A DNA stretch of 64,000 nucleotides from a candidate division FCPU426 bacterium (GTDB lineage Bacteria; Oederibacteriota; Muellerivitia; Muellerivitales; Muellerivitaceae), in assembly GCA_027452205.1 (NCBI GenBank), contig DAIDGV010000019.1:1-64000 (forward strand). Reading direction: 5' to 3'. Shown here in pieces: positions 1-64,000 of the stretch. Position 1 is the first letter of the stretch, and each line of letters starts with the position of its first letter. Position numbers and translations under genes: made by a program. Below the pieces are notes generated by a model. It was not told where the DNA came from. It worked only from the letters and a program-made list of their open reading frames with translations, and did not search any database.

Positions 1-89
1 CTCCAATGGTGCGATAGAGGCGAATAACGGACTCAAGTTACGGTTTGAACCCAGCCAAGTCAATAGAAAGACCTTGTCAGTACTGGGCT

Positions 90-1670
90 TTAGACCACTT
101 TCGGGTAGAGTTGAGCTTTGTAGTTTTCCAATTCTTTGAGACGCAGTTCGGGAGACCAATCCAAGATTTCGGCCATGACTTGGGAAGCTCTTTCGGCGGC
201 CTCGCCCCAGCGCTGAAGGCTATAGCCAATCTCCAAACGGCGAAGCATCACGTCGTCCAGGTGATAAGCCTTTTCTTTTTTGACCGCGAAAGCGACTTGG
301 GCCAATATCTCCGGCCTGTCGGTATGCAAAGACCGCTTCCATTCGGGCTGTTCTTCGGTCAACTTCAAGACTTCTTCTGCCCTTTGGCCGTAAAGATGGG
401 CCAAGTGGTTCGCTTGGTCTTTGGTAATTCCATATTGGATCGGCCAACGCTCCAGGGCCTCTTTCAGGAAAATATCCCAGGATTGGGCTGGCAAGCCGGG
501 AAGACATAGCTCCTCCTTGGCATTGTTCTTACGATCCAAGATCATCAAGACCTGTTTCAGCGCTTGATGAGCCATGTGATGATAGGTGGTTAGTTTTCCG
601 CCGATGATGGTGAGTAGACGGCGTTTACGGATGATCTGATCCTCTCGGGAAACTGAAGAAGCCTTTTCTTCGTCGCCCCAGGCTAAGGGACGAAGCCCGG
701 CGAAGGCGGCCACGATAATTTCTTTCTTGATCGAACTGCCCGGAAAGACCCGGGAGGCTTGTTCCACGAGATAATCGATCTCTTCCTCGGTGGGGCGGGT
801 GTTGTCCGGATCGCTGGAATCATCGATGTCGGTAGTGCCGATAAGGCTGGAACCCCGCCAGGGAATGACGAAGATGACGCGGTTGTCGCCTTGGGTCGTG
901 ATGAGCACGGCTTGTTCAGACAACACTTGGGGAACCACAATGTGGGTGCCGCGGGTAGGGCGCACTAACTTGGCACTGTCTTGGTTGAGCATTTGGGCGG
1001 TTTCAGTGGCCCAGGGACCCGAGGCATTGACCAGGCAGGAAGCGAAAATAGTGGCAGTCTTTTTGGTCAAGTCGTCCCAATAGGTGATCCGGTATCCCGA
1101 GGGTTCTTGGTCGATCTCGGTGACCTGGTGGTAGTTGAGACACTGGGCGCCGAACTTTTCGGCGCCAAGGATATTCTCCAGGACCAAGCGGGCGTCATTA
1201 ACCTGGGCGTCAAAATAAAGACCGCAGCCCCTCAAACCTTCTTTTTTTAAGGTGGGCGCCAGGGCCATGGTTTGAACGGGATTGAGCCACTTGTGTTTAC
1301 CGATGTTTTTGGATCCAGCCAAAAGGTCATAAAGCCAAAGGCCCAACTTGAGCTTCCATGTGGCCCGGGAATCGCCTTCATAAGAAGGTAGCAGGAAGGG
1401 GACAGGCCTGGATAAGTGTGGAACCATTCGCAGAAGCCGGTTGCGTTCATGAAGACCCTCAAAGACCAAGGCAAATTCAGCCTGTTCCAGGTACCGGATA
1501 CCGCCATGGAAAAGCTTGGTGGATTTACTAGAGGTGCCGGAGGCAAAGTCGTCTTTCTCGAAGAGGACTACGGATAGTCCCGCTTGGGCGGCTTGGGCGG
1601 CGAGGCCGGCGCCGTTGATGCCGCCGCCAATGATGACTAAGTCGGTTTTTGCCAGAATGGATGGGCTCAT
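90..1670 (-). CDS. glpD: FAD-dependent glycerol-3-phosphate dehydrogenase
   Basis: The enzyme oxidises sn-glycerol 3-phosphate to dihydroxyacetone phosphate at the inner face of the cytoplasmic membrane and passes electrons to quinone. The 526-residue protein opens with an FAD-binding Rossmann motif GGGING (residues 15-20), followed by the family-typical ASGTSSKSTKLFHGGIRYLE stretch. The C-terminal part (from about residue 390) fits the DAO_C helical domain. Length is normal for aerobic GlpD. The ATG at 1670 is the only start that keeps the Rossmann strand near the N-terminus. It stands alone, with no glpF or glpK next to it in the window. No convincing minus-strand promoter was found between it and the tRNA gene. 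Identification is from motifs and is secure at family level. Confidence 0.93.
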   Translation of the reverse strand: MSPSILAKTDLVIIGGGINGAGLAAQAAQAGLSVVLFEKDDFASGTSSKSTKLFHGGIRYLEQAEFALVFEGLHERNRLLRMVPHLSRPVPFLLPSYEGDSRATWKLKLGLWLYDLLAGSKNIGKHKWLNPVQTMALAPTLKKEGLRGCGLYFDAQVNDARLVLENILGAEKFGAQCLNYHQVTEIDQEPSGYRITYWDDLTKKTATIFASCLVNASGPWATETAQMLNQDSAKLVRPTRGTHIVVPQVLSEQAVLITTQGDNRVIFVIPWRGSSLIGTTDIDDSSDPDNTRPTEEEIDYLVEQASRVFPGSSIKKEIIVAAFAGLRPLAWGDEEKASSVSREDQIIRKRRLLTIIGGKLTTYHHMAHQALKQVLMILDRKNNAKEELCLPGLPAQSWDIFLKEALERWPIQYGITKDQANHLAHLYGQRAEEVLKLTEEQPEWKRSLHTDRPEILAQVAFAVKKEKAYHLDDVMLRRLEIGYSLQRWGEAAERASQVMAEILDWSPELRLKELENYKAQLYPKVV

Positions 1671-1767
1671 GGGTGTCGTCCTTGATGGAAATGAGGGCCT
1701 CGAAGGGAGGATAACCGAAGGGCCCTAGATTTTCCGAGGGAAAATCCCTTATTTTAGGCCGGTAAAT

Positions 1768-1796
1768 TTGACGGGACTGGATCCAGTCGTTAAGAT
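1768..1796 (+). promoter_or_regulatory. candidate sigma-70 promoter for tRNA-Leu/tig
   Basis: TTGACG (1768-1773) and TAAGAT (1791-1796) are separated by 17 bp. The spacer contains a perfect 12-bp palindrome, ACTGGATCCAGT (1777-1788), which could be an operator or chance. It lies about 150 bp before the tRNA and is the best plus-strand promoter match in the glpD-tRNA gap. Upstream of the tRNA the transcript would also hold a perfect 8-bp hairpin (1923-1930 with 1935-1942). Confidence 0.4.
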
Positions 1797-1950
1797 AAGG
1801 CCGTTTTTAAGGGAAAAGGGCCCAGGCGAGGTGGTGTACCAACGAATCAATTGAGCTCTGGTCAAGCAATTGGCTAGAAATTTCAAGGAAGTTGGCACTT
1901 GCCACTCTCCCTATACCGTGTGGCGACGAAGGGTTTCGTCGCATTGAAGG

Positions 1951-2035
1951 GCGAGAGTGGCGAAACTGGCAGACGCACCAGATTTAGGTTCTGGCGGGGT
2001 AACCCGTGGGGGTTCAACTCCCCCCTCTCGCACCA
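1951..2035 (+). tRNA. tRNA-Leu (anticodon UAG)
   Basis: A complete cloverleaf with a long class II variable arm is visible. The acceptor stem GCGAGAG (1951-1957) pairs with CTCTCGC (2025-2031), followed by A and an encoded CCA (2033-2035). The anticodon stem CCAGA/TCTGG encloses TTTAGGT, giving anticodon UAG, which reads CUA and probably other CUN leucine codons. The T-arm holds GGTTCAACTC. It precedes tig and may share its transcript. Confidence 0.97.
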
Positions 2036-2050
2036 AATAACGTTAGATGT

Positions 2051-2132
2051 GTCTGGGTGAAGCCCAGACGAGTAATGAAGTTGGTGCAGTATCCTTTCCT
2101 GCGGAAATGGATGCGCATCAGACGCACCAACT
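2051..2132 (+). promoter_or_regulatory. structured leader between tRNA-Leu and tig
   Basis: Two nested structures lie between the tRNA and tig. The first is a perfect 7-bp hairpin GTCTGGG/CCCAGAC (2051-2057 with 2063-2069). The second is a 9-bp stem AGTTGGTGC/GCACCAACT (2079-2087 with 2124-2132) enclosing an inner hairpin, ATCC-TTTCC paired with GGAAA-GGAT with one bulged base (2091-2112). No T-tract follows either, so they do not look like terminators. They may be tRNA 3' processing signals or a tig 5' UTR element. I do not recognise a known RNA family. Confidence 0.4.
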
Positions 2133-2183
2133 ATCCGATCTCTCTGTGCCCTGGAAGGGCGCAATAAATTTAAGGAGCTTTCA

Positions 2184-3467
2184 GTGAAAGTCAGTGTCAA
2201 CAATGTTTCGGGCTGCACCAAAGAAGTGACCGTCGAGGTGCCGACAGAGACCGTTCAAAATCAGATGGACGGTATTTATCAAAAGATCTCCCAAGAAGCC
2301 AAGATCCCTGGTTTCCGCAAGGGCAAGGTGCCCTTGGATGTGATCCGCAAGCAATACAAGTCCGCGGCCCGGGAAGAAATGGTGCATCACCGTTTGCCTG
2401 AGTTCTTCCGCACGGTCCTGGTCGAACAAAAGCTCGACCCGGTAGCCCAACCCCAGATCACCCATTTGCAATTTGAAGAGGGAACCCCTTTGAAGTTCGT
2501 GGCGACGGTCGAGATCAAGCCAACCTTCGACCTGAAAGAATACAAGGGTTTGAAGGTGAAGAAGGCCAAGGTCGAAGCCGACGATGCGGATGTGGAGAAA
2601 GCCTTGAACAACATGCGCGATCAAATGGCCCAATTGGTGCCGGCGGAAGGCCGCGCGGCCCAAAAGGACGACTGGGTTTTGATCGATTTTGAAGGCAAGA
2701 TCGACGGGAAAGCGTTCGAGGGTGGCAAAGCCAACCGGTATCCTGTCTTGCTGGGAGCCCAGAACATGCTGGCCGATTTTGAGGCTAATATCGTTGGGTT
2801 GAAAGCGGGCGACTCCAAGACCTTCAAAATCACTTTCCCGAAGGACTATGGTAAGGATGACATCGCCGGTAAAGAGGCTGAGTTCACCATTAAAGTGCAT
2901 GAGATCAAGGCCAAAAAGCTGCCGGAGTTGAACGATGAGTTCGCTAAGGACGCTGGTCGGGCTGAAAACCTGGCTGAGTTGAAAGAAAAGCTGAAGGCCC
3001 AGGTCAAACAAAGCAAAGAGAACGAACAACGGGCCAAGATGGTTGAACAGATCGGCGAAAAGCTGATCGGGGACCACAAATTCGATATTCCGGCGTCGCT
3101 CATCAACATGGAACAACAGCGCTTGGTGCAGCAGGGCGTGGAACGTCTTCGCAGTCAAGGTATTGACGCCAATACGCTGCCGGACGAGCAGAAGAAGCAG
3201 TTCGTCGAGGGTCTGCGTCCGGTTGCGGAAAAGAACGTGCACTTGGCTTTGATCGTCGAGAAGATCACCGCGGCGGAGAAGATCAAGACCGACGAAAGCG
3301 ATATCGACGCTTATTTCGAGAAGGTGTCCGGAAACATCGGCCAACCGGCGGATGTGGTGAAACGGTATGTTCAGCAACAGGGCAATTTGGATTCGATCAA
3401 AGATTGGATCCAATATGAAAAGACCCTGGACTTTTTGATCACGCAGTCCAAGATTGAGCAAGTCTAA
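2184..3467 (+). CDS. tig: trigger factor, ribosome-associated chaperone and peptidyl-prolyl isomerase
   Basis: Trigger factor binds at the ribosomal exit tunnel and shields nascent chains. The 427-residue product has the N-terminal ribosome-binding domain, including a GFRKGKVP signature near residue 45 that docks on ribosomal protein L23. A central FKBP-type PPIase domain (about 150-240) and a helical C-terminal arm domain follow. The GTG at 2184 is chosen because AAGGAG lies 7 nt upstream (2172-2177). It is the first gene of a classic tig-clpP-clpX cluster, with clpP 22 bp downstream. A long antisense ORF mirrors this gene and is not real. Length and domain order are normal. Confidence 0.96.
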   Translation: MKVSVNNVSGCTKEVTVEVPTETVQNQMDGIYQKISQEAKIPGFRKGKVPLDVIRKQYKSAAREEMVHHRLPEFFRTVLVEQKLDPVAQPQITHLQFEEGTPLKFVATVEIKPTFDLKEYKGLKVKKAKVEADDADVEKALNNMRDQMAQLVPAEGRAAQKDDWVLIDFEGKIDGKAFEGGKANRYPVLLGAQNMLADFEANIVGLKAGDSKTFKITFPKDYGKDDIAGKEAEFTIKVHEIKAKKLPELNDEFAKDAGRAENLAELKEKLKAQVKQSKENEQRAKMVEQIGEKLIGDHKFDIPASLINMEQQRLVQQGVERLRSQGIDANTLPDEQKKQFVEGLRPVAEKNVHLALIVEKITAAEKIKTDESDIDAYFEKVSGNIGQPADVVKRYVQQQGNLDSIKDWIQYEKTLDFLITQSKIEQV

Positions 3468-3489
3468 ACACTAGCCACTGGAGGCTGAT

Positions 3490-4089
3490 ATGGCTTTAAT
3501 TCCGATCGTCGTTGAACAGACCAACCGCGGGGAGCGGTCCTACGATATCTATTCCCGTTTGCTAAAGGACCGTATCATCATGCTGGGGACCCCCATCAAC
3601 GATGACGTGGCCAATACCATCATCGCCCAATTGCTCTTCCTGGAATCGGAAGATCCGGAGAAGGACATCAACCTTTACATCAATAGCCCCGGCGGCGTCG
3701 TGACCTCGGGGTTGGGCATCTATGACACGATCCAATTCATGAAGGCGCCGGTGTCCACCATTTGCGTGGGGCAGGCCGCCAGCATGGGCGCGGTGCTTTT
3801 GGCCGCGGGAGCCAAGGGCAAGCGCTTCGCTTTACCGAATGCCCGTATCATGATCCACCAGCCGTCGGGCGGGGCCCAGGGGCAAGCCACGGATATCGAG
3901 ATCCAAGCCCGTGAGATCCTCAAGATCCGTGAGAAATTGAACAAGATCCTGGCGGACCATTGTGGACAGCCTTTGAGCCAGATCGAGAAGGACGTGGAGC
4001 GGGATTACTTCATGTCCGCCGAGGAAGCCAAGCAATATGGCTTAATTGATGATATTCTTACTAAGCGTCCCGAAACCAAGAAGAAGTAA
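3490..4089 (+). CDS. clpP: ATP-dependent Clp protease proteolytic subunit
   Basis: ClpP is the barrel-shaped serine peptidase that degrades substrates unfolded by ClpX. In this 199-residue protein the catalytic triad is visible: Ser98 in GQAASMGA, His123 in MIHQP and Asp172 in ERDYFMS. Length is normal and no long propeptide is present. The start at 3490 has GGAGG at 3480-3484. The gene sits between tig and clpX, with clpX starting 13 bp after its stop, so stoichiometric co-expression with ClpX is expected. Confidence 0.98.
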
Positions 4090-4102
4090 CCAAGGAACCG
4101 AC

Positions 4103-5368
4103 ATGGCCGGCGAAAAAGACAAAACCTCATTCTTACGCTGCTCGTTCTGTGGGAAGACCCAGGATGAGGTCAAGAAGCTCGTCGCCGGTCCTACGGTCTA
4201 TATCTGCAATGAGTGCGTGTCCCTTTGTAACGACATCCTGAAAGAAGAGGATAAGTCGGAGCCGAAGGGGACGTCCGCTAAACAGAAGCTTTCCGTTCCG
4301 AAACCCGTTGAGATCAAGGAAGTCCTGGATGAATACGTGATCGGCCAAGAGAAGGCCAAACGGGTCCTTTCGGTGGCGGTCCATAACCATTACAAGCGTT
4401 TGACGGTCAAGACGGGGCCGGACGATGTAGAGCTTCAAAAAAGCAATGTGATGCTCATCGGACCTACCGGCGTGGGAAAGACCCTTTTAGCCCAGACCTT
4501 AGCCCGTATCTTGGACGTTCCTTTTGCCGTTGCGGATGCCACCACCCTGACCGAGGCGGGTTATGTGGGTGAGGACGTCGAGAACATCATCTTGAAGCTT
4601 CTTCAAAACGCCGAGTTCGACGTGCAGCGCGCTGAACGGGGCATCATCTATATCGATGAGATCGACAAGATCAGCCGCAAGAGCGAGAATGCCAGTATCA
4701 CCCGGGACGTTTCCGGGGAAGGCGTGCAGCAAGCCCTTTTGAAGATCGTCGAAGGAACTGAGGTCAACGTGCCGCCCCAGGGCGGTCGGAAGCATCCCCA
4801 TCAGGAATATATCAAGGTCGATTCGAGCAATATCCTTTTCATCTGCGGCGGAGCCTTTGTCGGCCTGGAAAAACTGGTCGAGAGCCGCTTGGGCCGCCGA
4901 AGCATCGGTTTCAAGGGCGAAGTATCCATGCGTCAAGAAAAGAAACTGGGCGAATTATTCGATCAAGTGCAGCCGGAAGATCTTATCAAGTTCGGGTTGA
5001 TCCCTGAATTCATCGGTCGCTTGCCGGTGGTGGCTGCCCTTCATGAACTGGACGAGGCTGCTTTAGTGAAGGTCTTGACCGAACCAAAGAATGCTTTGAC
5101 CAAGCAATATCAACGCTATTTCGAGATCGAGAACGTGAAGCTCAAGTTCACGCCTGAAGCCCTGACGGCGGTGGCTAAAGAAGCCATCAAGCGCCAATCC
5201 GGTGCTCGTGGTTTGCGAGCTATCCTGGAAGAAGTGATGATGAACCTCATGTATGAGATCCCTTCGCGCAAGGACATCAAAGAGATCGTTGTGACCGAAG
5301 GCGCCATCAATAAAAAAGAAGACCCTATTCTTGTCTATCAAAAGGGTCGCGGGGAAAACACCGCCTAG
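4103..5368 (+). CDS. clpX: ATP-dependent Clp protease ATP-binding subunit ClpX
   Basis: ClpX is the AAA+ unfoldase that recognises tagged substrates and feeds ClpP. The 421-residue protein has an N-terminal zinc-binding domain (Cys13, Cys16, Cys35, Cys38), Walker A GPTGVGKT (120-127), Walker B IIYIDEID, a GYVG pore loop, an RKH loop and an IGF loop for ClpP docking. The reading frame is open further upstream, but the ATG at 4103 gives the normal ClpX N-terminus and has AAGGA at 4092-4096. It closes the tig-clpP-clpX run. No lon gene follows. Confidence 0.98.
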
Positions 5369-5381
5369 TTCGGGGTGAGCC

Positions 5382-6215
5382 GTGAACTTTTACGACTTTA
5401 ACCCATTCTCACAAAAGCCTCTTGTTCTTTTAACCCATGCGAATGGATTCCCTCCAGCCACTTATCAGCTCGCGGTTCAACCTTTGTTGGAACATTTCCA
5501 CGTTGTTTCCTATTACGCCCGGCCCTTTTGGCCCGATTGTCCTCCCGCTGAAACACTAAAAGATTGGTATGTCTTTAAAGAGGACTTGCTCCAGGCTATT
5601 GAGGAACTAAAACCACAAGGACCCATCCGGGTGGTAGGGCATAGCTTAGGTGGCGTGGCGACCCTTTACGCCGCGGTGGAAAGACCTGAATTATTTGACC
5701 GGATCGCTTTACTGGACCCGACCATGCTGCCGCCTTCCTACTTAAGAAAGGTTTGGTGGTCCAAGTTTTTTGGTTTCGAGACCCGAAAAGAGTTGGTCGA
5801 AGGAGCCTTGAGGCGCCGCCGACATTGGGATAGCCGGGAGCAAGCTTTCGAGTCCTTCAAGGGGAAGCCGCTCTTTCGCAAATGGTCAGAGGAGATTTTC
5901 AAAGCTTATGTGGAGGGCATGACCACTGGGGACCCGCAAGGCGGGTTGAAGATCGCTTACTCGCCCGATTGGGAAGCACAGATCTATCGAACTATCCCAA
6001 CCGATGTCTGGAAGAAGGCGGCCCTGCTGGCTCGGCCAACATTAGTGGTGCGGGGTGAAACCTCTAATACTTTCCTGGCTGAAAGCGAAGAGGCCTTTCG
6101 AAAGGCTTATCCCCAAGCCACTTTTGCGGTGGTCCCGAACGCCGGCCATTTGGTGGCCCAAGAAGCTCCGGGGCCGGTGGGGCAGATCTTGCTCCAATTC
6201 TTAAAACAGCCTTAA
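5382..6215 (+). CDS. alpha/beta hydrolase
   Basis: This 277-residue protein has the alpha/beta hydrolase fold. The nucleophile elbow GHSLGG follows a VVG strand at about residue 88, and a C-terminal NAGHLVAQEAP supplies the catalytic His. The N-terminal TLANGF-like segment (LLTHANGFPPATYQ) fits the oxyanion region. The GTG at 5382 is 14 nt after the clpX stop, with GGGGTGAG just upstream, so it is probably co-transcribed. The substrate cannot be told from sequence. Related proteins are annotated as esterases, C-C bond hydrolases or haloperoxidase-like enzymes. It ends just before the operator region at 6242. Confidence 0.82.
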   Translation: MNFYDFNPFSQKPLVLLTHANGFPPATYQLAVQPLLEHFHVVSYYARPFWPDCPPAETLKDWYVFKEDLLQAIEELKPQGPIRVVGHSLGGVATLYAAVERPELFDRIALLDPTMLPPSYLRKVWWSKFFGFETRKELVEGALRRRRHWDSREQAFESFKGKPLFRKWSEEIFKAYVEGMTTGDPQGGLKIAYSPDWEAQIYRTIPTDVWKKAALLARPTLVVRGETSNTFLAESEEAFRKAYPQATFAVVPNAGHLVAQEAPGPVGQILLQFLKQP

Positions 6216-6241
6216 ACTTAGCCAAAAATCCCATTTGTATT

Positions 6242-6267
6242 AACATTGTGAAACATTTCACAATGTT
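6242..6267 (+). promoter_or_regulatory. perfect palindromic operator 1 (Rex/CRP-type)
   Basis: A perfect 12-bp inverted repeat (arms 6242-6253 and 6256-6267) with a 2-bp CA centre. The core TTGTGAAACATTTCACAA (6246-6263) equals the established Rex operator pattern TTGTGAA-N4-TTCACAA. The same core also contains TGTGA-N6-TCACA, the CRP-family half-site arrangement. It ends 2 bp before the -35 box of the serine operon promoter. Confidence 0.8.
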
Positions 6268-6269
6268 TA

Positions 6270-6297
6270 TTGACACGAATATGACCTTAGTTATACT
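6270..6297 (+). promoter_or_regulatory. sigma-70 promoter of the aminotransferase-serA operon
   Basis: A consensus -35 TTGACA (6270-6275) and a -10 TATACT (6292-6297) are 16 bp apart. Transcription would start near 6304, giving a leader of roughly 118 nt. The promoter is sandwiched between two near-identical palindromes, so a repressor bound at both would cover both boxes and the start site. Confidence 0.8.
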
Positions 6298-6305
6298 AAC
6301 GCTTA

Positions 6306-6327
6306 CTTTGTGAAACATTTCACAAAG
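6306..6327 (+). promoter_or_regulatory. palindromic operator 2 (Rex/CRP-type)
   Basis: A 10-bp inverted repeat (6306-6315 with 6318-6327) has the same 18-bp core, TTGTGAAACATTTCACAA (6308-6325), as operator 1. The two core centres are 62 bp apart, about six helical turns, so both face the same side of the DNA. It overlaps the predicted transcription start, a repressor position. Confidence 0.78.
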
Positions 6328-6421
6328 GTTGATAAGGTTCACGAAAAATGGCCTATTTGGCCCTAAAACGCACCGGTTTCAACATCCCTCCCTCGCTTGC
6401 CGGCATTTCAAGAGGTTAAAA

Positions 6422-7576
6422 ATGCTTAAGAAATACGTCATGGCCCCCGGGCCGACCCCTATCCCTGCTGAAGTTTTGATGGAAGCCGCTCAGCCGATCA
6501 TTCACCATCGCACTCCCCAATTCCAGGCCATTTTTAAGGCGGCCAACGAGGGGTTACAGCTCTTTTTCCGCACCAAGAACCATGTCATGACCTTTGCCTC
6601 GGTCGGGACCGGGGCCATGGAGTCCGCTATCGCCAACTTGACCTCGCCGGGCGAGAAGATACTGGTGGCTTCTTCGGGTCATTTTGGCAACCGCTGGGCT
6701 GAGATCGCCAAGGCCTATGGGGTGCAAGCCGAGCTCTATGAATGCGAATGGGGTAAAGCGGTCGATGCCGAGGAAGTGCGCAAACGTCTCAAGGTTTCGC
6801 CGGAGGTCAAAATCGTCTTCACGACCTTGAACGAGACTTCTACCGGTGTTTTGAACGATATCCAAACTTTGACCAAAGTCGTACACGAATGCGGCGCCAT
6901 CATCGTGGTGGACGCTATTTCGGGCCTGGGCGCGGCGCCTTTCGAGACCGATGTCTGGGGTGTGGATGTGGTCTTGTCGGGTTCGCAAAAGGGTTTCATG
7001 ATCCCACCGGGCTTGGCCTTTGTGGCCATCAATCAGGCCGGTATTGACAAGAATAAGGCCTCCAAGAATCCCCGGTTCTATTTCAGCTATGAGAAGGCCA
7101 TCAAGAAACTGGTCGAAGAAAAGATGCCGGATACCCCTTGGACCCCGGCCATTTCGCTCATCATCCAATTGAAAAGAGCTTTAGAACTGATCCACCAAGA
7201 AGGTATGGAAAATGTTTGGAAGCGTCACGCGGCCATGGCGAAAGCCACCCGCGAAGGTGTGAAGGCTTTGGGTTTGGAACTGTTCGCCCCTACCGCCCCT
7301 TCGCCGGCGCTGACTTCGGTCAAGACGGTCGAGGGTGTGGATAGCGGTCTCATCAACAAGACCTTCCGTGATACTTACGGCATTAGCATTGCCGGGGGCC
7401 AAGGCAAGGAAAAGGGCAAGATCTTCCGTTTGGGCCATTTGGGTTATGCCGATGGATCCGATGTGATCTTGGAGATCGCCCGGCTTGAAATGGTCCTTCA
7501 CAAAGTGGGCAAGAAAGTCGCCCTGGGTTCGGGTGTTAAGGTCGTTGAAGAGATCCTCTTAGCAGAAAACTTGTAA
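6422..7576 (+). CDS. class V aminotransferase, probable phosphoserine or alanine/serine-glyoxylate aminotransferase
   Basis: A fold-type I PLP enzyme of the SerC/AGAT/SPT family, 384 residues. The N-terminal YVMAPGPTPIP is the family substrate-loop signature. Lys190 in SGSQKG is the predicted PLP Schiff-base lysine, preceded by VDAISGLG with the ring-binding Asp. Its position directly before serA argues that it transaminates 3-phosphohydroxypyruvate to phosphoserine, as this non-canonical type does in several bacteria and archaea. Serine-glyoxylate activity cannot be excluded. The frame is open upstream to 6329, but ATG 6422 has AGAGG at about 6409-6413 and matches the family N-terminus; the longer form would start inside operator 2. 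Confidence 0.88.
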   Translation: MLKKYVMAPGPTPIPAEVLMEAAQPIIHHRTPQFQAIFKAANEGLQLFFRTKNHVMTFASVGTGAMESAIANLTSPGEKILVASSGHFGNRWAEIAKAYGVQAELYECEWGKAVDAEEVRKRLKVSPEVKIVFTTLNETSTGVLNDIQTLTKVVHECGAIIVVDAISGLGAAPFETDVWGVDVVLSGSQKGFMIPPGLAFVAINQAGIDKNKASKNPRFYFSYEKAIKKLVEEKMPDTPWTPAISLIIQLKRALELIHQEGMENVWKRHAAMAKATREGVKALGLELFAPTAPSPALTSVKTVEGVDSGLINKTFRDTYGISIAGGQGKEKGKIFRLGHLGYADGSDVILEIARLEMVLHKVGKKVALGSGVKVVEEILLAENL

Positions 7577-7587
7577 GGAGCCGAAGC

Positions 7588-9171
7588 ATGTTCAAAGTTC
7601 TCATCACGGACAAACTTTCCGATCTGGGGATGGCGGTCTTCAAAAAAGAGTCCGAGATCCAAACCGAAGAAATTATTGGTAAAACGCCTGAAGAATTGAA
7701 GGCGATCGTCGGTAAATACGATGGTTGGGTTATTCGCAGCGGGACTACGGTGACTGCGGACTTAATCGAGGCGGCCAAGAACCTGAAGGTGATAGGTCGG
7801 GCCGGGGTCGGGGTCGATAACGTCGATCTGGAGGCCGCCACGAAGCGCGGTATTATTGTCATGAACACGCCGGATGGAAATACCATCTCAACTTCTGAAC
7901 ACACTATTGCCATGCTCATGGCGATGGCCCGCAAGATCCCTCAAGCGCAACAGTCCCTCAAAGAGAAAAAATGGGAACGCAGTAAGTTCACTGGTTGCGA
8001 ATTGAACGAGAAGACCTTGGGCGTGGTGGGTCTGGGCCGCATCGGCACAAACGTGGCCCGCAAGGCAAAGGGATTGGGTATGCGTATCATCGCTTACGAT
8101 CCCTATGTGGATCCGGAAAAGAACAAGGGGCACGAGTTCGAGATCGTGACCTTGGATGACATTTTCAAGCGCTCGGACTTCATCACCGTTCACACGCCGT
8201 TAACAAAAGAAACGAAAGGTCTTATCAGCGCCAAACAGATCGCGATGATGAAAGATGGTGTTCGTTTGGTGAATTGCGCCCGCGGTGGAATCATCGACGA
8301 AATTGCCTTGTTCGATGCTTTGAAGAGCGGCAAAGTGGCCGGGGCTGCCCTGGACGTTTTCGAAAAAGAACCTCCCTTTGACAATCCTTTGCTCACCTTG
8401 GACAACGTGGTCTGCGTGCCTCACTTGGGAGCGGCTACTCAGGAAGCCCAGGTGAACGTGGCAGTCGTGGTCGCGGAGCAGATCGTGGAAGCCCTCAAGG
8501 GTGGTCGGGTGCGCAACGCGGTTAACATGCCGTCGCTGGACCCGAAGGTGCTCGAAGAATTGAAGCCTTACCTGAATTTGGTGGAAAAAATCGGTTCTTT
8601 CCATTCTCAACTGGCTGAATCCTTCATTAAGAAGATCGAAGTGGAATACAGCGGGGAAGTTTCCAAGTTCGATACCCGCCCCCTCACTTTAAGCTTGGTC
8701 AAGGGCATCCTGTCCAAGGGCATGAGCGAGTCGGTCAATTATGTGAACGCGCTCTTCATCGCCAAGGAACGGGGCTATGAGATCTCGGAAACGGTCAGCA
8801 ACAGCGTGGCCGATTATTCGTCCCTCATCAAAGTGACCGTCAAGAACGAGAAGGGTACCCATATTTTGGCCGGAACGGTCTTCGGCAAGACCGAGGTGCG
8901 TATCGTCAGCCTGGATGGTAATAACACCGACTTCACACCTGAAGGCAACATGATCTGGATGGCCCATGAGGACCGTCCAGGCATCGTGGGACACTTGGGC
9001 ACGGTTCTAGGCAATAATCATGTGAATATCGCCGGTCTTTATGTGGGCCGCCAAGCGGTAGGCGGCAAAGCCATCGCGATGGTTAACGTCGATAATGATG
9101 TGCCTGAAAAGGTCATGGCTGAATTGCGCGGTATCGCCCATATCCAAGACCTGAAGTTCATCAAGTTCTAA
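7588..9171 (+). CDS. serA: D-3-phosphoglycerate dehydrogenase
   Basis: SerA oxidises 3-phosphoglycerate to 3-phosphohydroxypyruvate with NAD+, the first step of serine synthesis. The 527-residue long form has the split substrate-binding domain, a nucleotide-binding domain with GLGRIG (148-153), the catalytic ARGGIIDE segment, an intervening allosteric substrate-binding-type domain, and a C-terminal ACT domain (about 450-527, starting near MIWMAHEDRPGI) that usually gives serine feedback control. ATG 7588 has AAGGAG just upstream and follows the aminotransferase by 11 bp. The pair is controlled by the Rex-type operators at 6242-6327 and closed by a hairpin terminator. Confidence 0.95.
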   Translation: MFKVLITDKLSDLGMAVFKKESEIQTEEIIGKTPEELKAIVGKYDGWVIRSGTTVTADLIEAAKNLKVIGRAGVGVDNVDLEAATKRGIIVMNTPDGNTISTSEHTIAMLMAMARKIPQAQQSLKEKKWERSKFTGCELNEKTLGVVGLGRIGTNVARKAKGLGMRIIAYDPYVDPEKNKGHEFEIVTLDDIFKRSDFITVHTPLTKETKGLISAKQIAMMKDGVRLVNCARGGIIDEIALFDALKSGKVAGAALDVFEKEPPFDNPLLTLDNVVCVPHLGAATQEAQVNVAVVVAEQIVEALKGGRVRNAVNMPSLDPKVLEELKPYLNLVEKIGSFHSQLAESFIKKIEVEYSGEVSKFDTRPLTLSLVKGILSKGMSESVNYVNALFIAKERGYEISETVSNSVADYSSLIKVTVKNEKGTHILAGTVFGKTEVRIVSLDGNNTDFTPEGNMIWMAHEDRPGIVGHLGTVLGNNHVNIAGLYVGRQAVGGKAIAMVNVDNDVPEKVMAELRGIAHIQDLKFIKF

Positions 9172-9179
9172 GCAAAAAG

Positions 9180-9212
9180 AGAAAAGCGGCAGCTAAAAAC
9201 GGCCGCTTTTCT
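9180..9212 (+). terminator. rho-independent terminator after serA
   Basis: An 11-bp stem AGAAAAGCGGC/GCCGCTTTTCT (9180-9190 with 9202-9212) has a T-rich 3' side built into the stem. It ends the aminotransferase-serA operon. Confidence 0.8.
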
Positions 9213-9241
9213 TGACACCCTCGGAGCGGAGCTATAACTTA

Positions 9242-9829
9242 GTGCCTATGAAATCAAAGCTTTTAACGCTCTTTTGGGTCCTTGGCGCTTTGGTGTGTTT
9301 GGGTTCGGTTTCGAACCTTTACGCGATCAATTTTTGGACGAGTGAGATGGACACTCCCACGCCTTCCGCGCCTGAAACGAGCAACAATGTTCTGCCGCCG
9401 TCCTATCAAACCGCGACACCGACTCCAATCGTCGTTCCGTCCATCCAAGCTGTCGCTCCGACACCGACCCCTCGTCCTGGGCTTAAACCTGTGGATCCGA
9501 CCGCAGCCGCTCTGTTCTCGGTGGTGATACCGGGTTCGGGTCAGGTTTACGCGGGTGATCCTTTGAAAGGTTTGGTCGTTGCCTCTTTGTTCGGGGTCGG
9601 ACTTTGGCAAACCTTGGATAATTTGAGTCTTCATCCGGATGGATCCGGCAAATTGGTGGTCAAGAATGAGGATATAGGAAGTTTGGTGGGATTGGCGACC
9701 TTGGTGGTCTATGGTTTCCAGATCCAGGATGCCTCGGATACGGCTACGCATTACAACAAAGTGAACTATTTGACCTTTAATTTGGGCCTTTCTCCCGAAC
9801 CAAAAGTTCAGCTGGCTTACCGGTTCTAA
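9242..9829 (+). CDS. secreted or membrane DUF5683-like protein with Pro/Thr-rich linker
   Basis: The protein (195 residues from GTG 9242) begins with a Sec signal or membrane anchor that ends near YAIN. A 60-residue Pro/Thr/Ser-rich low-complexity linker follows. The C-terminal half, starting at ALFSVVIPGSGQVYAGDPLKG, has two hydrophobic segments and matches the DUF5683/TM2-like pattern seen in envelope proteins of unknown role. GGAG at 9228-9231 favours GTG 9242, although ATG 9248 is also possible. The next gene overlaps it by one base (TAATG), so the two are translationally coupled and probably work together in the envelope. Confidence 0.65.
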   Translation: MPMKSKLLTLFWVLGALVCLGSVSNLYAINFWTSEMDTPTPSAPETSNNVLPPSYQTATPTPIVVPSIQAVAPTPTPRPGLKPVDPTAAALFSVVIPGSGQVYAGDPLKGLVVASLFGVGLWQTLDNLSLHPDGSGKLVVKNEDIGSLVGLATLVVYGFQIQDASDTATHYNKVNYLTFNLGLSPEPKVQLAYRF

Positions 9830-10887
9830 TGGATAGCGGTATGACGCTATCTTTTCGCCATTGGAACATTCTTCGTTGTGTTCCTTTTTTTCTTCTCGGT
9901 TTTTTTCTCCTGATCCCTCTCCAGGCCCAAGCCATCAGTTTGGACCCTTACCCGGTCTACGATTCTTTCCATGATGAGACGGCCATTTCCTTTTTCCGGG
10001 AAGAACGCCCCAATCTTTTTTGGGTCAATACAGGGGTTCCGGACGCTTTTTTCAACGGGGTGAATCAAACGTCCGGTCGGCCGAATAACTTGGTTTATAC
10101 GGTCAATGGGATCGAATATGGGATCCGGCTAAGCCGATGGATCACCGACCAATGGCGCATTACCAGCACCATTCCCTTTGAGGCCAATGCCTTGGCCGAT
10201 TCCTCTGGCAATACAGGGAACGTTCATACGGTCGATCACTTTGGGGATATCGAGGTGGGAATGACCTACCTTTTGGACGGTCAAAGACAAAGAGGTAACT
10301 TCATCGGTTTGGATGGCTGGTACCGCTTTGCTACGGGTACGAATCCTTTCACCATTTCTTACCCGCTCATTTCCTCGGGACGGGGGGCTTCCAGCGAGGC
10401 ATTCGGGGTGGTCATGGGACAAAGGCTTTGGAACGAGTTCTCGTTCTATGAAAGTTGCCACTACGAAACGACCCAACCGATTACTTTGGACGCTTCCAAT
10501 TCGGCGGGACTCGCCGCAGGGACCTTTCAGTGGCCTGATAATGTGGAAGCAGAGGGGCGGGTCGAGTGGGATGTGCTACAGCGATCCCAACGTGTGGTAA
10601 GCCTTTTCTTTCAATACAGTATGCGCATGGGCGGTTTGATGACCTTGAACGGACAGCCGCTGACCTACGGACAGAGTTTTCAGTATGACAACAGCGGAAA
10701 GGCCACGCCGATCGGCACTACCAGCCAGCTTTTTTGGGATACAGGCGGGGCAGTGTTCCGGGTCGACAAAGAATTTACCGCTGAGATGGATGTCTCATAT
10801 TTTCCGTCTTATTTCATCCAATCGACCCAAAACATACCTAATGCAGGGTTGCTGCTCTCTTTGACGCTTATCTTTAGACCTTTCTGA
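9829..10887 (+). CDS. outer-membrane beta-barrel protein, transporter-like
   Basis: This 352-residue protein has a signal peptide (hydrophobic run FFLLGFFLLIPL, cleavage after QAQA). Alternating polar and hydrophobic strands rich in Tyr, Trp, Phe and Gly follow, and the protein ends in Phe, the typical barrel C-terminal residue. The pattern resembles the MetA-pathway/putative transporter barrel family. The ATG at 9829 overlaps the stop of the DUF5683-like gene; ATG 9841 is a possible alternative. Substrate is unknown. An incomplete barrel-like protein of similar type occurs at 30072. Confidence 0.65.
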   Translation: MDSGMTLSFRHWNILRCVPFFLLGFFLLIPLQAQAISLDPYPVYDSFHDETAISFFREERPNLFWVNTGVPDAFFNGVNQTSGRPNNLVYTVNGIEYGIRLSRWITDQWRITSTIPFEANALADSSGNTGNVHTVDHFGDIEVGMTYLLDGQRQRGNFIGLDGWYRFATGTNPFTISYPLISSGRGASSEAFGVVMGQRLWNEFSFYESCHYETTQPITLDASNSAGLAAGTFQWPDNVEAEGRVEWDVLQRSQRVVSLFFQYSMRMGGLMTLNGQPLTYGQSFQYDNSGKATPIGTTSQLFWDTGGAVFRVDKEFTAEMDVSYFPSYFIQSTQNIPNAGLLLSLTLIFRPF

Positions 10888-10944
10888 CTTCACTTCTTGC
10901 TCGCTGAAATGTTGAAAAAGGTGACTTGGAGGGTAATTGTTAAG

Positions 10945-10973
10945 TTGACAGTGTTTCGTTGAAAAGGTTAAAT
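10945..10973 (+). promoter_or_regulatory. sigma-70 promoter for the zinc-ribbon TPR gene
   Basis: A consensus TTGACA (10945-10950) is followed after 17 bp by TTAAAT (10968-10973). The predicted start near 10980 gives a leader of about 50 nt before the ATG at 11030. Confidence 0.55.
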
Positions 10974-11029
10974 TATCAAGGTTTTTAGCGCCTTATATCG
11001 TTAACTCAGCTCGTCCAAGAGGTTTTTGA

Positions 11030-11992
11030 ATGATTTGTCCGGCATGTCAGGCAGAGAATCCGCCAGGAACTAAGATCTGCGTCAAGTGCGGCCACGACTT
11101 GCCTCAACCGGTTGAAGCGAGCGCTGAGGCTTATACCGCCGATCCTTTTATCGAGAAATCGAGCAAGAACAAGTCTAAGTTCGGCGTAAGGGACATGGCC
11201 CGGGACGTGGTCGATTTCTGTTGGCTCCTCCTCATCATTTTCCTCGTTTTTTTAGGCTTCCTAGGCGAAGTGACCCATTGGACCTTCCGTTTTACCGAAA
11301 CGGAAGAGGCCCAGATTCATGTCAAGCCGGCCATTGTCAAGCCCATCAAACATCACCGGGTGATCGCTCAGGCTCCTTCTGAAGAGTCCGAGAACATCGT
11401 GGCCGAAAAACCCGAAGTGGTCTATGGCAACCCGGCTATTTTCTATAAGAAGGGCAAGAAGCAGTTCGACTTGCACCACTACCAATCGTCCTTTACCTTT
11501 TTACGTCAAGCCTTGGAGATCGATCCTACCTATGCCCAAGCCTATTTTGGATTGGGCTATCTTTACGCCCGTTTCGACATGAACGACGCGGCGGTGCGCA
11601 TGTATGAAATGGCCCTTCGGTTCGACCCGACCCATAGCGAGGCCATGAACAACTTGGCCATGATGTATTTCCACGCTGGTAACTATGACGACGCTTTGGA
11701 ACTGATACAAAAAGCGGTTGCCATGGGGGATAGCGCGGATTCGGAATATAACCTGGGAAGTATCTATCTTGAGAAGAACCAGCCGGATAGCGCTTTGTCG
11801 GCCTTCCAAAAAGCCGTCAGCATGCGGCCCAATGACGCGGCCATCTTCAACAACTTGGCTTTGACCTATGAAAAATTAGGGAAGAAGCAGGACGCGATCG
11901 ATACTTGGAACAAGGTCCTTCAATACTCGGATAACGCGGACCTGTTACAACAAGCCAAGACCCACCTGGATTACCTGCAAGCGCAAAGCTAA
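11030..11992 (+). CDS. zinc-ribbon, membrane-anchored TPR protein
   Basis: The 320-residue protein starts with a zinc ribbon (Cys3, Cys6, Cys17, Cys20), followed by a charged segment and one transmembrane helix at about 63-80 (CWLLLIIFLVFLGFLG). An extracytoplasmic part with about five TPR repeats runs from residue 145 to the end (for example AYFGLGYLYARFDMNDAAVRMYEMAL). The layout places the ribbon in the cytoplasm and the TPR array in the periplasm, which suits a scaffold or assembly factor. It is a single-gene unit with its own promoter and a strong terminator. Function is unknown. Confidence 0.75.
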   Translation: MICPACQAENPPGTKICVKCGHDLPQPVEASAEAYTADPFIEKSSKNKSKFGVRDMARDVVDFCWLLLIIFLVFLGFLGEVTHWTFRFTETEEAQIHVKPAIVKPIKHHRVIAQAPSEESENIVAEKPEVVYGNPAIFYKKGKKQFDLHHYQSSFTFLRQALEIDPTYAQAYFGLGYLYARFDMNDAAVRMYEMALRFDPTHSEAMNNLAMMYFHAGNYDDALELIQKAVAMGDSADSEYNLGSIYLEKNQPDSALSAFQKAVSMRPNDAAIFNNLALTYEKLGKKQDAIDTWNKVLQYSDNADLLQQAKTHLDYLQAQS

Positions 11993-12018
11993 CTCAGTCT
12001 TACAAGTCCGTCGAACTT

Positions 12019-12047
12019 AAAAACCAGCCTTATTTAGGCTGGTTTTT
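12019..12047. terminator. bidirectional rho-independent terminator
   Basis: The stem AAACCAGCC/GGCTGGTTT (12021-12029 with 12037-12045), extended by A-T pairs on both sides, encloses a 7-nt loop. An A-run before and a T-run after allow termination in both directions. It serves the TPR gene on the plus strand, and it covers the stop codon of the convergent glycosyltransferase gene. Confidence 0.85.
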
Positions 12048-12737
12048 TATTTTACCGTAAAGTTTGAAAAGTTCCCGGAAAGCCCGGAGGATCACCTTGA
12101 GGTTGGCCCCGGTCTGGGTGCCGGCGACACGAGGATAATGGGTAACACCCACTTCGACGAAACGGAAACCCGCTTGATTGGCCCGGGCCAGAAGCTCGGT
12201 CGAGACCATGGCCCCGCCAGCCGATAACTGTACTTTATCGATCACCCGGCGCTTGATGAGCTTAAAGGCGCAATCCACGTCCTTCACCTTGAACCCGAAG
12301 AGGGTCTTCACCAAAGATCCCCAGAGATAGGCGTTGAGTTTGCGGTTCCAAGGGTCCCGGCGGTTCTTACGGAAGCCAAGGATCAGGTCGCCTTCGTCCA
12401 AACGCTCGATCAAAAGGGTTATTTCCCGCAGGTCAAATTGAAGGTCCCCGTCGGTAAAAAAGACCAGGTCGTATTTGGCCGCGTTATAACCCGAGATGAC
12501 CGCGCCACCATAGCCTTGGTTCTTCACATGGTGAACGGGATGGACATTGGGGTCTTCTTTGGCCAACCGGTCGATGATTTCGCCGGTCTTGTCCTTGCTG
12601 CCGTCATTGACGGGGATGATCTCCCACTTTTCCGCGATCTCAGGAAGGATTTGCTGGGACCGGCGGACCATGTTCTCGACGTTGGCTTCTTCGTTGTAGC
12701 AGGGAAAGAAGACCGACAAAGAAGGGACTTTAGGCAT
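12030..12737 (-). CDS. family 2 glycosyltransferase (dolichol/undecaprenyl-phosphate type)
   Basis: The 235-residue protein has the GT-A fold motifs: SVFFPCYNEEANV at the N-terminus, VNDGSKDKT, and the DxD-type FTDGDLQFD near residue 95. There are no membrane segments, so it resembles short DPM1-like enzymes that move a sugar from a nucleotide donor to a polyprenyl phosphate. The start at 12737 has AAGGAG upstream on the minus strand. It lies 72 bp after the FAD oxidoreductase gene in a three-gene minus-strand operon whose first gene is a flippase-like membrane protein. This suggests synthesis and export of a glycolipid or lipid-linked sugar. Confidence 0.88.
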   Translation of the reverse strand: MPKVPSLSVFFPCYNEEANVENMVRRSQQILPEIAEKWEIIPVNDGSKDKTGEIIDRLAKEDPNVHPVHHVKNQGYGGAVISGYNAAKYDLVFFTDGDLQFDLREITLLIERLDEGDLILGFRKNRRDPWNRKLNAYLWGSLVKTLFGFKVKDVDCAFKLIKRRVIDKVQLSAGGAMVSTELLARANQAGFRFVEVGVTHYPRVAGTQTGANLKVILRAFRELFKLYGKIKNQPK

Positions 12738-12809
12738 GGAAAGCTCCTTATGGGGGATGAACCGGGGAAATCATAGCATAGGGGCCGAAAAGGCCCCAAC
12801 GATGAAGCG

Positions 12810-14126
12810 CTATTCCTTGAATGCGGGTATTTGGACCGCCGGATCGGCCAAAAGGGCCGCCTTATTGCCAACATCCACGGCGAAGTTGGTGCCCCGGTCC
12901 TCGGGATAGGTCAGGGCCATGTTGGCTAAGATGATATTTTCGATGGGGGTCTCATAAGTGGGTTTGACCTGGCTGTAGTGCAGCGGCACCACGGGCTGGG
13001 CGTATAGGTCTTGGGAAAGGTGGATCTCCTCGATGACGGCCGGGTCAAAGCTGGAGTTGATCCGTTTCAAATAGGGTAAGAGCTCGGCGAAGATGTCCTC
13101 TTTTTTCATCTTGAAGTACTTATGGTCCTGGGGCAGGTAGTTGGCCACGTACATCAGGTATTTGCCTTGGTACCAGTCCCGGGGCACGAAGTTGGTGTGC
13201 TCGATCAGGGCCAAAATGGGGATGTCGTTATCGGCGATATTGATCCAGTAAAGGTCGCTGAACGGTTGTTTCATGACCAGGATCAAGCATTGGGCGCCCA
13301 AAAAGTCCAGCTGGGTCAGCCGCTTCACATAATCGGCGGGCAGTTCAGGGCAGGCCTTCAGGAAAATAGGGGTGGCCGCCGAGAAGATGACCTTGTCGAA
13401 AGTGTGTTTCTGACCGTTCACTTCCAAGCTCTCGAGCTTGCCGTTCTGGGTGTGGATGCGGTTAATGGGACTATTCACGTTGATCTTCACGCCCTCTTGG
13501 CGGACCGCCGCTGCCAGGGTTTGGTTGAATACCTCAAAGCCGCCCTCGAAGTAGCCCAGCTTTTCGCCGGACCCTTTTCGGGACGAGAAACGGGTGTGGA
13601 TACGGGCCCAAAGCCAGGCCATAGCCACTTTATCGAAATAGCGGTGGAACTTGCCCTTCAATAAAGGCTCCCAAATGATCTGCCAGGTTTTAGGACCGCA
13701 ATGTTTCTTCATCCATTCCACGGCGGTGATGTTCTCGAACTCGGCCCAATCATCCTTTTTACCCAAGTAAAGGCCGATGAGCCCGAACCAAACCCTTTCC
13801 CAGAGGGGCAGGGGGGAGAATTGAAGGATCTGCTGGGGGGTGCCGAACTTGTAAAGTTTGCCTTTGTAGGCGGCGCCCATTTGACTGGAATACCAGTTAA
13901 GTTTTGAGCGGATGCCCAGTTCGTCCACCATGCCGCGGATGCAGGTGTCGCTGGTGAAAAGGTGATGGTAATACTTTTCTAAACTTGCGCCGGCCACGTT
14001 GAAGCCGGAAGCCAAACCGCCCACATGGTCGGAAGCCTCAAAGATCTCGACCTCATGGCCTTGTTTGACCAAGCGGTACCCCGCTGTTAACCCCGCGATA
14101 CCCCCGCCGACGATGCCGATCCTCAT
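12810..14126 (-). CDS. FAD/NAD(P)-dependent oxidoreductase, UDP-galactopyranose mutase or PPOX-like
   Basis: The 438-residue protein starts with a dinucleotide-binding fold (GGGIAGLTAGYRLVKQGHEVEIFEA, Gly-rich loop near 7-12), followed by the SDHVGGLA motif common to the flavin amine oxidase/protoporphyrinogen oxidase superfamily. A C-terminal YPEDRGTNFAVDVGNKAA segment closes the FAD site. Genes of this type are usual beside GT2 and flippase-like genes, where they are thought to act on lipid-linked sugars or isoprenoids. Its ATG overlaps the stop of the upstream flippase-like gene by 4 bp (ATGA, 14123-14126), so translation is coupled. Substrate is unknown. Confidence 0.8.
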   Translation of the reverse strand: MRIGIVGGGIAGLTAGYRLVKQGHEVEIFEASDHVGGLASGFNVAGASLEKYYHHLFTSDTCIRGMVDELGIRSKLNWYSSQMGAAYKGKLYKFGTPQQILQFSPLPLWERVWFGLIGLYLGKKDDWAEFENITAVEWMKKHCGPKTWQIIWEPLLKGKFHRYFDKVAMAWLWARIHTRFSSRKGSGEKLGYFEGGFEVFNQTLAAAVRQEGVKINVNSPINRIHTQNGKLESLEVNGQKHTFDKVIFSAATPIFLKACPELPADYVKRLTQLDFLGAQCLILVMKQPFSDLYWINIADNDIPILALIEHTNFVPRDWYQGKYLMYVANYLPQDHKYFKMKKEDIFAELLPYLKRINSSFDPAVIEEIHLSQDLYAQPVVPLHYSQVKPTYETPIENIILANMALTYPEDRGTNFAVDVGNKAALLADPAVQIPAFKE

Positions 14127-15175
14127 TTTTTGCCCCTTTTCTTCATTGCGGGTGCGGTCTGTTTCGAGGTTTTGGCCTTCTCAGTTTCTTTGCTGATAGC
14201 ACCCAAGCTCAGGTTCTCACGGGTCGTGAAGTAAAAGCCCATCAAGGTGATCGGGACAAGCACCATAAAGTGGAGCAGGAGCATGAAACCCAGCGCTGTA
14301 TCGCCATCCAGACCATAGCCGATCAAGAGTTGTTGGCCGACGAACTCAAACAAACCGATGCCGCCTGGAGCATTGGGAATAAGGATGGCCAAGTTGACGA
14401 TGGCCATCAAAAGGCCCGCGGACAAAAAGGTCATATAGGTAGGGGCGATGTTCATGCCGAAGGCCAAAAGGTAATAGGCCGAAAATTCACAGCTCCAAGC
14501 GGCGACGGAGGTCAAAAGTACAATAAAGGATTCTTTGGCGCTCTTTAAAATGTGCAAGCCGTCAATGAAGGTATGGGCGATGTTGCCCAAGGGGCCTTGG
14601 AGCTTTTTCGGTAGAAACCCGATGATGAGATTGATGAGTTGGGTGGTCTTTTCTTTAAAAAGGACCAACAAGAATAGGATCAAAAAGAGGGAACCGAAAA
14701 CATAAGGTGCCAAATGAATAGCTGTTTGGAAGCCGGTTGAAAGGCCATTCTTGGGCAAATTGCCGAATTGAAGGGCAATGGTCAGGATGACGATCATGGT
14801 GAGGCCGTCAAAGATACGTTCCAAAATGATGGTGGCCAGGGAAGCGCTTCGGCTGATCTTCTCTTTGGTACCGTTCAGGTGGGCCCTGACGAGCTCGCCC
14901 GCACGGGCAGGAAGGATGTTGTTGGCCATGAAGCCGATGATGAGGGTAGGGAAAAGGCTCTTAAAAGTGCACTTTTTAACGGGGGATAAAAGGACAACCC
15001 ACCGATATCCGCGGATGATGTAGCCGGCTAAGTAAATGACCAAGGCAGGGAAAAGCCAAACGTAGTTGTAATGGAGGATGGCGGTTCCAAGTTTGGCCAG
15101 GTCGACGTTGCGGAATAAAAAGCAGAAAAGCGCGATGCAGAATAGGGCGATCCAAAAGCTAGGCTTTTTGAACAT
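14123..15175 (-). CDS. flippase-like integral membrane protein (UPF0104/AglD type)
   Basis: The 350-residue protein has about eight hydrophobic helices and the family hallmarks RGYRWVVLL, NNILPARAGELVRA and ILERIFDGL. These define the lysylphosphatidylglycerol synthase transmembrane/flippase-like family. Such proteins sit in the inner membrane and are thought to move or modify lipid-linked sugars. It is the first gene of the minus-strand operon with the FAD oxidoreductase and GT2 genes. The C-terminal tail is very basic (KTSKQTAPAMKKRGKK). Upstream there is a 7-bp inverted repeat ATTCCTT-N11-AAGGAAT (15220-15244), a possible operator. Confidence 0.85.
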   Translation of the reverse strand: MFKKPSFWIALFCIALFCFLFRNVDLAKLGTAILHYNYVWLFPALVIYLAGYIIRGYRWVVLLSPVKKCTFKSLFPTLIIGFMANNILPARAGELVRAHLNGTKEKISRSASLATIILERIFDGLTMIVILTIALQFGNLPKNGLSTGFQTAIHLAPYVFGSLFLILFLLVLFKEKTTQLINLIIGFLPKKLQGPLGNIAHTFIDGLHILKSAKESFIVLLTSVAAWSCEFSAYYLLAFGMNIAPTYMTFLSAGLLMAIVNLAILIPNAPGGIGLFEFVGQQLLIGYGLDGDTALGFMLLLHFMVLVPITLMGFYFTTRENLSLGAISKETEKAKTSKQTAPAMKKRGKK

Positions 15176-15338
15176 GAAGGTTCCTTCAGAAAGGTTATTC
15201 GTCGACCTGAAAATAATACATTCCTTAGACTAAAACAAAGGAATTCACGTCTCTGATATCACTGAGCGGCGGGTAAAAGATTAGTTTTTCAGGGGAATAC
15301 CCCTTAAAATGCGCATCAACAACCTAGGTGAGGCTTTC

Positions 15339-16343
15339 ATGAAAAGTGTTACATTCTTCCTGACGTTACTCTTTATCGGCAATTCCTATTTCGCTGAGGC
15401 GGCTTCAACCGAGCCCCGTCCTTCTTTTTCCAGTTTCAAATCGGCCTACTCAACCGGCAACATTGCCTTGAAAAAAGGTCAATTCAAGGAAGCCCAAAGG
15501 GACTATTTGGCCGCCGAGTCTTTGGCTAGTTCCGCTAAGGGACGTTCGGACGCCTATAACGCCGCGGGTTGGGCCCTGATGAAGGCTAAAAAGTGGGCTG
15601 ACGCAAAGGTGGTCCTGCTTGAAGCCGTCACCGAAGATAAAGATAACCAATTGGCTTTGAAGAACCTGGGATGTGTTTGTTTCAATCTTTATGCCTACGG
15701 TTTTGCGGGGATCGAAGAACTGAAGAATGCCGTTCAATATTTGGGCGCCAGTGGCGAGAACGAAGAACTTTTGGACCGGGCCAAAAGTGATTTAGAAAGA
15801 GCCCAAGCGGACGCCCAGGTTACCCCGGGTCCTGAACCCTCGTTGAAAGAAAAGAGCCAGAAAGCCCTCTTGGCCATGGCGGACGAAGCCCAGGCCCAAG
15901 GCCAGAACGCTTTGGCCATCCGCATCCTAAAACACGCCGCTTTGACGGCGATCTCCTCTTCGGCCAAGGCTTTGGTGGCCAATCGTCAGGGTAAATTGCT
16001 TTTGGATGACCGCAAGCCTCACGAAGCCTTGCTTTGTTTTCAAGAAGCCGTCAAAGGGAAGCCGAAAGATAAAGTGTATTTGAACAATCTGGCTTACGCT
16101 TACTGGACCGTTTATGACTCGGGTAAAGGAACAGTGGAAGACCTGAAAAAAGCTGTGGATATTTATTACCGAGTCAACTCGATGGATTCGACCTTCCACA
16201 ATGAAATGCTCAAAATGGCTTTGGATGAGCTCAAAGAAGTCGATCCTGCCACCGCCAGCAAATACACCACGGTCGAAGATATGTCTGACACTGATAAACC
16301 AGTGGACCCGAAGGGGACCGGGGACGACGGGGCTGATCGATAG
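15339..16343 (+). CDS. secreted TPR-repeat protein
   Basis: From ATG 15339 the product is 334 residues with a Sec signal peptide (FFLTLLFIGNSYFAEA, cleavage near AEA-AST). About five or six TPR-like helical pairs follow, in two blocks (about 30-150 and 180-310). The C-terminus is acidic and unstructured. AGGTGAGG at 15326-15333 supports this start over the upstream in-frame ATG at 15309. It is probably periplasmic and acts in protein-protein binding. The uracil-DNA glycosylase gene begins 4 bp after its stop, so the two share a transcript without obvious functional link. Confidence 0.7.
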   Translation: MKSVTFFLTLLFIGNSYFAEAASTEPRPSFSSFKSAYSTGNIALKKGQFKEAQRDYLAAESLASSAKGRSDAYNAAGWALMKAKKWADAKVVLLEAVTEDKDNQLALKNLGCVCFNLYAYGFAGIEELKNAVQYLGASGENEELLDRAKSDLERAQADAQVTPGPEPSLKEKSQKALLAMADEAQAQGQNALAIRILKHAALTAISSSAKALVANRQGKLLLDDRKPHEALLCFQEAVKGKPKDKVYLNNLAYAYWTVYDSGKGTVEDLKKAVDIYYRVNSMDSTFHNEMLKMALDELKEVDPATASKYTTVEDMSDTDKPVDPKGTGDDGADR

Positions 16344-16347
16344 TCCC

Positions 16348-16980
16348 ATGACGCTTGAAAAAGACCTGTTAAAACTCCAACGAAAAATAAGGACTTGCTC
16401 CAAGTGCTTTCCCAAGGCGGATAATTGTCCCGTGCCGGGAACCGGGCCTGCCGTTAAAGGTGGGTTGTTCCTAATCGGGCAAGCCCCGGGTATCAAAGAA
16501 CCGGCCGCCCAAAAGAACTTCGCTTGGACGGCGGGGAAGCGCTTGTTTCAATGGTTCGGTACCATTGGCATGACCGAGGAAAAGATCCGCGCCAACGGCT
16601 ATATAACGGCGGTCACCAAGTGCTATCCGGGTAAAGCGAAGCACGGCAAGGGAGACCGCAAACCCAATCCCCAAGAAGTGGCCAATTGCGCCCCGTATTT
16701 GGATGAAGCCCTCCGGTTGACCAAACCCTCGGTGGTGGTTCTTATTGGTAGCTTGGCTATCGAACGCATCCTGGGCCCGATGCCTTTCTCCGAGGCGATC
16801 GGCAGTGAGTTCAAAAAAGACCTGCCGGGCGGCCCGGCTTGGGTCATCCCTATTCCGCATCCCTCGGGGGCCAGTCCTTGGCCCTATATGCCCGGCAATA
16901 AAGAAAAGCTTGAAAGGGCACTGGCGCTTATCCGCAAGCGTCTTCAAAAGCAGGGTATCTATTCCCGGTTCACTAACTAA
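16348..16980 (+). CDS. uracil-DNA glycosylase family protein with predicted Fe-S cluster
   Basis: This 210-residue protein belongs to the UDG superfamily and would excise uracil (or another damaged base) from DNA. Motif A reads GQAPG instead of the GEAPG common in family 4. The C-terminal motif is IPHPSGASPW, with the conserved His-Pro-Ser. Cysteines at 17, 20 and 27 plus those in VTKCYP and ANCAPY could hold a 4Fe-4S cluster as in families 4 and 5. The frame is open far upstream inside the TPR gene. ATG 16348 is chosen because it follows that stop by 4 bp and gives the normal family start. The exact subfamily is uncertain. Confidence 0.82.
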   Translation: MTLEKDLLKLQRKIRTCSKCFPKADNCPVPGTGPAVKGGLFLIGQAPGIKEPAAQKNFAWTAGKRLFQWFGTIGMTEEKIRANGYITAVTKCYPGKAKHGKGDRKPNPQEVANCAPYLDEALRLTKPSVVVLIGSLAIERILGPMPFSEAIGSEFKKDLPGGPAWVIPIPHPSGASPWPYMPGNKEKLERALALIRKRLQKQGIYSRFTN

Positions 16981-16991
16981 CCCAAGCTTTC

Positions 16992-17019
16992 TTGTAACTT
17001 CCGTGTTTCCTTATATAGA
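16992..17019 (+). promoter_or_regulatory. candidate promoter for pepA
   Basis: TTGTAA (16992-16997) and TATAGA (17014-17019) are 16 bp apart. The predicted start near 17026 lies about 30 nt before the GTG start codon. Confidence 0.5.
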
Positions 17020-17054
17020 ATAACGGCCTCGCACTAAATGACTGGGAGGCGCTT

Positions 17055-18518
17055 GTGGCTCAAATTTCCGTCGTTGCCAATGCCAAAACATCCACGCCGA
17101 AAACGTGGGTGCTATTCGCTTTCGATAAAGAAGAAGGTTTCTTCAATGCCGCCGCTAAGGTCGGTAAAAATCTCTGGAAACAGATCAAGGAAGAAGGTTT
17201 TTCGGGCAAAGAAGGTCAGGCTGCGGTCGCCCATTGGGATGGCCAGCGGTTCATTGTCCTTGGCTTGGGTACCAAGAAAGAGCTGACATCCGAAACTCTT
17301 CGCCGTGCTGGCGCTAAGTTGGCCCGGAAGGCCCGGGAAGTCCGTGTTGAAGGGGTCGCGGTTGAATGGCCTCGTTTGTTCAAAGAAGAACAGACCCACG
17401 CTTTTGTCGAAGGGGTCCTTCTGGGTTCTTACCAATTCAATCGTTATCGCACACAACTGAAGGACGCCCCAAAAGGCGTCCAAAAATTCGTTTTCAAAGT
17501 GCCGGCGGACCTGGCTTTCTCCACGAATAAAGCCATTCAAAGCGCTCAAAATTATTGTGAAGGTGCCTTGATGGCCCGGGACCTCATCAATGGTGGTCCG
17601 AGCGATGTGACCCCGCGGGTCTTGGCGGATGCCGCTAAGAAACTGGCCAAAGGACTAATCAAACTCAAGCTCTATAGCACCAAAGAATTAGAAAAGATGG
17701 GCGCAGGCGGGCTTTTGGGTGTTAATCGCGGTAGTGCGGAACCGCCTTATCTTATTCATTTACATTACAAACCCGCGGGTAAAGCTAAAAAGTCTTTGGC
17801 CATCGTCGGCAAGGGCATCACCTTTGATTCGGGTGGACTTTCCTTGAAACCGGCGGGTTCCATGGAAACCATGAAAATGGACATGTCCGGGGCCGCGGCA
17901 GTGCTGGGTGTTTTCAGCCAGTTGGCCAAGCTCAAACCCAATGTGGAAGTCCATGGCGTGATCGCGACGACCGAAAACATGCCAGGCGGCAAAGCCTATA
18001 AGCCGGGCGATGTGCTCAAGGCCATCAATGGCAAGACCATGGAAGTGCTCAATACCGACGCCGAAGGTCGTTTGGTCTTGGCGGATGCTTTGTCCTATGC
18101 GGCCGAGCAAAAGGTGGATGGTATCGTCGATATGGCCACTTTGACCGGGGCTTGCGTGGTGGCTTTGGGGGGCTTAGTGACGGGCGCGATGACCAATGAT
18201 CCGAAACTATTGGCCGAAGTGAAAAAGTCCACTGATGCCGAAGGTGAGCGCATTTGGGAATTGCCTTTGGTGAAGGAATACAAGGACGACATCAAGAGCA
18301 AGATAGCTGATATGAAGAACATCGGCTCTGCCGGCAAGGCGGGTAGCATCATTGGAGGCCTCTTTTTGGAAGAATTCGTGGGCAATACCCCCTGGGTGCA
18401 TTTGGATATCGCGGGTCCAGCCTGGATGGATGGAGAAGTCTCTTCGATCCCTTATTTGACCTATGGCGGTACGGGGTTGATGGTTCGCAGTCTTTTGCAC
18501 CTCTTAGAGAATGCTTAA
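17055..18518 (+). CDS. pepA: leucyl aminopeptidase (M17 family)
   Basis: This cytosolic dizinc or dimanganese exopeptidase removes N-terminal residues from peptides. The 487-residue protein has the M17 C-terminal catalytic domain with KGITFDSGG (metal ligand and catalytic Lys) and the signature NTDAEGRLVLADAL. An N-terminal macro-like domain covers about residues 1-170. GTG 17055 is supported by GGGAGG at 17043-17048. It is a single-gene unit between its own promoter and a terminator. The family can also bind DNA as a regulator, which cannot be judged here. Confidence 0.95.
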   Translation: MAQISVVANAKTSTPKTWVLFAFDKEEGFFNAAAKVGKNLWKQIKEEGFSGKEGQAAVAHWDGQRFIVLGLGTKKELTSETLRRAGAKLARKAREVRVEGVAVEWPRLFKEEQTHAFVEGVLLGSYQFNRYRTQLKDAPKGVQKFVFKVPADLAFSTNKAIQSAQNYCEGALMARDLINGGPSDVTPRVLADAAKKLAKGLIKLKLYSTKELEKMGAGGLLGVNRGSAEPPYLIHLHYKPAGKAKKSLAIVGKGITFDSGGLSLKPAGSMETMKMDMSGAAAVLGVFSQLAKLKPNVEVHGVIATTENMPGGKAYKPGDVLKAINGKTMEVLNTDAEGRLVLADALSYAAEQKVDGIVDMATLTGACVVALGGLVTGAMTNDPKLLAEVKKSTDAEGERIWELPLVKEYKDDIKSKIADMKNIGSAGKAGSIIGGLFLEEFVGNTPWVHLDIAGPAWMDGEVSSIPYLTYGGTGLMVRSLLHLLENA

Positions 18519-18545
18519 AACAAAGGCTTTTTGTCGATTTTGATC

Positions 18546-18569
18546 CACCCCGGCCCTTCAGTCGGGGTG
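18546..18569 (+). terminator. rho-independent terminator after pepA
   Basis: The stem CACCCCG/CGGGGTG (18546-18552 with 18563-18569) has a 10-nt loop and is followed by the T-rich stretch TTCTTGTTTTT. Confidence 0.75.
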
Positions 18570-18590
18570 TTCTTGTTTTTGCTGAAAATA

Positions 18591-18617
18591 TGCAACTATT
18601 TCGTGGCCCGAAGCGTC
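18591..18617 (+). promoter_or_regulatory. candidate ECF-type autoregulatory promoter
   Basis: TGCAAC (18591-18596) and CGTC (18614-18617) are 17 bp apart. This has the AAC -35 core and CGTC -10 core of many extracytoplasmic-function sigma promoters and lies about 28 bp before the ECF sigma gene. No good sigma-70 promoter is seen in the gap, so the sigma factor probably drives its own operon. Confidence 0.42.
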
Positions 18618-18644
18618 TTATAAGCAAGAAATACCAGGTGAAGC

Positions 18645-19193
18645 ATGACCGAAATTGAGGCCATCGAAAGCTGTCGGCGAGGCGATATCGCCGGGCTTCA
18701 TGTTCTTTACGAGATGCACCGGAGCAGGGTGTTGAACCTTTCCTGGCGCATGTTGGGGTCCCAGCAAGAAGGGGAAGATGCCCTTCAGGAGATCTTTATC
18801 AAGGTCTTCGACCGGATCAAGAACTACCGGGGGGATTCGGCTTTCAGCACTTGGTTATACCGAATGACGACGAACCACTGCCTGGATATTTTAAGGCGGC
18901 GGAAGATCCTCTCCTTCATGGGTTTTGAGAATGCCCCGGAAATCGAGGATAAGAAGGACAGTGAGAAGGCCGTGGATCTGGGTTTTAGCCCGGTCATCGC
19001 CAAGGTGCTGGAGAAGCTCCCGGAAAAGCAAAAGGCCTGCCTTTTGATGAGGGAGATGGAAGATCTAAGCTACGAAGATATTGCGGCGGCCCTGCAGCTT
19101 TCCCTGGGGACGGTGAAATCCAATATCCATCGGGCCAAGGCTTTCTTGAAAGAGTCGCTAGAAAAAGAAGGTCTCACGCCGGATGACGTTTAA
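18645..19193 (+). CDS. ECF-family RNA polymerase sigma factor
   Basis: The 182-residue protein has sigma region 2 (DALQEIFIKVFDRIKNY, then FSTWLYRMTTNHCLDILRRR) and region 4 with a helix-turn-helix (LSYEDIAAALQLSLGTVKSNIHRAKAFLKE). There is no region 1 or 3, so it is a group 4 (ECF) sigma factor. It is the first gene of a three-gene set with a membrane protein that looks like its anti-sigma factor and a Spy/CpxP-like periplasmic protein. Together these point to an envelope-stress response. Start ATG 18645 has AGGTGAAG upstream. Confidence 0.93.
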   Translation: MTEIEAIESCRRGDIAGLHVLYEMHRSRVLNLSWRMLGSQQEGEDALQEIFIKVFDRIKNYRGDSAFSTWLYRMTTNHCLDILRRRKILSFMGFENAPEIEDKKDSEKAVDLGFSPVIAKVLEKLPEKQKACLLMREMEDLSYEDIAAALQLSLGTVKSNIHRAKAFLKESLEKEGLTPDDV

Positions 19194-19270
19194 CGGAACG
19201 AAAGTTCGTTAAACCCCAAAGACCCGAAGGGTCGCGGGGTGGTTCGAAAGACCAATGAACGGTCTTTCGA
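19188..19270 (+). promoter_or_regulatory. three tandem hairpins between sigma and anti-sigma genes
   Basis: Hairpin 1 covers the sigma stop codon: GTTTAAC/GTTAAAC plus GAAC/GTTC around a GAAA tetraloop, with one bulged G (19188-19214). Hairpin 2 is CCCC/GGGG around GACCC/GGGTC (19214-19239). Hairpin 3 is a perfect 10-bp stem TCGAAAGACC/GGTCTTTCGA (19244-19253 with 19261-19270) ending 18 nt before the anti-sigma start. None has a T-tract. They could slow ribosomes or RNases so that sigma and anti-sigma are made in different amounts. Confidence 0.55.
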
Positions 19271-19288
19271 TAGCTGAAAAGAGGATTT

Positions 19289-19708
19289 ATGAAAAACCAA
19301 TGGAACGATGAGAACATCACGAAGGCCCTGAAAGCTATGGGCAAGGTCCCGACCGAGCACCCCGCTTTTGACCAAACCTGGTTCAAGATCGAGGAGCGGT
19401 TAGAGGCCCGCAAGAACCATCTCTGGAACCACCTTGTTTGGAAGCCCTGGGGCCATCCGGTGCGCTGGGTCATGGCCGCGGCTTGTTTGTGCGTGGCGTC
19501 CACAGGCGTTGTTTATCATCAGAATTCGGTCGATCAAAATGAGACCGGCGCTTTTTTGATGTCGATGGCCAATCCAACAGTCTCTGTCGCGAAAGAACTG
19601 GGAGTGGTGAAGGTTTCGGCCTTGGTCAGTGAACCTTCCGTGGCTGTTTCTGAAGCAAAAGTGGACGATCATCTGGATTCGATGTCCGCTGATGAAAGTT
19701 TGTTGTAA
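19289..19708 (+). CDS. putative single-pass anti-sigma factor
   Basis: The 139-residue protein has a soluble N-terminal part (1-55), one predicted transmembrane helix at about 58-77 (VRWVMAAACLCVASTGVVY) and a short periplasmic tail. Position directly after an ECF sigma gene and this topology are typical of anti-sigma factors. I see no zinc-finger motif or clear family signature, so the call rests on context. GAGG at 19281-19284 precedes the ATG. The Spy-like gene follows by 24 bp. Confidence 0.6.
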   Translation: MKNQWNDENITKALKAMGKVPTEHPAFDQTWFKIEERLEARKNHLWNHLVWKPWGHPVRWVMAAACLCVASTGVVYHQNSVDQNETGAFLMSMANPTVSVAKELGVVKVSALVSEPSVAVSEAKVDDHLDSMSADESLL

Positions 19709-19732
19709 TACCGATCGATCCTGGGGGAGTTT

Positions 19733-20185
19733 ATGAAACACCTTATGAAGTTCGTCGTTTTAGCGTTATTCGTCAGTGGCGCTGTCGGATTGGCTAAAGC
19801 TGATACCGGAACCGACGCTTCCAAGAAGCCGACGGAGGTTCCAGCGACTCATTTGACACATCACCAATTGGTGGAAAAGCTCCAATTGACAGACGATCAG
19901 CAGAAGCAATTGCGGCATTTGCGGGCGACTTACCGGACCGGGATCGCCAAATTGGAAGGTCAGATCAAAGTGAAGAAGGTCGAGCTTGAGAACGAATTGG
20001 ACAAGCCGGAACCGGACGCGGTCAAACTGAACGCTATGACCCAAGAATTGGGGAATCTTTATGGCCAGCGGCTGAATTTGCGCGTAAAGACCCACATCGA
20101 ATTGACCAAGAAGATCTTGACCGCCCAGCAAGCGGATATGCTCAAGAGTATTGAAGGTAAAGAGAGCTCAGACGATATGCTTTAA
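19733..20185 (+). CDS. Spy/CpxP-family periplasmic LTXXQ protein
   Basis: The 150-residue protein has a signal peptide (LMKFVVLALFVSGAVGLAKA, cleavage near residue 23). A fully helical mature part carries two LTxxQ motifs, LTDDQ at 52-56 and LTAQQ at 129-133. These define the Spy/CpxP/ZraP fold of periplasmic chaperones and metal-stress sensors. It closes the ECF sigma operon, so its likely job is to bind misfolded envelope proteins or metal and tune the sigma response. GGGGGAG precedes the start. A strong terminator follows. Confidence 0.8.
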   Translation: MKHLMKFVVLALFVSGAVGLAKADTGTDASKKPTEVPATHLTHHQLVEKLQLTDDQQKQLRHLRATYRTGIAKLEGQIKVKKVELENELDKPEPDAVKLNAMTQELGNLYGQRLNLRVKTHIELTKKILTAQQADMLKSIEGKESSDDML

Positions 20186-20201
20186 AGCTACGAAGGCATA
20201 A

Positions 20202-20237
20202 AAAAAGCCCCTTCCGGCATGCCGGAAGGGGCTTTTT
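20202..20237. terminator. strong bidirectional terminator
   Basis: A 16-bp perfect stem (20202-20217 with 20222-20237) with a CATG loop is flanked by A-run and T-run. It separates the convergent Spy-like gene and the PuuD-like gene and can stop transcription from both sides. Confidence 0.95.
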
Positions 20238-20251
20238 GTTTTTACGGCGAA

Positions 20252-20854
20252 TTAGACCTCTGTGGTCACCTTGGCGGCCCGTTTGTAAAGACCGCTAACG
20301 GCGAAGTAGCCGATCACGAGAACGCCCACGAACCAATACCATTCGTCATGTAAGAAGTGTTTCCCGGCGGCCAGCATCGAGAAGATCAGGGGAACGGATA
20401 AGTAGGTGTTGATCTTCGAGGCCAGGGTGGCACGCTTAGCGAGCTCCGGCGCGGCCGGGGTACCGGTCTTGATGCCGTTGATGATCTTGCGCTGCGCGGG
20501 CCAGATGATGAACCAGACGTTGAACCACATGATGGTCCCGAACAGGATGCCCATGCTGATCCAGTGACCACGGGCCGAATTGAAATCGGCTTCCTTGGTA
20601 GGGCCCAGGTAGTTGATATAGATCAACACCAAACCGAGGATAAAGGTCAACATGGCGCCCCAACGGAAGAAAAAGAGAGCCCGGGGCATCAGTTCCGGAA
20701 CGGCTTTTTTCTTGGTTTCGGCGTCGATCGCGGCGACATAAGGGCCGTTCACGAAATTGAAGAAATACAGCAATCCAATCCACAGGATCCCAAAGAAAAC
20801 GTGGAACCAACGGAAGAGGATGTTCAAAAGCTCAGTCCAAGATACGTCGCCCAT
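20252..20854 (-). CDS. PuuD/DUF989-like integral membrane protein
   Basis: The 200-residue protein has about five hydrophobic helices and begins LLNILFRWFHVFFGILWIGLLYFFNFV, matching the membrane domain of the urate hydroxylase PuuD (DUF989) family. Full PuuD enzymes add a C-terminal cytochrome c domain. None is present here, and no CxxCH motif is seen. His18 and other histidines in the helices could bind heme. No purine-degradation genes lie nearby, so a urate role is doubtful. GGAGG precedes the ATG on the minus strand. Confidence 0.72.
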   Translation of the reverse strand: MGDVSWTELLNILFRWFHVFFGILWIGLLYFFNFVNGPYVAAIDAETKKKAVPELMPRALFFFRWGAMLTFILGLVLIYINYLGPTKEADFNSARGHWISMGILFGTIMWFNVWFIIWPAQRKIINGIKTGTPAAPELAKRATLASKINTYLSVPLIFSMLAAGKHFLHDEWYWFVGVLVIGYFAVSGLYKRAAKVTTEV

Positions 20855-21045
20855 AATGCCTCCAAGTCGTTTTTTAAAACCTGACGAGGTTTAAGTTATT
20901 CGGCTGGAAAATAAATGTCAATATAAGGGGCTTATTTAGGACGGGTAAAACCGGCGGCCTTGTGGGAATGAGGACCGCTTTTTACTACTATGTGGTTCGA
21001 AAGTCGGTATGATTGGCGGGCCGCACAACCCCGAACAGGTCAAGC

Positions 21046-21858
21046 ATGAACGATTGCGATCAGATCCATCCTTTGTTAAAGGGCTATTTGCAGGAGACCC
21101 TCTCCGCCGGTCAACGGCGGATCGTCGCCCGGCATCTGAACCTTTGCGCGGCTTCCCGGAAAGAACTCGAAAAACTCCAGTCGGGATCACACCGGTCCCT
21201 TTCATCCCCGGGGCCGGTCGTTCAAGAACCCTGGGATATCCGCATCCTGCGCTGGCTTTTTCAAACCCCGAAGCCGGCAGGGGAAAGGATGAAAGATGCC
21301 GGCGCTAAGAAGGCGCCTGGTGAGAAACCTTTCCCTTGGAAGCCCTTGTTCGGGATCGTTGTTTTCTTCATCGCGATGGCCTTTTTGACCCACTTTGTCC
21401 AGAATGCCGGGGAGAACCCTTTGGTGAAGAACACCAAAAGGTGGATCAGCCAAAAGGGGTGGCATCTTTTTGGCATCAATCCCTCCTTGGAATTGGTATT
21501 GGATCTGAGCACTTTGCCCCATTGGGCGGGGGATTACGCGCCGGTGGCCTTTCCGTATCAAGAGATGATCAGTGACGCGGAACATTTCAAGGTCTATTGG
21601 CAGTTGCTGCAGCCCGGAATGCCCATGCCCAAGATCGATTTCAAGGAAAGCTCGGTCGTTGCGGTTTTTTTAGGACCCAAAACGGTGATCGGGTACACGG
21701 TTCGGTTCAAGCGGGCCGAGAATTACACCGATCGGACCATTCTTTGGTATGACGAGGTGAACCCGACCAGCGGTGAGGTGGCTTCGACCCGCCCGTGGGT
21801 GTTGCAACAGGTGCCTAAGCCTTCCCAACAGCCGGTCCTGATCCAGGCCATCCAGTAG
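21046..21858 (+). CDS. membrane protein with degenerate anti-sigma zinc finger and PrcB-like C-terminal domain
   Basis: The 270-residue protein starts with a zf-HC2-like segment: Cys4, His30 and Cys34 are in register, but the last ligand is Ser37 instead of Cys. A transmembrane helix lies at about 100-118 (PLFGIVVFFIAMAFLTHFV). The periplasmic part ends with FKESSVVAVFLGPKTVIGYT and a final P-W-V pattern resembling PrcB_C, the protease-inhibitor-like domain. No sigma gene is adjacent; the nearest is 2 kb away beyond a minus-strand gene. ATG 21046 is chosen because it places the finger at the N-terminus, although its ribosome binding site is weak. It may be a diverged anti-sigma or envelope sensor. 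Confidence 0.6.
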   Translation: MNDCDQIHPLLKGYLQETLSAGQRRIVARHLNLCAASRKELEKLQSGSHRSLSSPGPVVQEPWDIRILRWLFQTPKPAGERMKDAGAKKAPGEKPFPWKPLFGIVVFFIAMAFLTHFVQNAGENPLVKNTKRWISQKGWHLFGINPSLELVLDLSTLPHWAGDYAPVAFPYQEMISDAEHFKVYWQLLQPGMPMPKIDFKESSVVAVFLGPKTVIGYTVRFKRAENYTDRTILWYDEVNPTSGEVASTRPWVLQQVPKPSQQPVLIQAIQ

Positions 21859-21888
21859 TTCCAAACCAATTCCCGGAGAAATGAAAGA

Positions 21889-22983
21889 ATGAAAATCGGA
21901 ATCGTCGGACTGCCGAACGTGGGTAAGTCCACCCTCTTTAACGCCATTACCAAGTCGAAGGCCCCGGCGGAGAATTATCCCTTTTGTACCATCGACCCGA
22001 ATGTGGGTGTGGTTACCGTGCCGGATGACCGCATCAAGAGGCTGGCGGAGATCGAAGGATCCCAGAAAGTGGTTCCGGCCATCGTGGAGTTCGTCGATAT
22101 CGCAGGCCTAGTCAAGGGCGCCAGCAAGGGCGAGGGATTGGGCAACAAGTTCCTGGCCCATATCCGAGAGTGCGATGCTATCGCCATGGTGGTGCGCTGC
22201 TTTGAGGACAACAACATCATTCACGTGGAAGGTTCGATCGATCCGATCCGTGATATCGAGATCATCATGACCGAATTGTGTTTGGCGGACCTGGACACTG
22301 TCGATAAGAGGCTTCAACGCACTGAAAAAGGAAAAAAGTCCGGGGATAAGGAAGCTGTCGCTGAATGGGATCTCTTCACTACCATTAAAAAAGTGCTGGA
22401 AGAGGCCAAGCCGGCCATCCTTTATGAGGCGACGCCGGAGCAAGAAAAGAAAATAAAAGAATTGAGCCTTTTGACCCGCAAGCCTTTCCTGTTCATCGGC
22501 AATGTGGCCGAAGGAGACCTGGCGGATGTGACAAAGAATAAGGCCTACATCGAACTCCAAAAATACGCATTGGGACAAGGGGCCAGCTGTTTGCCCATCT
22601 CGGCTAAGATCGAAGCGGAAGTGGCCGAACTTTCCGATGAGGAAGCGGATCAATTCTTGGCGGACTTGGGTATCAAAGAACGGGGTTTACATGCCATTAT
22701 CCGTAAATCCTATGAGACCCTGGGCCAGATATCCTATTTTACCGCCGGGCCTATGGAGTCCAGGGCTTGGACCATTAAGAGGGGTACTTTAGCGCCTAGG
22801 GCTGCCGGGGAGATCCACTCCGATATCGAGCGCGGTTTCATCCGCGCGGAGGTTTATTCCTTCTCGGACTTGGATACCGCCGGCTCCACCGCTAAGGCCC
22901 GTGAAGCGGGCAAGCTTCGCACCGAAGGCAAAGAATATGTCATGCAAGACGGGGATGTGGTCCATTTTAGATTCAATGTTTAA
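21889..22983 (+). CDS. ychF: redox-regulated Obg-like ATPase YchF
   Basis: YchF is a ribosome-associated P-loop ATPase of the Obg family linked to translation and oxidative-stress control. The 364-residue protein has G1 GLPNVGKSTLFNAITK at 7-22, a switch region ending VDIAGLVKGASKGEGLGNKFL, a NxxE-type G4 in place of NKxD, a coiled-coil insertion and the C-terminal TGS domain (AWTIKRGTLAPRAAGEIHSD). GGAG at 21875-21878 supports ATG 21889. It lies 30 bp after the zinc-finger membrane protein gene. Confidence 0.97.
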   Translation: MKIGIVGLPNVGKSTLFNAITKSKAPAENYPFCTIDPNVGVVTVPDDRIKRLAEIEGSQKVVPAIVEFVDIAGLVKGASKGEGLGNKFLAHIRECDAIAMVVRCFEDNNIIHVEGSIDPIRDIEIIMTELCLADLDTVDKRLQRTEKGKKSGDKEAVAEWDLFTTIKKVLEEAKPAILYEATPEQEKKIKELSLLTRKPFLFIGNVAEGDLADVTKNKAYIELQKYALGQGASCLPISAKIEAEVAELSDEEADQFLADLGIKERGLHAIIRKSYETLGQISYFTAGPMESRAWTIKRGTLAPRAAGEIHSDIERGFIRAEVYSFSDLDTAGSTAKAREAGKLRTEGKEYVMQDGDVVHFRFNV

Positions 22984-23002
22984 GACAGGGGAGGCGTTGG
23001 AA

Positions 23003-23512
23003 ATGAACCGTTCCTTTTTTATCATCGGTCTTATGTTCCTTCTGGTAACCTCGCCGATCTGGGCGGGGAACGCCTCGCTCTCCCAAACCCAAGCGGTCCC
23101 GGCGGGCGAGCGGGTGGCTAATTATCTTCAGGCAGTCGTTCAATCCGAAGGCGACATCATTAACTTCAGGAACAAAGGGGATGTTTTTTCCGGCCATGCG
23201 CCCCATCGTTTTTCGTTCAACTATGATCCTGATCAGCAAGTCATCGACGGTTATGTGATAGGCGACCTGGATGATGTCTCGGACATCGAAAAGATGCTCG
23301 ATCTGACCCGCAAGATCGTCCTGAGTTTGAACAAAAAGATACAAAAATATTATGGCGTGAAATTGGAAGACAACGATCTGGTCCTGGACTATTTCAACGT
23401 GAAGATAGGTCAAGAGGTGGTGAAATACACCAATGGCCAATATATCGACAACGGCAAGAATTTAGTGCCGACCCCAACACCGGTCGGCTCGCTCAAGATG
23501 CAGGAACCTTAA
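23003..23512 (+). CDS. secreted protein of unknown function
   Basis: From ATG 23003 the product is 169 residues with a clear signal peptide (FFIIGLMFLLVTSPIWAGNA). The mature part has an amphipathic region around VANYLQAVVQSEGDIINFRNKGDVFSGHAPHRFSFNYDP, a helical stretch EKMLDLTRKIVLSLNKKIQKYYG and a Pro/Thr tail. I do not recognise a family. GGGGAGG upstream (about 22988-22994) supports this start over the longer frame that overlaps ychF. It is likely periplasmic and co-transcribed with ychF. Confidence 0.6.
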   Translation: MNRSFFIIGLMFLLVTSPIWAGNASLSQTQAVPAGERVANYLQAVVQSEGDIINFRNKGDVFSGHAPHRFSFNYDPDQQVIDGYVIGDLDDVSDIEKMLDLTRKIVLSLNKKIQKYYGVKLEDNDLVLDYFNVKIGQEVVKYTNGQYIDNGKNLVPTPTPVGSLKMQEP

Positions 23513-23515
23513 AAC

Positions 23516-24145
23516 TCAAACATTGCTGGAAGGGCACCATTTGGAAAGGGCGCAGACGCCGCAAAAGGGTTTTCGCGCGTCGCAAACCTTACGCCCGTGT
23601 TGGATGAGTCGGTGCGAAAAGTGAAGCCATTCTTCTTTCGGGACGATCTTCATCAGGTCCTGCTCGATCTTCACCGCGTCTTGGTGTTTGGTCCAACCCA
23701 GGCGGTTCGAGAGCCGGGTTACGTGGGTGTCTACCGTGATGCCCTCGGAGATACCGTAAATTTCCCCCAGAACAACATTGGCCGTTTTACGTCCAACGCC
23801 AGGTAGTTGGGTCAGTTCGGCGATGGTCTTCGGTAATTTGCCGCCATATAGCTGCAATAGGGCTTGAGCGAAACCGATCAGGTTCTTGGCTTTGTTGTGA
23901 TAGAACCCTGTGGATTTGATCAACTTTTCCACATCCTTGATCTTGGCAGCGGCCAGCTTTTCCGCGGTAGGGAAAACTTTAAAGAGGCCGGGAACCACCA
24001 TGTTCACCCGCTCGTCGGTGCATTGGGCCGACAGGATCACCGCACAGACCAGCTGGAAGGGCGACTTGTAATGTAAGAAACACCGGGTATCGGGATAGCT
24101 CTTTTGAAGTTGTTTGATGATCTTAGCTGTATTGAGGTTGGACAT
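23516..24145 (-). CDS. nth: endonuclease III (DNA glycosylase/AP lyase)
   Basis: Nth removes oxidised pyrimidines and cuts at the abasic site in base-excision repair. The 209-residue protein has the helix-hairpin-helix LPGVGRKTANVVLG with the catalytic Lys, the catalytic Asp in VDTHVTRL, and the C-terminal 4Fe-4S loop Cys188-x6-Cys195-x2-Cys198-x5-Cys204. Length is normal. It is convergent with the secreted-protein gene, ending 3 bp from it, and divergent from the ABC transporter operon. Confidence 0.96.
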   Translation of the reverse strand: MSNLNTAKIIKQLQKSYPDTRCFLHYKSPFQLVCAVILSAQCTDERVNMVVPGLFKVFPTAEKLAAAKIKDVEKLIKSTGFYHNKAKNLIGFAQALLQLYGGKLPKTIAELTQLPGVGRKTANVVLGEIYGISEGITVDTHVTRLSNRLGWTKHQDAVKIEQDLMKIVPKEEWLHFSHRLIQHGRKVCDARKPFCGVCALSKWCPSSNV

Positions 24146-24177
24146 TGGGATCCATCTAGATTTATTTTAGGGCCGCC

Positions 24178-24206
24178 TTGGAACAGATATAGGCGATTCT
24201 TATAAT
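24178..24206 (+). promoter_or_regulatory. sigma-70 promoter of the ABC-2 exporter operon
   Basis: TTGGAA (24178-24183) and a perfect TATAAT (24201-24206) are 17 bp apart. The start near 24213 would give a leader of about 37 nt. Confidence 0.72.
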
Positions 24207-24249
24207 AGCAACTTCATTCACCATTCCAAATCGCAAAGAGAATATCGGC

Positions 24250-25233
24250 ATGCCCATTATCGAAGTCGAGCATCTGACCAAGATTTACCGCACTCAAAAA
24301 CGTTTGCCGGGGTTGGGGGGAGCCGTTCAAGGGCTCTTCAACCGCGAATATACCGAGGTTAGAGCGGTGGACGATGTGTCTTTTACTATCGAAGAAGGGG
24401 AGTTAGTCGGTTTTTTGGGGCCTAACGGGGCTGGCAAGACCACGACCCTGAAAATGCTATCGGGCATTCTATATCCAACCTCGGGTAAGGCCCGGGTGAT
24501 GGGTTTTACCCCGTCGGAGCGCAAGAATGACTATCGTCGCCAATTCGCCCTGGTCATGGGCCAAAAGAACCAATTGTGGTGGGACTTACCGGCCCAAGAA
24601 TCCCTTTATTTGAACAAAGAGATCTATGGTGTTGAGGACGAGGCCTATCAAAAGGTTCTGGATGAAATGACGGAGCTTCTGCAGGTAAAAAAGCTTTTGG
24701 GTATTATGGTGCGTGAGCTGTCTTTGGGTGAACGGATGAAATTCGAGCTGATCGCCTCACTGCTTCATCGTCCTCGGGTCCTATTGCTGGATGAACCGAC
24801 GATCGGATTAGATGTGGTGGCCCAAAAGAATATCCGCGAATTCATCAAGGAATATAACCAGAAAACCAAGACCACCATCATTCTCACCAGCCATTATATG
24901 AACGATATCCAAGCCCTCTGTGACCGGGTGGTGGTCATCAATCATGGCCACAAGATCTTTGACGGACGTTTGGACGATGTGGTTGAGAAATTCTCGCAAT
25001 CAAAATTGATCACCGTTTCTTTTAAGAACGGCAACATTTCCAAGGATCAGTTGGCTCCTTTGGGAAATGTCCTGGAATACACCCAGGTAAAAGCCGTCTT
25101 GAAGGTCCCCCGCGATCAGGTCAAGAAGACCTCTAACGATCTTTTGACCAACTTTGAGGTGGATGACATCAATATTGAAGAGGTTCCCATTGAGGAAGTG
25201 ATCGAGATGGTCTTTAAAGAAGGAGATCAATGA
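24250..25233 (+). CDS. ABC transporter ATP-binding protein (ABC-2 exporter)
   Basis: The 327-residue subunit powers an exporter made with the two permeases encoded after it. It has Walker A GPNGAGKTTT near residue 57, a Q-loop (MGQKNQLWWDLP), signature LSLGERMK, Walker B VLLLDEP and the H-loop TSHYMND. The insertion KRLPGLGGAVQGLFNREYTEVRAV between strand 1 and Walker A, and the C-terminal extension, match ATPases paired with DUF990-type permeases. The substrate is unknown; relatives move drugs or lipids. The next gene overlaps by 4 bp (ATGA). Confidence 0.92.
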   Translation: MPIIEVEHLTKIYRTQKRLPGLGGAVQGLFNREYTEVRAVDDVSFTIEEGELVGFLGPNGAGKTTTLKMLSGILYPTSGKARVMGFTPSERKNDYRRQFALVMGQKNQLWWDLPAQESLYLNKEIYGVEDEAYQKVLDEMTELLQVKKLLGIMVRELSLGERMKFELIASLLHRPRVLLLDEPTIGLDVVAQKNIREFIKEYNQKTKTTIILTSHYMNDIQALCDRVVVINHGHKIFDGRLDDVVEKFSQSKLITVSFKNGNISKDQLAPLGNVLEYTQVKAVLKVPRDQVKKTSNDLLTNFEVDDINIEEVPIEEVIEMVFKEGDQ

Positions 25234-26081
25234 TCGCGGCTACTAAAACGTCCGCTAATTCGGCATTCCACAAATACTGGGTCATCCTGTCGACCCGTAC
25301 GCAGGAGGACATGGCTTATCGGGCCAATTATGTATTCGGGGCAATCTTTAGGTTCCTCCCGTTGGTCACGATGATCTTCCTGTGGTGGGCTGTTTATAAC
25401 GGACGAAAAGAGTCCGGGGCTTCACCGCTGATCGGTGGAATGACCTATGAAGACATGGTGGTTTATAACACGCTCATGTATGTCGCCAGGGGGTTTTCAA
25501 GCGTTCCGGGAACGATGAGCGATATCAGCAAGGACATTAAAGATGGTTTGTTGAACCGCTATCTGATCAAACCCATCAATTATCTTTGGTATCAGGTCAT
25601 GTACCGTTTAGCTCACAAGCTGGTCTTCTGGTACATTGCCTTGTTGACTTTTCCCCCTATTTTTTTGCTGATGAGGAATTATTTCTCCCACTGGCCCACG
25701 CTGTGGGAGTGGGCTGTTTTTGTGGTTTCGCTCTTCATCGCTTTTTCGATCGGCATGCTTTTTTGCAGTATGGTGGGAATGTTGGCTTTTTGGTTCCTTG
25801 AAATATCCGGTTTTTTGTTCGTGGTGATGATGCTGGAATTCTTCATGTCGGGCCAGCTTATCCCCCTCAATATCCTGCCTGTTTATCTTCATCGATTCCT
25901 TTTTTATGCGCCCTTTGGATATGAAGGATATTGGCCTTGCATGATATTGATGGGCAAGGTGCCGCAGGACCAATTGGTCCCGGTATTGTTGGTCGGCTTC
26001 TTGTGGGTCGCTGTTTTTTATGGACTGAGCCGTTGGATGTGGAACATGGGGTTGAAGCGCTATTCAGCGGTGGGCGGTTGA
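25230..26081 (+). CDS. ABC-2 type permease, first subunit
   Basis: The 283-residue integral membrane protein has six predicted helices. The cytoplasmic N-terminus (residues 1-30) precedes NYVFGAIFRFLPLVTMIFLWWAVYNG, and SKDIKDGLLNRYLIKPINYLWYQVMYRL is the ABC-2/DUF990 coupling region. It starts in the ATGA overlap with the ATPase gene. With the next gene it would form a heterodimeric channel. No substrate can be assigned. Confidence 0.85.
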   Translation: MIAATKTSANSAFHKYWVILSTRTQEDMAYRANYVFGAIFRFLPLVTMIFLWWAVYNGRKESGASPLIGGMTYEDMVVYNTLMYVARGFSSVPGTMSDISKDIKDGLLNRYLIKPINYLWYQVMYRLAHKLVFWYIALLTFPPIFLLMRNYFSHWPTLWEWAVFVVSLFIAFSIGMLFCSMVGMLAFWFLEISGFLFVVMMLEFFMSGQLIPLNILPVYLHRFLFYAPFGYEGYWPCMILMGKVPQDQLVPVLLVGFLWVAVFYGLSRWMWNMGLKRYSAVGG

Positions 26082-26082
26082 C

Positions 26083-26880
26083 ATGAAAACATTGCTGAAA
26101 TACCTCCATTTGACCGGACTGATGATGCGTAATTGTTTTGTGCGGGAATTGCAGTTCAAGGCTAACTTCGTGGTGAGATTCTTCACCGAACTGATGTGGC
26201 TGGTCATGCAGTTCATTTACATCCAGGTCATGTATGGGCAAACCGGACAGATTGCCGGTTGGAATAAGTGGGAAATGATCGTCCTAATGGGGACCAATTA
26301 CGTGATCGCGCAATTGTTCGAAGCTCTTTTTTACGACAACTGTGTCCGCTTGACCGATCAGATCCGCCAGGGTGATCTGGACTTCAATCTTATTAAACCG
26401 ATCAATACCCAATTTTTGGTCTCTCTGCGTTATACCGATTACGCCTCGATCGTGAACAGCTCGGTCGGGTTGGCGGTCATTTTGTTCGCTTTGGGGAAAC
26501 TAGGGATAGGCGTGAGCTTGGGTGGGGCGCTTCTTTTCGGGGCATTGGTACTCAACAGTGTTTTGATCTATTACTCGATCCTTTTCATTCTGTCAGTTTG
26601 GACCTTTTGGATAGGTCGCTCCAATAACCTGATGGAGCTTTATTGGCAATTCGGTCAGTTTTCCCGCTATCCCGGCGACATCTATCCCTGGCTTTTACGA
26701 AAGCTCTTGTGGACACTGATCCCCATGCTGGTGGTGTCCAACGTCCCGGCGGGATTGCTGATCCACAAGCTCCAGAACGGATGGATCTTTTATGGGTTTG
26801 CTTTGGGAGCCGGTTTCCTGGCTTTTACCGTCTGGATCTGGCAGAAGGGCCTACAACGTTACCGAAGTGCTTCTTCCTAG
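26083..26880 (+). CDS. ABC-2 type permease, second subunit
   Basis: The 265-residue membrane protein has six predicted helices and, like its neighbour, a motif TDQIRQGDLDFNLIKPINTQFL that marks ABC-2/DUF990 permeases. It starts 1 bp after the preceding stop. ATPase plus two related but distinct permeases is the usual three-gene layout of this exporter type. It is the last gene of the operon; no clear terminator follows. Confidence 0.85.
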   Translation: MKTLLKYLHLTGLMMRNCFVRELQFKANFVVRFFTELMWLVMQFIYIQVMYGQTGQIAGWNKWEMIVLMGTNYVIAQLFEALFYDNCVRLTDQIRQGDLDFNLIKPINTQFLVSLRYTDYASIVNSSVGLAVILFALGKLGIGVSLGGALLFGALVLNSVLIYYSILFILSVWTFWIGRSNNLMELYWQFGQFSRYPGDIYPWLLRKLLWTLIPMLVVSNVPAGLLIHKLQNGWIFYGFALGAGFLAFTVWIWQKGLQRYRSASS

Positions 26881-26910
26881 AGAACAAAGGGTTTCTTGGG
26901 TTGAATTGAT

Positions 26911-26939
26911 TTGACCTGTTTTTAGGCCAATCCTAGAAT
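26911..26939 (+). promoter_or_regulatory. sigma-70 promoter of the adenylate cyclase gene
   Basis: TTGACC (26911-26916) and TAGAAT (26934-26939) are 17 bp apart. The ATG begins at 26947, only 7 nt after the -10 box, so the transcript would start at or within a base or two of the start codon. No Shine-Dalgarno sequence is present in the CCCCCC stretch before the ATG. Confidence 0.7.
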
Positions 26940-26946
26940 ACCCCCC

Positions 26947-29187
26947 ATGTCCGAACCCTCCGAAAAGAAGTTAGTCCGGTACAACCCCAAAGTGGCCCTT
27001 TGGGCGACCATTGCGGTCATCCTCATTGTTTTCATCCTCGACTTTTTTGGCGTGTTGCTCAAGGCTGAGAACCAATCCATCGATTTTCGTTTCAACGCCC
27101 GTGGACAACGTGTCCCGCAAGCCCCGGTCAAGATCATCGCTATCGATGAAAAAAGTCTCCGCGAGATCGGCCAATGGCCTTGGCCCCGGGCCGTTCATGC
27201 CCAGATCATCCGTCATCTGAAAGCTGACGGGGTTAAATGTGTCTTTTACGACGTGATGATGCCCGAGCCGGAACGAACCCAAGAAAAAATGCTTACCCAG
27301 CTACAGATGGTCCTGGGTTCTTCGGAACCTGGATCGTCCAAAAAAGAGGATGCGGTCCGACAAAAAGTCCTGAACGATATCCGCAAGTTCCAAGAGAAAC
27401 AGAACGGCGATAAACTTCTTGCCGCGGCGATGAAAGAGGCTGGGAACGTCTATTTGCTGGTGCAGCCCCTGGAGAATGAGGACGGTAAAAAGCCGGACCC
27501 GGACAGCCTGAAGTTGACCGAAGCTGACCTGTTCGATGGTTTTACCACCGGGCTCGTCCCTTGTCAGTCCCTGATCATCAACACTCCCGAAATACAGAAC
27601 GCCGCGGTGGATAGCGGTCATTCCCGGGTCTTCGAATGGGGTGATGATATCTATCGCTATTATCCTACGGTCATGAACTATCGCGGCAAGTTGATCCCGC
27701 ACTTATCCCTCCAGGTCGCCCGGCACTTTTTGGGTGATGAGGATGCCATACAGTTCCATGTTGGTAAGTACGTCTCCATTCTGGATCGGAAAATACCCAT
27801 TTTGGGCAACGGATTCGCCTTGATCGACTATTGTGGCGATTCGATCGGGAAGGGGAAGATACCAACTTATTCGACCAGCGACATTCTGGCGGACAAGATC
27901 AAACCTGGCGAATTGAAGGGCTCCGTGGTGGTGGTTGGTACGGTGGTGGATGGTCTAGAAGATGTGCGTCCGACACCTTTTGACCGTTACGCCTCGGGGG
28001 TGGTGGTCAATTCAAATATCATCGAGAACGTTATTTCGAAGCACTTTTTGCGTTTGGCGCCGGATTACGTGAGAATTATCCTGATCATCATTTTGCCGTT
28101 CCTTATGTGGTACTTGATCCCTCGTTTGACCCCAGTGCAGGGTACGGCGGTCTTTCTTTTGGTATTCGCGGGTTATGTGCTGTTGTCTTGCTTGATCTTT
28201 ACTTATCTTCACATGGTTGTGGCGATGACCCATCCCCTCGTGGCCATGACCCTTTGCTTCGGTGCTTTGACGACTTATAAGTTCAGGACTGAAGTCCGTC
28301 ATGGCCGTCACATGAAGAACATGTTCCAGAGCATGGTGACCCCCAAGGTCGTCGACGCGATCCTGAAGATGCCTTCGGGTATTGAGCTGGGCGGTGAGGA
28401 AAAAGAACTGACGGTCATGTTCTCGGATATCCGCAGCTTCACCACTTACTCGGAAAAACACACGCCGAAAGAAGTTATCGGTGTCCTGAACGAATACCTG
28501 ACCCATATGACCAATATGGTTTTCGTCACTGAGGGAACATTGGACAAGTACATTGGCGATGCCATCATGGCCTTCTGGGGCGCGCCGGTGGAACAGGAAG
28601 ACCATGCTTACCGGGCCTGCAGCGCCGCTTTGGGTATGACCGAGTTCCTTCATGACGTGCTTTGGCCTAAATGGAAAACCGAGGGAAAAGAAAAGCTCGA
28701 GATCGGTATCGGTTTGAACACCGGTGGTATGGTCGTGGGCTTCGTGGGTTCTCAGGCCATTAAGAACTACACTTTGATCGGGGATAACGTCAATCTGGGA
28801 AGTCGCTTGGAAGGGACCACCAAGGAATATAAGGTCGAGATCATCATCAGTGAAACTTGTTATGAGAAGGTCAAGAACGACATGCTGTGCCGTGAGTTGG
28901 ACCTGATCCAGGTCAAGGGCAAGACCAAACCCATCCGGATCTATGAACTGGTCGATCGCCGTTTCAAGGCAAAGCCCGAAGTGCATGAAAGGGTCGGCAT
29001 CTTTGGTCAAGGCTTGGAACTTTACCGCGCTCAAAAGTGGGACGAAGCCGAGGCTTGTTTCAAGAAGTGCCTGGAAATGGACCCTCAGGACGGTCCCGCT
29101 TCCATCTTTGTGGAGCGCTGCCATAAGTTGAAAGATCACCCGCCCGCGCCCAATTGGGACGGCGTATATATCATGAAAACCAAATGA
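26947..29187 (+). CDS. membrane adenylate cyclase with CHASE2 sensor domain
   Basis: The 746-residue protein would make cAMP in response to an extracytoplasmic signal. An N-terminal transmembrane helix (about 17-39) is followed by a CHASE2 domain (about 50-350, beginning VKIIAIDEKSLREIGQWPWPR), three more helices (about 375-440) and a class III cyclase domain. Metal-binding Asp494 (FSDIRSF) and Asp538 are present, as is Lys534 in DKYIGD, the adenine-specifying residue. A C-terminal TPR-like tail follows the cyclase domain. It appears leaderless. Genes for a FecR-like protein and a barrel follow and may belong to the same signalling unit. Confidence 0.92.
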   Translation: MSEPSEKKLVRYNPKVALWATIAVILIVFILDFFGVLLKAENQSIDFRFNARGQRVPQAPVKIIAIDEKSLREIGQWPWPRAVHAQIIRHLKADGVKCVFYDVMMPEPERTQEKMLTQLQMVLGSSEPGSSKKEDAVRQKVLNDIRKFQEKQNGDKLLAAAMKEAGNVYLLVQPLENEDGKKPDPDSLKLTEADLFDGFTTGLVPCQSLIINTPEIQNAAVDSGHSRVFEWGDDIYRYYPTVMNYRGKLIPHLSLQVARHFLGDEDAIQFHVGKYVSILDRKIPILGNGFALIDYCGDSIGKGKIPTYSTSDILADKIKPGELKGSVVVVGTVVDGLEDVRPTPFDRYASGVVVNSNIIENVISKHFLRLAPDYVRIILIIILPFLMWYLIPRLTPVQGTAVFLLVFAGYVLLSCLIFTYLHMVVAMTHPLVAMTLCFGALTTYKFRTEVRHGRHMKNMFQSMVTPKVVDAILKMPSGIELGGEEKELTVMFSDIRSFTTYSEKHTPKEVIGVLNEYLTHMTNMVFVTEGTLDKYIGDAIMAFWGAPVEQEDHAYRACSAALGMTEFLHDVLWPKWKTEGKEKLEIGIGLNTGGMVVGFVGSQAIKNYTLIGDNVNLGSRLEGTTKEYKVEIIISETCYEKVKNDMLCRELDLIQVKGKTKPIRIYELVDRRFKAKPEVHERVGIFGQGLELYRAQKWDEAEACFKKCLEMDPQDGPASIFVERCHKLKDHPPAPNWDGVYIMKTK

Positions 29188-29313
29188 TCCGAGGGGTCAG
29201 GGTTAACATCCGACCCTTGTTGGTGTACTTTTAACAGCGAGTTTAAAGCTGGGTTGTATAAAATGCCGATGCTTTATCCACACTTAGATAACAAGCAAGT
29301 TTTGGAGAGGTCC

Positions 29314-30051
29314 ATGAATTCGATCAAAATGATGGTTTTGTTACTTTTAATGTCGCTCGTTGGCGGACTGGCTTGGGCGGCCGACTCCACCCCCAACCAA
29401 GGGATATTTACCTCGGTCAGCGGGAAAGTGAAAGTTAAGACCAAGAAAGGTCACAAAACCAAAACGGCTAAAAAAGAGATGACTGTGTTCGAAGGCGACC
29501 GCATCATCGCGGGTGATGATGGGAAGGCTACTTTGAGGCTGTTCGATGGGTCTTCTTTGGACATTTCGCCCAAGACCGAGTTCGTTCTTTCGAAGATCCG
29601 CAAGTCTGACGACAATGGTAAGACCCTGTCTTTCAAACTGGTCGTGGGCCAATTGTTGGCCGCGGTGGAAAAGTTGACCACCTCCAATTCCTCTTTCGAG
29701 ATCGAGGCGGGTGGTGTGGTTTGTGGTGTCCGGGGAACGAAGTTCTCGATGCAGTGTGATGGCAAATCCAAGCCTGAGGTCCAACTGCATGTTTTTGAGG
29801 GGGTCGTTTATAGCATTGATGGTCACGGCAACAAGTATTTCTTCCATCCCGGTCCGCCGATCAAATTCTTCAACGCGCTCACCACGAATCCGCCTTCCCA
29901 ACAACAACCGCCGTCCCCTGGCGACAAAGACAGCAAGGGTTTGAACGATATGAGCAGACAGTTCCATAACAGTGTGGACCTAAACCAGAACAAACAGATC
30001 GGCGGGTCGCAAACCAATATCATCACTGTGAAGCCTTACGTCGGTAACTAA
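29314..30051 (+). CDS. secreted FecR-domain protein
   Basis: From ATG 29314 the product is 245 residues with a signal peptide (IKMMVLLLLMSLVGGLAWA). A FecR-type beta domain follows (KEMTVFEGDRIIAGDDGKATLRL and FDGSSLDISPKTEF), then GVRGTKFSM, a motif common in periplasmic FecR proteins. The C-terminal 50 residues are Pro/Gln/Asn-rich. GGAGAGG upstream supports this start over the longer frame. The next gene, a predicted outer-membrane barrel, starts 20 bp later, so the two are likely partners. Its role is unknown; it lacks the anti-sigma N-terminus of true FecR regulators. Confidence 0.78.
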   Translation: MNSIKMMVLLLLMSLVGGLAWAADSTPNQGIFTSVSGKVKVKTKKGHKTKTAKKEMTVFEGDRIIAGDDGKATLRLFDGSSLDISPKTEFVLSKIRKSDDNGKTLSFKLVVGQLLAAVEKLTTSNSSFEIEAGGVVCGVRGTKFSMQCDGKSKPEVQLHVFEGVVYSIDGHGNKYFFHPGPPIKFFNALTTNPPSQQQPPSPGDKDSKGLNDMSRQFHNSVDLNQNKQIGGSQTNIITVKPYVGN

Positions 30052-30071
30052 TCTTGTTCCGAGGAATGAAA

Positions 30072-31208
30072 ATGAAATATCGGTTTTTGGCCATCCTTTT
30101 GGCCTCGCTGGGGTTGTCCGCTAGCGCCATGGCGAACGGTTCATTGAATATCGGCGCTTCCTATGATGGGTGGAGCACCAACTACGTAGCGCCTTCCATG
30201 GACAATGGTTATGAAGTGTTCACGCCTGTCGGTTTTTCTTTTGATCTGGATCCGCAGATCAGTGTTTACGCTCAAAGCGAGTTCGCTACCGCTAATTACG
30301 TAGGTCCCACTGGCGCGGTCGGCAGTGTCACTAATATGACATATAATCTGACCAATATTTCGGATACGGTGGCGGGCGGCAAAATCAGTTTCAAGACCTT
30401 CGGTTTGAAATCCGTGTTCGAAGCCGCGATCAATATCCCGACAGGGGATACTTCTTGGGAGACCAAGGCCCAAATATCTGAACCTCCGATCCAATTCGTC
30501 GACGACCGCTACAGTGGACGTGGATTGGGCCTGAGCGGGTTTTATGGCCTCTCGTTGCCCGATGGCCGAGGCGAATATACGGTGGGTGGCGGCTATCTTT
30601 ATGCGGGCGCCTTCAACCCCAATTACGGCCTGTCCACCAACACCAAGCTGGGCGACGCGGTCTTCGGCGCTTTGAACCGGGTCACTCCCATGAGCAACGA
30701 TGAGAACGAGATCATCCGTGTCTCGGTCTATCAATCGTTCCCAACTTATGAGAATGGTGTCAATGTTTATCAGTTAGGTACGAACTTTAATGCTTCCTAC
30801 AACTGGAGTAATCCAAAGGCCCTGTCGTTCGAGATCGGGGGACAGGTCTATTTGCCTTCGTCGTATAACGGAACGACCGAAGCCTATAACTCCAATGGTC
30901 CCCGGGTCTATGGTGTGGCGACCTATGCTTTCGATGACTTTACCTTATCGGGTCGGTTGAAATACATTTTCCAAAACGATTATCCAACGAATCAAAGCTT
31001 AGCCCAGGCTAATGATGGCGGTGGCGGGTTTCAGGCGGGCATCGAACCGGGCTATCGCTTCCGGATGGATGAGACTTCCTTCTTGAAGGTCTCTGCTTCA
31101 TTCGATGAGATCTACGCTAATAACTACGCTTACACCACCAGTGGCGGCTTGACCGGATTGAATTTTCTTTTCTGGGCCATTCATACCGAATATCAATGGA
31201 AACTCTAG
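30072..31208 (+). CDS. predicted outer-membrane beta-barrel protein
   Basis: The 378-residue product has a signal peptide (MKYRFLAILLASLGLSASAMA). The mature part is rich in aromatic-glycine strands, for example GRGEYTVGGGYLYAGAF and NASYNWSNPKALSFEIGGQVYLP, and ends FWAIHTEYQWKL. GAGGA at 30061-30065 is well spaced for ATG 30072 and too close for ATG 30066. It is encoded directly after the FecR-domain protein. No family is recognised and the substrate is unknown. Confidence 0.62.
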   Translation: MKYRFLAILLASLGLSASAMANGSLNIGASYDGWSTNYVAPSMDNGYEVFTPVGFSFDLDPQISVYAQSEFATANYVGPTGAVGSVTNMTYNLTNISDTVAGGKISFKTFGLKSVFEAAINIPTGDTSWETKAQISEPPIQFVDDRYSGRGLGLSGFYGLSLPDGRGEYTVGGGYLYAGAFNPNYGLSTNTKLGDAVFGALNRVTPMSNDENEIIRVSVYQSFPTYENGVNVYQLGTNFNASYNWSNPKALSFEIGGQVYLPSSYNGTTEAYNSNGPRVYGVATYAFDDFTLSGRLKYIFQNDYPTNQSLAQANDGGGGFQAGIEPGYRFRMDETSFLKVSASFDEIYANNYAYTTSGGLTGLNFLFWAIHTEYQWKL

Positions 31209-31288
31209 CCTTCTCACCCGCGCGGTCCTGCTACAGGTTATAATGGCTCGGTCGATGGGTTTTGAACCTCTGAGAGGAGGCTGAACGC

Positions 31289-31876
31289 ATGACCTGGACC
31301 GATTTTCTCAGTTTGTTCCTTCCGCTTTTCGTGGCCATGGATCCTTTGGGTATCCTGCCCGCCTTCGTCCAAATGACCTCTGAACTGCCGGCCAAGCGCC
31401 GGGTCAAAGTGCTCAACGGGTCGATCCTTTTGGCGGCGGCGGTGGGCCTGTTGTTCATCCCATTAGGGCCCCGTATCCTGATCTCCTTGGGGCTTAAAGT
31501 GAGCGACTTCCAGATCGCTGGTGGTCTTTTGGTGCTGGTTATCGCTTTGCGGGACATCGTTTGGGAACAAAAAATGTTCGTCATGGACGAGAGCAGCGAC
31601 GACAGCGTGGGTATCGTGCCGATCGGTATTCCCTTGCTGGTGGGCCCCGGTGTTTTCGCGACCTTACTTCTTTTACGGCACCGCTTCGTGTTCTGGGAGA
31701 TCGGGGCCAGTCTGTTATTGAATCTTTTGATCGCCTGGGTTATCTTCCGCAACGCCAGCTCGTGCATGCAGTGGATGGGTGTTTCAGGATCCAAAGTGGT
31801 CTCGAAATTGGCGGCCCTGCTGCTTTCGGCTTACGCGGTGATGATGATCCGGGTAGCCCTGATGTCGCTCAAATAA
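31289..31876 (+). CDS. MarC-family integral membrane protein
   Basis: The 195-residue protein has six predicted transmembrane helices and the MarC signatures FVAMDPLGILPAF and IGIPLLVGPGVFATLLLL. MarC proteins sit in the inner membrane; despite the name, no antibiotic efflux role is established. GAGAGGAGG just upstream fixes the start. A perfect -10 TATAAT (31239-31244) lies before it but without a clear -35. The NAD kinase gene follows 17 bp after its stop. Confidence 0.88.
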   Translation: MTWTDFLSLFLPLFVAMDPLGILPAFVQMTSELPAKRRVKVLNGSILLAAAVGLLFIPLGPRILISLGLKVSDFQIAGGLLVLVIALRDIVWEQKMFVMDESSDDSVGIVPIGIPLLVGPGVFATLLLLRHRFVFWEIGASLLLNLLIAWVIFRNASSCMQWMGVSGSKVVSKLAALLLSAYAVMMIRVALMSLK

Positions 31877-31893
31877 CCGTGAAGGCTTCAACC

Positions 31894-32769
31894 ATGCGTT
31901 CCCTCCGGGTTTTAGTGGTCTATAAAGAAAGCACCTATAGCCGTTATGGCACCTCCCAACATATCGTCCGGGGTTTCAAGAAGAACAAATATTGGGAAGT
32001 CTTGAAACGCAGTCATGACCGCCATGTTCAGACCTTGGAGTCGGTTTGCGACACCCTACGGGATAAAGGTTTCCGGGTCACCCGTCTTCTGCGCAGCCGG
32101 GTCAAGAACATCCGCTCCATGGACAAAAGGTTCGATCTTGTCGTTTCGGTCGGGGGAGACGGCACCTTCTTGGAATGCTCCCACTATCTTTGGCGGACAC
32201 CCATTTTGGGGGTCAATTCGGACCCACAGCAAAGCGTGGCCCGCTTGAGTGGCAGCCGAGAGACCGATTTTGAGAGGGTTCTGGACGCCCATTTGACCCG
32301 CCAGACAAAACCGTCCTTGGTCTGGCGTTTGGATTTCTGGATAAACGGCAAGAAAAACCCCATCCCGGTCCTGAACGATCTTTTGGTGTCCACCGCCAGT
32401 CCGGCTGGGACCTCACGCTACATCTTGAAAACCTCCGGAAGGGCAGAAGAACAAATGTCCAGCGGGGTTTGGGTCAGCAGCGCGGCGGGTTCCACCGCGG
32501 CGGTCCTTTCGGCGGGTGGGAAGGCCTTTCCGGCCACGGCGAAGCGATTCCAGTTCGTTTCCCGCGAGGTCTATCACAAAAAATTCGGCCCTCGCCGGTT
32601 CCTTGGCGATTCTTTTGGCCCGGGCCAAACGTTAGAGATAGTTTCTTATATGCGGCAGGGCCGCATTTTTATCGATGGGGCGAATTTGGTGACGACCTTT
32701 GGGGTGGGTGACCGGCTCAAGGTGCGTTTAGCGAACAAACCCCTGAAAGTGATCGGTTTGAAGGCCTAA
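31894..32769 (+). CDS. nadK: NAD kinase
   Basis: The enzyme phosphorylates NAD to NADP. The 291-residue protein has the diacylglycerol kinase-like fold with the GGDGT motif (VSVGGDGTFLECSH) near residue 85, an NDLLVS stretch equal to the NE/D motif, and AAGSTAAVLSAGG in place of the usual TGSTAY segment. It is diverged from textbook NadK, so activity with another substrate is possible. The frame is open back into marC. ATG 31894 is chosen from the family N-terminus and an AAGG 8 nt upstream; GTG 31879 is an alternative. Confidence 0.8.
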   Translation: MRSLRVLVVYKESTYSRYGTSQHIVRGFKKNKYWEVLKRSHDRHVQTLESVCDTLRDKGFRVTRLLRSRVKNIRSMDKRFDLVVSVGGDGTFLECSHYLWRTPILGVNSDPQQSVARLSGSRETDFERVLDAHLTRQTKPSLVWRLDFWINGKKNPIPVLNDLLVSTASPAGTSRYILKTSGRAEEQMSSGVWVSSAAGSTAAVLSAGGKAFPATAKRFQFVSREVYHKKFGPRRFLGDSFGPGQTLEIVSYMRQGRIFIDGANLVTTFGVGDRLKVRLANKPLKVIGLKA

Positions 32770-32780
32770 TTAACTCCCGG

Positions 32781-33560
32781 TTAGTCGCAGGCGGGGTTGA
32801 TGGATCTTTTCTCGACCTTCAAGATCCGTTTGAAGTTCCGCATCAAGTAATCCACATCCTCCACATTGATATCGAAGATCCGTTTGAAGTCCTGGATAGC
32901 CATGAATTGTTTTTGATAACCCCGGGAATAAGGTAAAAAGCTCCAGTGCCAGGGTTCGTTATGGACGGCGCCATTTTTTCCTAAATAAACCTTACAAAAG
33001 CCGTACTTGGGCGCGTTCTCTTCCATCCAGGCGTAGAACTTCAGGACCCTTTCGGGAGTATCGGGTTCCACGTTGACCAGTTGTCCCCGCAAGGTCGATT
33101 CGGAAATGTCCAATTCGGTGCCCCAGTGGTGGCGGGAGAGCCCCGGTACGGAAACCAGGCTCATGATGGCCTCCACCCGTTTCTTTTGGTCAGTAGCGCC
33201 ATGTTGCAAGTAATCGTCGTCGGAGCGGTTCCAAACAATGCGTTGATCCCGGTAAGAGCGGTAGCCGGAGACCAGTATCAAGTTCCACCCATCGGCTTTG
33301 GCTTGTTGTTTGAATTTCCAAAAGGCATGGATGACGGCAGGGAGGGCCTCGTGGCCTGACTCAGGGTCTTCGATCATCCCGGGCGGCCGCTGAATACCCA
33401 ATAATTGGGCGTCGGTCAGGACTGGCGCAGGGGGAAGAGGCGTGTCCGTCGCGGTCGGTGTTGCCGTGGGTTCTAAGGCGACCGTTTTTAGGGAAGCTCT
33501 AGGAGCGGCACAGGCACCGATACTCAGCACAAGGATCAAAAGACCGATCTTAGTTCGCAA
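32781..33560 (-). CDS. VanY-type D-alanyl-D-alanine carboxypeptidase lipoprotein (M15B)
   Basis: The 259-residue protein has a lipoprotein signal peptide with the lipobox LSIGAC (Cys17). A Pro/Thr linker leads to the M15 peptidase fold. Zinc-binding and catalytic motifs are SRHHWGTELDI and EPWHWSF; SGYRSYRDQ is the substrate-pocket motif. It would trim peptidoglycan stem peptides in the periplasm. The C-terminal 50 residues (AIQDFKRIFDINVEDVDYLMRNFKRIL) go beyond the catalytic domain. It is convergent with nadK (11 bp apart) and 21 bp after gpmA on the same strand. Confidence 0.88.
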   Translation of the reverse strand: MRTKIGLLILVLSIGACAAPRASLKTVALEPTATPTATDTPLPPAPVLTDAQLLGIQRPPGMIEDPESGHEALPAVIHAFWKFKQQAKADGWNLILVSGYRSYRDQRIVWNRSDDDYLQHGATDQKKRVEAIMSLVSVPGLSRHHWGTELDISESTLRGQLVNVEPDTPERVLKFYAWMEENAPKYGFCKVYLGKNGAVHNEPWHWSFLPYSRGYQKQFMAIQDFKRIFDINVEDVDYLMRNFKRILKVEKRSINPACD

Positions 33561-33581
33561 GGATAAGTCCTTAAAACCTGT

Positions 33582-34205
33582 CTATACCAGGTTCTTGACG
33601 GACAAGATCTTGAGGTTGTTGTCCAGCTCATAGACCCGGGGAACGGCGGTCTCGAGGTTCAATTCCAAGACCTGTTCTTTGGTCAGGTTCTCCAAGTGCA
33701 TTACGATGGACCGCAGGGAATTACCGTGGGCGGCCACCAGCACGTTCTTGCCTTGCTTGAGCAAGGGAACGATCTGGGCGTCGAAATAGGGCAGGGTGCG
33801 GGCAGCGGTATCCTTGAGGGATTCCGAGAAGCCCTTTTCGTCAGGCGGGGGAGGAACGTCATAGCTCCGACGCCAGACCTTGACCTGGTCATCGCCATAT
33901 TTGGCGGCAGTCTCGGCCTTGTTCAAGCCTTGCAAGGCGCCATAGTGGCGCTCGTTCAGGGCTTGGTCCTTCACAGTGGTCAGGTCCGGCTGGCCGATCT
34001 CCTGGAGGATGACGGCAAGGGTCTTCTGGGCCCGTTGCAGGACCGAAGTGAAAGCGATATCGAACTTCATGCCTTTCAGGTGGGCCCCGGCGCGGTGGGC
34101 TTCCTGCTCACCTTGGGCGGTCAGGGGAACATCCACCCAACCGGTGAACTTGTTATCCAAGTTCCATTGGGATTGACCGTGACGGACCAGGACTAATGTC
34201 GGCAT
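33582..34205 (-). CDS. gpmA: 2,3-bisphosphoglycerate-dependent phosphoglycerate mutase
   Basis: GpmA interconverts 3- and 2-phosphoglycerate in glycolysis. The 207-residue protein carries [10 protein letters not shown] with the phospho-accepting His9, the substrate-binding [11 protein letters not shown] and the second catalytic His in VAAHGNSLR. It is slightly shorter than E. coli GpmA, as is common in other phyla. The M15 lipoprotein gene follows it on the same strand. It is divergent from the riboflavin operon. Confidence 0.94.
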
Positions 34206-34292
34206 TGGAGACCTCTTTTGAATGGATATCGGCTAGCGCCTAAAAACAAGGGCAAATTCTAACCTTTGGGCCCTGTTTTGCAAAGGGGTATC

Positions 34293-34332
34293 CCAGGCGG
34301 CGGTTGCGCCCCTGGAGCAGCTGTTGCATACT
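34293..34332 (+). promoter_or_regulatory. riboflavin operon promoter region with GC-rich hairpin
   Basis: TTGCGC (34304-34309) and CATACT (34327-34332) are 17 bp apart, a moderate sigma-70 match. A hairpin CCAGG-(C)-GGCG/CGCC-CCTGG (34293-34315, GTTG loop) overlaps the -35 region and could act as an operator. None of the conserved FMN-riboswitch segments is visible between gpmA and ribD. Confidence 0.4.
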
Positions 34333-34360
34333 GAAGTCATTCTGCTTCCTGGAAAGAACC

Positions 34361-35461
34361 TTGAACCATTCCGATACCGAATATATGAAAAGAGCCCTGC
34401 AACTAGCCCAACAACGCGGCGCTGAGGTCTCTCCCAATCCCAAAGTGGGCGCGGTTTTGGTCAAAAAGGGTAAGATTGTCGCCGAAGGCGCCCATGAGCG
34501 TTTTGGCGGCCCACACGCGGAAATCGTAGCCCTCCAAAAAGCGGGAAGCCGAGCCCAAGGGGCTACGCTCTATGTCACGTTGGAGCCTTGCAGCCATTAC
34601 GGAAAGACGCCTCCTTGCGCCGAGGCGGTGATCAAGGCGGGTATTACCCGGGTCGTGGCAGCGATGAAAGATCCTAATCCTTTGGTGTCGGGCAATGGAT
34701 TTGCCCGACTCAAGAAGGCTGGGATCAAGGTACAGGTTGGGCTCCTTGAAAAAGAATCCCGGCAGATGAACGATGCTTTTATTTTTAGTCAAACCCAAGC
34801 CCGGCCCAAGGTGATCTTGAAGGCGGCGATGACCCTGGATGGTAAGATCGCAACGGTGAAGGGAAAGTCCAAGTGGATCACCGGTCCTGCGGCCCGTCAA
34901 AAGGCACACGAACTGCGTTCTTCGGTGGATGCCATTCTCGTGGGCAGCCGCACGGCTTTACTGGACAACCCTTCTTTAACGGTCCGGTCACCCGGTTACA
35001 AACGCAACGATGGATGGCCCTTACGGGTCTTACTGGACTCGAAGCTTCAGGTCAAACCTTCGGCCTTAATGTTCCAAGGATCTCCCAAGACCGTGGTTTT
35101 CACTTCACCCAACGCGCCGGTGGCTTTGGAAAAGGCCTTTTGGCATAAGGGCATTCAAGTTTTCCGGGTGCCTTTGAAAGAAAAAGTGTTATCGTTAAAG
35201 GCCGTTTTAAAGGTGCTTTCCGCACTCTCGGTGCGGAGTGTGTTGGTCGAGGGGGGCGCGGAAGTACATGGTTCCTTCTTAAAAGAAGGGCTGGCCGATG
35301 AATTGGCCTTGTTCATGGCCCCCAAGCTATTTGGAGGTCCCAGCCCGGGCTGGGTGGGCGGGCCTGGGGTGTTAAGCCCTGAAACAGCATGGAAAGCGAA
35401 AGCGGTAAAAGTTGAACAGGTCGGAGGAGACTATCTTCTGACCGCGAAATTGGGAGAGTAA
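34361..35461 (+). CDS. ribD: bifunctional diaminohydroxyphosphoribosylaminopyrimidine deaminase/reductase
   Basis: RibD performs the deamination and reduction steps after GTP cyclohydrolase II in riboflavin synthesis. The 366-residue protein has an N-terminal zinc deaminase domain (PHAEI, then EPCSHYGKTPPC) and a C-terminal reductase domain (RPKVILKAAMTLDGKIA, later VLVEGGAEVHGSF). The TTG at 34361 gives the usual short lead-in before YMKRALQLA and has GGAAAG upstream. ATG 34385 is an alternative that would trim the first helix. It heads the operon ribD-ribE-yaaR-like-ribBA-ribH-nusB. Confidence 0.93.
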   Translation: MNHSDTEYMKRALQLAQQRGAEVSPNPKVGAVLVKKGKIVAEGAHERFGGPHAEIVALQKAGSRAQGATLYVTLEPCSHYGKTPPCAEAVIKAGITRVVAAMKDPNPLVSGNGFARLKKAGIKVQVGLLEKESRQMNDAFIFSQTQARPKVILKAAMTLDGKIATVKGKSKWITGPAARQKAHELRSSVDAILVGSRTALLDNPSLTVRSPGYKRNDGWPLRVLLDSKLQVKPSALMFQGSPKTVVFTSPNAPVALEKAFWHKGIQVFRVPLKEKVLSLKAVLKVLSALSVRSVLVEGGAEVHGSFLKEGLADELALFMAPKLFGGPSPGWVGGPGVLSPETAWKAKAVKVEQVGGDYLLTAKLGE

Positions 35462-36067
35462 ATGTTCACGGGTCTGATCCAAGAAGTTGGTACGGTTAAA
35501 AAAGCCCAGAAGGAAGGTTTTGACCTTCGTTTGGTCCTTGAATCCCCACAGTTAGCCCCCAAGGTCAAATTGGGGGATAGTGTGGCGGTCAACGGCTGCT
35601 GCCTAACGGTGGTCGATATCCAAAAAGATCTTTTATCCTTCCAAGCGGTCCCTGAAACCCTCAATCGCACGGCCATTGGCAGTTTAAAAGAAGGCTCCCA
35701 AGTCAATTTAGAGCTTCCTTTGACTTTGTCCGATCCTTTGGGCGGTCATTTTGTTCAAGGACATGTGGATGGGGTGGGGCATATTACCGCCATGACGCCG
35801 GAAGGATTGGGGTGCCGTATGGCGGTCCAATTGCCGAAAGACCTTATCCGTTATGTGGTCGAAAAGGGGAGTATCGCGCTCAACGGTATCAGCCTGACCG
35901 TGGCCTCACTCAGCGGGGACGAGATCGAAGTGGCTTTGATCCCGCACACGCTTCAAAACACCGACTTGGGCAGCAAGAAGATCGGTGATCCCCTGCATGT
36001 GGAAGTGGACCTTTTGGCAAAATACGTCGAAAAGTTATCGGCGGGCTATATGGAGAAGAGGCCATGA
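35462..36067 (+). CDS. ribE: riboflavin synthase, alpha subunit
   Basis: The enzyme dismutates two 6,7-dimethyl-8-ribityllumazine molecules to riboflavin. The 201-residue protein has the tandem beta-barrel repeats: MFTGLIQEVG at the start of barrel 1, with GDSVAVNGCCLTVV, and GSIALNGISLTVA in barrel 2. The linker GGHFVQGHVDGVG is typical. Its ATG directly abuts the ribD stop, and its own stop overlaps the next start by 4 bp (ATGA). Confidence 0.96.
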   Translation: MFTGLIQEVGTVKKAQKEGFDLRLVLESPQLAPKVKLGDSVAVNGCCLTVVDIQKDLLSFQAVPETLNRTAIGSLKEGSQVNLELPLTLSDPLGGHFVQGHVDGVGHITAMTPEGLGCRMAVQLPKDLIRYVVEKGSIALNGISLTVASLSGDEIEVALIPHTLQNTDLGSKKIGDPLHVEVDLLAKYVEKLSAGYMEKRP

Positions 36068-36510
36068 GGATCGAACCGGTCGGCAGCCCCAATGACGACG
36101 AAAAGAACCTGGAAAAAATGAGCGCGGTTTCCGCCTACTTTTCACCAGCGTTAAATGAACGCATCAAAAAAGTGACCGATCCGGCCTTGAGAAACGAGAT
36201 CAGCGTCTTTATTGTGGACATCGAGGAAAAGGGAAGAAAACTTCTCAAGTCCAAGAACCGCAAGGAATTCGACGACTATAAGACCGCGGTCAAGAAGTTC
36301 ATGGACAAGATGGTTTCCACCTCCTTCAAGGTCGAGGAAAAACAGGGGCGGCAAAAGGACGGCAAGTTCGTCGTCTATTTGACGACCCAACGGGTGGACG
36401 AAGCCCTGGAGAACCTGGGCCAGTTGCTCTTGGCGGGTCAGCAGGATTCGATGCGGATCCTGACCGTTCTTGACGAGATCCGCGGCATCTTGATGGACCT
36501 GTACCTCTAA
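36064..36510 (+). CDS. YaaR/DUF327-family protein
   Basis: The 148-residue acidic, all-helical protein has the DUF327 pattern: [35 protein letters not shown], then a C-terminal [16 protein letters not shown]. The family is of unknown function; members in Firmicutes are encoded near replication or signalling genes. Here it is translationally coupled between ribE and ribBA, which is unusual. No catalytic motif or signal peptide is seen. Confidence 0.75.
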
Positions 36511-36521
36511 AAGAAAGTCCC

Positions 36522-37742
36522 ATGAACCAATCCAATATCGAACAAGCTATCGAAGATATCCGTTCCGGTAAAATGGTTGTCGTAGTCGATGACGAGAACC
36601 GCGAGAACGAAGGGGACCTGGTCATGGCCGCCGAAAAGGCCACGCCGGAGGCCGTTAATTTCATGGCCAAAGAAGGCCGGGGATTGATCTGCGTGCCCAT
36701 GTTAGGCATGGACCTGGATCGCTTGGGCGTTTCCATGATGGTGACCGAGCAGCAAGACAACTTCCGCACCGCTTTCACCGTTTCGGTGGACGCCCGGAAA
36801 GGTGTGACAACGGGTATTTCGGCCCATGACCGGGCCCATACCATTCAGGTAATGCTTGATCCCAAGTCCCAATCTTCAGACCTGGCCAAGCCGGGGCATA
36901 TCTTTCCCTTACGTTATAAAGAAGGTGGTGTTCTTCGCCGGGCGGGGCATACGGAAGCGGCCGTGGACCTGGCCCAACTGGCGGGGCTGAAACCCGCGGG
37001 TATTATTTGCGAGATCATGCGTGATGACGGCACCATGGCCCGGATGGACGACTTAAAAGTATTTTCCCAAAAACATAAACTTACCATGATCAATATCGCG
37101 GACCTGATCCATTACCGCCGGGAAAAGGAAAAGCTGGTCCGGCGGGTCCTGGAAGTGCCCCTTCCGACCGAAACAGGTGATTGGAACGTAATGGTCTATA
37201 AGGCCAAGACCGAGGATGACGACAGCCTGGCTTTCGTGAAGGGCGACCTAAAAAAAGGCGGTCCGGTACTGGTTCGGGTCCACTCCGAGTGCCTGACGGG
37301 CGACGTGTTCGGCTCGTTGCGTTGCGATTGTGGGGATCAACTTCACGCTGCGATGAACCAGATCGATCGGGAAGGGTGCGGTGTTCTTCTTTATATGCGC
37401 CAAGAAGGGCGAGGCATCGGACTTTTCAACAAATTGCGCGCTTATCAATTACAAGATCAAGGAATGGACACGGTCGAGGCCAACGAGAAGCTTGGTTTTC
37501 CGGCGGATCTGCGGGACTATGGCATTGGCGCGCAGATCTTGGTGGATCTTGGCATCCAAGAGATCCGTTTGCTGACGAACAACCCGAAGAAGATCGTGGG
37601 TTTGGAAGGTTACGGCCTGAAAGTGGTTGAACGTGTACCTATCGAGATTCTCCCGAATTCGACCAATTCCCGCTATTTGGACACCAAACGATTGAAAATG
37701 GGACACTTTTTGAGCAAGAAAGTAGAGCAAAAAGAGTCCTGA
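36522..37742 (+). CDS. ribBA: bifunctional 3,4-dihydroxy-2-butanone 4-phosphate synthase/GTP cyclohydrolase II
   Basis: The protein supplies both riboflavin precursors. The 406-residue fusion has the RibB domain first ([15 protein letters not shown] near 21-35, and HTEAAVDL). The RibA domain follows from about residue 205, with zinc ligands in [14 protein letters not shown], the active-site RQEGRGIGL and the C-terminal NNPKKI. Both domains look complete. ATG 36522 follows the DUF327 gene by 11 bp; its ribosome binding site (AAAAGAAAG) is weak. Confidence 0.97.
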
Positions 37743-37806
37743 ACAGATTAAACTAACGCCCGGTTTTCGGCGCAGGACGCTGAAAAGGGTCGAATGAGGA
37801 AACAAA

Positions 37807-38277
37807 ATGGCTGTGCAAGTGATCGAAGGAAAACCCGAGGGCACAAAGTATAAGATCGCCGTCGTGGTCAGCCGTTTCAATGACTTGATCGGCCAACGTT
37901 TGCTTCAGGGCACTTTGGCGACCCTAGCGGAACGGGGCGTGACCGAATCGAATGTACAAGTGGCCTGGGTGCCTGGCGCTTGGGAGATCCCTGTGGCGGC
38001 GGCTAAGTTGGCCAAGACCGGAAAATTCCAGGGGGTCATTACCTTAGGGGCGGTCATCCAAGGGGAGACCAGTCATCACGAATATATTGCTAACGAAGTG
38101 GCGGCTTCTTTGGGTCGTTTGACGGAACAAACGGGTATCCCGGTCGCTTTCGGGATCTTGACCACCGCTTCGCTGGACCAGGCCTTGGCCAGGGCCGGGG
38201 AACGCACTGATAACAAGGGCGCTGAGGCGGCTTTGCATCTTCTCGAGACCTTAGCGGTCTTGGATCAGATAAGGTAG
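37807..38277 (+). CDS. ribH: 6,7-dimethyl-8-ribityllumazine synthase
   Basis: Lumazine synthase condenses the products of the RibD and RibB branches. The 156-residue protein has the family motifs VVSRFNDLIGQRLL near residue 20, VPGAWEIPVAAAKL, and ITLGAVIQGETSHHEYI with the catalytic His. Length is normal for the icosahedral or pentameric enzyme. GAGGA lies 6 nt before the ATG. It is followed 5 bp later by nusB, a frequent pairing. Confidence 0.97.
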   Translation: MAVQVIEGKPEGTKYKIAVVVSRFNDLIGQRLLQGTLATLAERGVTESNVQVAWVPGAWEIPVAAAKLAKTGKFQGVITLGAVIQGETSHHEYIANEVAASLGRLTEQTGIPVAFGILTTASLDQALARAGERTDNKGAEAALHLLETLAVLDQIR

Positions 38278-38282
38278 GCGCC

Positions 38283-38687
38283 ATGGGACTCAGACGCCGC
38301 AGCCGCGAACTGGCTTTACAGATGTTGTTCCAAATGGATATGGGAACGGTGAAGTTGAAGGATTTAGAAGAGAATTTCCTACCCCAGGCCAGCGCGCCCG
38401 AGGCGGCCAAGATCATGGCGTTGAAGATCACCCGGGAAACCTGGGACCGGTTAGCGGATATTGACGGGCAGCTCCGGGGTTTGGCCGAGAATTGGGACCT
38501 GTCCCGGATGGCGGCGGTGGACCGCAATATTTTGCGGTTGGCCACCTATGAGATACGGTTCGACTCGGAAATACCGAAGTCGGTGGCGATCAACGAAGCT
38601 ATCGAGATTGTCAAAAGATACAGTACTGATGAATCGAGCAAGTTCGTAAACGGTATCTTGGACAAGCTGCAAAAGTCCAAGGTCTAA
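38283..38687 (+). CDS. nusB: transcription antitermination factor NusB
   Basis: NusB works with NusE at boxA RNA in rRNA antitermination. The 134-residue all-helical protein starts GLRRRSRELALQMLFQMD, a standard NusB N-terminus, and ends with IPKSVAINEAIEIVKRYSTDESSKFVNGILDKL, the family C-terminal signature. It starts 5 bp after ribH and is expected to be co-transcribed with the riboflavin genes. Confidence 0.96.
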   Translation: MGLRRRSRELALQMLFQMDMGTVKLKDLEENFLPQASAPEAAKIMALKITRETWDRLADIDGQLRGLAENWDLSRMAAVDRNILRLATYEIRFDSEIPKSVAINEAIEIVKRYSTDESSKFVNGILDKLQKSKV

Positions 38688-38706
38688 TTTAAACGGAGTC
38701 TATGAA

Positions 38707-39057
38707 GTGGAAATCGATCTGCCGGATCATATTAAAAAGTTCATCGATGAAGTGGTCGATTCTTTTGTCATGTGGGACCTTTTGATCTTCGCTTCCCAGA
38801 AGGTCAATGGTATCGAATCGCCCGGTCGCACCGCCCAATTACTGGGCCGCACCGAGGCCGAGGTCGATAAGCCCTATTTGAAACTGATCAAGCTCGGCGT
38901 CCTGGTGGTCGATAAGAAAGAGGATAGCACAACGGCCTGCCATATCAATCAAACCTCCGCTTTTTTCCCCGAGCTTCAAAAGTTCCTTTCCTTCAACGAT
39001 ATCCAGGAAAATCGCCTGCGTATCCTTAGTTATCTGCTCCAGAAAAAGGTCCACTAA
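38707..39057 (+). CDS. small winged-helix-like protein of unknown function
   Basis: The 116-residue protein has a helix-rich layout (WDLLIFASQKVNGIESPGRTAQLLGRTEAEVDKPYLKLIKLGVLVVDKKED) that looks like a winged helix with a recognition helix near residue 50 and a short wing. A C-terminal helical tail follows. No ligand-binding domain is present. GTG 38707 is supported by CGGAG at 38693-38697. It follows nusB by 19 bp and may be part of the same transcript. No precise family is recognised; it could be a small transcription regulator. Confidence 0.55.
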   Translation: MEIDLPDHIKKFIDEVVDSFVMWDLLIFASQKVNGIESPGRTAQLLGRTEAEVDKPYLKLIKLGVLVVDKKEDSTTACHINQTSAFFPELQKFLSFNDIQENRLRILSYLLQKKVH

Positions 39058-39156
39058 GCCTTTTGGTCCGGCAAAAGCCGCCGTTATTTAGCGGTGATTG
39101 TATCTCCACCCACCCCTCCGTGATAAAATGGCCTATCGAAATTCCCTGGGAGCCTT

Positions 39157-39888
39157 ATGCGTTACGGCTTGTTCTCCGACGTTCACAGCAATCTCGAAGC
39201 CATGACGGTGGTGGCCGACGCCCTCAAGAAGGAAGGGGTCCAAGAGTATTTTTGCTTGGGCGACCTGATCGGTTATTACTCCAATCCCGTCGAGACCCTG
39301 GACCTGATCGCTTCCCTGGATTGCTGGAAGATCGTCCTGGGTAACCATGACGCCGGTTGTATCGGCAAGACGGACCTGACCCGTTTTAGCGGCCCTGCCG
39401 CCGACGCGATCCGCTGGACCCAGAAACAACTCAAACCGCACCATTGGGAAATGCTCAAGAGCCTGCGTCTGCGCGAGGAGATCGGCGACATCCAACTGGT
39501 CCACTCTTCTCCCTTTCAAAGTGAGGAATGGCACTATCTGACCAAATTGGAAGATGTGGAACGGAATTTCCGTTACTTCCAAGGATTCATCTGCTTTTTT
39601 GGCCATGTCCACAAGCCCTTCATCGCGGAGCAAAAAATGGATGGGTCGGTGCGTATCCTCGAAGAACACGAGCTTGTCCTTCAAAAAGATTGCCGTTACT
39701 TGGTCAATGTCGGTTCGGTGGGCCAACCCCGCGATGGGAATCCACAGACCTGCTACGCAGTCTATGACACGGATACCCAGAAGCTGTCCATCAAGCGGTT
39801 GGATTATGATTTCGAGACCACCGCCCGCAAGACCACGGAAGCGGGCCTTTCGGATTATTTGGCCCAAAGGCTTAGAACGGGCAAATAA
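39157..39888 (+). CDS. metallophosphoesterase (calcineurin-like, YfcE/family 12 type)
   Basis: The 243-residue protein has the five phosphoesterase motifs: FSDVHSNLEA at the N-terminus, GDLIGYYSNP, GNHD, HSSP and GHVHKP. These bind two metal ions. The family includes 2',3'-cyclic nucleotide and Ap4A phosphodiesterases; the natural substrate is unknown here. GGGAG precedes the ATG. A weak promoter (TTGTAT at 39098, GATAAA at 39122, 18-bp spacer) lies upstream. Its stop overlaps the ligA start (TAATG), so the two genes are coupled. Confidence 0.9.
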   Translation: MRYGLFSDVHSNLEAMTVVADALKKEGVQEYFCLGDLIGYYSNPVETLDLIASLDCWKIVLGNHDAGCIGKTDLTRFSGPAADAIRWTQKQLKPHHWEMLKSLRLREEIGDIQLVHSSPFQSEEWHYLTKLEDVERNFRYFQGFICFFGHVHKPFIAEQKMDGSVRILEEHELVLQKDCRYLVNVGSVGQPRDGNPQTCYAVYDTDTQKLSIKRLDYDFETTARKTTEAGLSDYLAQRLRTGK

Positions 39889-41924
39889 TGAAAAAGGCTT
39901 CCGTCCCCGCTGAGGCCCAAAAACGGGCCCTCGAACTTCAAAAGATCATCCGCCATCACGATAAGCTCTATTACGATCAGGCCAAACCCGAGATCACTGA
40001 TCTCGAATACGACCGTCTTTACCGGGAACTCAAAGACCTTGAAGCCGAGTATCCTTCTTTAAAGACCAAGGATTCGCCGACCCAAAAGGTGGGCGGTACC
40101 GCGACTTCTGGAAAACATTTCCAGACGCTACCCCATCGTCTACCCATGCTGTCCCTCGATAACACTTATTCCCTGGAAGAACTCAAAGAGTTCGATGAAA
40201 GGGTCAAAAAGGGCCTGGAAGGCCAAAAGTACGAATATGTCTGTGAGCTTAAGATCGACGGTGTGAGCATCGAACTGATCTATGAAAAGGGTGAGTTGGT
40301 GCATGCCCTGACCCGGGGCGATGGCGAAAAGGGTGATGATGTTCTACGCAATATCCAGAATATCCCTGGATTGCCGACGAAACTCAAAGGCTCCAATCTG
40401 CCGGATCGCATCGAGATCCGTGGGGAAGTGTTCTTCACTTTAAAGGATTTCGAGGCGATCAATGAAGACCGGGAAGAGAAGGGTTTACCGCTTTTCGCCA
40501 ATCCTCGTAATACTGCGGCGGGCACATTGAAGACGGTGGACCCGAAAGAATCGGCTAAAAAGCCTCTGCACATCCTTCTTTATTATGTTTTTTCGCCGGA
40601 CAAGCTGCCATTTGATACCCAACAGGAAAGCCTTCAATGGCTCAAGAAAATGGGTTTCCCAGAAGACGCCCATTTCCGGTTGGTAAAGAACATCGATCAA
40701 GTTCATGACTATTGCGAAGAGTATCAATCCAAGCGGGGGACCATCGGGTTCGACTGCGATGGGGTTGTACTCAAGATCGACCGTTTCGACCAAAGACAAA
40801 AACTGGGAGAGACCACCAAAATACCCCGCTGGGCCATTGCTTTTAAGTTTGCCGCCCAAAAAGCGGAGACCACGTTAAAAGCCATTACCCTGCAGGTGGG
40901 TCGTACGGGCGCCATAACTCCGGTGGCTGAACTGGAACCGGTTCAATTGGAAGGCACTACCGTTAGCCGGGCGACATTGCATAACGAGGATGAGATCAAG
41001 CGCAAAGACCTAAGGGTGGGCGATCGGGTCATTGTTGAAAAGGGCGGGTTGGTAATTCCCAAGGTGCTCCGATCATTGCCCGAGAAGCGAAAAGGTAACG
41101 AGAAAGCTTTCAAGATGCCTTCTGAATGCCCGGTTTGCGGTTCCAAGTTGGAACGGGAAGAGGACGAGGCGGCTTGGCGTTGTGAAAATGCCGCCTGCGA
41201 AGCCCAAGTCGAGCGCCGGATAGAACACTTTTGCGGTCGGGACGCCATGGATATCCGTGGCGCGGGCCCCGCGGTGGTCAAACAACTTTTGGCCGAGAAG
41301 CTTATCAAAGACTACGCGGATCTCTATGCCCTTAAGAAATCCGATGTTGCCGAAATGGAACGAAAGGCAGAAAAGTCCGCCGAAAATCTTATCGGACAGA
41401 TCGATGACAGCCGAAAGCGTACCTTGGGTCGTTTGCTTTTTGCGCTTGGCATCCGCCATGTGGGGGTCCATGTGGCCGAGATATTGGCCATGCGGTACAA
41501 GGATATCTGGGCGGTTGGGGAAGCGTCGGAGGAAGAATTGACCGCCATTGACGGTATCGGTCCTATCGTGGCGCATTCCATCGTCAACTTTTTCGCCAAC
41601 AAGACCAACCTGAAGATCATCGACAAACTCGATAAAGGCGGGGTGAACCTAAAACGCCTTAAAGAAGAGGAACCCTCGGGTGAACAGCCATTCGCCGGGC
41701 AGATCTATGTCTTTACCGGAGAATTGAAAAATTATGGCCGTAAAGAAGCGGAAGATATCGTGAAAAAGCTGGGCGCCAAGGCTTCGGGGTCGGTCTCTAA
41801 GCTGACGACCTATGTGGTGGCCGGAGAAGCGGCTGGATCCAAACTGAAAAAAGCCAAAGAACTGGGTGTGACGGTGATGGACGAGGCCGAGTTCCAAAAA
41901 ATGATCGGTAAATATAAAAAATGA
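39888..41924 (+). CDS. ligA: NAD-dependent DNA ligase
   Basis: LigA seals nicks during replication and repair using NAD+. The 678-residue protein has an N-terminal Ia domain (HDKLYYDQAKPEITDLEYDRLY), the adenylation site CELKIDG with the AMP-accepting Lys, an OB domain, a four-Cys zinc finger (CPVCGS to CENAAC), helix-hairpin-helix repeats (IDGIGPIVAHSI) and a C-terminal BRCT domain (QIYVFTGELKNYGRKEAEDIV). The domain set is complete. The next gene overlaps its stop by 4 bp yet has very different base composition. Confidence 0.97.
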   Translation: MKKASVPAEAQKRALELQKIIRHHDKLYYDQAKPEITDLEYDRLYRELKDLEAEYPSLKTKDSPTQKVGGTATSGKHFQTLPHRLPMLSLDNTYSLEELKEFDERVKKGLEGQKYEYVCELKIDGVSIELIYEKGELVHALTRGDGEKGDDVLRNIQNIPGLPTKLKGSNLPDRIEIRGEVFFTLKDFEAINEDREEKGLPLFANPRNTAAGTLKTVDPKESAKKPLHILLYYVFSPDKLPFDTQQESLQWLKKMGFPEDAHFRLVKNIDQVHDYCEEYQSKRGTIGFDCDGVVLKIDRFDQRQKLGETTKIPRWAIAFKFAAQKAETTLKAITLQVGRTGAITPVAELEPVQLEGTTVSRATLHNEDEIKRKDLRVGDRVIVEKGGLVIPKVLRSLPEKRKGNEKAFKMPSECPVCGSKLEREEDEAAWRCENAACEAQVERRIEHFCGRDAMDIRGAGPAVVKQLLAEKLIKDYADLYALKKSDVAEMERKAEKSAENLIGQIDDSRKRTLGRLLFALGIRHVGVHVAEILAMRYKDIWAVGEASEEELTAIDGIGPIVAHSIVNFFANKTNLKIIDKLDKGGVNLKRLKEEEPSGEQPFAGQIYVFTGELKNYGRKEAEDIVKKLGAKASGSVSKLTTYVVAGEAAGSKLKKAKELGVTVMDEAEFQKMIGKYKK

Positions 41925-42991
41925 AACAGATCCCAATTTTATTAATTTTTATTTTCTTATTTACTCTTTTATGTTCGCCGATCAAGGCAGAGCAAATGAC
42001 AATACCGTCACAAGAAATAGATGATCCAAATGAGGTTTTGAATTTTAAAGACTCTTCCGATTCGAAAATCCAAATAGTTCATTTTTTAAATGTCGTAAAA
42101 GAAGCGACTTTGCCTAATTCGAAGATAACTTCAGTTATTTCATATTTGGTGGATCTAAAACTGGACGGGACTAAAGAAATAGTTTCCTTAATTCGCCTTG
42201 AAGATGCCCCTGGGATAATTGCGATTTTTGACTCGGCAGGTAAACTTTTGGCGAGCGCGGAGGGAGGATATAAGGATAAGTTGATCTTTGGAGTTGAGAA
42301 AAAAGGCTTTCCAGTCTTCTTTGCATTTGCGAAGGATTGTTACAGTTCTGCTGCTGTTTGTGAGTGGGAAATTGATTTTTGGGATGGGTCGAAAATCAAA
42401 AAGGCGTTAGAAACGTTTAGTTTCCATGGGAAGGGACAAAAGGAAATAGAACCCTATTTTGTATATCTTGAGGCGGAAGATACAGTTGAGGAAATTTCTG
42501 ATGGTGGGAGTGTTATATGGAGCAAGGGTGAGTCGAAATTCATAGCCGCTAAACGAAGTCACAAAAGCGAGTCGCTTCAAGCGTTATGCCCGCAGAGTGA
42601 CAAAAAATTAAATTTTGTGCAATTGGGAAAGATGTATTTTCGTGAAAGAAATTACGCTTGTGCGGTGAAAGAATACACTTTGGCTATCAAGGAAAACGTC
42701 AACGACTACGAAGCTTGGCAGTATTTGGGATATGTTGACTTTAGACAAGGCGATTATACTGGCGCAATATCTTCCCTTAAGAAATCTTTAGAGATTAAAC
42801 CTGACTACGATATGGGACATTACAATTTAGCCCTAGCTTATTGGGCAAATCGACGTGTGGATAAATCGATCGAACAGTTGAAGATTCTTTATGAAGAAAA
42901 TCCTAAATATAAAACTGTTGTTCCGAGTGACGTTCAATTTAAATCCATCATTAAATCCCCTGCGTACAAGAGGATGTTTGCTGGTTTATAG
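41921..42991 (+). CDS. AT-rich secreted TPR protein
   Basis: The 356-residue protein has a signal peptide (IPILLIFIFLFTLLCSPIKAEQ), a mixed beta domain of about 200 residues that I do not recognise, and three TPR repeats near the C-terminus (YFRERNYACAVKEYTLAIKENVNDYEAWQYLGYVDFRQGDYTGAISSLKKSLEIKPDYD). It begins in an ATGA overlap with ligA and lacks a clear ribosome binding site. Its codons are strikingly AT-rich beside those of ligA and secA, resembling the cargo genes at 53.9-57.7 kb. This suggests recent acquisition. It is probably periplasmic. Confidence 0.68.
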   Translation: MKQIPILLIFIFLFTLLCSPIKAEQMTIPSQEIDDPNEVLNFKDSSDSKIQIVHFLNVVKEATLPNSKITSVISYLVDLKLDGTKEIVSLIRLEDAPGIIAIFDSAGKLLASAEGGYKDKLIFGVEKKGFPVFFAFAKDCYSSAAVCEWEIDFWDGSKIKKALETFSFHGKGQKEIEPYFVYLEAEDTVEEISDGGSVIWSKGESKFIAAKRSHKSESLQALCPQSDKKLNFVQLGKMYFRERNYACAVKEYTLAIKENVNDYEAWQYLGYVDFRQGDYTGAISSLKKSLEIKPDYDMGHYNLALAYWANRRVDKSIEQLKILYEENPKYKTVVPSDVQFKSIIKSPAYKRMFAGL

Positions 42992-43020
42992 TTTCATTAA
43001 AGTTGGAAAGGTTTTAAGAA

Positions 43021-43497
43021 ATGAAGTTTTCTCTATTGATGGTTTTTTTTATCGTGGGTTTTAGTCGGTTTGTTTTTGCGCAAGCCACAACTTCTGTTGC
43101 TGATGCTACTGTTGACACACTGAGCCAAAAGTTAGAAGAAACCAAAGCGGATGTAGAAAAACTCAAGAACAACTGGGACAAAGCCCGTTTAGAAACGACC
43201 CTTTACGAACAAAGGGCCAAACGCGCTTATCAAAAGTGGGTCAAGGCCACGAAGGCCGCCAAGGCCAAAGCTCAAGCCGCCCGGGATAAAGCGGACCTGG
43301 AACTTCAATTGGCCGTCGAACGCCGAAAATTAGCTTTCTCCCAGTGGCAGGCGGCCCAATTGCGCCAAGCCTCCCAGGAAGCTCAACTCAAAGCCCTTGG
43401 TCAGGACCAAGACAGCAAGGCCATCGAGGCGAAGATCCAACAGCTCCAGAGCAAGCTGAACCGTCTTATAACCCCCGCTGTTCCCACGAAACCTTAA
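43021..43497 (+). CDS. secreted coiled-coil protein
   Basis: The 158-residue protein has a signal peptide (FSLLMVFFIVGFSRFVFAQA) and a long, highly charged coiled coil rich in Ala, Lys, Glu and Gln from residue 35 to 150 (for example KAAKAKAQAARDKADLELQLAVERRKLAF). No enzyme motif is present. The first 100-120 bp are AT-rich like the gene before it, and the rest has the GC content and codons of the chromosome backbone. The composition break lies inside the reading frame, near 43140. Confidence 0.62.
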   Translation: MKFSLLMVFFIVGFSRFVFAQATTSVADATVDTLSQKLEETKADVEKLKNNWDKARLETTLYEQRAKRAYQKWVKATKAAKAKAQAARDKADLELQLAVERRKLAFSQWQAAQLRQASQEAQLKALGQDQDSKAIEAKIQQLQSKLNRLITPAVPTKP

Positions 43498-43552
43498 GCT
43501 GTTCGTCCTTTGTTTTAAATGGTTTTCACCCGGCTTCGGCGGGCTGATTGCC

Positions 43553-43581
43553 TTGAACCCCCCTGTTAAAGACCTTATACT
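43553..43581 (+). promoter_or_regulatory. sigma-70 promoter of secA
   Basis: TTGAAC (43553-43558) and TATACT (43576-43581) are 17 bp apart. The predicted start near 43588 gives a 42-nt leader before the secA ATG. Confidence 0.75.
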
Positions 43582-43629
43582 TACCCCTCTTTCAGCCCCA
43601 TTTATCCCTATGGAACGGAATAACCCATC

Positions 43630-46308
43630 ATGATCGAAGCTTTACTAAGCAAGATCTTCGGCAGCCGCAATGAACGGTTCATCAAGCAATTGATGCCTAA
43701 AGTGGCCCAGATCAACGCCTTTGAACCGACCCTGCAGGCTTTATCGGATGAACAACTAAAGGCTAAAACCCCTGAATTCAAGGAACGTCTCGCCAAGGGT
43801 GAGACCCTGGACGATATCCTGGCAGAGGCCTTCGCGGTGGTTCGCGAAGCTTCCAAACGGGTCATGGGCATGCGCCATTTTGACGTGCAGATGTTGGGCG
43901 GTATGGTCCTTCATTCCGGGCGGATCGCTGAGATGCGTACCGGTGAAGGAAAGACCCTCGTGGCAACGCTGCCAGTCTATTTGAACGCGCTTTCTGGCAA
44001 GGGTGTGCATGTGGTGACCGTGAACGACTACTTGGCCGAACGCGACAGCTTGGGCCGCGGTTCTTTCAAGGGCATGGCGACTATTTATAACTTCTTGGGT
44101 CTGACCTGCGGGGTCATCAAGCATGGTTTGTCCCACAAAGAACGGCAGGCGGCTTATGCCTGCGACATCACCTATGGCACCAACAATGAACTGGGTTTTG
44201 ATTACCTGCGCGATAACATGGCCACTCACATCGACCAAACGGTGCAAAGGGATCTAAATTACGCCATCGTGGACGAAGTGGACAGTATCTTGGTGGATGA
44301 AGCCCGGACGCCGCTCATCATTTCCGGTCCCAGTGAAGAATCGACCGATCTTTATTACAAAGTGGACCGCATCATCCCTTCCCTGGAAAAAGGCAAAGAT
44401 TACGACATCGAAGAAAAGACCCGTTCGTCCTTCCTGACCGAGTCGGGCGTGAAGCATGTGGAACAGCTCCTTAAAGTTGATAATCTTTATGACCATAAGA
44501 ACGTCCAACTGGTCCATCACGTCAGCCAGGCCTTAAAGGCCCATGTCATCTTCAAGCGCGACGTGGATTACATCGTCAAGGACGGCGAGGTCGTTATCGT
44601 TGATGAATTTACCGGGCGTCTTATGCCGGGCCGCCGCTATAGCGACGGGCTGCACCAGGCCTTGGAAGCCAAGGAAAGGGTGAAGATCGAGGCTGAAAAC
44701 CAGACCCTGGCCACGATTACCTTCCAGAATTTCTTCCGTATGTATAAGAAACTTTCAGGTATGACCGGAACGGCCGAGACCGAAGCGGCGGAATTCGCCG
44801 AGATCTATAACTTGGAAGTCATCAATGTTCCAACGCACCGTCCGATGATCCGTAAGGACGAGGCGGACGCGGTGTACCGCACCCAACGTGAAAAATACAA
44901 CGCCATTGTGGAAGACATCGTGACCTTGCACGAAAAGAACCAGCCGGTTCTGGTCGGTACGGTCTCCATTGAAAAGAACGAAATGCTCTCGGCTTTGCTC
45001 AAGAAACGGGGCGTGAAGCACGAGGTCTTGAACGCCAAGTTCCATGAAAAAGAGGCGGAGATCATCTCCATCGCCGGTCGTCCGGGTGGAGTGACCATCG
45101 CCACCAATATGGCGGGCCGTGGTACGGACATTGTTCTGGGCGAGGGGATGCGCGAGGTGGGTGGGTTGGCGGTGTTCGGCACCGAGCGCCATGAAAGCCG
45201 TCGTATCGATAACCAGCTCCGGGGCCGTTCGGGCCGCCAGGGCGACCCGGGTCTTTCGCGTTTCTACGTTTCCTTGGAAGACGACCTGATGCGTATTTTC
45301 GGTTCCGATAAGCTCAAGGATTGGATGACCCGCTTGGGAATGCAGGAGGGGGAAGTCATCTCCCATCCTTGGGTTTCCAAGTCCATTGAAAGGGCCCAAA
45401 AGGCCGTGGAATCCCACAACTTCGACATCCGTAAACATTTGCTCGAATATGACGACGTTATGAACAAGCAACGCGAGGTCATTTACCGTGAACGCAACCG
45501 CGTGCTGCGGGAGAAAGATATCCGTGCCCACATGCTGGAGATCGTCGATGACGTGGCTGTCGATACGATCAACACCTATGCTCCTGAAAAGAGCCAGTCC
45601 GACGATTGGGACCTGGAAGGCCTGAAAAAATGGTTCAGCGGTATGACCAAGTCGAACCTGGACTGGAACCTCGAGAACATAGCCCATTTGGACCAAGACG
45701 CCCTTTATGCCGCCTTGAAAGACGAGTTGATGAAGGCCTATGAGTTGAAAGAAAAGGCCATGACGCCTGAAGTGATGCGAACCCTGGAAAGGGCGGTCAT
45801 ATTGCAGGTGGTGGATACCCAATGGAAAGACCATCTTCTTTCCATGGACCATTTAAAAGAAGGTATCGGCCTTCAATCCTACGGTGGTAAAGACCCCCTG
45901 ATCGAATACAAACGCGAGGGTTTTGAGATGTTCTCCGGCCTCTTGTCCTCGATCAAAGAAGATTCCCTGAAGATGCTGTTCCTTGTTCAAAAGGTCGATC
46001 CGGACGATGAGCTTTTCTCCTCGGTCATGCCGTCGCAGATGGTCGAAGAACACCCGGAATTCGATCCTAAGGCGGCGGCTAAACAAGCCCCAGCGCCGAT
46101 GGCAACCCAGCCGCAAAGCATGATGGGTCAGAACGCGGCCCCGTCTTTCGGAGCGCCGATGGGCGGTCAGCCCTGGGAAACCCAAGGTCAGCCTCAACAG
46201 CCCGCTGCCAAGGTCGCCCCTATCCGCCGGGACGAACCCAAATTGGGCCGAAACGACCTTTGTTATTGCGGCTCCGGTAAAAAGTATAAGAAGTGCCATG
46301 GCGCTTAA
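43630..46308 (+). CDS. secA: preprotein translocase ATPase SecA
   Basis: SecA is the motor that drives unfolded proteins through SecYEG. The 892-residue protein has Walker A RTGEGKT near residue 107, [19 protein letters not shown] (Walker B and NBD1), the preprotein cross-linking domain, NBD2 with [11 protein letters not shown] and [10 protein letters not shown], and the helical wing and scaffold. A Gln/Pro-rich linker leads to a C-terminal SEC-C zinc motif ([13 protein letters not shown]) that contacts SecB and lipids. All parts are intact. It is transcribed from its own promoter. Confidence 0.98.
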
Positions 46309-46315
46309 GGCATTT

Positions 46316-46342
46316 AACCACCAAGGCACCAAGTTCACCAAG
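46316..46342 (+). repeat. left inverted repeat with CACCAAG units
   Basis: This 27-bp sequence begins AACCACCAAGGCACCAAG. It matches the reverse complement of 46550-46576 at 24 of 27 positions. It starts 8 bp after the secA stop codon and contains three CACCAAG-type units. Confidence 0.8.
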
Positions 46343-46358
46343 GTAGACAAATGAATGA

Positions 46359-46544
46359 ATGGAAACCTTCCAGGGAATCGACAAGCAGTTAGATCAAGTC
46401 GCTTCGCAAGTTGTTGATGCGGCTTAAAAGGTCCATCAAGCATTTGGGCCCGATTTTATGAAGATCACAAAGCACCGCCTTGGTTTGTTGATCAATTTCA
46501 ATGTGCCTTTAATTAAGGCTGGAATCAAAAGAGTGGTTCTTTAG
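46359..46544 (+). pseudogene. GxxExxY-family gene remnant
   Basis: A single frame from ATG 46359 to TAG 46542 reads METFQGIDKQLDQVASQVVDAA, then an in-frame TAA, then KVHQAFGPDF, and continues with HRLGLLINFN and AGIKRVVL. The first part matches the N-terminus of GxxExxY proteins (the IGAAIEVHRELGPGF region) and the last part matches their conserved C-terminus. About half of the normal length (the GxxExxY core) is missing between PDF and MKITKHR. The gene is dead by one nonsense codon and one large in-frame deletion. The family is of unknown function and often sits between the CACCAAG-type repeats seen here. Confidence 0.75.
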
Positions 46545-46549
46545 CTGTT

Positions 46550-46576
46550 CTTGGTGCCCTTGGTGTCTTGGTGGTT
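46550..46576 (-). repeat. right inverted repeat with CACCAAG units
   Basis: This 27-bp sequence (CTTGGTGCCCTTGGTGTC and onward to GGTGGTT) is the inverted partner of 46316-46342, with three mismatches. Its outer end is 22 bp before the next gene. The pair brackets the GxxExxY remnant exactly. Confidence 0.8.
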
Positions 46577-46598
46577 CAATCTTTCTTGAGGTGAGTTC

Positions 46599-48239
46599 AT
46601 GTTCTCAAAATATTTTTCATTTTTTATCTTAGCGGTCCTTTTGGCGGGCTGCGGCAAGGTGGATCCGAAGATCTACTCTCAGAACGGTCCAGTAGCCGAC
46701 GGCGATATCCTGGTCGAGTCCTCAACGGGGGATGCTCGGCACTTAACCCCGCCCTTGGTGGACGAGGTAGGCGGCGCGGATATCGACGGGTTGGTCTTTG
46801 AGGGATTGCTACGCTATAACGAAAAACTGGAATTAGAACCTTGTTTAGCCGAAAAGTGGCACGTTTCTAAAGATGGCCGCATCATCACCTATTATTTGCG
46901 CAAAGGCGTGAAGTTCCATGATGGGGTGGAGTTCACCGCGAATGACGTTCTTTTCACCTATAAAGTCTACTCGGATCCCGGGACCAATACCCCTGAAGGC
47001 GCCAACTACCAAGACATTAAAGATGTCGCCGTCATCGATCCTTATACCGTGCAAGTGACCTATAAAAAGCCATTCGCACCCGCCTTGTCATCCACTTTTG
47101 GCAGCATCCTTCCGAAACACATCCTGGAAGGGAAGGACATCAACAAAAGCGATTTTGACCGCCATCCCATCGGCACCGGTCCTTTCCGTTTTGTGGAATG
47201 GAAGACCGCCCAGCAGATCGTTCTGGAATCGAATCCGGATTACTGGGGCGGCAAACCGCATTTGAAGCGTTTCATCATGCGGGTCATACCGGACCAAGCC
47301 ACGCAGTTCTTGGAATTGCTCAATGGCGGTATCGACTGTATCGGCGCCTGGCTGCACGGCACATTAACGCCCGAACAGTTCGCCAAGCAATTGGACACGC
47401 CTAAGTTCAAGGACTACTACAACGCTTATAAATCCGACGCGATGGATTACACCTATATCGGTTGGAATCTCAAGAATCCGCTCTTCAAAGATAAAAAGGT
47501 CCGCCAAGCCCTGACCATGGCCATTGACCGAAAAAGCATCATCGATAACGTGATCTACGGATTGGGTAATGTGGCGACCGGGCCTTACGCCCTTCATTCC
47601 TGGGCGAACAACCCGAAGATCCAACCTTGGCCTTTTGACACCGCGAAAGCTTTGAAGCTGTTAAAGGACGCTGGTTGGAAACCCGGTAAGGATGGACTGC
47701 TCCACAAGGTCATCAATCATAAGGATGTTCCGTTCAAGTTCACCCTCATGACCAATCAAGGCAATGTCAGCCGCGAAAGGGTGGCGACCATCGTTCAACA
47801 GCAGCTCAAGCAAGTGGGCATCGAGGTGGATGTTCAGGTGATGGAATGGACGACCTTCCTGTCCCAATACATCGACACCCGCAAGTTCGACGCGGTCATT
47901 TTGGGTTGGACCGTCTCGCCGGACCCGGATTGTTACCAGATCTGGCATTCGAGCCAGACTGGGGAACACCAGTTCAACTTCGTCAGCTATAACAACAAGA
48001 CGGTGGATAGCCTGCTCATCGCCGGCCGCCGCACGCTAGACCCGAAAAAACGGCAAAAGATCTATTGGCGCATCCATTCCATCCTCAATGAGGACCAACC
48101 CTATACTTTCTTGTATGTGCCGAACCAGTTAACGGCCATCCATAAGCGCTTCAAGGGCTATACGATGAACGCCAACGGCATCCTGACCCATCCGGAAGCC
48201 TGGTATGTTCCGGCGGCCCAGCAAAAGTACAAGCCCTGA
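46599..48239 (+). CDS. peptide ABC transporter substrate-binding lipoprotein (SBP_bac_5)
   Basis: The 546-residue protein captures di- or oligopeptides (or nickel or heme in some relatives) for the two permeases encoded next. It has a lipobox LLAGC (Cys18). The family 5 solute-binding fold shows in EGLLRYNEKLELEPCLAEKWHVSKDGRIITYYLRKGVKFHDGVEFTANDVLFT and VRQALTMAIDRKSI. GAGGTGAG precedes the ATG. No ATPase gene follows, so the transporter must use one encoded elsewhere. It starts 22 bp after the right inverted repeat of the GxxExxY relic. Confidence 0.92.
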   Translation: MFSKYFSFFILAVLLAGCGKVDPKIYSQNGPVADGDILVESSTGDARHLTPPLVDEVGGADIDGLVFEGLLRYNEKLELEPCLAEKWHVSKDGRIITYYLRKGVKFHDGVEFTANDVLFTYKVYSDPGTNTPEGANYQDIKDVAVIDPYTVQVTYKKPFAPALSSTFGSILPKHILEGKDINKSDFDRHPIGTGPFRFVEWKTAQQIVLESNPDYWGGKPHLKRFIMRVIPDQATQFLELLNGGIDCIGAWLHGTLTPEQFAKQLDTPKFKDYYNAYKSDAMDYTYIGWNLKNPLFKDKKVRQALTMAIDRKSIIDNVIYGLGNVATGPYALHSWANNPKIQPWPFDTAKALKLLKDAGWKPGKDGLLHKVINHKDVPFKFTLMTNQGNVSRERVATIVQQQLKQVGIEVDVQVMEWTTFLSQYIDTRKFDAVILGWTVSPDPDCYQIWHSSQTGEHQFNFVSYNNKTVDSLLIAGRRTLDPKKRQKIYWRIHSILNEDQPYTFLYVPNQLTAIHKRFKGYTMNANGILTHPEAWYVPAAQQKYKP

Positions 48240-48265
48240 AAAGAGCCCTGTGGTAAAACAGGTCC

Positions 48266-49237
48266 ATGCGTAAATACGTTCTTCGCCGGCTCATGATGAT
48301 GGTTCCCTTGCTTTTGGGGATATCGCTGCTTTCCTTTGCCATCATGCAACTGGCCCCGGGCGACCCGGCGGCCTTGAATGTGGCGATGAACGCCAAGGTC
48401 GATCCCACCTACCTCGAAAAGCTGCGCCGGTCCTACGGTCTGGACGATCCCTTGATGGTCCAGTACTGGCACTGGCTCCAACGGATCTGTGTTCTCAACT
48501 TCGGTGAGTCCTTCAAGGATAGCCGCCCGGTTTTGACTATCATCGGTGAAAGATTGCCCGCTACCTTCCTGCTTTCAGGCCTGTCCTTGGTGCTTCTTTT
48601 TGTCCTCGCGGTTCCCTTGGGGGTCGCGGCGGCTTATTACCAGAACACCTGGATGGACAGATTGGTGTCCATCTTTACTTTTATCGGCTATTCCATGCCG
48701 GGTTATTGGTTCGCGTTGCTGTTGATGTTGGTCTTCGGGGTGCAACTGAACCTGCTACCCATTTCGGGCATGATGAGCACCCAGGCCGAATATCTCCCTT
48801 GGTATGAAAAAATGGGGGATGTTATCTCCCATTTGATCTTGCCCTTAGTGGTCACCACCTTCGGGGGTTTGGCCTCGGTTTCCATGTATGCCCGCACCAG
48901 CATGTTAGAAGTCATCCGGCAGGATTACATTCGAACTGCCCGGGCTAAAGGTTTGTCCGAGACCCAGGTGGTCTTCAAACACGCATTACGCAACGCGCTC
49001 ATTCCTATTGTGACCTTGATGGGCCTGTCCCTGCCGGGGCTTATCGGCGGCAGCTTCATTATTGAAACCCTTTTCGCCTGGCCTGGTATGGGGCAATTGG
49101 GCTTGGAAGCGGTCTTTAGCCATGACTATCCCTTGCTTATGGGGATCGGTGTTATCACGGCCATCCTAACGCTGGTGGGAAATTTGTTAGCTGACTTGGC
49201 CTATGCCTGGTTGGACCCGAGGATCCACTATGATTAA
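48266..49237 (+). CDS. dipeptide-type ABC transporter permease, DppB family
   Basis: The 323-residue inner-membrane subunit has six predicted helices, the DppB N-terminus (MRKYVLRRLMMMVPLLLGISLLSFAIMQLAPGDPA) and the EAA coupling motif in YIRTARAKGLSETQVVFKHALRNALIPIVT. It follows the binding-protein gene by 26 bp and overlaps the next permease gene by 8 bp. Substrate as for its binding protein. Confidence 0.94.
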   Translation: MRKYVLRRLMMMVPLLLGISLLSFAIMQLAPGDPAALNVAMNAKVDPTYLEKLRRSYGLDDPLMVQYWHWLQRICVLNFGESFKDSRPVLTIIGERLPATFLLSGLSLVLLFVLAVPLGVAAAYYQNTWMDRLVSIFTFIGYSMPGYWFALLLMLVFGVQLNLLPISGMMSTQAEYLPWYEKMGDVISHLILPLVVTTFGGLASVSMYARTSMLEVIRQDYIRTARAKGLSETQVVFKHALRNALIPIVTLMGLSLPGLIGGSFIIETLFAWPGMGQLGLEAVFSHDYPLLMGIGVITAILTLVGNLLADLAYAWLDPRIHYD

Positions 49238-50069
49238 ACATTACCTCAAACACCAGCCACTCATGATCTGGGGCTCGGCCATCATCGCCTTGCTCATCGT
49301 CACCGCTTTCGGCGCCCAATGGATAGCGCCCTTGGATCCGATCCAGCAAACCCTCAGCGACCGGCTTTTGGCCCCCTCCTGGCAGCATTGGATGGGAACG
49401 GACCAATATGGCCGGGATGTTTTCTCGCGCTTGGTCTATGGTTCCCGCATTTCCTTGGCGGTGGGATTCGTGGCAGTCTCCATCTACATCTTCATCGGCA
49501 CCTTGGTCGGGTCTTTGGCGGGTTATTACGGCGGTTGGGTGGACGCAGTCTTGATGCGGTTGGTGGATATCCTACTTTGTATCCCTACCTTTTTTCTCAT
49601 CCTCATGGTCATCGCTTTTGTGGGCCCCAGTATCATCAACATCATGGTTATCATCGGTTTGACCGCTTGGACGGACGTGGCTCGGTTGGTACGGGGTGAG
49701 GTATTGGCCCTGAAAGAGCGGGAATTCGTGCAGGCCGCCAAGGTCATCGGTCTTAAGGATGCCCGTATCCTGCTCAAACACATACTTCCAAACGCCCTTG
49801 GGCCCATCTTGGTCGTAGCGACCTTAGGTGTAGGCGGTTCCATTCTGACCGAATCGGCTTTGAGTTTCCTGGGGCTGGGTGTTCAGCCTCCTGTCGCCAG
49901 TTGGGGCAATATGCTGCAAGAAGGGAAAGATCATTTGACCGACGCCTGGTGGTTGGTCACCTTTCCGGGTCTGGCCATTTTCATTACGGTGCTGGGGTAT
50001 AACTTGCTGGGAAACGGCCTTCGGGATCTTTTGGACCCCCGATTGAGGGGAAGTGGCAGGAATGGCTGA
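49230..50069 (+). CDS. dipeptide-type ABC transporter permease, DppC family
   Basis: The 279-residue partner permease shows the DppC layout: an N-terminal helix, an MGTDQYGRDVFSRLVYGSRISL motif and an EAA loop FVQAAKVIGLKDARILLKHILPNALGPILV. ATG 49230 overlaps the end of the DppB-type gene by 8 bp and gives the usual short N-terminus. The longer open frame starts inside the previous gene and is rejected. Its last codons overlap the priA start region. Confidence 0.94.
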   Translation: MIKHYLKHQPLMIWGSAIIALLIVTAFGAQWIAPLDPIQQTLSDRLLAPSWQHWMGTDQYGRDVFSRLVYGSRISLAVGFVAVSIYIFIGTLVGSLAGYYGGWVDAVLMRLVDILLCIPTFFLILMVIAFVGPSIINIMVIIGLTAWTDVARLVRGEVLALKEREFVQAAKVIGLKDARILLKHILPNALGPILVVATLGVGGSILTESALSFLGLGVQPPVASWGNMLQEGKDHLTDAWWLVTFPGLAIFITVLGYNLLGNGLRDLLDPRLRGSGRNG

Positions 50070-52275
50070 TCTTTTTGCGCAAGTCGTTTTTCCGATCCCG
50101 CTCAAACAAACCTTTTCTTACCGGGTGCCTGAGGCACTGAAGAGTGCCGTTGCCCCCGGTATGCGTTGTTTCCTTTCTTTCGGCCATCGTCAGACGGTGG
50201 GGTTCATTACCAGCGTTACTTCCAAGGCGCCCGAAAATGTCAAACAGCTCAAAGCTATCGATTCGCTATTGGATACCCAACCGGCCTTGACCCCTGATCT
50301 TCTCAAACTGGGTGAATGGATCGCCGAATATTATTACTGCTCCCTGGGAGAAGCCCTTTTCGCCATTTTGCCCGCGGGTCAACGCAAGAATCCTAAATCG
50401 GTCCTCGAACTTACTTCAGAAGGCCTGGCCCATATCGAAAAAGTCGAGACGCTCTTGGGTGAAGTGGGGCCGCTTCGGGGCGTGAATTGGAAAAGTCTCA
50501 AGAAGGGGACCGTTGCGGTAACACCCCGCACCTTGGCCTTGGCCGAAGCGCTTAAAGCGGCGGGGTTGGGACAGATCGTCGTGGCGGGTAAAAAGCCCGA
50601 GAGTACAGGCGGCGAAAAACTGATTTTGGGTAAACCCACCCAGCCGCCTCAATTACATGCCCAACAAGAATCGGCCTTTAACGCGATCCATCAAGCCCTG
50701 GATGAGGGTGTCTTTAAAACCTTCCTGCTTCAAGGAGTCACAGGCTCGGGCAAGACCGAGGTCTATTTAAGGACCATCGCTGAGACGCTGAAGAAGGGTA
50801 AACAAGCTATTGTGCTTATCCCGGAGATAGCCTTGACCCCTCAAACGGTGGACCGCTTTACGGGTCGTTTTGGCGATCAAGTAGCGGTCCTCCATAGCCG
50901 CCTTGATCCGGAAGAACGGGCCATTCATTGGAACCGTTTAGCTACTGGTAAAGCCAAGGTAGCGGTAGGTGCCCGGTCCGCTTTGTTCGCTCCGGTGCCT
51001 AAACTGGGTCTCATTGTGGTCGATGAAGAGCACGAGTCCTCTTATAAACAAGACGACACCCCTCGTTATAACGCCCGGGATGCGGCAGTCAAAAGGGCTC
51101 AGCTCTGCGGCGCGGTGGCCTTGCTAGGCAGCGCGACACCTTCTTTAGAATCCATCAAGAATGCCCGGGATGGTAAATACGGGTTCCTTTCGATGCCTGA
51201 TCGGGTCAATCAAAGGCCCTTACCAAGGGTGCGAGTCGTGGACCTGAAAGAAGAATGGGTCGTTCGGGGTGAAGACAGGCCGGTCTTGTCCATGGCGCTC
51301 GCCCAAGCCATTCGCGAGAACTTGGAAAAGAACGAGCAGACCATCCTTTTCCTCAATCGCCGAGGCTTCAACACCGCCACGCTTTGTCTGAAATGCGGCG
51401 AACAGGTGCAATGTCCCAATTGTTCAGTGCCGGTCACCAGTCACCGGGTTCGGGGCGTTATTGAACTGCTTTGCCATTACTGCGATTGGAAAGGCCCGGT
51501 CCCGGTCAAATGCCCCCAATGCAAAGATGGCCAGGTGAGACAGGTTGGATTGGGCACGGAAAGACTGGAAGAAGAGATCAAAACCCAGTTTCCCAATGCT
51601 CGGGTCGAACGGATGGATTTGGATACGACCCAGGAAAAAGGCAGTCACGAAGAGATCTTGGGGCGTTTCCGCCGTCATGCCGTGGATATCCTTTTGGGCA
51701 CCCAAATGATCGCGAAGGGGCATGATTTTCCGGGGGTCACCTTGGTGGGTATCGTGGGGGCGGATACGGGTTTGGCCCTTCCGGATTTTCGTTCTTCCGA
51801 AAAGGTCTTCCAATTATTAGTGCAGGTCTCGGGCCGGGCAGGCCGGGCTGAAAAAGAAGGGGTCATTTACCTGCAAACTTTCCACCCGGACCATTCCAGC
51901 GTCCGGTCAGCGGCGACCCACGACATGAACGGCTTTTGGCAACAGGAACTAGAGCTGCGTGAAGCCCTGGGCTACCCGCCTTATTCGCGGTTAGGACTTT
52001 TGGTCTATCGTTCGGAAGACGAGAAGAAGGCCTATACGGGTGCCGAAAAGGCCGCGGTTGTTTTAGAAAAGCTTGCGAGGCCATTGGGAGTCGAAGTCCG
52101 GGGACCGGCGCTGGCGGGGCTCTTCAAGTTAAGAGGTCATTTCCGTTTTCAGATCTTGTTGAAGGCCGCTAAACCTCAGGCGATCCGCCAGCTTATTCAA
52201 AAGCTGGACGAACAGTTCGAAACTCCCAAGGGCGTTTTTCGGGTCGTTGATATCGATCCCCAGTCGATGTTGTGA
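50062..52275 (+). CDS. priA: primosomal protein N' (replication restart helicase)
   Basis: PriA reloads the replisome at stalled forks. The 737-residue protein has the N-terminal 3' DNA-end-binding domain (DLFAQVVFPIPLKQTFSYRVP), Walker A GVTGSGKTEVYLR, DEEH-box VVDEEHESSYKQ, helicase motifs including GSATPSLES and SGRAGRAEKEG, and eight Cys in zinc-binding pairs (CLKCGEQVQCPNC, CHYC, CPQC). ATG 50062 is chosen; GTG 50053 is 3 codons upstream with poor spacing to GAGGGG. It overlaps the preceding permease gene by 8 bp. Confidence 0.96.
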   Translation: MADLFAQVVFPIPLKQTFSYRVPEALKSAVAPGMRCFLSFGHRQTVGFITSVTSKAPENVKQLKAIDSLLDTQPALTPDLLKLGEWIAEYYYCSLGEALFAILPAGQRKNPKSVLELTSEGLAHIEKVETLLGEVGPLRGVNWKSLKKGTVAVTPRTLALAEALKAAGLGQIVVAGKKPESTGGEKLILGKPTQPPQLHAQQESAFNAIHQALDEGVFKTFLLQGVTGSGKTEVYLRTIAETLKKGKQAIVLIPEIALTPQTVDRFTGRFGDQVAVLHSRLDPEERAIHWNRLATGKAKVAVGARSALFAPVPKLGLIVVDEEHESSYKQDDTPRYNARDAAVKRAQLCGAVALLGSATPSLESIKNARDGKYGFLSMPDRVNQRPLPRVRVVDLKEEWVVRGEDRPVLSMALAQAIRENLEKNEQTILFLNRRGFNTATLCLKCGEQVQCPNCSVPVTSHRVRGVIELLCHYCDWKGPVPVKCPQCKDGQVRQVGLGTERLEEEIKTQFPNARVERMDLDTTQEKGSHEEILGRFRRHAVDILLGTQMIAKGHDFPGVTLVGIVGADTGLALPDFRSSEKVFQLLVQVSGRAGRAEKEGVIYLQTFHPDHSSVRSAATHDMNGFWQQELELREALGYPPYSRLGLLVYRSEDEKKAYTGAEKAAVVLEKLARPLGVEVRGPALAGLFKLRGHFRFQILLKAAKPQAIRQLIQKLDEQFETPKGVFRVVDIDPQSML

Positions 52276-53273
52276 CCGCCATGGAACGAAAACCCAGGCC
52301 TATTCCTAAACAAGTTACGCTGACCACTGTGATCGAACACAAAAGCTCCCAAACCCTTTTGGAATATCTGGTCCAACGTTTTCATTACCATACCTCGCCT
52401 GAATGGGCCGAACGCATCCAAGATGGCCGGGTCTTGGTCAATGGACTTAAAGCCTCCGAGAACCAGCCTTTGCGGGCTGGCGATGAAATGACCTATACGA
52501 CGGATACCTGGGAAGAGCCCGAGGTCAACACCCGCTACCAAACGGTCTATGAAGATGAGGCCATATTGGCCCTTTCCAAACCGGCTCCCTTGCCGGTTCA
52601 CGCCATCGGATCTTACTTTCGGAATACACTCATGTATTTGCTGAGAGAGGACCGACCTGAAGCGAAGGATTTTTATTTGGTCCATCGGTTGGATTCAGAA
52701 ACGAGCGGGATCATCCTGTTGGCCAAAACAAAAGAAGCCCTTAAAGATCTTCTCAAACAGTGGGATGAAGGTTTAGTCCGCAAGACCTATCAGGCTATCG
52801 TGTTTGGAAAGTTTGAGCCCGCGACCCAAAGGGTGGAAGGGGCCATTGGTTCTCTTAAGGGCCGTTCAATCCGAATGAAGCTGATAGTCGTTCCTGAAGG
52901 GACCCCTGTGGACCAAGTTGACGAAACGCCGAAGCCCTCGGTCACCGAATTCGAACGAGTGGAGACGAAATCAAACTATTCGCTTATTGAAGCGCGTCCG
53001 TTAACAGGCCGCACCCATCAGATTCGCGTTCATCTGGAACATTTGGGTTTTCCTATCGTGGGGGACAAGATCTATTGCGGTAACAACGAAACTTTCCTGC
53101 ATTTCTTCGAGCATGGATTGGATGAGTGGGTGTTAGAAAGAACAAAACTGCCACGTCTGGCGTTACATGCCCGACAAATCGTCTTTACCCACCCGTTGAC
53201 CGGAAAACGAACGATCTTAGAAGCCCCTTTGCCGGAGGACTTACAGGCTTTTTGGGATGGTTTGAAGGGCTAA
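52272..53273 (+). CDS. RluA-family 23S rRNA/tRNA pseudouridine synthase
   Basis: The 333-residue protein has an S4-like N-terminal RNA-binding domain (AERIQDGRVLVNGLKA) and the RluA catalytic domain with HRLDSETSG, whose Asp is the nucleophile. GRTHQIRVHLEHLGFPIVGD forms the active-site loop. It would convert specific uridines in rRNA or tRNA to pseudouridine; the target site is not predictable. The GTG at 52272 overlaps the priA stop by 4 bp. ATG 52281 is a plausible alternative. Confidence 0.92.
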   Translation: MTAMERKPRPIPKQVTLTTVIEHKSSQTLLEYLVQRFHYHTSPEWAERIQDGRVLVNGLKASENQPLRAGDEMTYTTDTWEEPEVNTRYQTVYEDEAILALSKPAPLPVHAIGSYFRNTLMYLLREDRPEAKDFYLVHRLDSETSGIILLAKTKEALKDLLKQWDEGLVRKTYQAIVFGKFEPATQRVEGAIGSLKGRSIRMKLIVVPEGTPVDQVDETPKPSVTEFERVETKSNYSLIEARPLTGRTHQIRVHLEHLGFPIVGDKIYCGNNETFLHFFEHGLDEWVLERTKLPRLALHARQIVFTHPLTGKRTILEAPLPEDLQAFWDGLKG

Positions 53274-53366
53274 AATGGCCAGAATTGCTTGACTTTAAAG
53301 CCTATTTTTCTAGAATACCCCTCCTGCAGCATCCGCCTGAAAACCTTCCTTTTGCGAAGGACTCAA

Positions 53367-53453
53367 GCCCGAGTGGCGAAATTGGCAGACGCAATAGACT
53401 CAAAATCTATCGACCTCACGGTCATGTCGGTTCAAGTCCGACCTCGGGCACCA
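53367..53453 (+). tRNA. tRNA-Leu (anticodon CAA)
   Basis: The acceptor stem GCCCGAG (53367-53373) pairs with CTCGGGC (53443-53449), followed by A and CCA (53451-53453). The anticodon stem ATAGA/TCTAT encloses CTCAAAA, giving anticodon CAA for UUG. A long variable arm (CGACCTCACGGTCATG) and T-arm GGTTCAAGTCC are present. It ends just before a region with different gene content, as tRNA-Leu genes often do at island junctions. Confidence 0.97.
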
Positions 53454-53508
53454 TTTTTTAAAATAGCTTTGGTTTTTGCATCATTTTTTCGTTGGTTCAC
53501 AACAAGAT

Positions 53509-53549
53509 AAGCCCAGGTTGCCTAACGGCAATTTGGGCTTTTTCTTTTT
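53509..53549 (+). terminator. rho-independent terminator after tRNA-Leu(CAA)
   Basis: A 14-bp stem (53509-53522 with 53527-53540, two G-U pairs) has a TAAC loop and is followed by TTTCTTTTT. Confidence 0.9.
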
Positions 53550-53892
53550 GACGGTAAATGATGGCTTTTTATGGGGGTAGACGACCACGAAAGACACCGA
53601 TAAGACACCTGTGAAAAGGCCTAGGTGTGCGAAAGGCTAAAAGTCTATTGATGGGATGCCGCGAAGATGGTTACAGGTTGAATTGGAGAGGGGCCAAAAA
53701 GGTCGAATCGGTAAGGTGACCAAAATGTTAAAACTGTAGATTTTGTGTCCTGTTTTGAAAGGCGTCGAGGAAACCTTTTAATCGCAAAATAAGCATAAAC
53801 ACGACTTGTACCGACAATTTCTTGACCATTTGTTTTACCGGTTCTAAAGTGCTTGGGCAACTATCGCTTTTGAGTAAATCGGGACGTCGGTT
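53550..53892. other. gene-free junction between tRNA and RHS gene
   Basis: I see no convincing gene here. The only structures are a weak 6-bp hairpin ACACCT/AGGTGT (53605-53628) and the promoter candidate at 53822-53850. No copy of the tRNA 3' end and no integrase gene were seen, so an attachment site is not proven. Confidence 0.5.
53822..53850 (+). promoter_or_regulatory. candidate promoter of the RHS gene
   Basis: TTGACC (53822-53827) and TAAAGT (53845-53850) are 17 bp apart, about 43 bp before the RHS start codon. Confidence 0.5.
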
Positions 53893-56001
53893 ATGAAAAT
53901 TTCAGTTTTATTTAAAGCCTTATTTTTTCTTTCGGCTCTTCACATCTTTTCGGCTGCGGTGTTTGCCGATTCCGCAACCGACACACCTAAACTCAATCTT
54001 CAAGTTCGTAAAATCGCTCAGTATCCAAACCTCTCCGGTTGGCGCTTCGATGTTCGGAATAATGACTCGAAACAAATCAACGTTTCCGACCTGGAAATAC
54101 GTTTTTGGGTCTTTGAACCAAACAAAAAACTTATTGGAAAATTTTATAGGAATAGTGGTTGGGTTGACGCGTATGGAATCGTTAACGGTGAAGCTGTTAT
54201 GTGTGCCTTCTTGAGTCCGTCCTATGAAACCATTGGAAATCGCAAAGCTGATTATGCGATCCGCTACAGAACTTCTAAGGACTATTGGATTCAACCTGGG
54301 GAGACGTGGAAAAATGTTAGGTTTGGCTATGGGAGCGCGGATATAGATGAAACCACCAGCTATAGCCAAATGCCGATGCAACAAAAGGGCGATGCGTCCG
54401 AAGGGTTTTTCTTCTCAAGCACTTATGATGACCCGCATTTCTGTCTTTATTATCGGGGCAAGTTAGTTCAAGAGTGGTTAAGTTCCTCAAAAGTTGACCC
54501 GGATTCTGGAGTGGAACCAGAGCCTTATAGAACGACAGGCAAACCATCCGCGATTGTCCATGATGCTCAACCGGCCCAACCAAGTGATTCAATAAATCCC
54601 ATGTATAGTAATTTGCCCGAATTGTCGGAGCCGTTGAGGATTGGGGACCAAAGCAAGGTCATCATGCAAAACGGCCAAATGATAAATGTGGCCCAGGCAA
54701 AAATGGAAGTACAGGCTTATATGCAGAACCATCCTGGTCAGACAACTTTTGCTCGACCAATGGCTGGTAATCCAAACATTCATTACGCCTCTTTGCAAAG
54801 CCAACCCACAAATGGTGTGGCTTTTAACTATGACGCGGATGGAAATGTAATAACTGATCCTAGTGGTAGAACTTTTACTTATGATTCTTTAGATCGGATG
54901 ATTGGTGCCACGGGCCCAAGCCTCGCTGTTTCTTATGTTTATGATGGCGACGGATTAAGGGTTAAAAAGGTCAATAGTATTACGGGGATAGAAACAGACT
55001 ACTTGTGGGATACCAATAACATAACCGGCGTTCCGCAAGTGGTAGAAGAACATCAAAACGGACAGGTGATATGCGTTTATACCTATGGTCCCGAAGGTTT
55101 GATTTCGATGGACCAATTGGTGAATGGAAGCTGGGTGCTCCATTATTTTGGCAAGGATGGGCAGGGAAATGTTCGGGATTTAGAAGATCAAAATGGGAAC
55201 GTGACGGACACTTTTACTTATGATGCCTTTGGGAATTTGTTAAGCCAGACAGGTTCCACCCAAAACAATATGCTTTACGCAGGCGAATACTTTGATAGTG
55301 ACGTTCAGCTTTATTATCTCAGAAGTCGGTGGATGAGTCCTTCCATTGGGCGCTTTTATTCGATGGATAGCTATGAAGGGCAGCGAGAAGATCCACTCTC
55401 GTTGCATAAGTATGTCTATGTAGGGAACAACCCGCTAAATAAAATGGACCCAAGCGGAAAAGATGCCATTGATGAGGAACCCCATGTGTTATGGCAAAAT
55501 TTTAATATTCCTGGACAAGCGACCTATGTATTTTTGGGTGAAAATGTTGTTGGCGATGTTGCGGTCAAAGCTAAACAGTTCTGGATTAGTAATAATGGAG
55601 CAGGAAATGCAATAGCGAATAATGTTGTTCATACTTACCTTGTTAAAACAAGCAACCCGAAATTTACTGGTATTGAACCAGGTGAATATGTTGAAGCTTA
55701 TCCGACAAATTATCCTGATGGTAAGTTGCATAGTGACGATCACATTGTCACCCAAACAACAAATCGACTTTTACCTAGCGCCCAAGAATTAAGTCCGTTA
55801 CCGCTTTATTTCAACTCAAATAGTCTTTGGTCACAAATTCAAAGTCAGGCAAGCAAATATAAACAGGATTCTGTGGATTACGATTATTGGGCCTGGAATG
55901 GTGCCAATTCCAACAGCTTCACAGGTACTATCGTTCGTAATATAGGATTGCCGATCACACCTACAAGAAATGCATGGGGTTGGGGAAAACAATTGTGGTG
56001 A
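53893..56001 (+). CDS. secreted RHS-repeat protein with CBM3-like N-terminus and variable C-terminal domain
   Basis: The 702-residue protein has a signal peptide (about 1-25). A beta-sandwich domain (about 34-200) has a CBM3-like pattern (LSGWRFDVRNNDSKQINVSDLEIRFWVFE). Short RHS/YD repeats follow from about 310 (FNYDADGNVITDPSGRTFTYDSLDRM), and an RHS-core motif runs from about 462 to DPSG at 519-522 (YYLRSRWMSPSIGRFYSMDSYEG). The last 180 residues are an unrelated tail, as in polymorphic toxins. The tail has HSDDH (613-617) and NSNSF (672-676), reminiscent of papain-like amidases, but this is weak. The gene is AT-rich compared with the backbone and is followed by small membrane proteins. 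Confidence 0.78.
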   Translation: MKISVLFKALFFLSALHIFSAAVFADSATDTPKLNLQVRKIAQYPNLSGWRFDVRNNDSKQINVSDLEIRFWVFEPNKKLIGKFYRNSGWVDAYGIVNGEAVMCAFLSPSYETIGNRKADYAIRYRTSKDYWIQPGETWKNVRFGYGSADIDETTSYSQMPMQQKGDASEGFFFSSTYDDPHFCLYYRGKLVQEWLSSSKVDPDSGVEPEPYRTTGKPSAIVHDAQPAQPSDSINPMYSNLPELSEPLRIGDQSKVIMQNGQMINVAQAKMEVQAYMQNHPGQTTFARPMAGNPNIHYASLQSQPTNGVAFNYDADGNVITDPSGRTFTYDSLDRMIGATGPSLAVSYVYDGDGLRVKKVNSITGIETDYLWDTNNITGVPQVVEEHQNGQVICVYTYGPEGLISMDQLVNGSWVLHYFGKDGQGNVRDLEDQNGNVTDTFTYDAFGNLLSQTGSTQNNMLYAGEYFDSDVQLYYLRSRWMSPSIGRFYSMDSYEGQREDPLSLHKYVYVGNNPLNKMDPSGKDAIDEEPHVLWQNFNIPGQATYVFLGENVVGDVAVKAKQFWISNNGAGNAIANNVVHTYLVKTSNPKFTGIEPGEYVEAYPTNYPDGKLHSDDHIVTQTTNRLLPSAQELSPLPLYFNSNSLWSQIQSQASKYKQDSVDYDYWAWNGANSNSFTGTIVRNIGLPITPTRNAWGWGKQLW

Positions 56002-56031
56002 GATTTATGTCAATATTTTGGAGGCTTTTGG

Positions 56032-56670
56032 ATGCAAAGAAAAGGTGTCTTAATATTTATGGCCGTTCTTTTATTTGTTTTTGTGTTGGTGTGTGTGTTT
56101 ATCAATTGGTTTGTTAAGGATTTCAATAAGGGGTTGAGCACGGCACCTAAAGACGAAACCGCAATGATTCAATCTCCGGGGTGTTTTTTGCCCGATTCAA
56201 AAAAAGAAGTAGACACTCTTCTAGATAAATTGAAATATACAAAAAATTGGAAAGTAATTTCTGCATCCGATTCTTCAAAGAGTACGGCGTTAGATGGATT
56301 ACTTGCATATAGGGAATTCGATGTAAACGCAAAGGTGATACGGAAAAATACTGATGGGTATGTAGAACTGGACTACACGGCTTCAAAGGTTTGGGGATAT
56401 AAAGTCGCTTTAGTTGAAATTTCAAAAAGTGCGAAACAGGTTTCTGTTCCCTCTGAGTTTGGCTATAAGTTAACTTCTGCTAAGTGTGATGAAAAAGAAA
56501 TCAACTTAAGTGTTCATTCAACGTTCAAATTCGGAACACAATCTTGTCTATTGTTTCAGAATAAACGTGTTGGTTTGGTAGTTTTTGAAATGGGCAATGA
56601 TTCTAAAAGAGAGTTTACTATAGAAGCACTTAACACCGTGAGAGATGAAGTGTTAAGTGCGATGAAATAG
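56032..56670 (+). CDS. membrane-anchored protein of unknown function, candidate immunity or accessory protein
   Basis: The 212-residue protein has one N-terminal transmembrane helix (LIFMAVLLFVFVLVCVFINWFV) and a soluble extracytoplasmic domain of about 180 residues with three Cys. I do not recognise a family. GGAGG precedes the ATG, 31 bp after the RHS stop. Position next to an RHS protein with a variable tail, together with membrane attachment, fits an immunity protein, but this is inference. Composition is AT-rich like the RHS gene. Confidence 0.5.
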   Translation: MQRKGVLIFMAVLLFVFVLVCVFINWFVKDFNKGLSTAPKDETAMIQSPGCFLPDSKKEVDTLLDKLKYTKNWKVISASDSSKSTALDGLLAYREFDVNAKVIRKNTDGYVELDYTASKVWGYKVALVEISKSAKQVSVPSEFGYKLTSAKCDEKEINLSVHSTFKFGTQSCLLFQNKRVGLVVFEMGNDSKREFTIEALNTVRDEVLSAMK

Positions 56671-56671
56671 T

Positions 56672-56962
56672 TTGAAAAAATTCACTTTAGTAACGGTCAA
56701 TCCGATAATTCCTTTTGCCGCTTTTTATTTCTTTGGCATTTTGAATCACTCCGGGCCTTCAGGTAACCAGATAGTAGCTCAATGGCTTTATGTAGTCGGT
56801 CTTTTAGTGGCTGTTTTGGATTTGTTCTTTGTGTTCAAGAAGAAAAAAGACGGATCGAAAAGAATCGATTTTTTAAATATTATTTTTCTTTTTTTGATTT
56901 TTGTTCATGTGGTGGTTAATTCAGCAATGTTTTATTTGGTGACGACTTTGATGCAGTTGTGA
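56672..56962 (+). CDS. small three-helix membrane protein
   Basis: The 96-residue protein would have three transmembrane helices (NPIIPFAAFYFFGIL, QWLYVVGLLVAVLDLFFVF, FLNIIFLFLIFVHVVVNSAMFYLV) with a basic loop KKKKDGSK between the second and third. It starts at TTG 56672, one base after the previous stop; no better start is present and no ribosome binding site is clear, so coupled translation is likely. Family unknown. It is the first of three similar small membrane proteins. Confidence 0.45.
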   Translation: MKKFTLVTVNPIIPFAAFYFFGILNHSGPSGNQIVAQWLYVVGLLVAVLDLFFVFKKKKDGSKRIDFLNIIFLFLIFVHVVVNSAMFYLVTTLMQL

Positions 56963-57029
56963 TTTATTTGGATTGTGCTGGAGAGGTCCATTGTTTTTTA
57001 GGCGATGGCAAGTCACGTAATGGGTTCCC

Positions 57030-57323
57030 ATGAAAAAACAATTTAGTCAATTCAGCATCTTAGAACTGTTTCTGATTCTTGCATTACCTTTTTTGGTTTA
57101 CGTGGCATTGGTTTGTATATTGAAGTCAACTTCCTTACAAAATCTTTCTTGGCTGTGGATACTTTCGGGAGTGGCGTCGGAATTAGTTGGTTTTGTTTTC
57201 ATTGTGAAAAAATTCAACTACTACTCAATTTTGATCGGGTTCTTATATTTTCCTATCCTTTATTTCTTTTTGCATTGGTCTGGCTTTGCAATAGCCGGTC
57301 TGATTTTTGGTGATTTCCCATAA
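57030..57323 (+). CDS. small membrane protein
   Basis: The 97-residue protein has three predicted transmembrane helices (LFLILALPFLVYVALVCIL, LSWLWILSGVASELVGFVFIV, LIGFLYFPILYFFLHWSGFAIAGLIF). No family is recognised. It is AT-rich, has no clear ribosome binding site and follows the previous small membrane gene by 67 bp. Layout and size resemble its neighbours, but the sequences do not look like copies of one another. Confidence 0.45.
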   Translation: MKKQFSQFSILELFLILALPFLVYVALVCILKSTSLQNLSWLWILSGVASELVGFVFIVKKFNYYSILIGFLYFPILYFFLHWSGFAIAGLIFGDFP

Positions 57324-57395
57324 TTGATAAATCGTTTCCCCCTGTAAGACTGTAAATTGGCATGGTAGTTAACATTTAAATTAGGTCTGGAAAAG

Positions 57396-57731
57396 ATGAA
57401 CATAATTGTCTCCGGTTTAAATTTAATATTGCCCTTTATTGCGATCCGCTGGTTTAAAAAAACAAAAAATACCATAGTTTTTCTTTTATGGTTTTTGGTG
57501 TTTGCTGGAATTTGTTTTGATGTTTACAACGCATTATATGGCTGGATTGCTTCGCTTTGGAATCAAGTCGGAATTTGTCTGCTTATTGTTGTTCCTTTGT
57601 TAATGTTTTATTTGGGTAATTTTTTGTTTGTTTTTAAAACTAAGACAGCAAAAGTTTTAGGTGTTTTGCTAGCCGTGATCGGTATTGTTTCTTACTTAGC
57701 TGTTGAGGCAATGATTACGTTGAGAGTGTAA
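57396..57731 (+). CDS. small membrane protein
   Basis: The 111-residue protein has four predicted hydrophobic helices (LNLILPFIAIRWF, IVFLLWFLVFAGICFDVY, VGICLLIVVPLLMFYLGNFLFVF, VLGVLLAVIGIVSYLAVEAMITL). GGAAAAG precedes the ATG. No family is recognised. It is the last gene of the AT-rich plus-strand group and ends 6 bp from the convergent AbiEii gene. Confidence 0.48.
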   Translation: MNIIVSGLNLILPFIAIRWFKKTKNTIVFLLWFLVFAGICFDVYNALYGWIASLWNQVGICLLIVVPLLMFYLGNFLFVFKTKTAKVLGVLLAVIGIVSYLAVEAMITLRV

Positions 57732-57737
57732 TTAAAA

Positions 57738-58763
57738 TTAAGGCTCGTGTTTTTGGTTGTGGTTTATTTTGAATTCGATTTCTCCGCAGCGGTCCATAAT
57801 TCCCTTGAATGACGGCGGGGTTTGGATCAAGCCCGAATCAGTCATTTTTTTGTAATCCGTAGCAAGATTTGTATGGGCTTTACCCTTGGGGACTAATTCG
57901 ATCTTTCCTTCAACCGCTTCGGTATAGTTGATAGCTACTCCAGAAGAATCCTTTTCCCTAAAAAACATTTCTTTGTGTTGTGCCACGTTTAAAGCTAAAT
58001 CCCTATCTGCTAGGGCTTTGGATAAATGGTCGGTATTGGAGATCTCAAATAAGTCATACCAATGGCGGGAGAAACGGTCGCTTGGGGTGTCTAGTTGGCG
58101 GCAATAAACGTGGGTTGCCGTGGCCTTTTCCCAAAAGGTTCTTTCTACAAGCATCACGTTTGGGGTCGCGGTGGGGAAGTGGACGTCAGATATCTGAGAT
58201 GCAATATCACAGACAATAGGTCTTTTTTCATGTGGTTCGCCGGTTGAGCGGGCACCGAATTCAAGTTGTACAGTCTGACTAACGTAATCAACACTTTTGA
58301 CCGCCGCCGGATAATGAATAATAAGCTTCTCTTTTTCTTTCCCGGTAATTTCTAAGCGCGCTTTTATTCCATCATGTTTAAGCGCCTGCTCAATAATTGG
58401 TTTGATCTTTCCTTCAATCCAGCCAGGGAGGTTTTTTCTGACCTTCTCCGTCCATTTGTCCGCTTGGCTTCGGGTGGGTGGAATTGGACTTCCGTGTCCT
58501 ATTTCTGGAATGAATTGGTGAATATCGCAAGTTAAGTCGAGATCTTCGGAAAAGCGGTGAATGACCTTATAGGCTTTGGAAAGGGAAGTCCCACCCTTGA
58601 AAGTAAGAAGTGAAGCGGCGTTTGATCGAAACAAGGCGGATAGAGTCCAGACAACCCAGATATCCTTTTCCAGAAGATAGGGTGGTAGACCCGTTTTAGA
58701 CGAAGCTGTTTCAAGAGCTTCTTTTTGATCGTCTTTTGATAATGAAAAATAACTTTCAGGCAT
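57738..58763 (-). CDS. abiEii: AbiEii/AbiGii-family nucleotidyltransferase toxin
   Basis: The toxin of a type IV toxin-antitoxin or phage-abortive-infection system; relatives transfer nucleotides to targets such as tRNA. In the 341-residue product the fold motif FKGGTSLSKAYK (GGTS at 57-60) and the metal-binding SEDLDL (72-77) are intact, so it looks active. ATG 58763 overlaps the antitoxin gene by 8 bp and gives the family N-terminus; the frame is open upstream but would run far into the antitoxin gene. Coupled translation downstream of the antitoxin is normal for AbiE. Confidence 0.88.
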   Translation of the reverse strand: MPESYFSLSKDDQKEALETASSKTGLPPYLLEKDIWVVWTLSALFRSNAASLLTFKGGTSLSKAYKVIHRFSEDLDLTCDIHQFIPEIGHGSPIPPTRSQADKWTEKVRKNLPGWIEGKIKPIIEQALKHDGIKARLEITGKEKEKLIIHYPAAVKSVDYVSQTVQLEFGARSTGEPHEKRPIVCDIASQISDVHFPTATPNVMLVERTFWEKATATHVYCRQLDTPSDRFSRHWYDLFEISNTDHLSKALADRDLALNVAQHKEMFFREKDSSGVAINYTEAVEGKIELVPKGKAHTNLATDYKKMTDSGLIQTPPSFKGIMDRCGEIEFKINHNQKHEP

Positions 58764-59352
58764 GTTGTTCGGCTTCACCAAGTAATTTCGCGATCCATCC
58801 AGGGAAAAAGGCACGAGACTCAACCATCATTTTCCATTCTTCCTTGGAAAGTTTTTGACGAATTTTAGTTAAAGCCTCGGGGGCGTGCGATGGGCCTATC
58901 CAGGCCAAAGCACGGACAGCCACGCCCGCTGGGCGATTTCCCAGGGCCAGTTGCCAGCGTGGCGCATGTTTGAATTTGATCGTTCGTTTGCCAAGTCGTA
59001 AAGTCCGACTACGACCTGTGGTGACAAATACTTCCTGAACAGGGATTTGTGTAGTTAAACCAAGGGAATTAGCTGCAACAGCCCCGTTAGAGGCCACTTC
59101 CTCGCCATTTCGTACTGCTATGGACTTAATGACGGTTTCAGGCGTCGGTGGACGGGTTCCAAAGCGTCCCGTTACAGGTGCAACATAAGCGCCCTGACTG
59201 ACCCGGATTAATTTGCCCGCTTTGGTCAAACGGGTGAATGCCTGATCTACCGAGGCGCGGCTATTCTGACCCAAGAATTCCTTGGGTGATAAGACGCTAC
59301 CTTCAGGACGGGTTTGGGAAGATTTGAGTATTGTTTGAATGATCGGACTCAT
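58756..59352 (-). CDS. abiEi: AbiEi/DUF6088-family antitoxin
   Basis: The 198-residue antitoxin has an N-terminal winged helix (SPKEFLGQNSRASVDQAFTRLTKAGKLIRVSQGAYVAP) that would bind its own promoter. A C-terminal domain (about 70-190), with VFVTTGRSRTLRLGKRTIKFKHA, is needed to block the toxin in AbiE systems. AAGGAG lies 9 nt before the ATG on the minus strand. It is the first gene of the pair and lies under the inverted-repeat promoter at 59366-59401. Confidence 0.85.
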   Translation of the reverse strand: MSPIIQTILKSSQTRPEGSVLSPKEFLGQNSRASVDQAFTRLTKAGKLIRVSQGAYVAPVTGRFGTRPPTPETVIKSIAVRNGEEVASNGAVAANSLGLTTQIPVQEVFVTTGRSRTLRLGKRTIKFKHAPRWQLALGNRPAGVAVRALAWIGPSHAPEALTKIRQKLSKEEWKMMVESRAFFPGWIAKLLGEAEQHA

Positions 59353-59365
59353 GCTAAACTCCTTA

Positions 59366-59401
59366 TGTCAGAATTATAAGCACGTTTCTGACATTCATCA
59401 A
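59366..59401 (-). promoter_or_regulatory. abiE promoter with antitoxin operator
   Basis: On the minus strand TTGATG (59401-59396) and a perfect TATAAT (59378-59373) are 17 bp apart. A perfect 8-bp inverted repeat TGTCAGAA/TTCTGACA (59366-59373 and 59386-59393) spans the -10 box. The repeat is where an AbiEi winged-helix protein would bind to repress its own operon. Confidence 0.7.
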
Positions 59402-59552
59402 GTTTGCCATAAATAAATTCGCTTTTTCAGCACCCTATAAAACAGGGTTTGATTAACAAAATCATTGTAAATAAACGGTTTCAGAGCTTAAGGATTGTTT
59501 AAAATATAATCGGTAGATGGGTGAAATCTGAAATTGGCTAGGTCTGTTTAAA

Positions 59553-59789
59553 ATGTCAAAAGGTAAGCAGATACGATTCAAATCGAAATTTGAAATTAAA
59601 CCAGAGGCCTGTATTGTCTTCGGTTCTTCTCCAGCACAAGAGTGCTCTGTTTGCCACTATCCATCTCAAGCCTGGGCCTTTTCGAAAAAAATGAAAAAGC
59701 ATTTTTGCTCTCATTGTTTTCCAACTGAGGTGATCGCTGATCGAAAGGCAAAGGGGAACAAGTTTCCTCACATAACTCTTAAGCCGTGA
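59553..59789 (+). CDS. small zinc-ribbon protein of unknown function
   Basis: The 78-residue basic protein has two Cys pairs in knuckle spacing (Cys31-x2-Cys34 and Cys52-x2-Cys55), which should bind one zinc ion. No other motif is recognised. It is encoded alone between the AbiE pair and the DUF4007 gene, with no strong ribosome binding site or promoter. It could be a small nucleic-acid-binding helper of the defence genes, or an unrelated orphan. Confidence 0.45.
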   Translation: MSKGKQIRFKSKFEIKPEACIVFGSSPAQECSVCHYPSQAWAFSKKMKKHFCSHCFPTEVIADRKAKGNKFPHITLKP

Positions 59790-59866
59790 ATGCCCTTTGT
59801 GTATCAATGAAATTGTCATACAATAGGTTGTATCCGAAGTTTGGCAGCAAAAAGAAAAGAATACGC

Positions 59867-59895
59867 TTGTATACTTTTTAGGGTTTTGCTATTCT
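59867..59895 (+). promoter_or_regulatory. candidate promoter of the Ssp-like operon
   Basis: TTGTAT (59867-59872) and TATTCT (59890-59895) are 17 bp apart, with an extended TG before the -10. A hairpin TCCTTTT/AAAAGGA (59900-59906 with 59911-59917, GAAA loop) and a T-rich stretch follow within the leader, which could act as a weak attenuator. Confidence 0.42.
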
Positions 59896-59944
59896 TATCT
59901 CCTTTTGAAAAAAAGGATATTTTATTAACGGAAAAGACGCCTAG

Positions 59945-60940
59945 ATGCCAGGACTTAAAGTAAAGACCCGCCCTAAAAAAACGAAGGTCAGTTCTAAAGC
60001 AGTCTCCTCGACAGAAAATCTCAAGACGGTTTACCCCTACTTCTCCAGGCACGAAACATTCCATCCTCGCTTTGGTTGGTTAAAAAAAGGATTTGATGGG
60101 TCCAAAAACGATGGGGAAGTTTTCAATCGTGAGGATGCGACAGTTGTTTTAGGCGTTGGGAAAAACATGGTCCGGGCTATCCGGTATTGGTCCAATGCTT
60201 TTAAAGTTACCTGGGAAGATGGCCAAGAACGGGCCAAGAGCAAACCAAGTTCACCAACCGTCTTTGGAAAAAAACTCTTAGGGGATCGTGGTTGGGATCC
60301 TTACATGGAAAACCCCTCCTCCCTTTGGCTGCTCCATTGGAATTTGTTGAAGCCGCCCTGTTACGCCGCCACTTGGTTCTTTGCATTTAATTTTTTTAAC
60401 AGCGGAACCTTTGTCCTGGATGATCTCCTCAAGGCTGTGATGGGGTACAAGGAAAGGGAATTTCCAACCGTAAAGGCTCAGGAAGAAACCCTCTCCCGGG
60501 ACGTAAGCTGTTTGATCCATATGTACGTTTCCCACTACGAGGCAAACCGTCCGGATGAAGACACCTTGGATTCGCCCTTTGCCCAGCTCGACCTTATAAA
60601 GACGGTGGGAGATTCCAAGCACTTCGCCTTCAATTTGGGCAAAAAGAATAACCTGGCGCCTGAAATCATCGTAGCCGCTTGCTTGGAGTTCGCAGCCGCG
60701 AACCAACCGAACCTACGAACTATTTCCATGTCCCGGCTTTTGTTTGATGCGGGCTCTCCGGGGTTAATTTTCAAATTGACCGAAAGCGCTTTGTACGAGG
60801 CGGTTGAGGTTGTATCGAAAAAATCGTCCCTCATTTCCTTATCCGATACGGCCGGGGTGGTCCAATTAGCCTTCAAGAGTGATCCGGCTGGCCTGGCGGA
60901 AACGGTTCTGGACCGTTACTACGAAGGGGGGCGCAAATGA
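59945..60940 (+). CDS. sspB: DUF4007-family protein, probable SspB of DNA phosphorothioation
   Basis: The 331-residue protein carries the DUF4007 hallmark WDPYMENPSSLWLLHWNLL followed by YAATWFFAFNFF near residues 115-150, and an N-terminal FHPRFGWLKKGFDG. In Ssp systems the DUF4007 protein SspB nicks DNA so that sulfur can replace a backbone oxygen, acting with SspC (ATPase) and SspD (PAPS reductase-like). Here it precedes a very large P-loop ATPase with a 4-bp ATGA overlap, as sspB precedes sspC. The N-terminal 25 residues are basic and may be disordered. Naming rests on this domain and the neighbour; sspA and sspD are not in the window. Confidence 0.65.
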   Translation: MPGLKVKTRPKKTKVSSKAVSSTENLKTVYPYFSRHETFHPRFGWLKKGFDGSKNDGEVFNREDATVVLGVGKNMVRAIRYWSNAFKVTWEDGQERAKSKPSSPTVFGKKLLGDRGWDPYMENPSSLWLLHWNLLKPPCYAATWFFAFNFFNSGTFVLDDLLKAVMGYKEREFPTVKAQEETLSRDVSCLIHMYVSHYEANRPDEDTLDSPFAQLDLIKTVGDSKHFAFNLGKKNNLAPEIIVAACLEFAAANQPNLRTISMSRLLFDAGSPGLIFKLTESALYEAVEVVSKKSSLISLSDTAGVVQLAFKSDPAGLAETVLDRYYEGGRK

Positions 60941-63900
60941 ACCGGCTCTCCGAATACGTCACGCTTGAAAGGCGTTACACCAGGTCTGTTAGTCTTGAAC
61001 GGGATCTTTTGGTCGCTGATTCGATCCTGGGATATGTTCCGACACGCAAAGCCGTTGAGGTCCTGGAAAGATTCCTGGAAGCGAACGAAAAGCATCACGC
61101 TGCCCGGGCGTGGACCCTTACGGGGGTCTATGGGACGGGGAAATCGGCCTTCGCCCATTTCTTAAGCGCCCTTTGCGCCCCCTCCAAGGAAAAGATCAAA
61201 AAGAACGCCCTCGATATTGTTGCCAACAACTCACTCTTCTCGGCTGAGATCAGGAAGAGGATTGCCCAGTTCCCCAAGGAAGGTTTTGTGAGGGCCGTGG
61301 CCACCAGCCAGGCTGAACCCTTAACCAACACTGTTCTTAAGGCTTTAGAACGAGGCCTCCTTCTCTATTGGGAGAATCGAAGGGGCGTTAAGCCCAAAGT
61401 CCTAAAAGATATTCATTCCCTTCTATACAACTTCAATTCCAAAAAGGGGAAGTTTCCTGAATCGGGGGAAGTGGTTGATTGCATCAAAGAAGTAAGCCGG
61501 GTCACTGGGGCGGGGATACTACTCATTCTCGATGAGCTTGGGAAGAACCTTGAATACGCTTCTCAAAACCTAAACCACAACGACCTTTATTTGCTCCAAC
61601 AGATCGCCGAAATGGGTACGAAGAAGGACGCCCCGGTCTTTTTGTTCGGATTGCTCCATCAATCCTTTTCGGATTATGCAGGTTCCCTTAACCTCTCCCA
61701 AAAGAACGAGTGGGGGAAGATTCAGGGGCGGTTTGAGGATATTTCCTTCGTCGAGTCCTCCGAACAGGTCTTGCGCCTAGTTGGCCACGCCATTAAGCAA
61801 TCAGAAAACCCGACCTTTCAAAAAACGGCGAAGCAACATTCGGCGATTTGGAATAAGGAAATCGACCAGAACAATGAGTTCCACGGAATCACGGAAGAAG
61901 TTATCCACCGGATATTTCCTTTACAGCCGGTGGCTGCCATTTCATTGCCCCTTCTTTGTTACCGTTACGGACAGAATGACCGGTCCATCTTTAATTTCCT
62001 GACGAGCTCGGAACCTCATTCTTTTGTCCAGTTCCTCAAAAAGACACCTTTGAACGTAGACCAACCCGAAACTTTGAAGCTTCACAACCTTTACGATTAT
62101 TTCATCGAGTCCTCGGGGTTCAATTTCTCATCCCGACCGCAGTTTAACCGCTGGACCGAAATCCAGGGGATCATTAACGACGCTAAAGATTTGACCACGG
62201 ACCAGATGAAGGCTTTGAAAACAATCGGTGTCTTCAACCTCATTTCCTTTTCCGGTTCCTTTAGGGCGACCCGGGAACTGGTCCTCCTAGCTTTATTGGA
62301 AAAGCCAAAAGAGAAGGATGCGTTAAACCATTGGGAAGCCGTCCTGGACAGCCTAGTTGATAAAAAATTGGTCACCTGGCGCAAACAGTTAAATGAGTAC
62401 AGGGTTTGGCAGGGAACCGACTTTGATATCGAGGATGCGATAACCCGCCAGGTCGAGACGATCCGGCAGCCCTTGGCCGGGCTCTTGAATAGCTTTGCAC
62501 CCCTTAGCCCTTCCATTGCGCAGCGTCACAGCTACCGTACGGGGACGCTTCGTTATTTTGAAAGGCGTTTCGTCGACGACCCTAAAGAAGTTTCCGAAGC
62601 TAAGTGCAAGAGCCCGGATAGCGACGGTTTGATCGCCTATTGGGTAGGCGGAAAGCTCGATGAAGAATTGATACCCAAAACCACTCAGGATGGGTTTCCC
62701 TTCGTGCTGGTGGAAAACGATGAGATCGAGGCCCTCCGGACCGCTTGTACTGAATACGTTGCTTTAAGGAACATCGAACTTACTGCTTCGGAACTCAAGG
62801 TTGATGGGGTTGCCCGACGCGAAGTCCGGCAAAGGCTTGGCCTGGCCAAGAAGATTCTCGATGACACGGTTTTCAATAGCTTTGAGTCCGGAAATAACCA
62901 CACCCTTTGTTTCCTTAAAAAGAAAAGGGTTGAGGTCGACCTACGCCGGGAATTCAATTCCAAACTTTCAGATTTGTGCGACGATTTTTATGGTTCTAGC
63001 CTGGAATTGTGGAATGAACTCATCAACCGCAGAGAGTTATCTTCCCAAGCGGCCACCGCCCGGCGTGCGCTCATTGAGGCGATGATTAAGAATGAGACGA
63101 AAGAACAACTCGGGATCGAGGGTTATGGTCCTGAAAGAAGTATGTACGAGTCCATTTTGCGGAAAAGTAAAATCCACCGCAAAACTGATTCGGGTTGGTC
63201 CATTGGAGAGCCGAGCAGGACCAGTGGTATTCATATGGTTTGGAAGAAAATAGAAAAGTTCTGTTTAGACGCGGTTGAAAAACCCGTTTCGATGGAAGTC
63301 CTTTATGAGGAACTATCTCGGCCGCCCTATGGTGTAAAAAAAGGAGTTATCCCGATCCTTTGGTTGTCGGTCCTTATGACTCATTCGGACGACATAAGCA
63401 TTTATTACAACGGTTCCTTTGTCCCAGTCTTGGGACCGGAACATTTTGAGTTGTTCACCCGGGACCCAAGCAGGTTCAGCGTTAAGTATTTCAAGATTGC
63501 AGGGGTCCGGGCCGAATACTTCAAAGAGCTTGAAAAAATTCTTAATGAATCTGTTTCTAATAACAACCATGTTCGAAATAGTTCAGTCCTGGGGATTGTC
63601 CGACCTTTGATGAAGTTCATGAAAAGCCTCCCGAATTACACCATGAACACGTCGGGCCTATCCAAGGGTGCAATTGCCCTTCGTAAAGCCCTCCAAAACG
63701 CAACGGAGCCTGATCGGCTCCTGTTCGTGGATATTCCTTTTGCTTGTGGCGCGAGCCCGGTCTTGTCGGACGGGAAAACCGGCCAGGTAGACGTTAAAGC
63801 CATTCGGGCAAACCTTTTGAAACTTTTAAGGGAACTTTCTTCCTCTTACGACCGTGTCCTGGAACAAAGCAGGGAACTTCTCTACAAGGCATTGGGTGTT

Positions 63901-64000
63901 CGAAGTGAACAAGAGAAGTTGCGGGAGGATCTCCGGGTCCGGGCCCGTTACATGGTTGTCCAATGTATCGAGCCGACCTTAAAGCGGTTCTTACTGGCTG
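60937..64000 (+). CDS. sspC: large P-loop ATPase, probable SspC (partial, runs off the window)
   Basis: The frame is open from ATG 60937 to the window end with 1021 complete codons and no stop. It has Walker A GVYGTGKS (63-70) and Walker B LLILDE (195-200), near the N-terminus, where AAA-type motors of defence systems place them. The remaining 800 or more residues are helical and show no enzyme motif that I recognise. The overlap with the DUF4007 gene and the great length fit SspC of the Ssp phosphorothioation system. Other large defence ATPases cannot be excluded until the downstream genes are seen. Codon use is closer to the backbone than that of the RHS group. Confidence 0.62.
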   Translation, partial: MNRLSEYVTLERRYTRSVSLERDLLVADSILGYVPTRKAVEVLERFLEANEKHHAARAWTLTGVYGTGKSAFAHFLSALCAPSKEKIKKNALDIVANNSLFSAEIRKRIAQFPKEGFVRAVATSQAEPLTNTVLKALERGLLLYWENRRGVKPKVLKDIHSLLYNFNSKKGKFPESGEVVDCIKEVSRVTGAGILLILDELGKNLEYASQNLNHNDLYLLQQIAEMGTKKDAPVFLFGLLHQSFSDYAGSLNLSQKNEWGKIQGRFEDISFVESSEQVLRLVGHAIKQSENPTFQKTAKQHSAIWNKEIDQNNEFHGITEEVIHRIFPLQPVAAISLPLLCYRYGQNDRSIFNFLTSSEPHSFVQFLKKTPLNVDQPETLKLHNLYDYFIESSGFNFSSRPQFNRWTEIQGIINDAKDLTTDQMKALKTIGVFNLISFSGSFRATRELVLLALLEKPKEKDALNHWEAVLDSLVDKKLVTWRKQLNEYRVWQGTDFDIEDAITRQVETIRQPLAGLLNSFAPLSPSIAQRHSYRTGTLRYFERRFVDDPKEVSEAKCKSPDSDGLIAYWVGGKLDEELIPKTTQDGFPFVLVENDEIEALRTACTEYVALRNIELTASELKVDGVARREVRQRLGLAKKILDDTVFNSFESGNNHTLCFLKKKRVEVDLRREFNSKLSDLCDDFYGSSLELWNELINRRELSSQAATARRALIEAMIKNETKEQLGIEGYGPERSMYESILRKSKIHRKTDSGWSIGEPSRTSGIHMVWKKIEKFCLDAVEKPVSMEVLYEELSRPPYGVKKGVIPILWLSVLMTHSDDISIYYNGSFVPVLGPEHFELFTRDPSRFSVKYFKIAGVRAEYFKELEKILNESVSNNNHVRNSSVLGIVRPLMKFMKSLPNYTMNTSGLSKGAIALRKALQNATEPDRLLFVDIPFACGASPVLSDGKTGQVDVKAIRANLLKLLRELSSSYDRVLEQSRELLYKALGVRSEQEKLREDLRVRARYMVVQCIEPTLKRFLLA

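Follow-up and report, generated by a model that had tools for sequence, protein, structure and literature searches.

Rex is a repressor that senses the NADH/NAD balance, and NADH dehydrogenase (nuo/ndh) is its classic target in many bacteria. Links between Rex and serine metabolism have also been described. The closest known system is that of Caldicellulosiruptor bescii, in which Rex was found by EMSA to bind at an operon for a class V aminotransferase and a phosphoglycerate dehydrogenase (Athe_2126); every Caldicellulosiruptor genome analysed (n = 14) retains the corresponding site, and log2 expression values of this operon were 0.57-0.63 higher in the rex deletion (PMC6391272, PMC8579813). 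The authors of these studies considered the role of this serA-operon target as not well understood (PMC6391272, PMC8579813). Another example is that of the Thermotogales, for which the Rex regulons are summarized as including a serine-pyruvate aminotransferase, read as serine utilization (Ravcheev et al. 2012, as cited in PMC6391272). In Clostridium thermocellum, the SerA-like dehydrogenase Clo1313_0586, an ortholog of the C. bescii protein, was identified by DAP-seq as a target of Rex, two sites being predicted for it (PMC8457756). The original prediction for the locus reported here, which regarded the serine operon as a Rex regulon member that had yet to be established, needs correction in this respect, since membership of such an operon is already published for Caldicellulosiruptor, and single genes of this kind for the Thermotogales (serine-pyruvate aminotransferase) and C. 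thermocellum (serA-like).

The locus lies in the window, the whole 64,000-nucleotide stretch of DNA that was analysed, directly downstream of genes for trigger factor, ClpP and ClpX in their usual order (2184-5368). It shares with C. bescii the two-gene core and the upstream Rex site, demonstrated there by EMSA and predicted here, but belongs to another phylum; in C. bescii a single site, 88 bp from the ATG, was tested and the operon has a third gene, whereas this locus has an identical site on either side of the promoter. As in C. thermocellum, a SerA-like enzyme is the target, here a predicted one, the clostridial consensus being TTGTTAA-N4-TTAACAA as compared with TTGTGAA-N4-TTCACAA here. 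The Thermotogales enzyme is comparable in being a Rex-controlled aminotransferase that acts in serine metabolism and differs in being interpreted, in the summary cited above, as serine-utilizing. Although this kind of regulation is already known, its probable occurrence in an uncultured candidate phylum related to FCPU426/Goldiibacteriota is new, as is the recurrent box-promoter-box layout. The features are the following.

6246-6263, no strand: distal predicted Rex operator TTGTGAAACATTTCACAA, exact match, 5' of the -35 hexamer; also in genomes G024 and G023, with a variant of it in families f11-f16
6270-6275, + strand: -35 hexamer TTGACA (promoter scan), kept in f1 and f2 relatives
6292-6297, + strand: -10 hexamer TATACT (promoter scan), kept in most f1 relatives
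6308-6325, no strand: proximal predicted Rex operator TTGTGAAACATTTCACAA, exact match, just 3' of the expected start; its position relative to the -10 hexamer is unchanged in 8 of 8 aligned f1/f2 upstream regions
6422-7576, + strand: class V aminotransferase that probably serves as phosphoserine aminotransferase (SerC function); no other gene of the genome matches the SerC model, and this one does so below threshold
7588-9171, + strand: SerA, D-3-phosphoglycerate dehydrogenase (TIGR01327 at 689 bits, cutoff 454)

The original prediction of two Rex-type palindromes around a promoter that serves a class V aminotransferase and SerA was accurate. The two 18-bp palindromes are identical, 62 bp apart and without mismatch to TTGTGAA-N4-TTCACAA, and the promoter scan placed TTGACA-16-TATACT between them (6270-6297; 11 of 12 consensus positions). 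Given the base composition, an exact match to the Rex pattern is expected 0.0099 times per 2.89 Mb genome and about 1e-6 times per 300 bp. A pattern search of the 2.89 Mb genome returned two exact matches, both at this promoter, and none for the reversed control pattern. A scan of the window at up to three mismatches yielded 5 sites against 4.0 expected, which is chance level, so that only the two perfect sites represent signal. At up to two mismatches, 12 matches were found in the genome as compared with 9 for the control pattern, and the two-mismatch sites were without signal; the sites with one mismatch, at C10:16309 and C12:97136, fall within coding sequence and were taken as chance. Each palindrome is a perfect inverted repeat, as a mobile repeat, a terminator or an RNA hairpin acting with no DNA-binding regulator would be, but no terminator-like call was made at either site, the distal copy is located 5' of the promoter, and the genome contains no other exact copy, the motif being kept with serA and nuoA in relatives. 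The genomic distribution thus refutes an origin of this type, whose probability we consider negligible.

Searches for the genes of candidate regulators detected both types, rex and members of the CRP/FNR family. The genome has a single rex gene (C12:184736), the product of which scores 269 bits against the NCBIfam Rex model, strongly matches Rex crystal structures and comprises a winged helix and an NAD(H)-binding domain, with a GAGHLG motif in its sequence. In addition, six CRP/FNR HTH proteins are encoded; inspection of their recognition helices classed five as FNR-like and one, the CRP-family protein C8:22561, as CRP-like, with the pattern RExxxR. The presence of the latter protein, and the fact that the palindrome core also fits the CRP-type pattern TGTGA-N6-TCACA (the sequence reads TGTGAAACATTTCACA), as had been pointed out initially, would be consistent with binding of a CRP/FNR-family regulator. 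However, four genomes that are 89-98% complete (G031, G033, G041 and G044) possess boxes and rex without any CRP/FNR HTH hit, genomes with CRP/FNR proteins but without rex have no boxes, and positions 7 and 12, which are free in a CRP site, are nearly fixed as A and T in the f1 and f2 boxes. Since the boxes track intact Rex and those four genomes lack a CRP/FNR-type protein, Rex rather than CRP is the likely regulator, as judged from genome sequences. The initial ambiguity between the two is resolved by distribution and site pattern, with the Rex alternative retained and CRP/FNR, which we now regard as very improbable, rejected.

The comparative analysis comprised 45 genomes of the phylum, which are not phylogenetically independent and whose assemblies are incomplete. 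In this set the exact motif was found at 15 places, 12 of which are upstream of serA or of the aminotransferase-serA operon; two of the remaining three are upstream of atpB (G026 and G028) and one is in phage-like sequence, while the reversed control pattern matched once. Wherever the DNA-binding wing of Rex is intact, the genomes examined have boxes upstream of serA. The proximal box occurs in all f1 and f2 genomes where the operon was found, always in the same position relative to the -10 hexamer, and several close relatives have this box only, so that it is probably sufficient. In families f8 and f9, the aminotransferase gene is not adjacent to serA, yet an exact box is found directly upstream of serA, and families f11-f16 have mostly two variant boxes (weak in G032) that are 85-88 bp apart and flank the promoter. 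Ten genomes carry the operon without a rex gene (G001, G012-G019 and G022), and no box was detected in any of them. Families f4 and f5 possess rex but no box at serA, and their Rex proteins are devoid of the wing motif FGxFGxRGxGY. In these proteins (L089-L094) the motif is changed from FGxFGRRGxGY to FGISGNKKGGY, and they may recognize another operator. The association of rex and box at the family level had a Fisher p of about 0.008. These data form a clean comparative case in which the presence or loss of the operator follows the Rex regulator and its DNA-binding wing. The original prediction of Rex control of the serine biosynthesis operon is thus supported by the rex gene and by the conservation of the sites upstream of aminotransferase-serA in relatives, and the motif is not a common repeat. 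G034 harbors two aminotransferase-serA operons (L061 and L109), each with paired boxes, which could correspond to a duplication or to strain mixture in the assembly.

Taken at the level of computation, the evidence covers the sites, the promoter, the rex gene, the conservation with serA, the co-occurrence with intact Rex and a second target, nuo. We consider it highly probable that the palindromes are operators for the Rex of this genome, and repression of the aminotransferase-serA operon would be released by NADH. The proximal box lies near +12 and the distal box near -50 relative to the expected start, so that Rex bound there would close off the promoter on either side. Rex dimers at one or both sites would prevent use of the promoter between them; as NADH rises, Rex-NADH would be released and the operon transcribed. 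The position of the sites and the analogy with other Rex proteins suggest that Rex would repress this operon and not activate it, that NADH would trigger its release and that the two sites would cooperate, and the physiological sense proposed for this control has the same basis. The resulting scheme is counterintuitive, since Rex, acting in its usual way, would let an NADH-producing enzyme increase when NADH is already high. Lineages that keep and lineages that lose the operator make it testable why Rex should control such a step. A broader proposal, namely, that Rex-serA is a deep and recurrent cross-phylum link with a conserved box-promoter-box layout, tying NADH-producing serine synthesis to the NADH/NAD ratio against canonical logic, perhaps through looping of two Rex dimers, is tentative and in our view rather doubtful as a whole. 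The serA boxes are spaced by 5.8-6.0 helical turns in the own family and order and by 8.1-8.4 turns in distant families, and the nuoA boxes by 7.8-8.0 turns; the spacing of about 6 turns at serA was seen in this genome and two relatives. Since spacing varies between families, cooperation between boxes on the same face of the helix is plausible in this genome and is not a phylum-wide rule.

Rex is described in the literature as an activator at some promoters, and the Thermotogales aminotransferase was read, as far as its cited summary goes, as a step of serine utilization, so that Rex might bind here mainly to activate, or the enzymes might run toward serine use and serve as an NADH sink, in line with the Thermotogales proposal. 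We consider this unlikely: the proximal box just 3' of the expected start occupies a repressor position, the operon holds the only SerC-like gene of the genome, and no glycerate kinase of the PF13660 type, the one glycerate kinase family searched for, was found in the genome. The nearest solved structures of the aminotransferase are serine-glyoxylate and serine-pyruvate enzymes; its gene adjoins serA, and its being the genome's only match to the SerC model, at a score below threshold, makes phosphoserine aminotransferase its likely function. A SerB-like HAD protein is also encoded, with a score under the family cutoff. A biosynthetic role of the operon is hence the better reading of these sequences, with serine most likely made from 3-phosphoglycerate. 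The closest named records of the aminotransferase are from metagenome-assembled genomes, the first being Proteobacteria bacterium Centralia_MAG_561 (77% identity; a doubtful label), followed at 50-53% identity by records that include candidate division FCPU426 and Goldiibacteriota.

Following the two operators at serA, the next-best noncoding sites of the genome are ATGTGAAATATTTCACAA and CTGTGAAAGATTTCACAA, an almost perfect pair of boxes 83 bp apart and upstream of nuoA. This pair, with a distance of 82-84 bp, is present in 9 of 9 genomes of the family and order. G025 (65% complete) has the nuoA boxes, and rex was not found in it. The two boxes ahead of nuoA, here and in the relatives, resemble the known Rex control of nuo/ndh, which is a respiratory, NADH-consuming target of the canonical type; serA, by contrast, is not. 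No box was found at the second nuoA-type gene of this genome (C17) nor at the nuoA genes examined in f11-f16, from which it follows that control of nuo is lineage specific. Exact Rex boxes just 3' of promoter-like sequence also precede atpB, encoding ATP synthase subunit a, in two genomes (L101:1501-1518 in G028 and L106:1501-1518 in G026); this genome has no such site at up to two mismatches, and a literature search for Rex together with ATP synthase and complex I returned no report. The predicted core Rex regulon of this uncultured phylum is small, consisting of the serine operon, complex I and, in some genomes, ATP synthase. The nuoA box pair of this genome (contig C24, about 337092-337192) is located between nuoA and a divergent trehalose-6-phosphate synthase-like gene, which may also be affected by these boxes.
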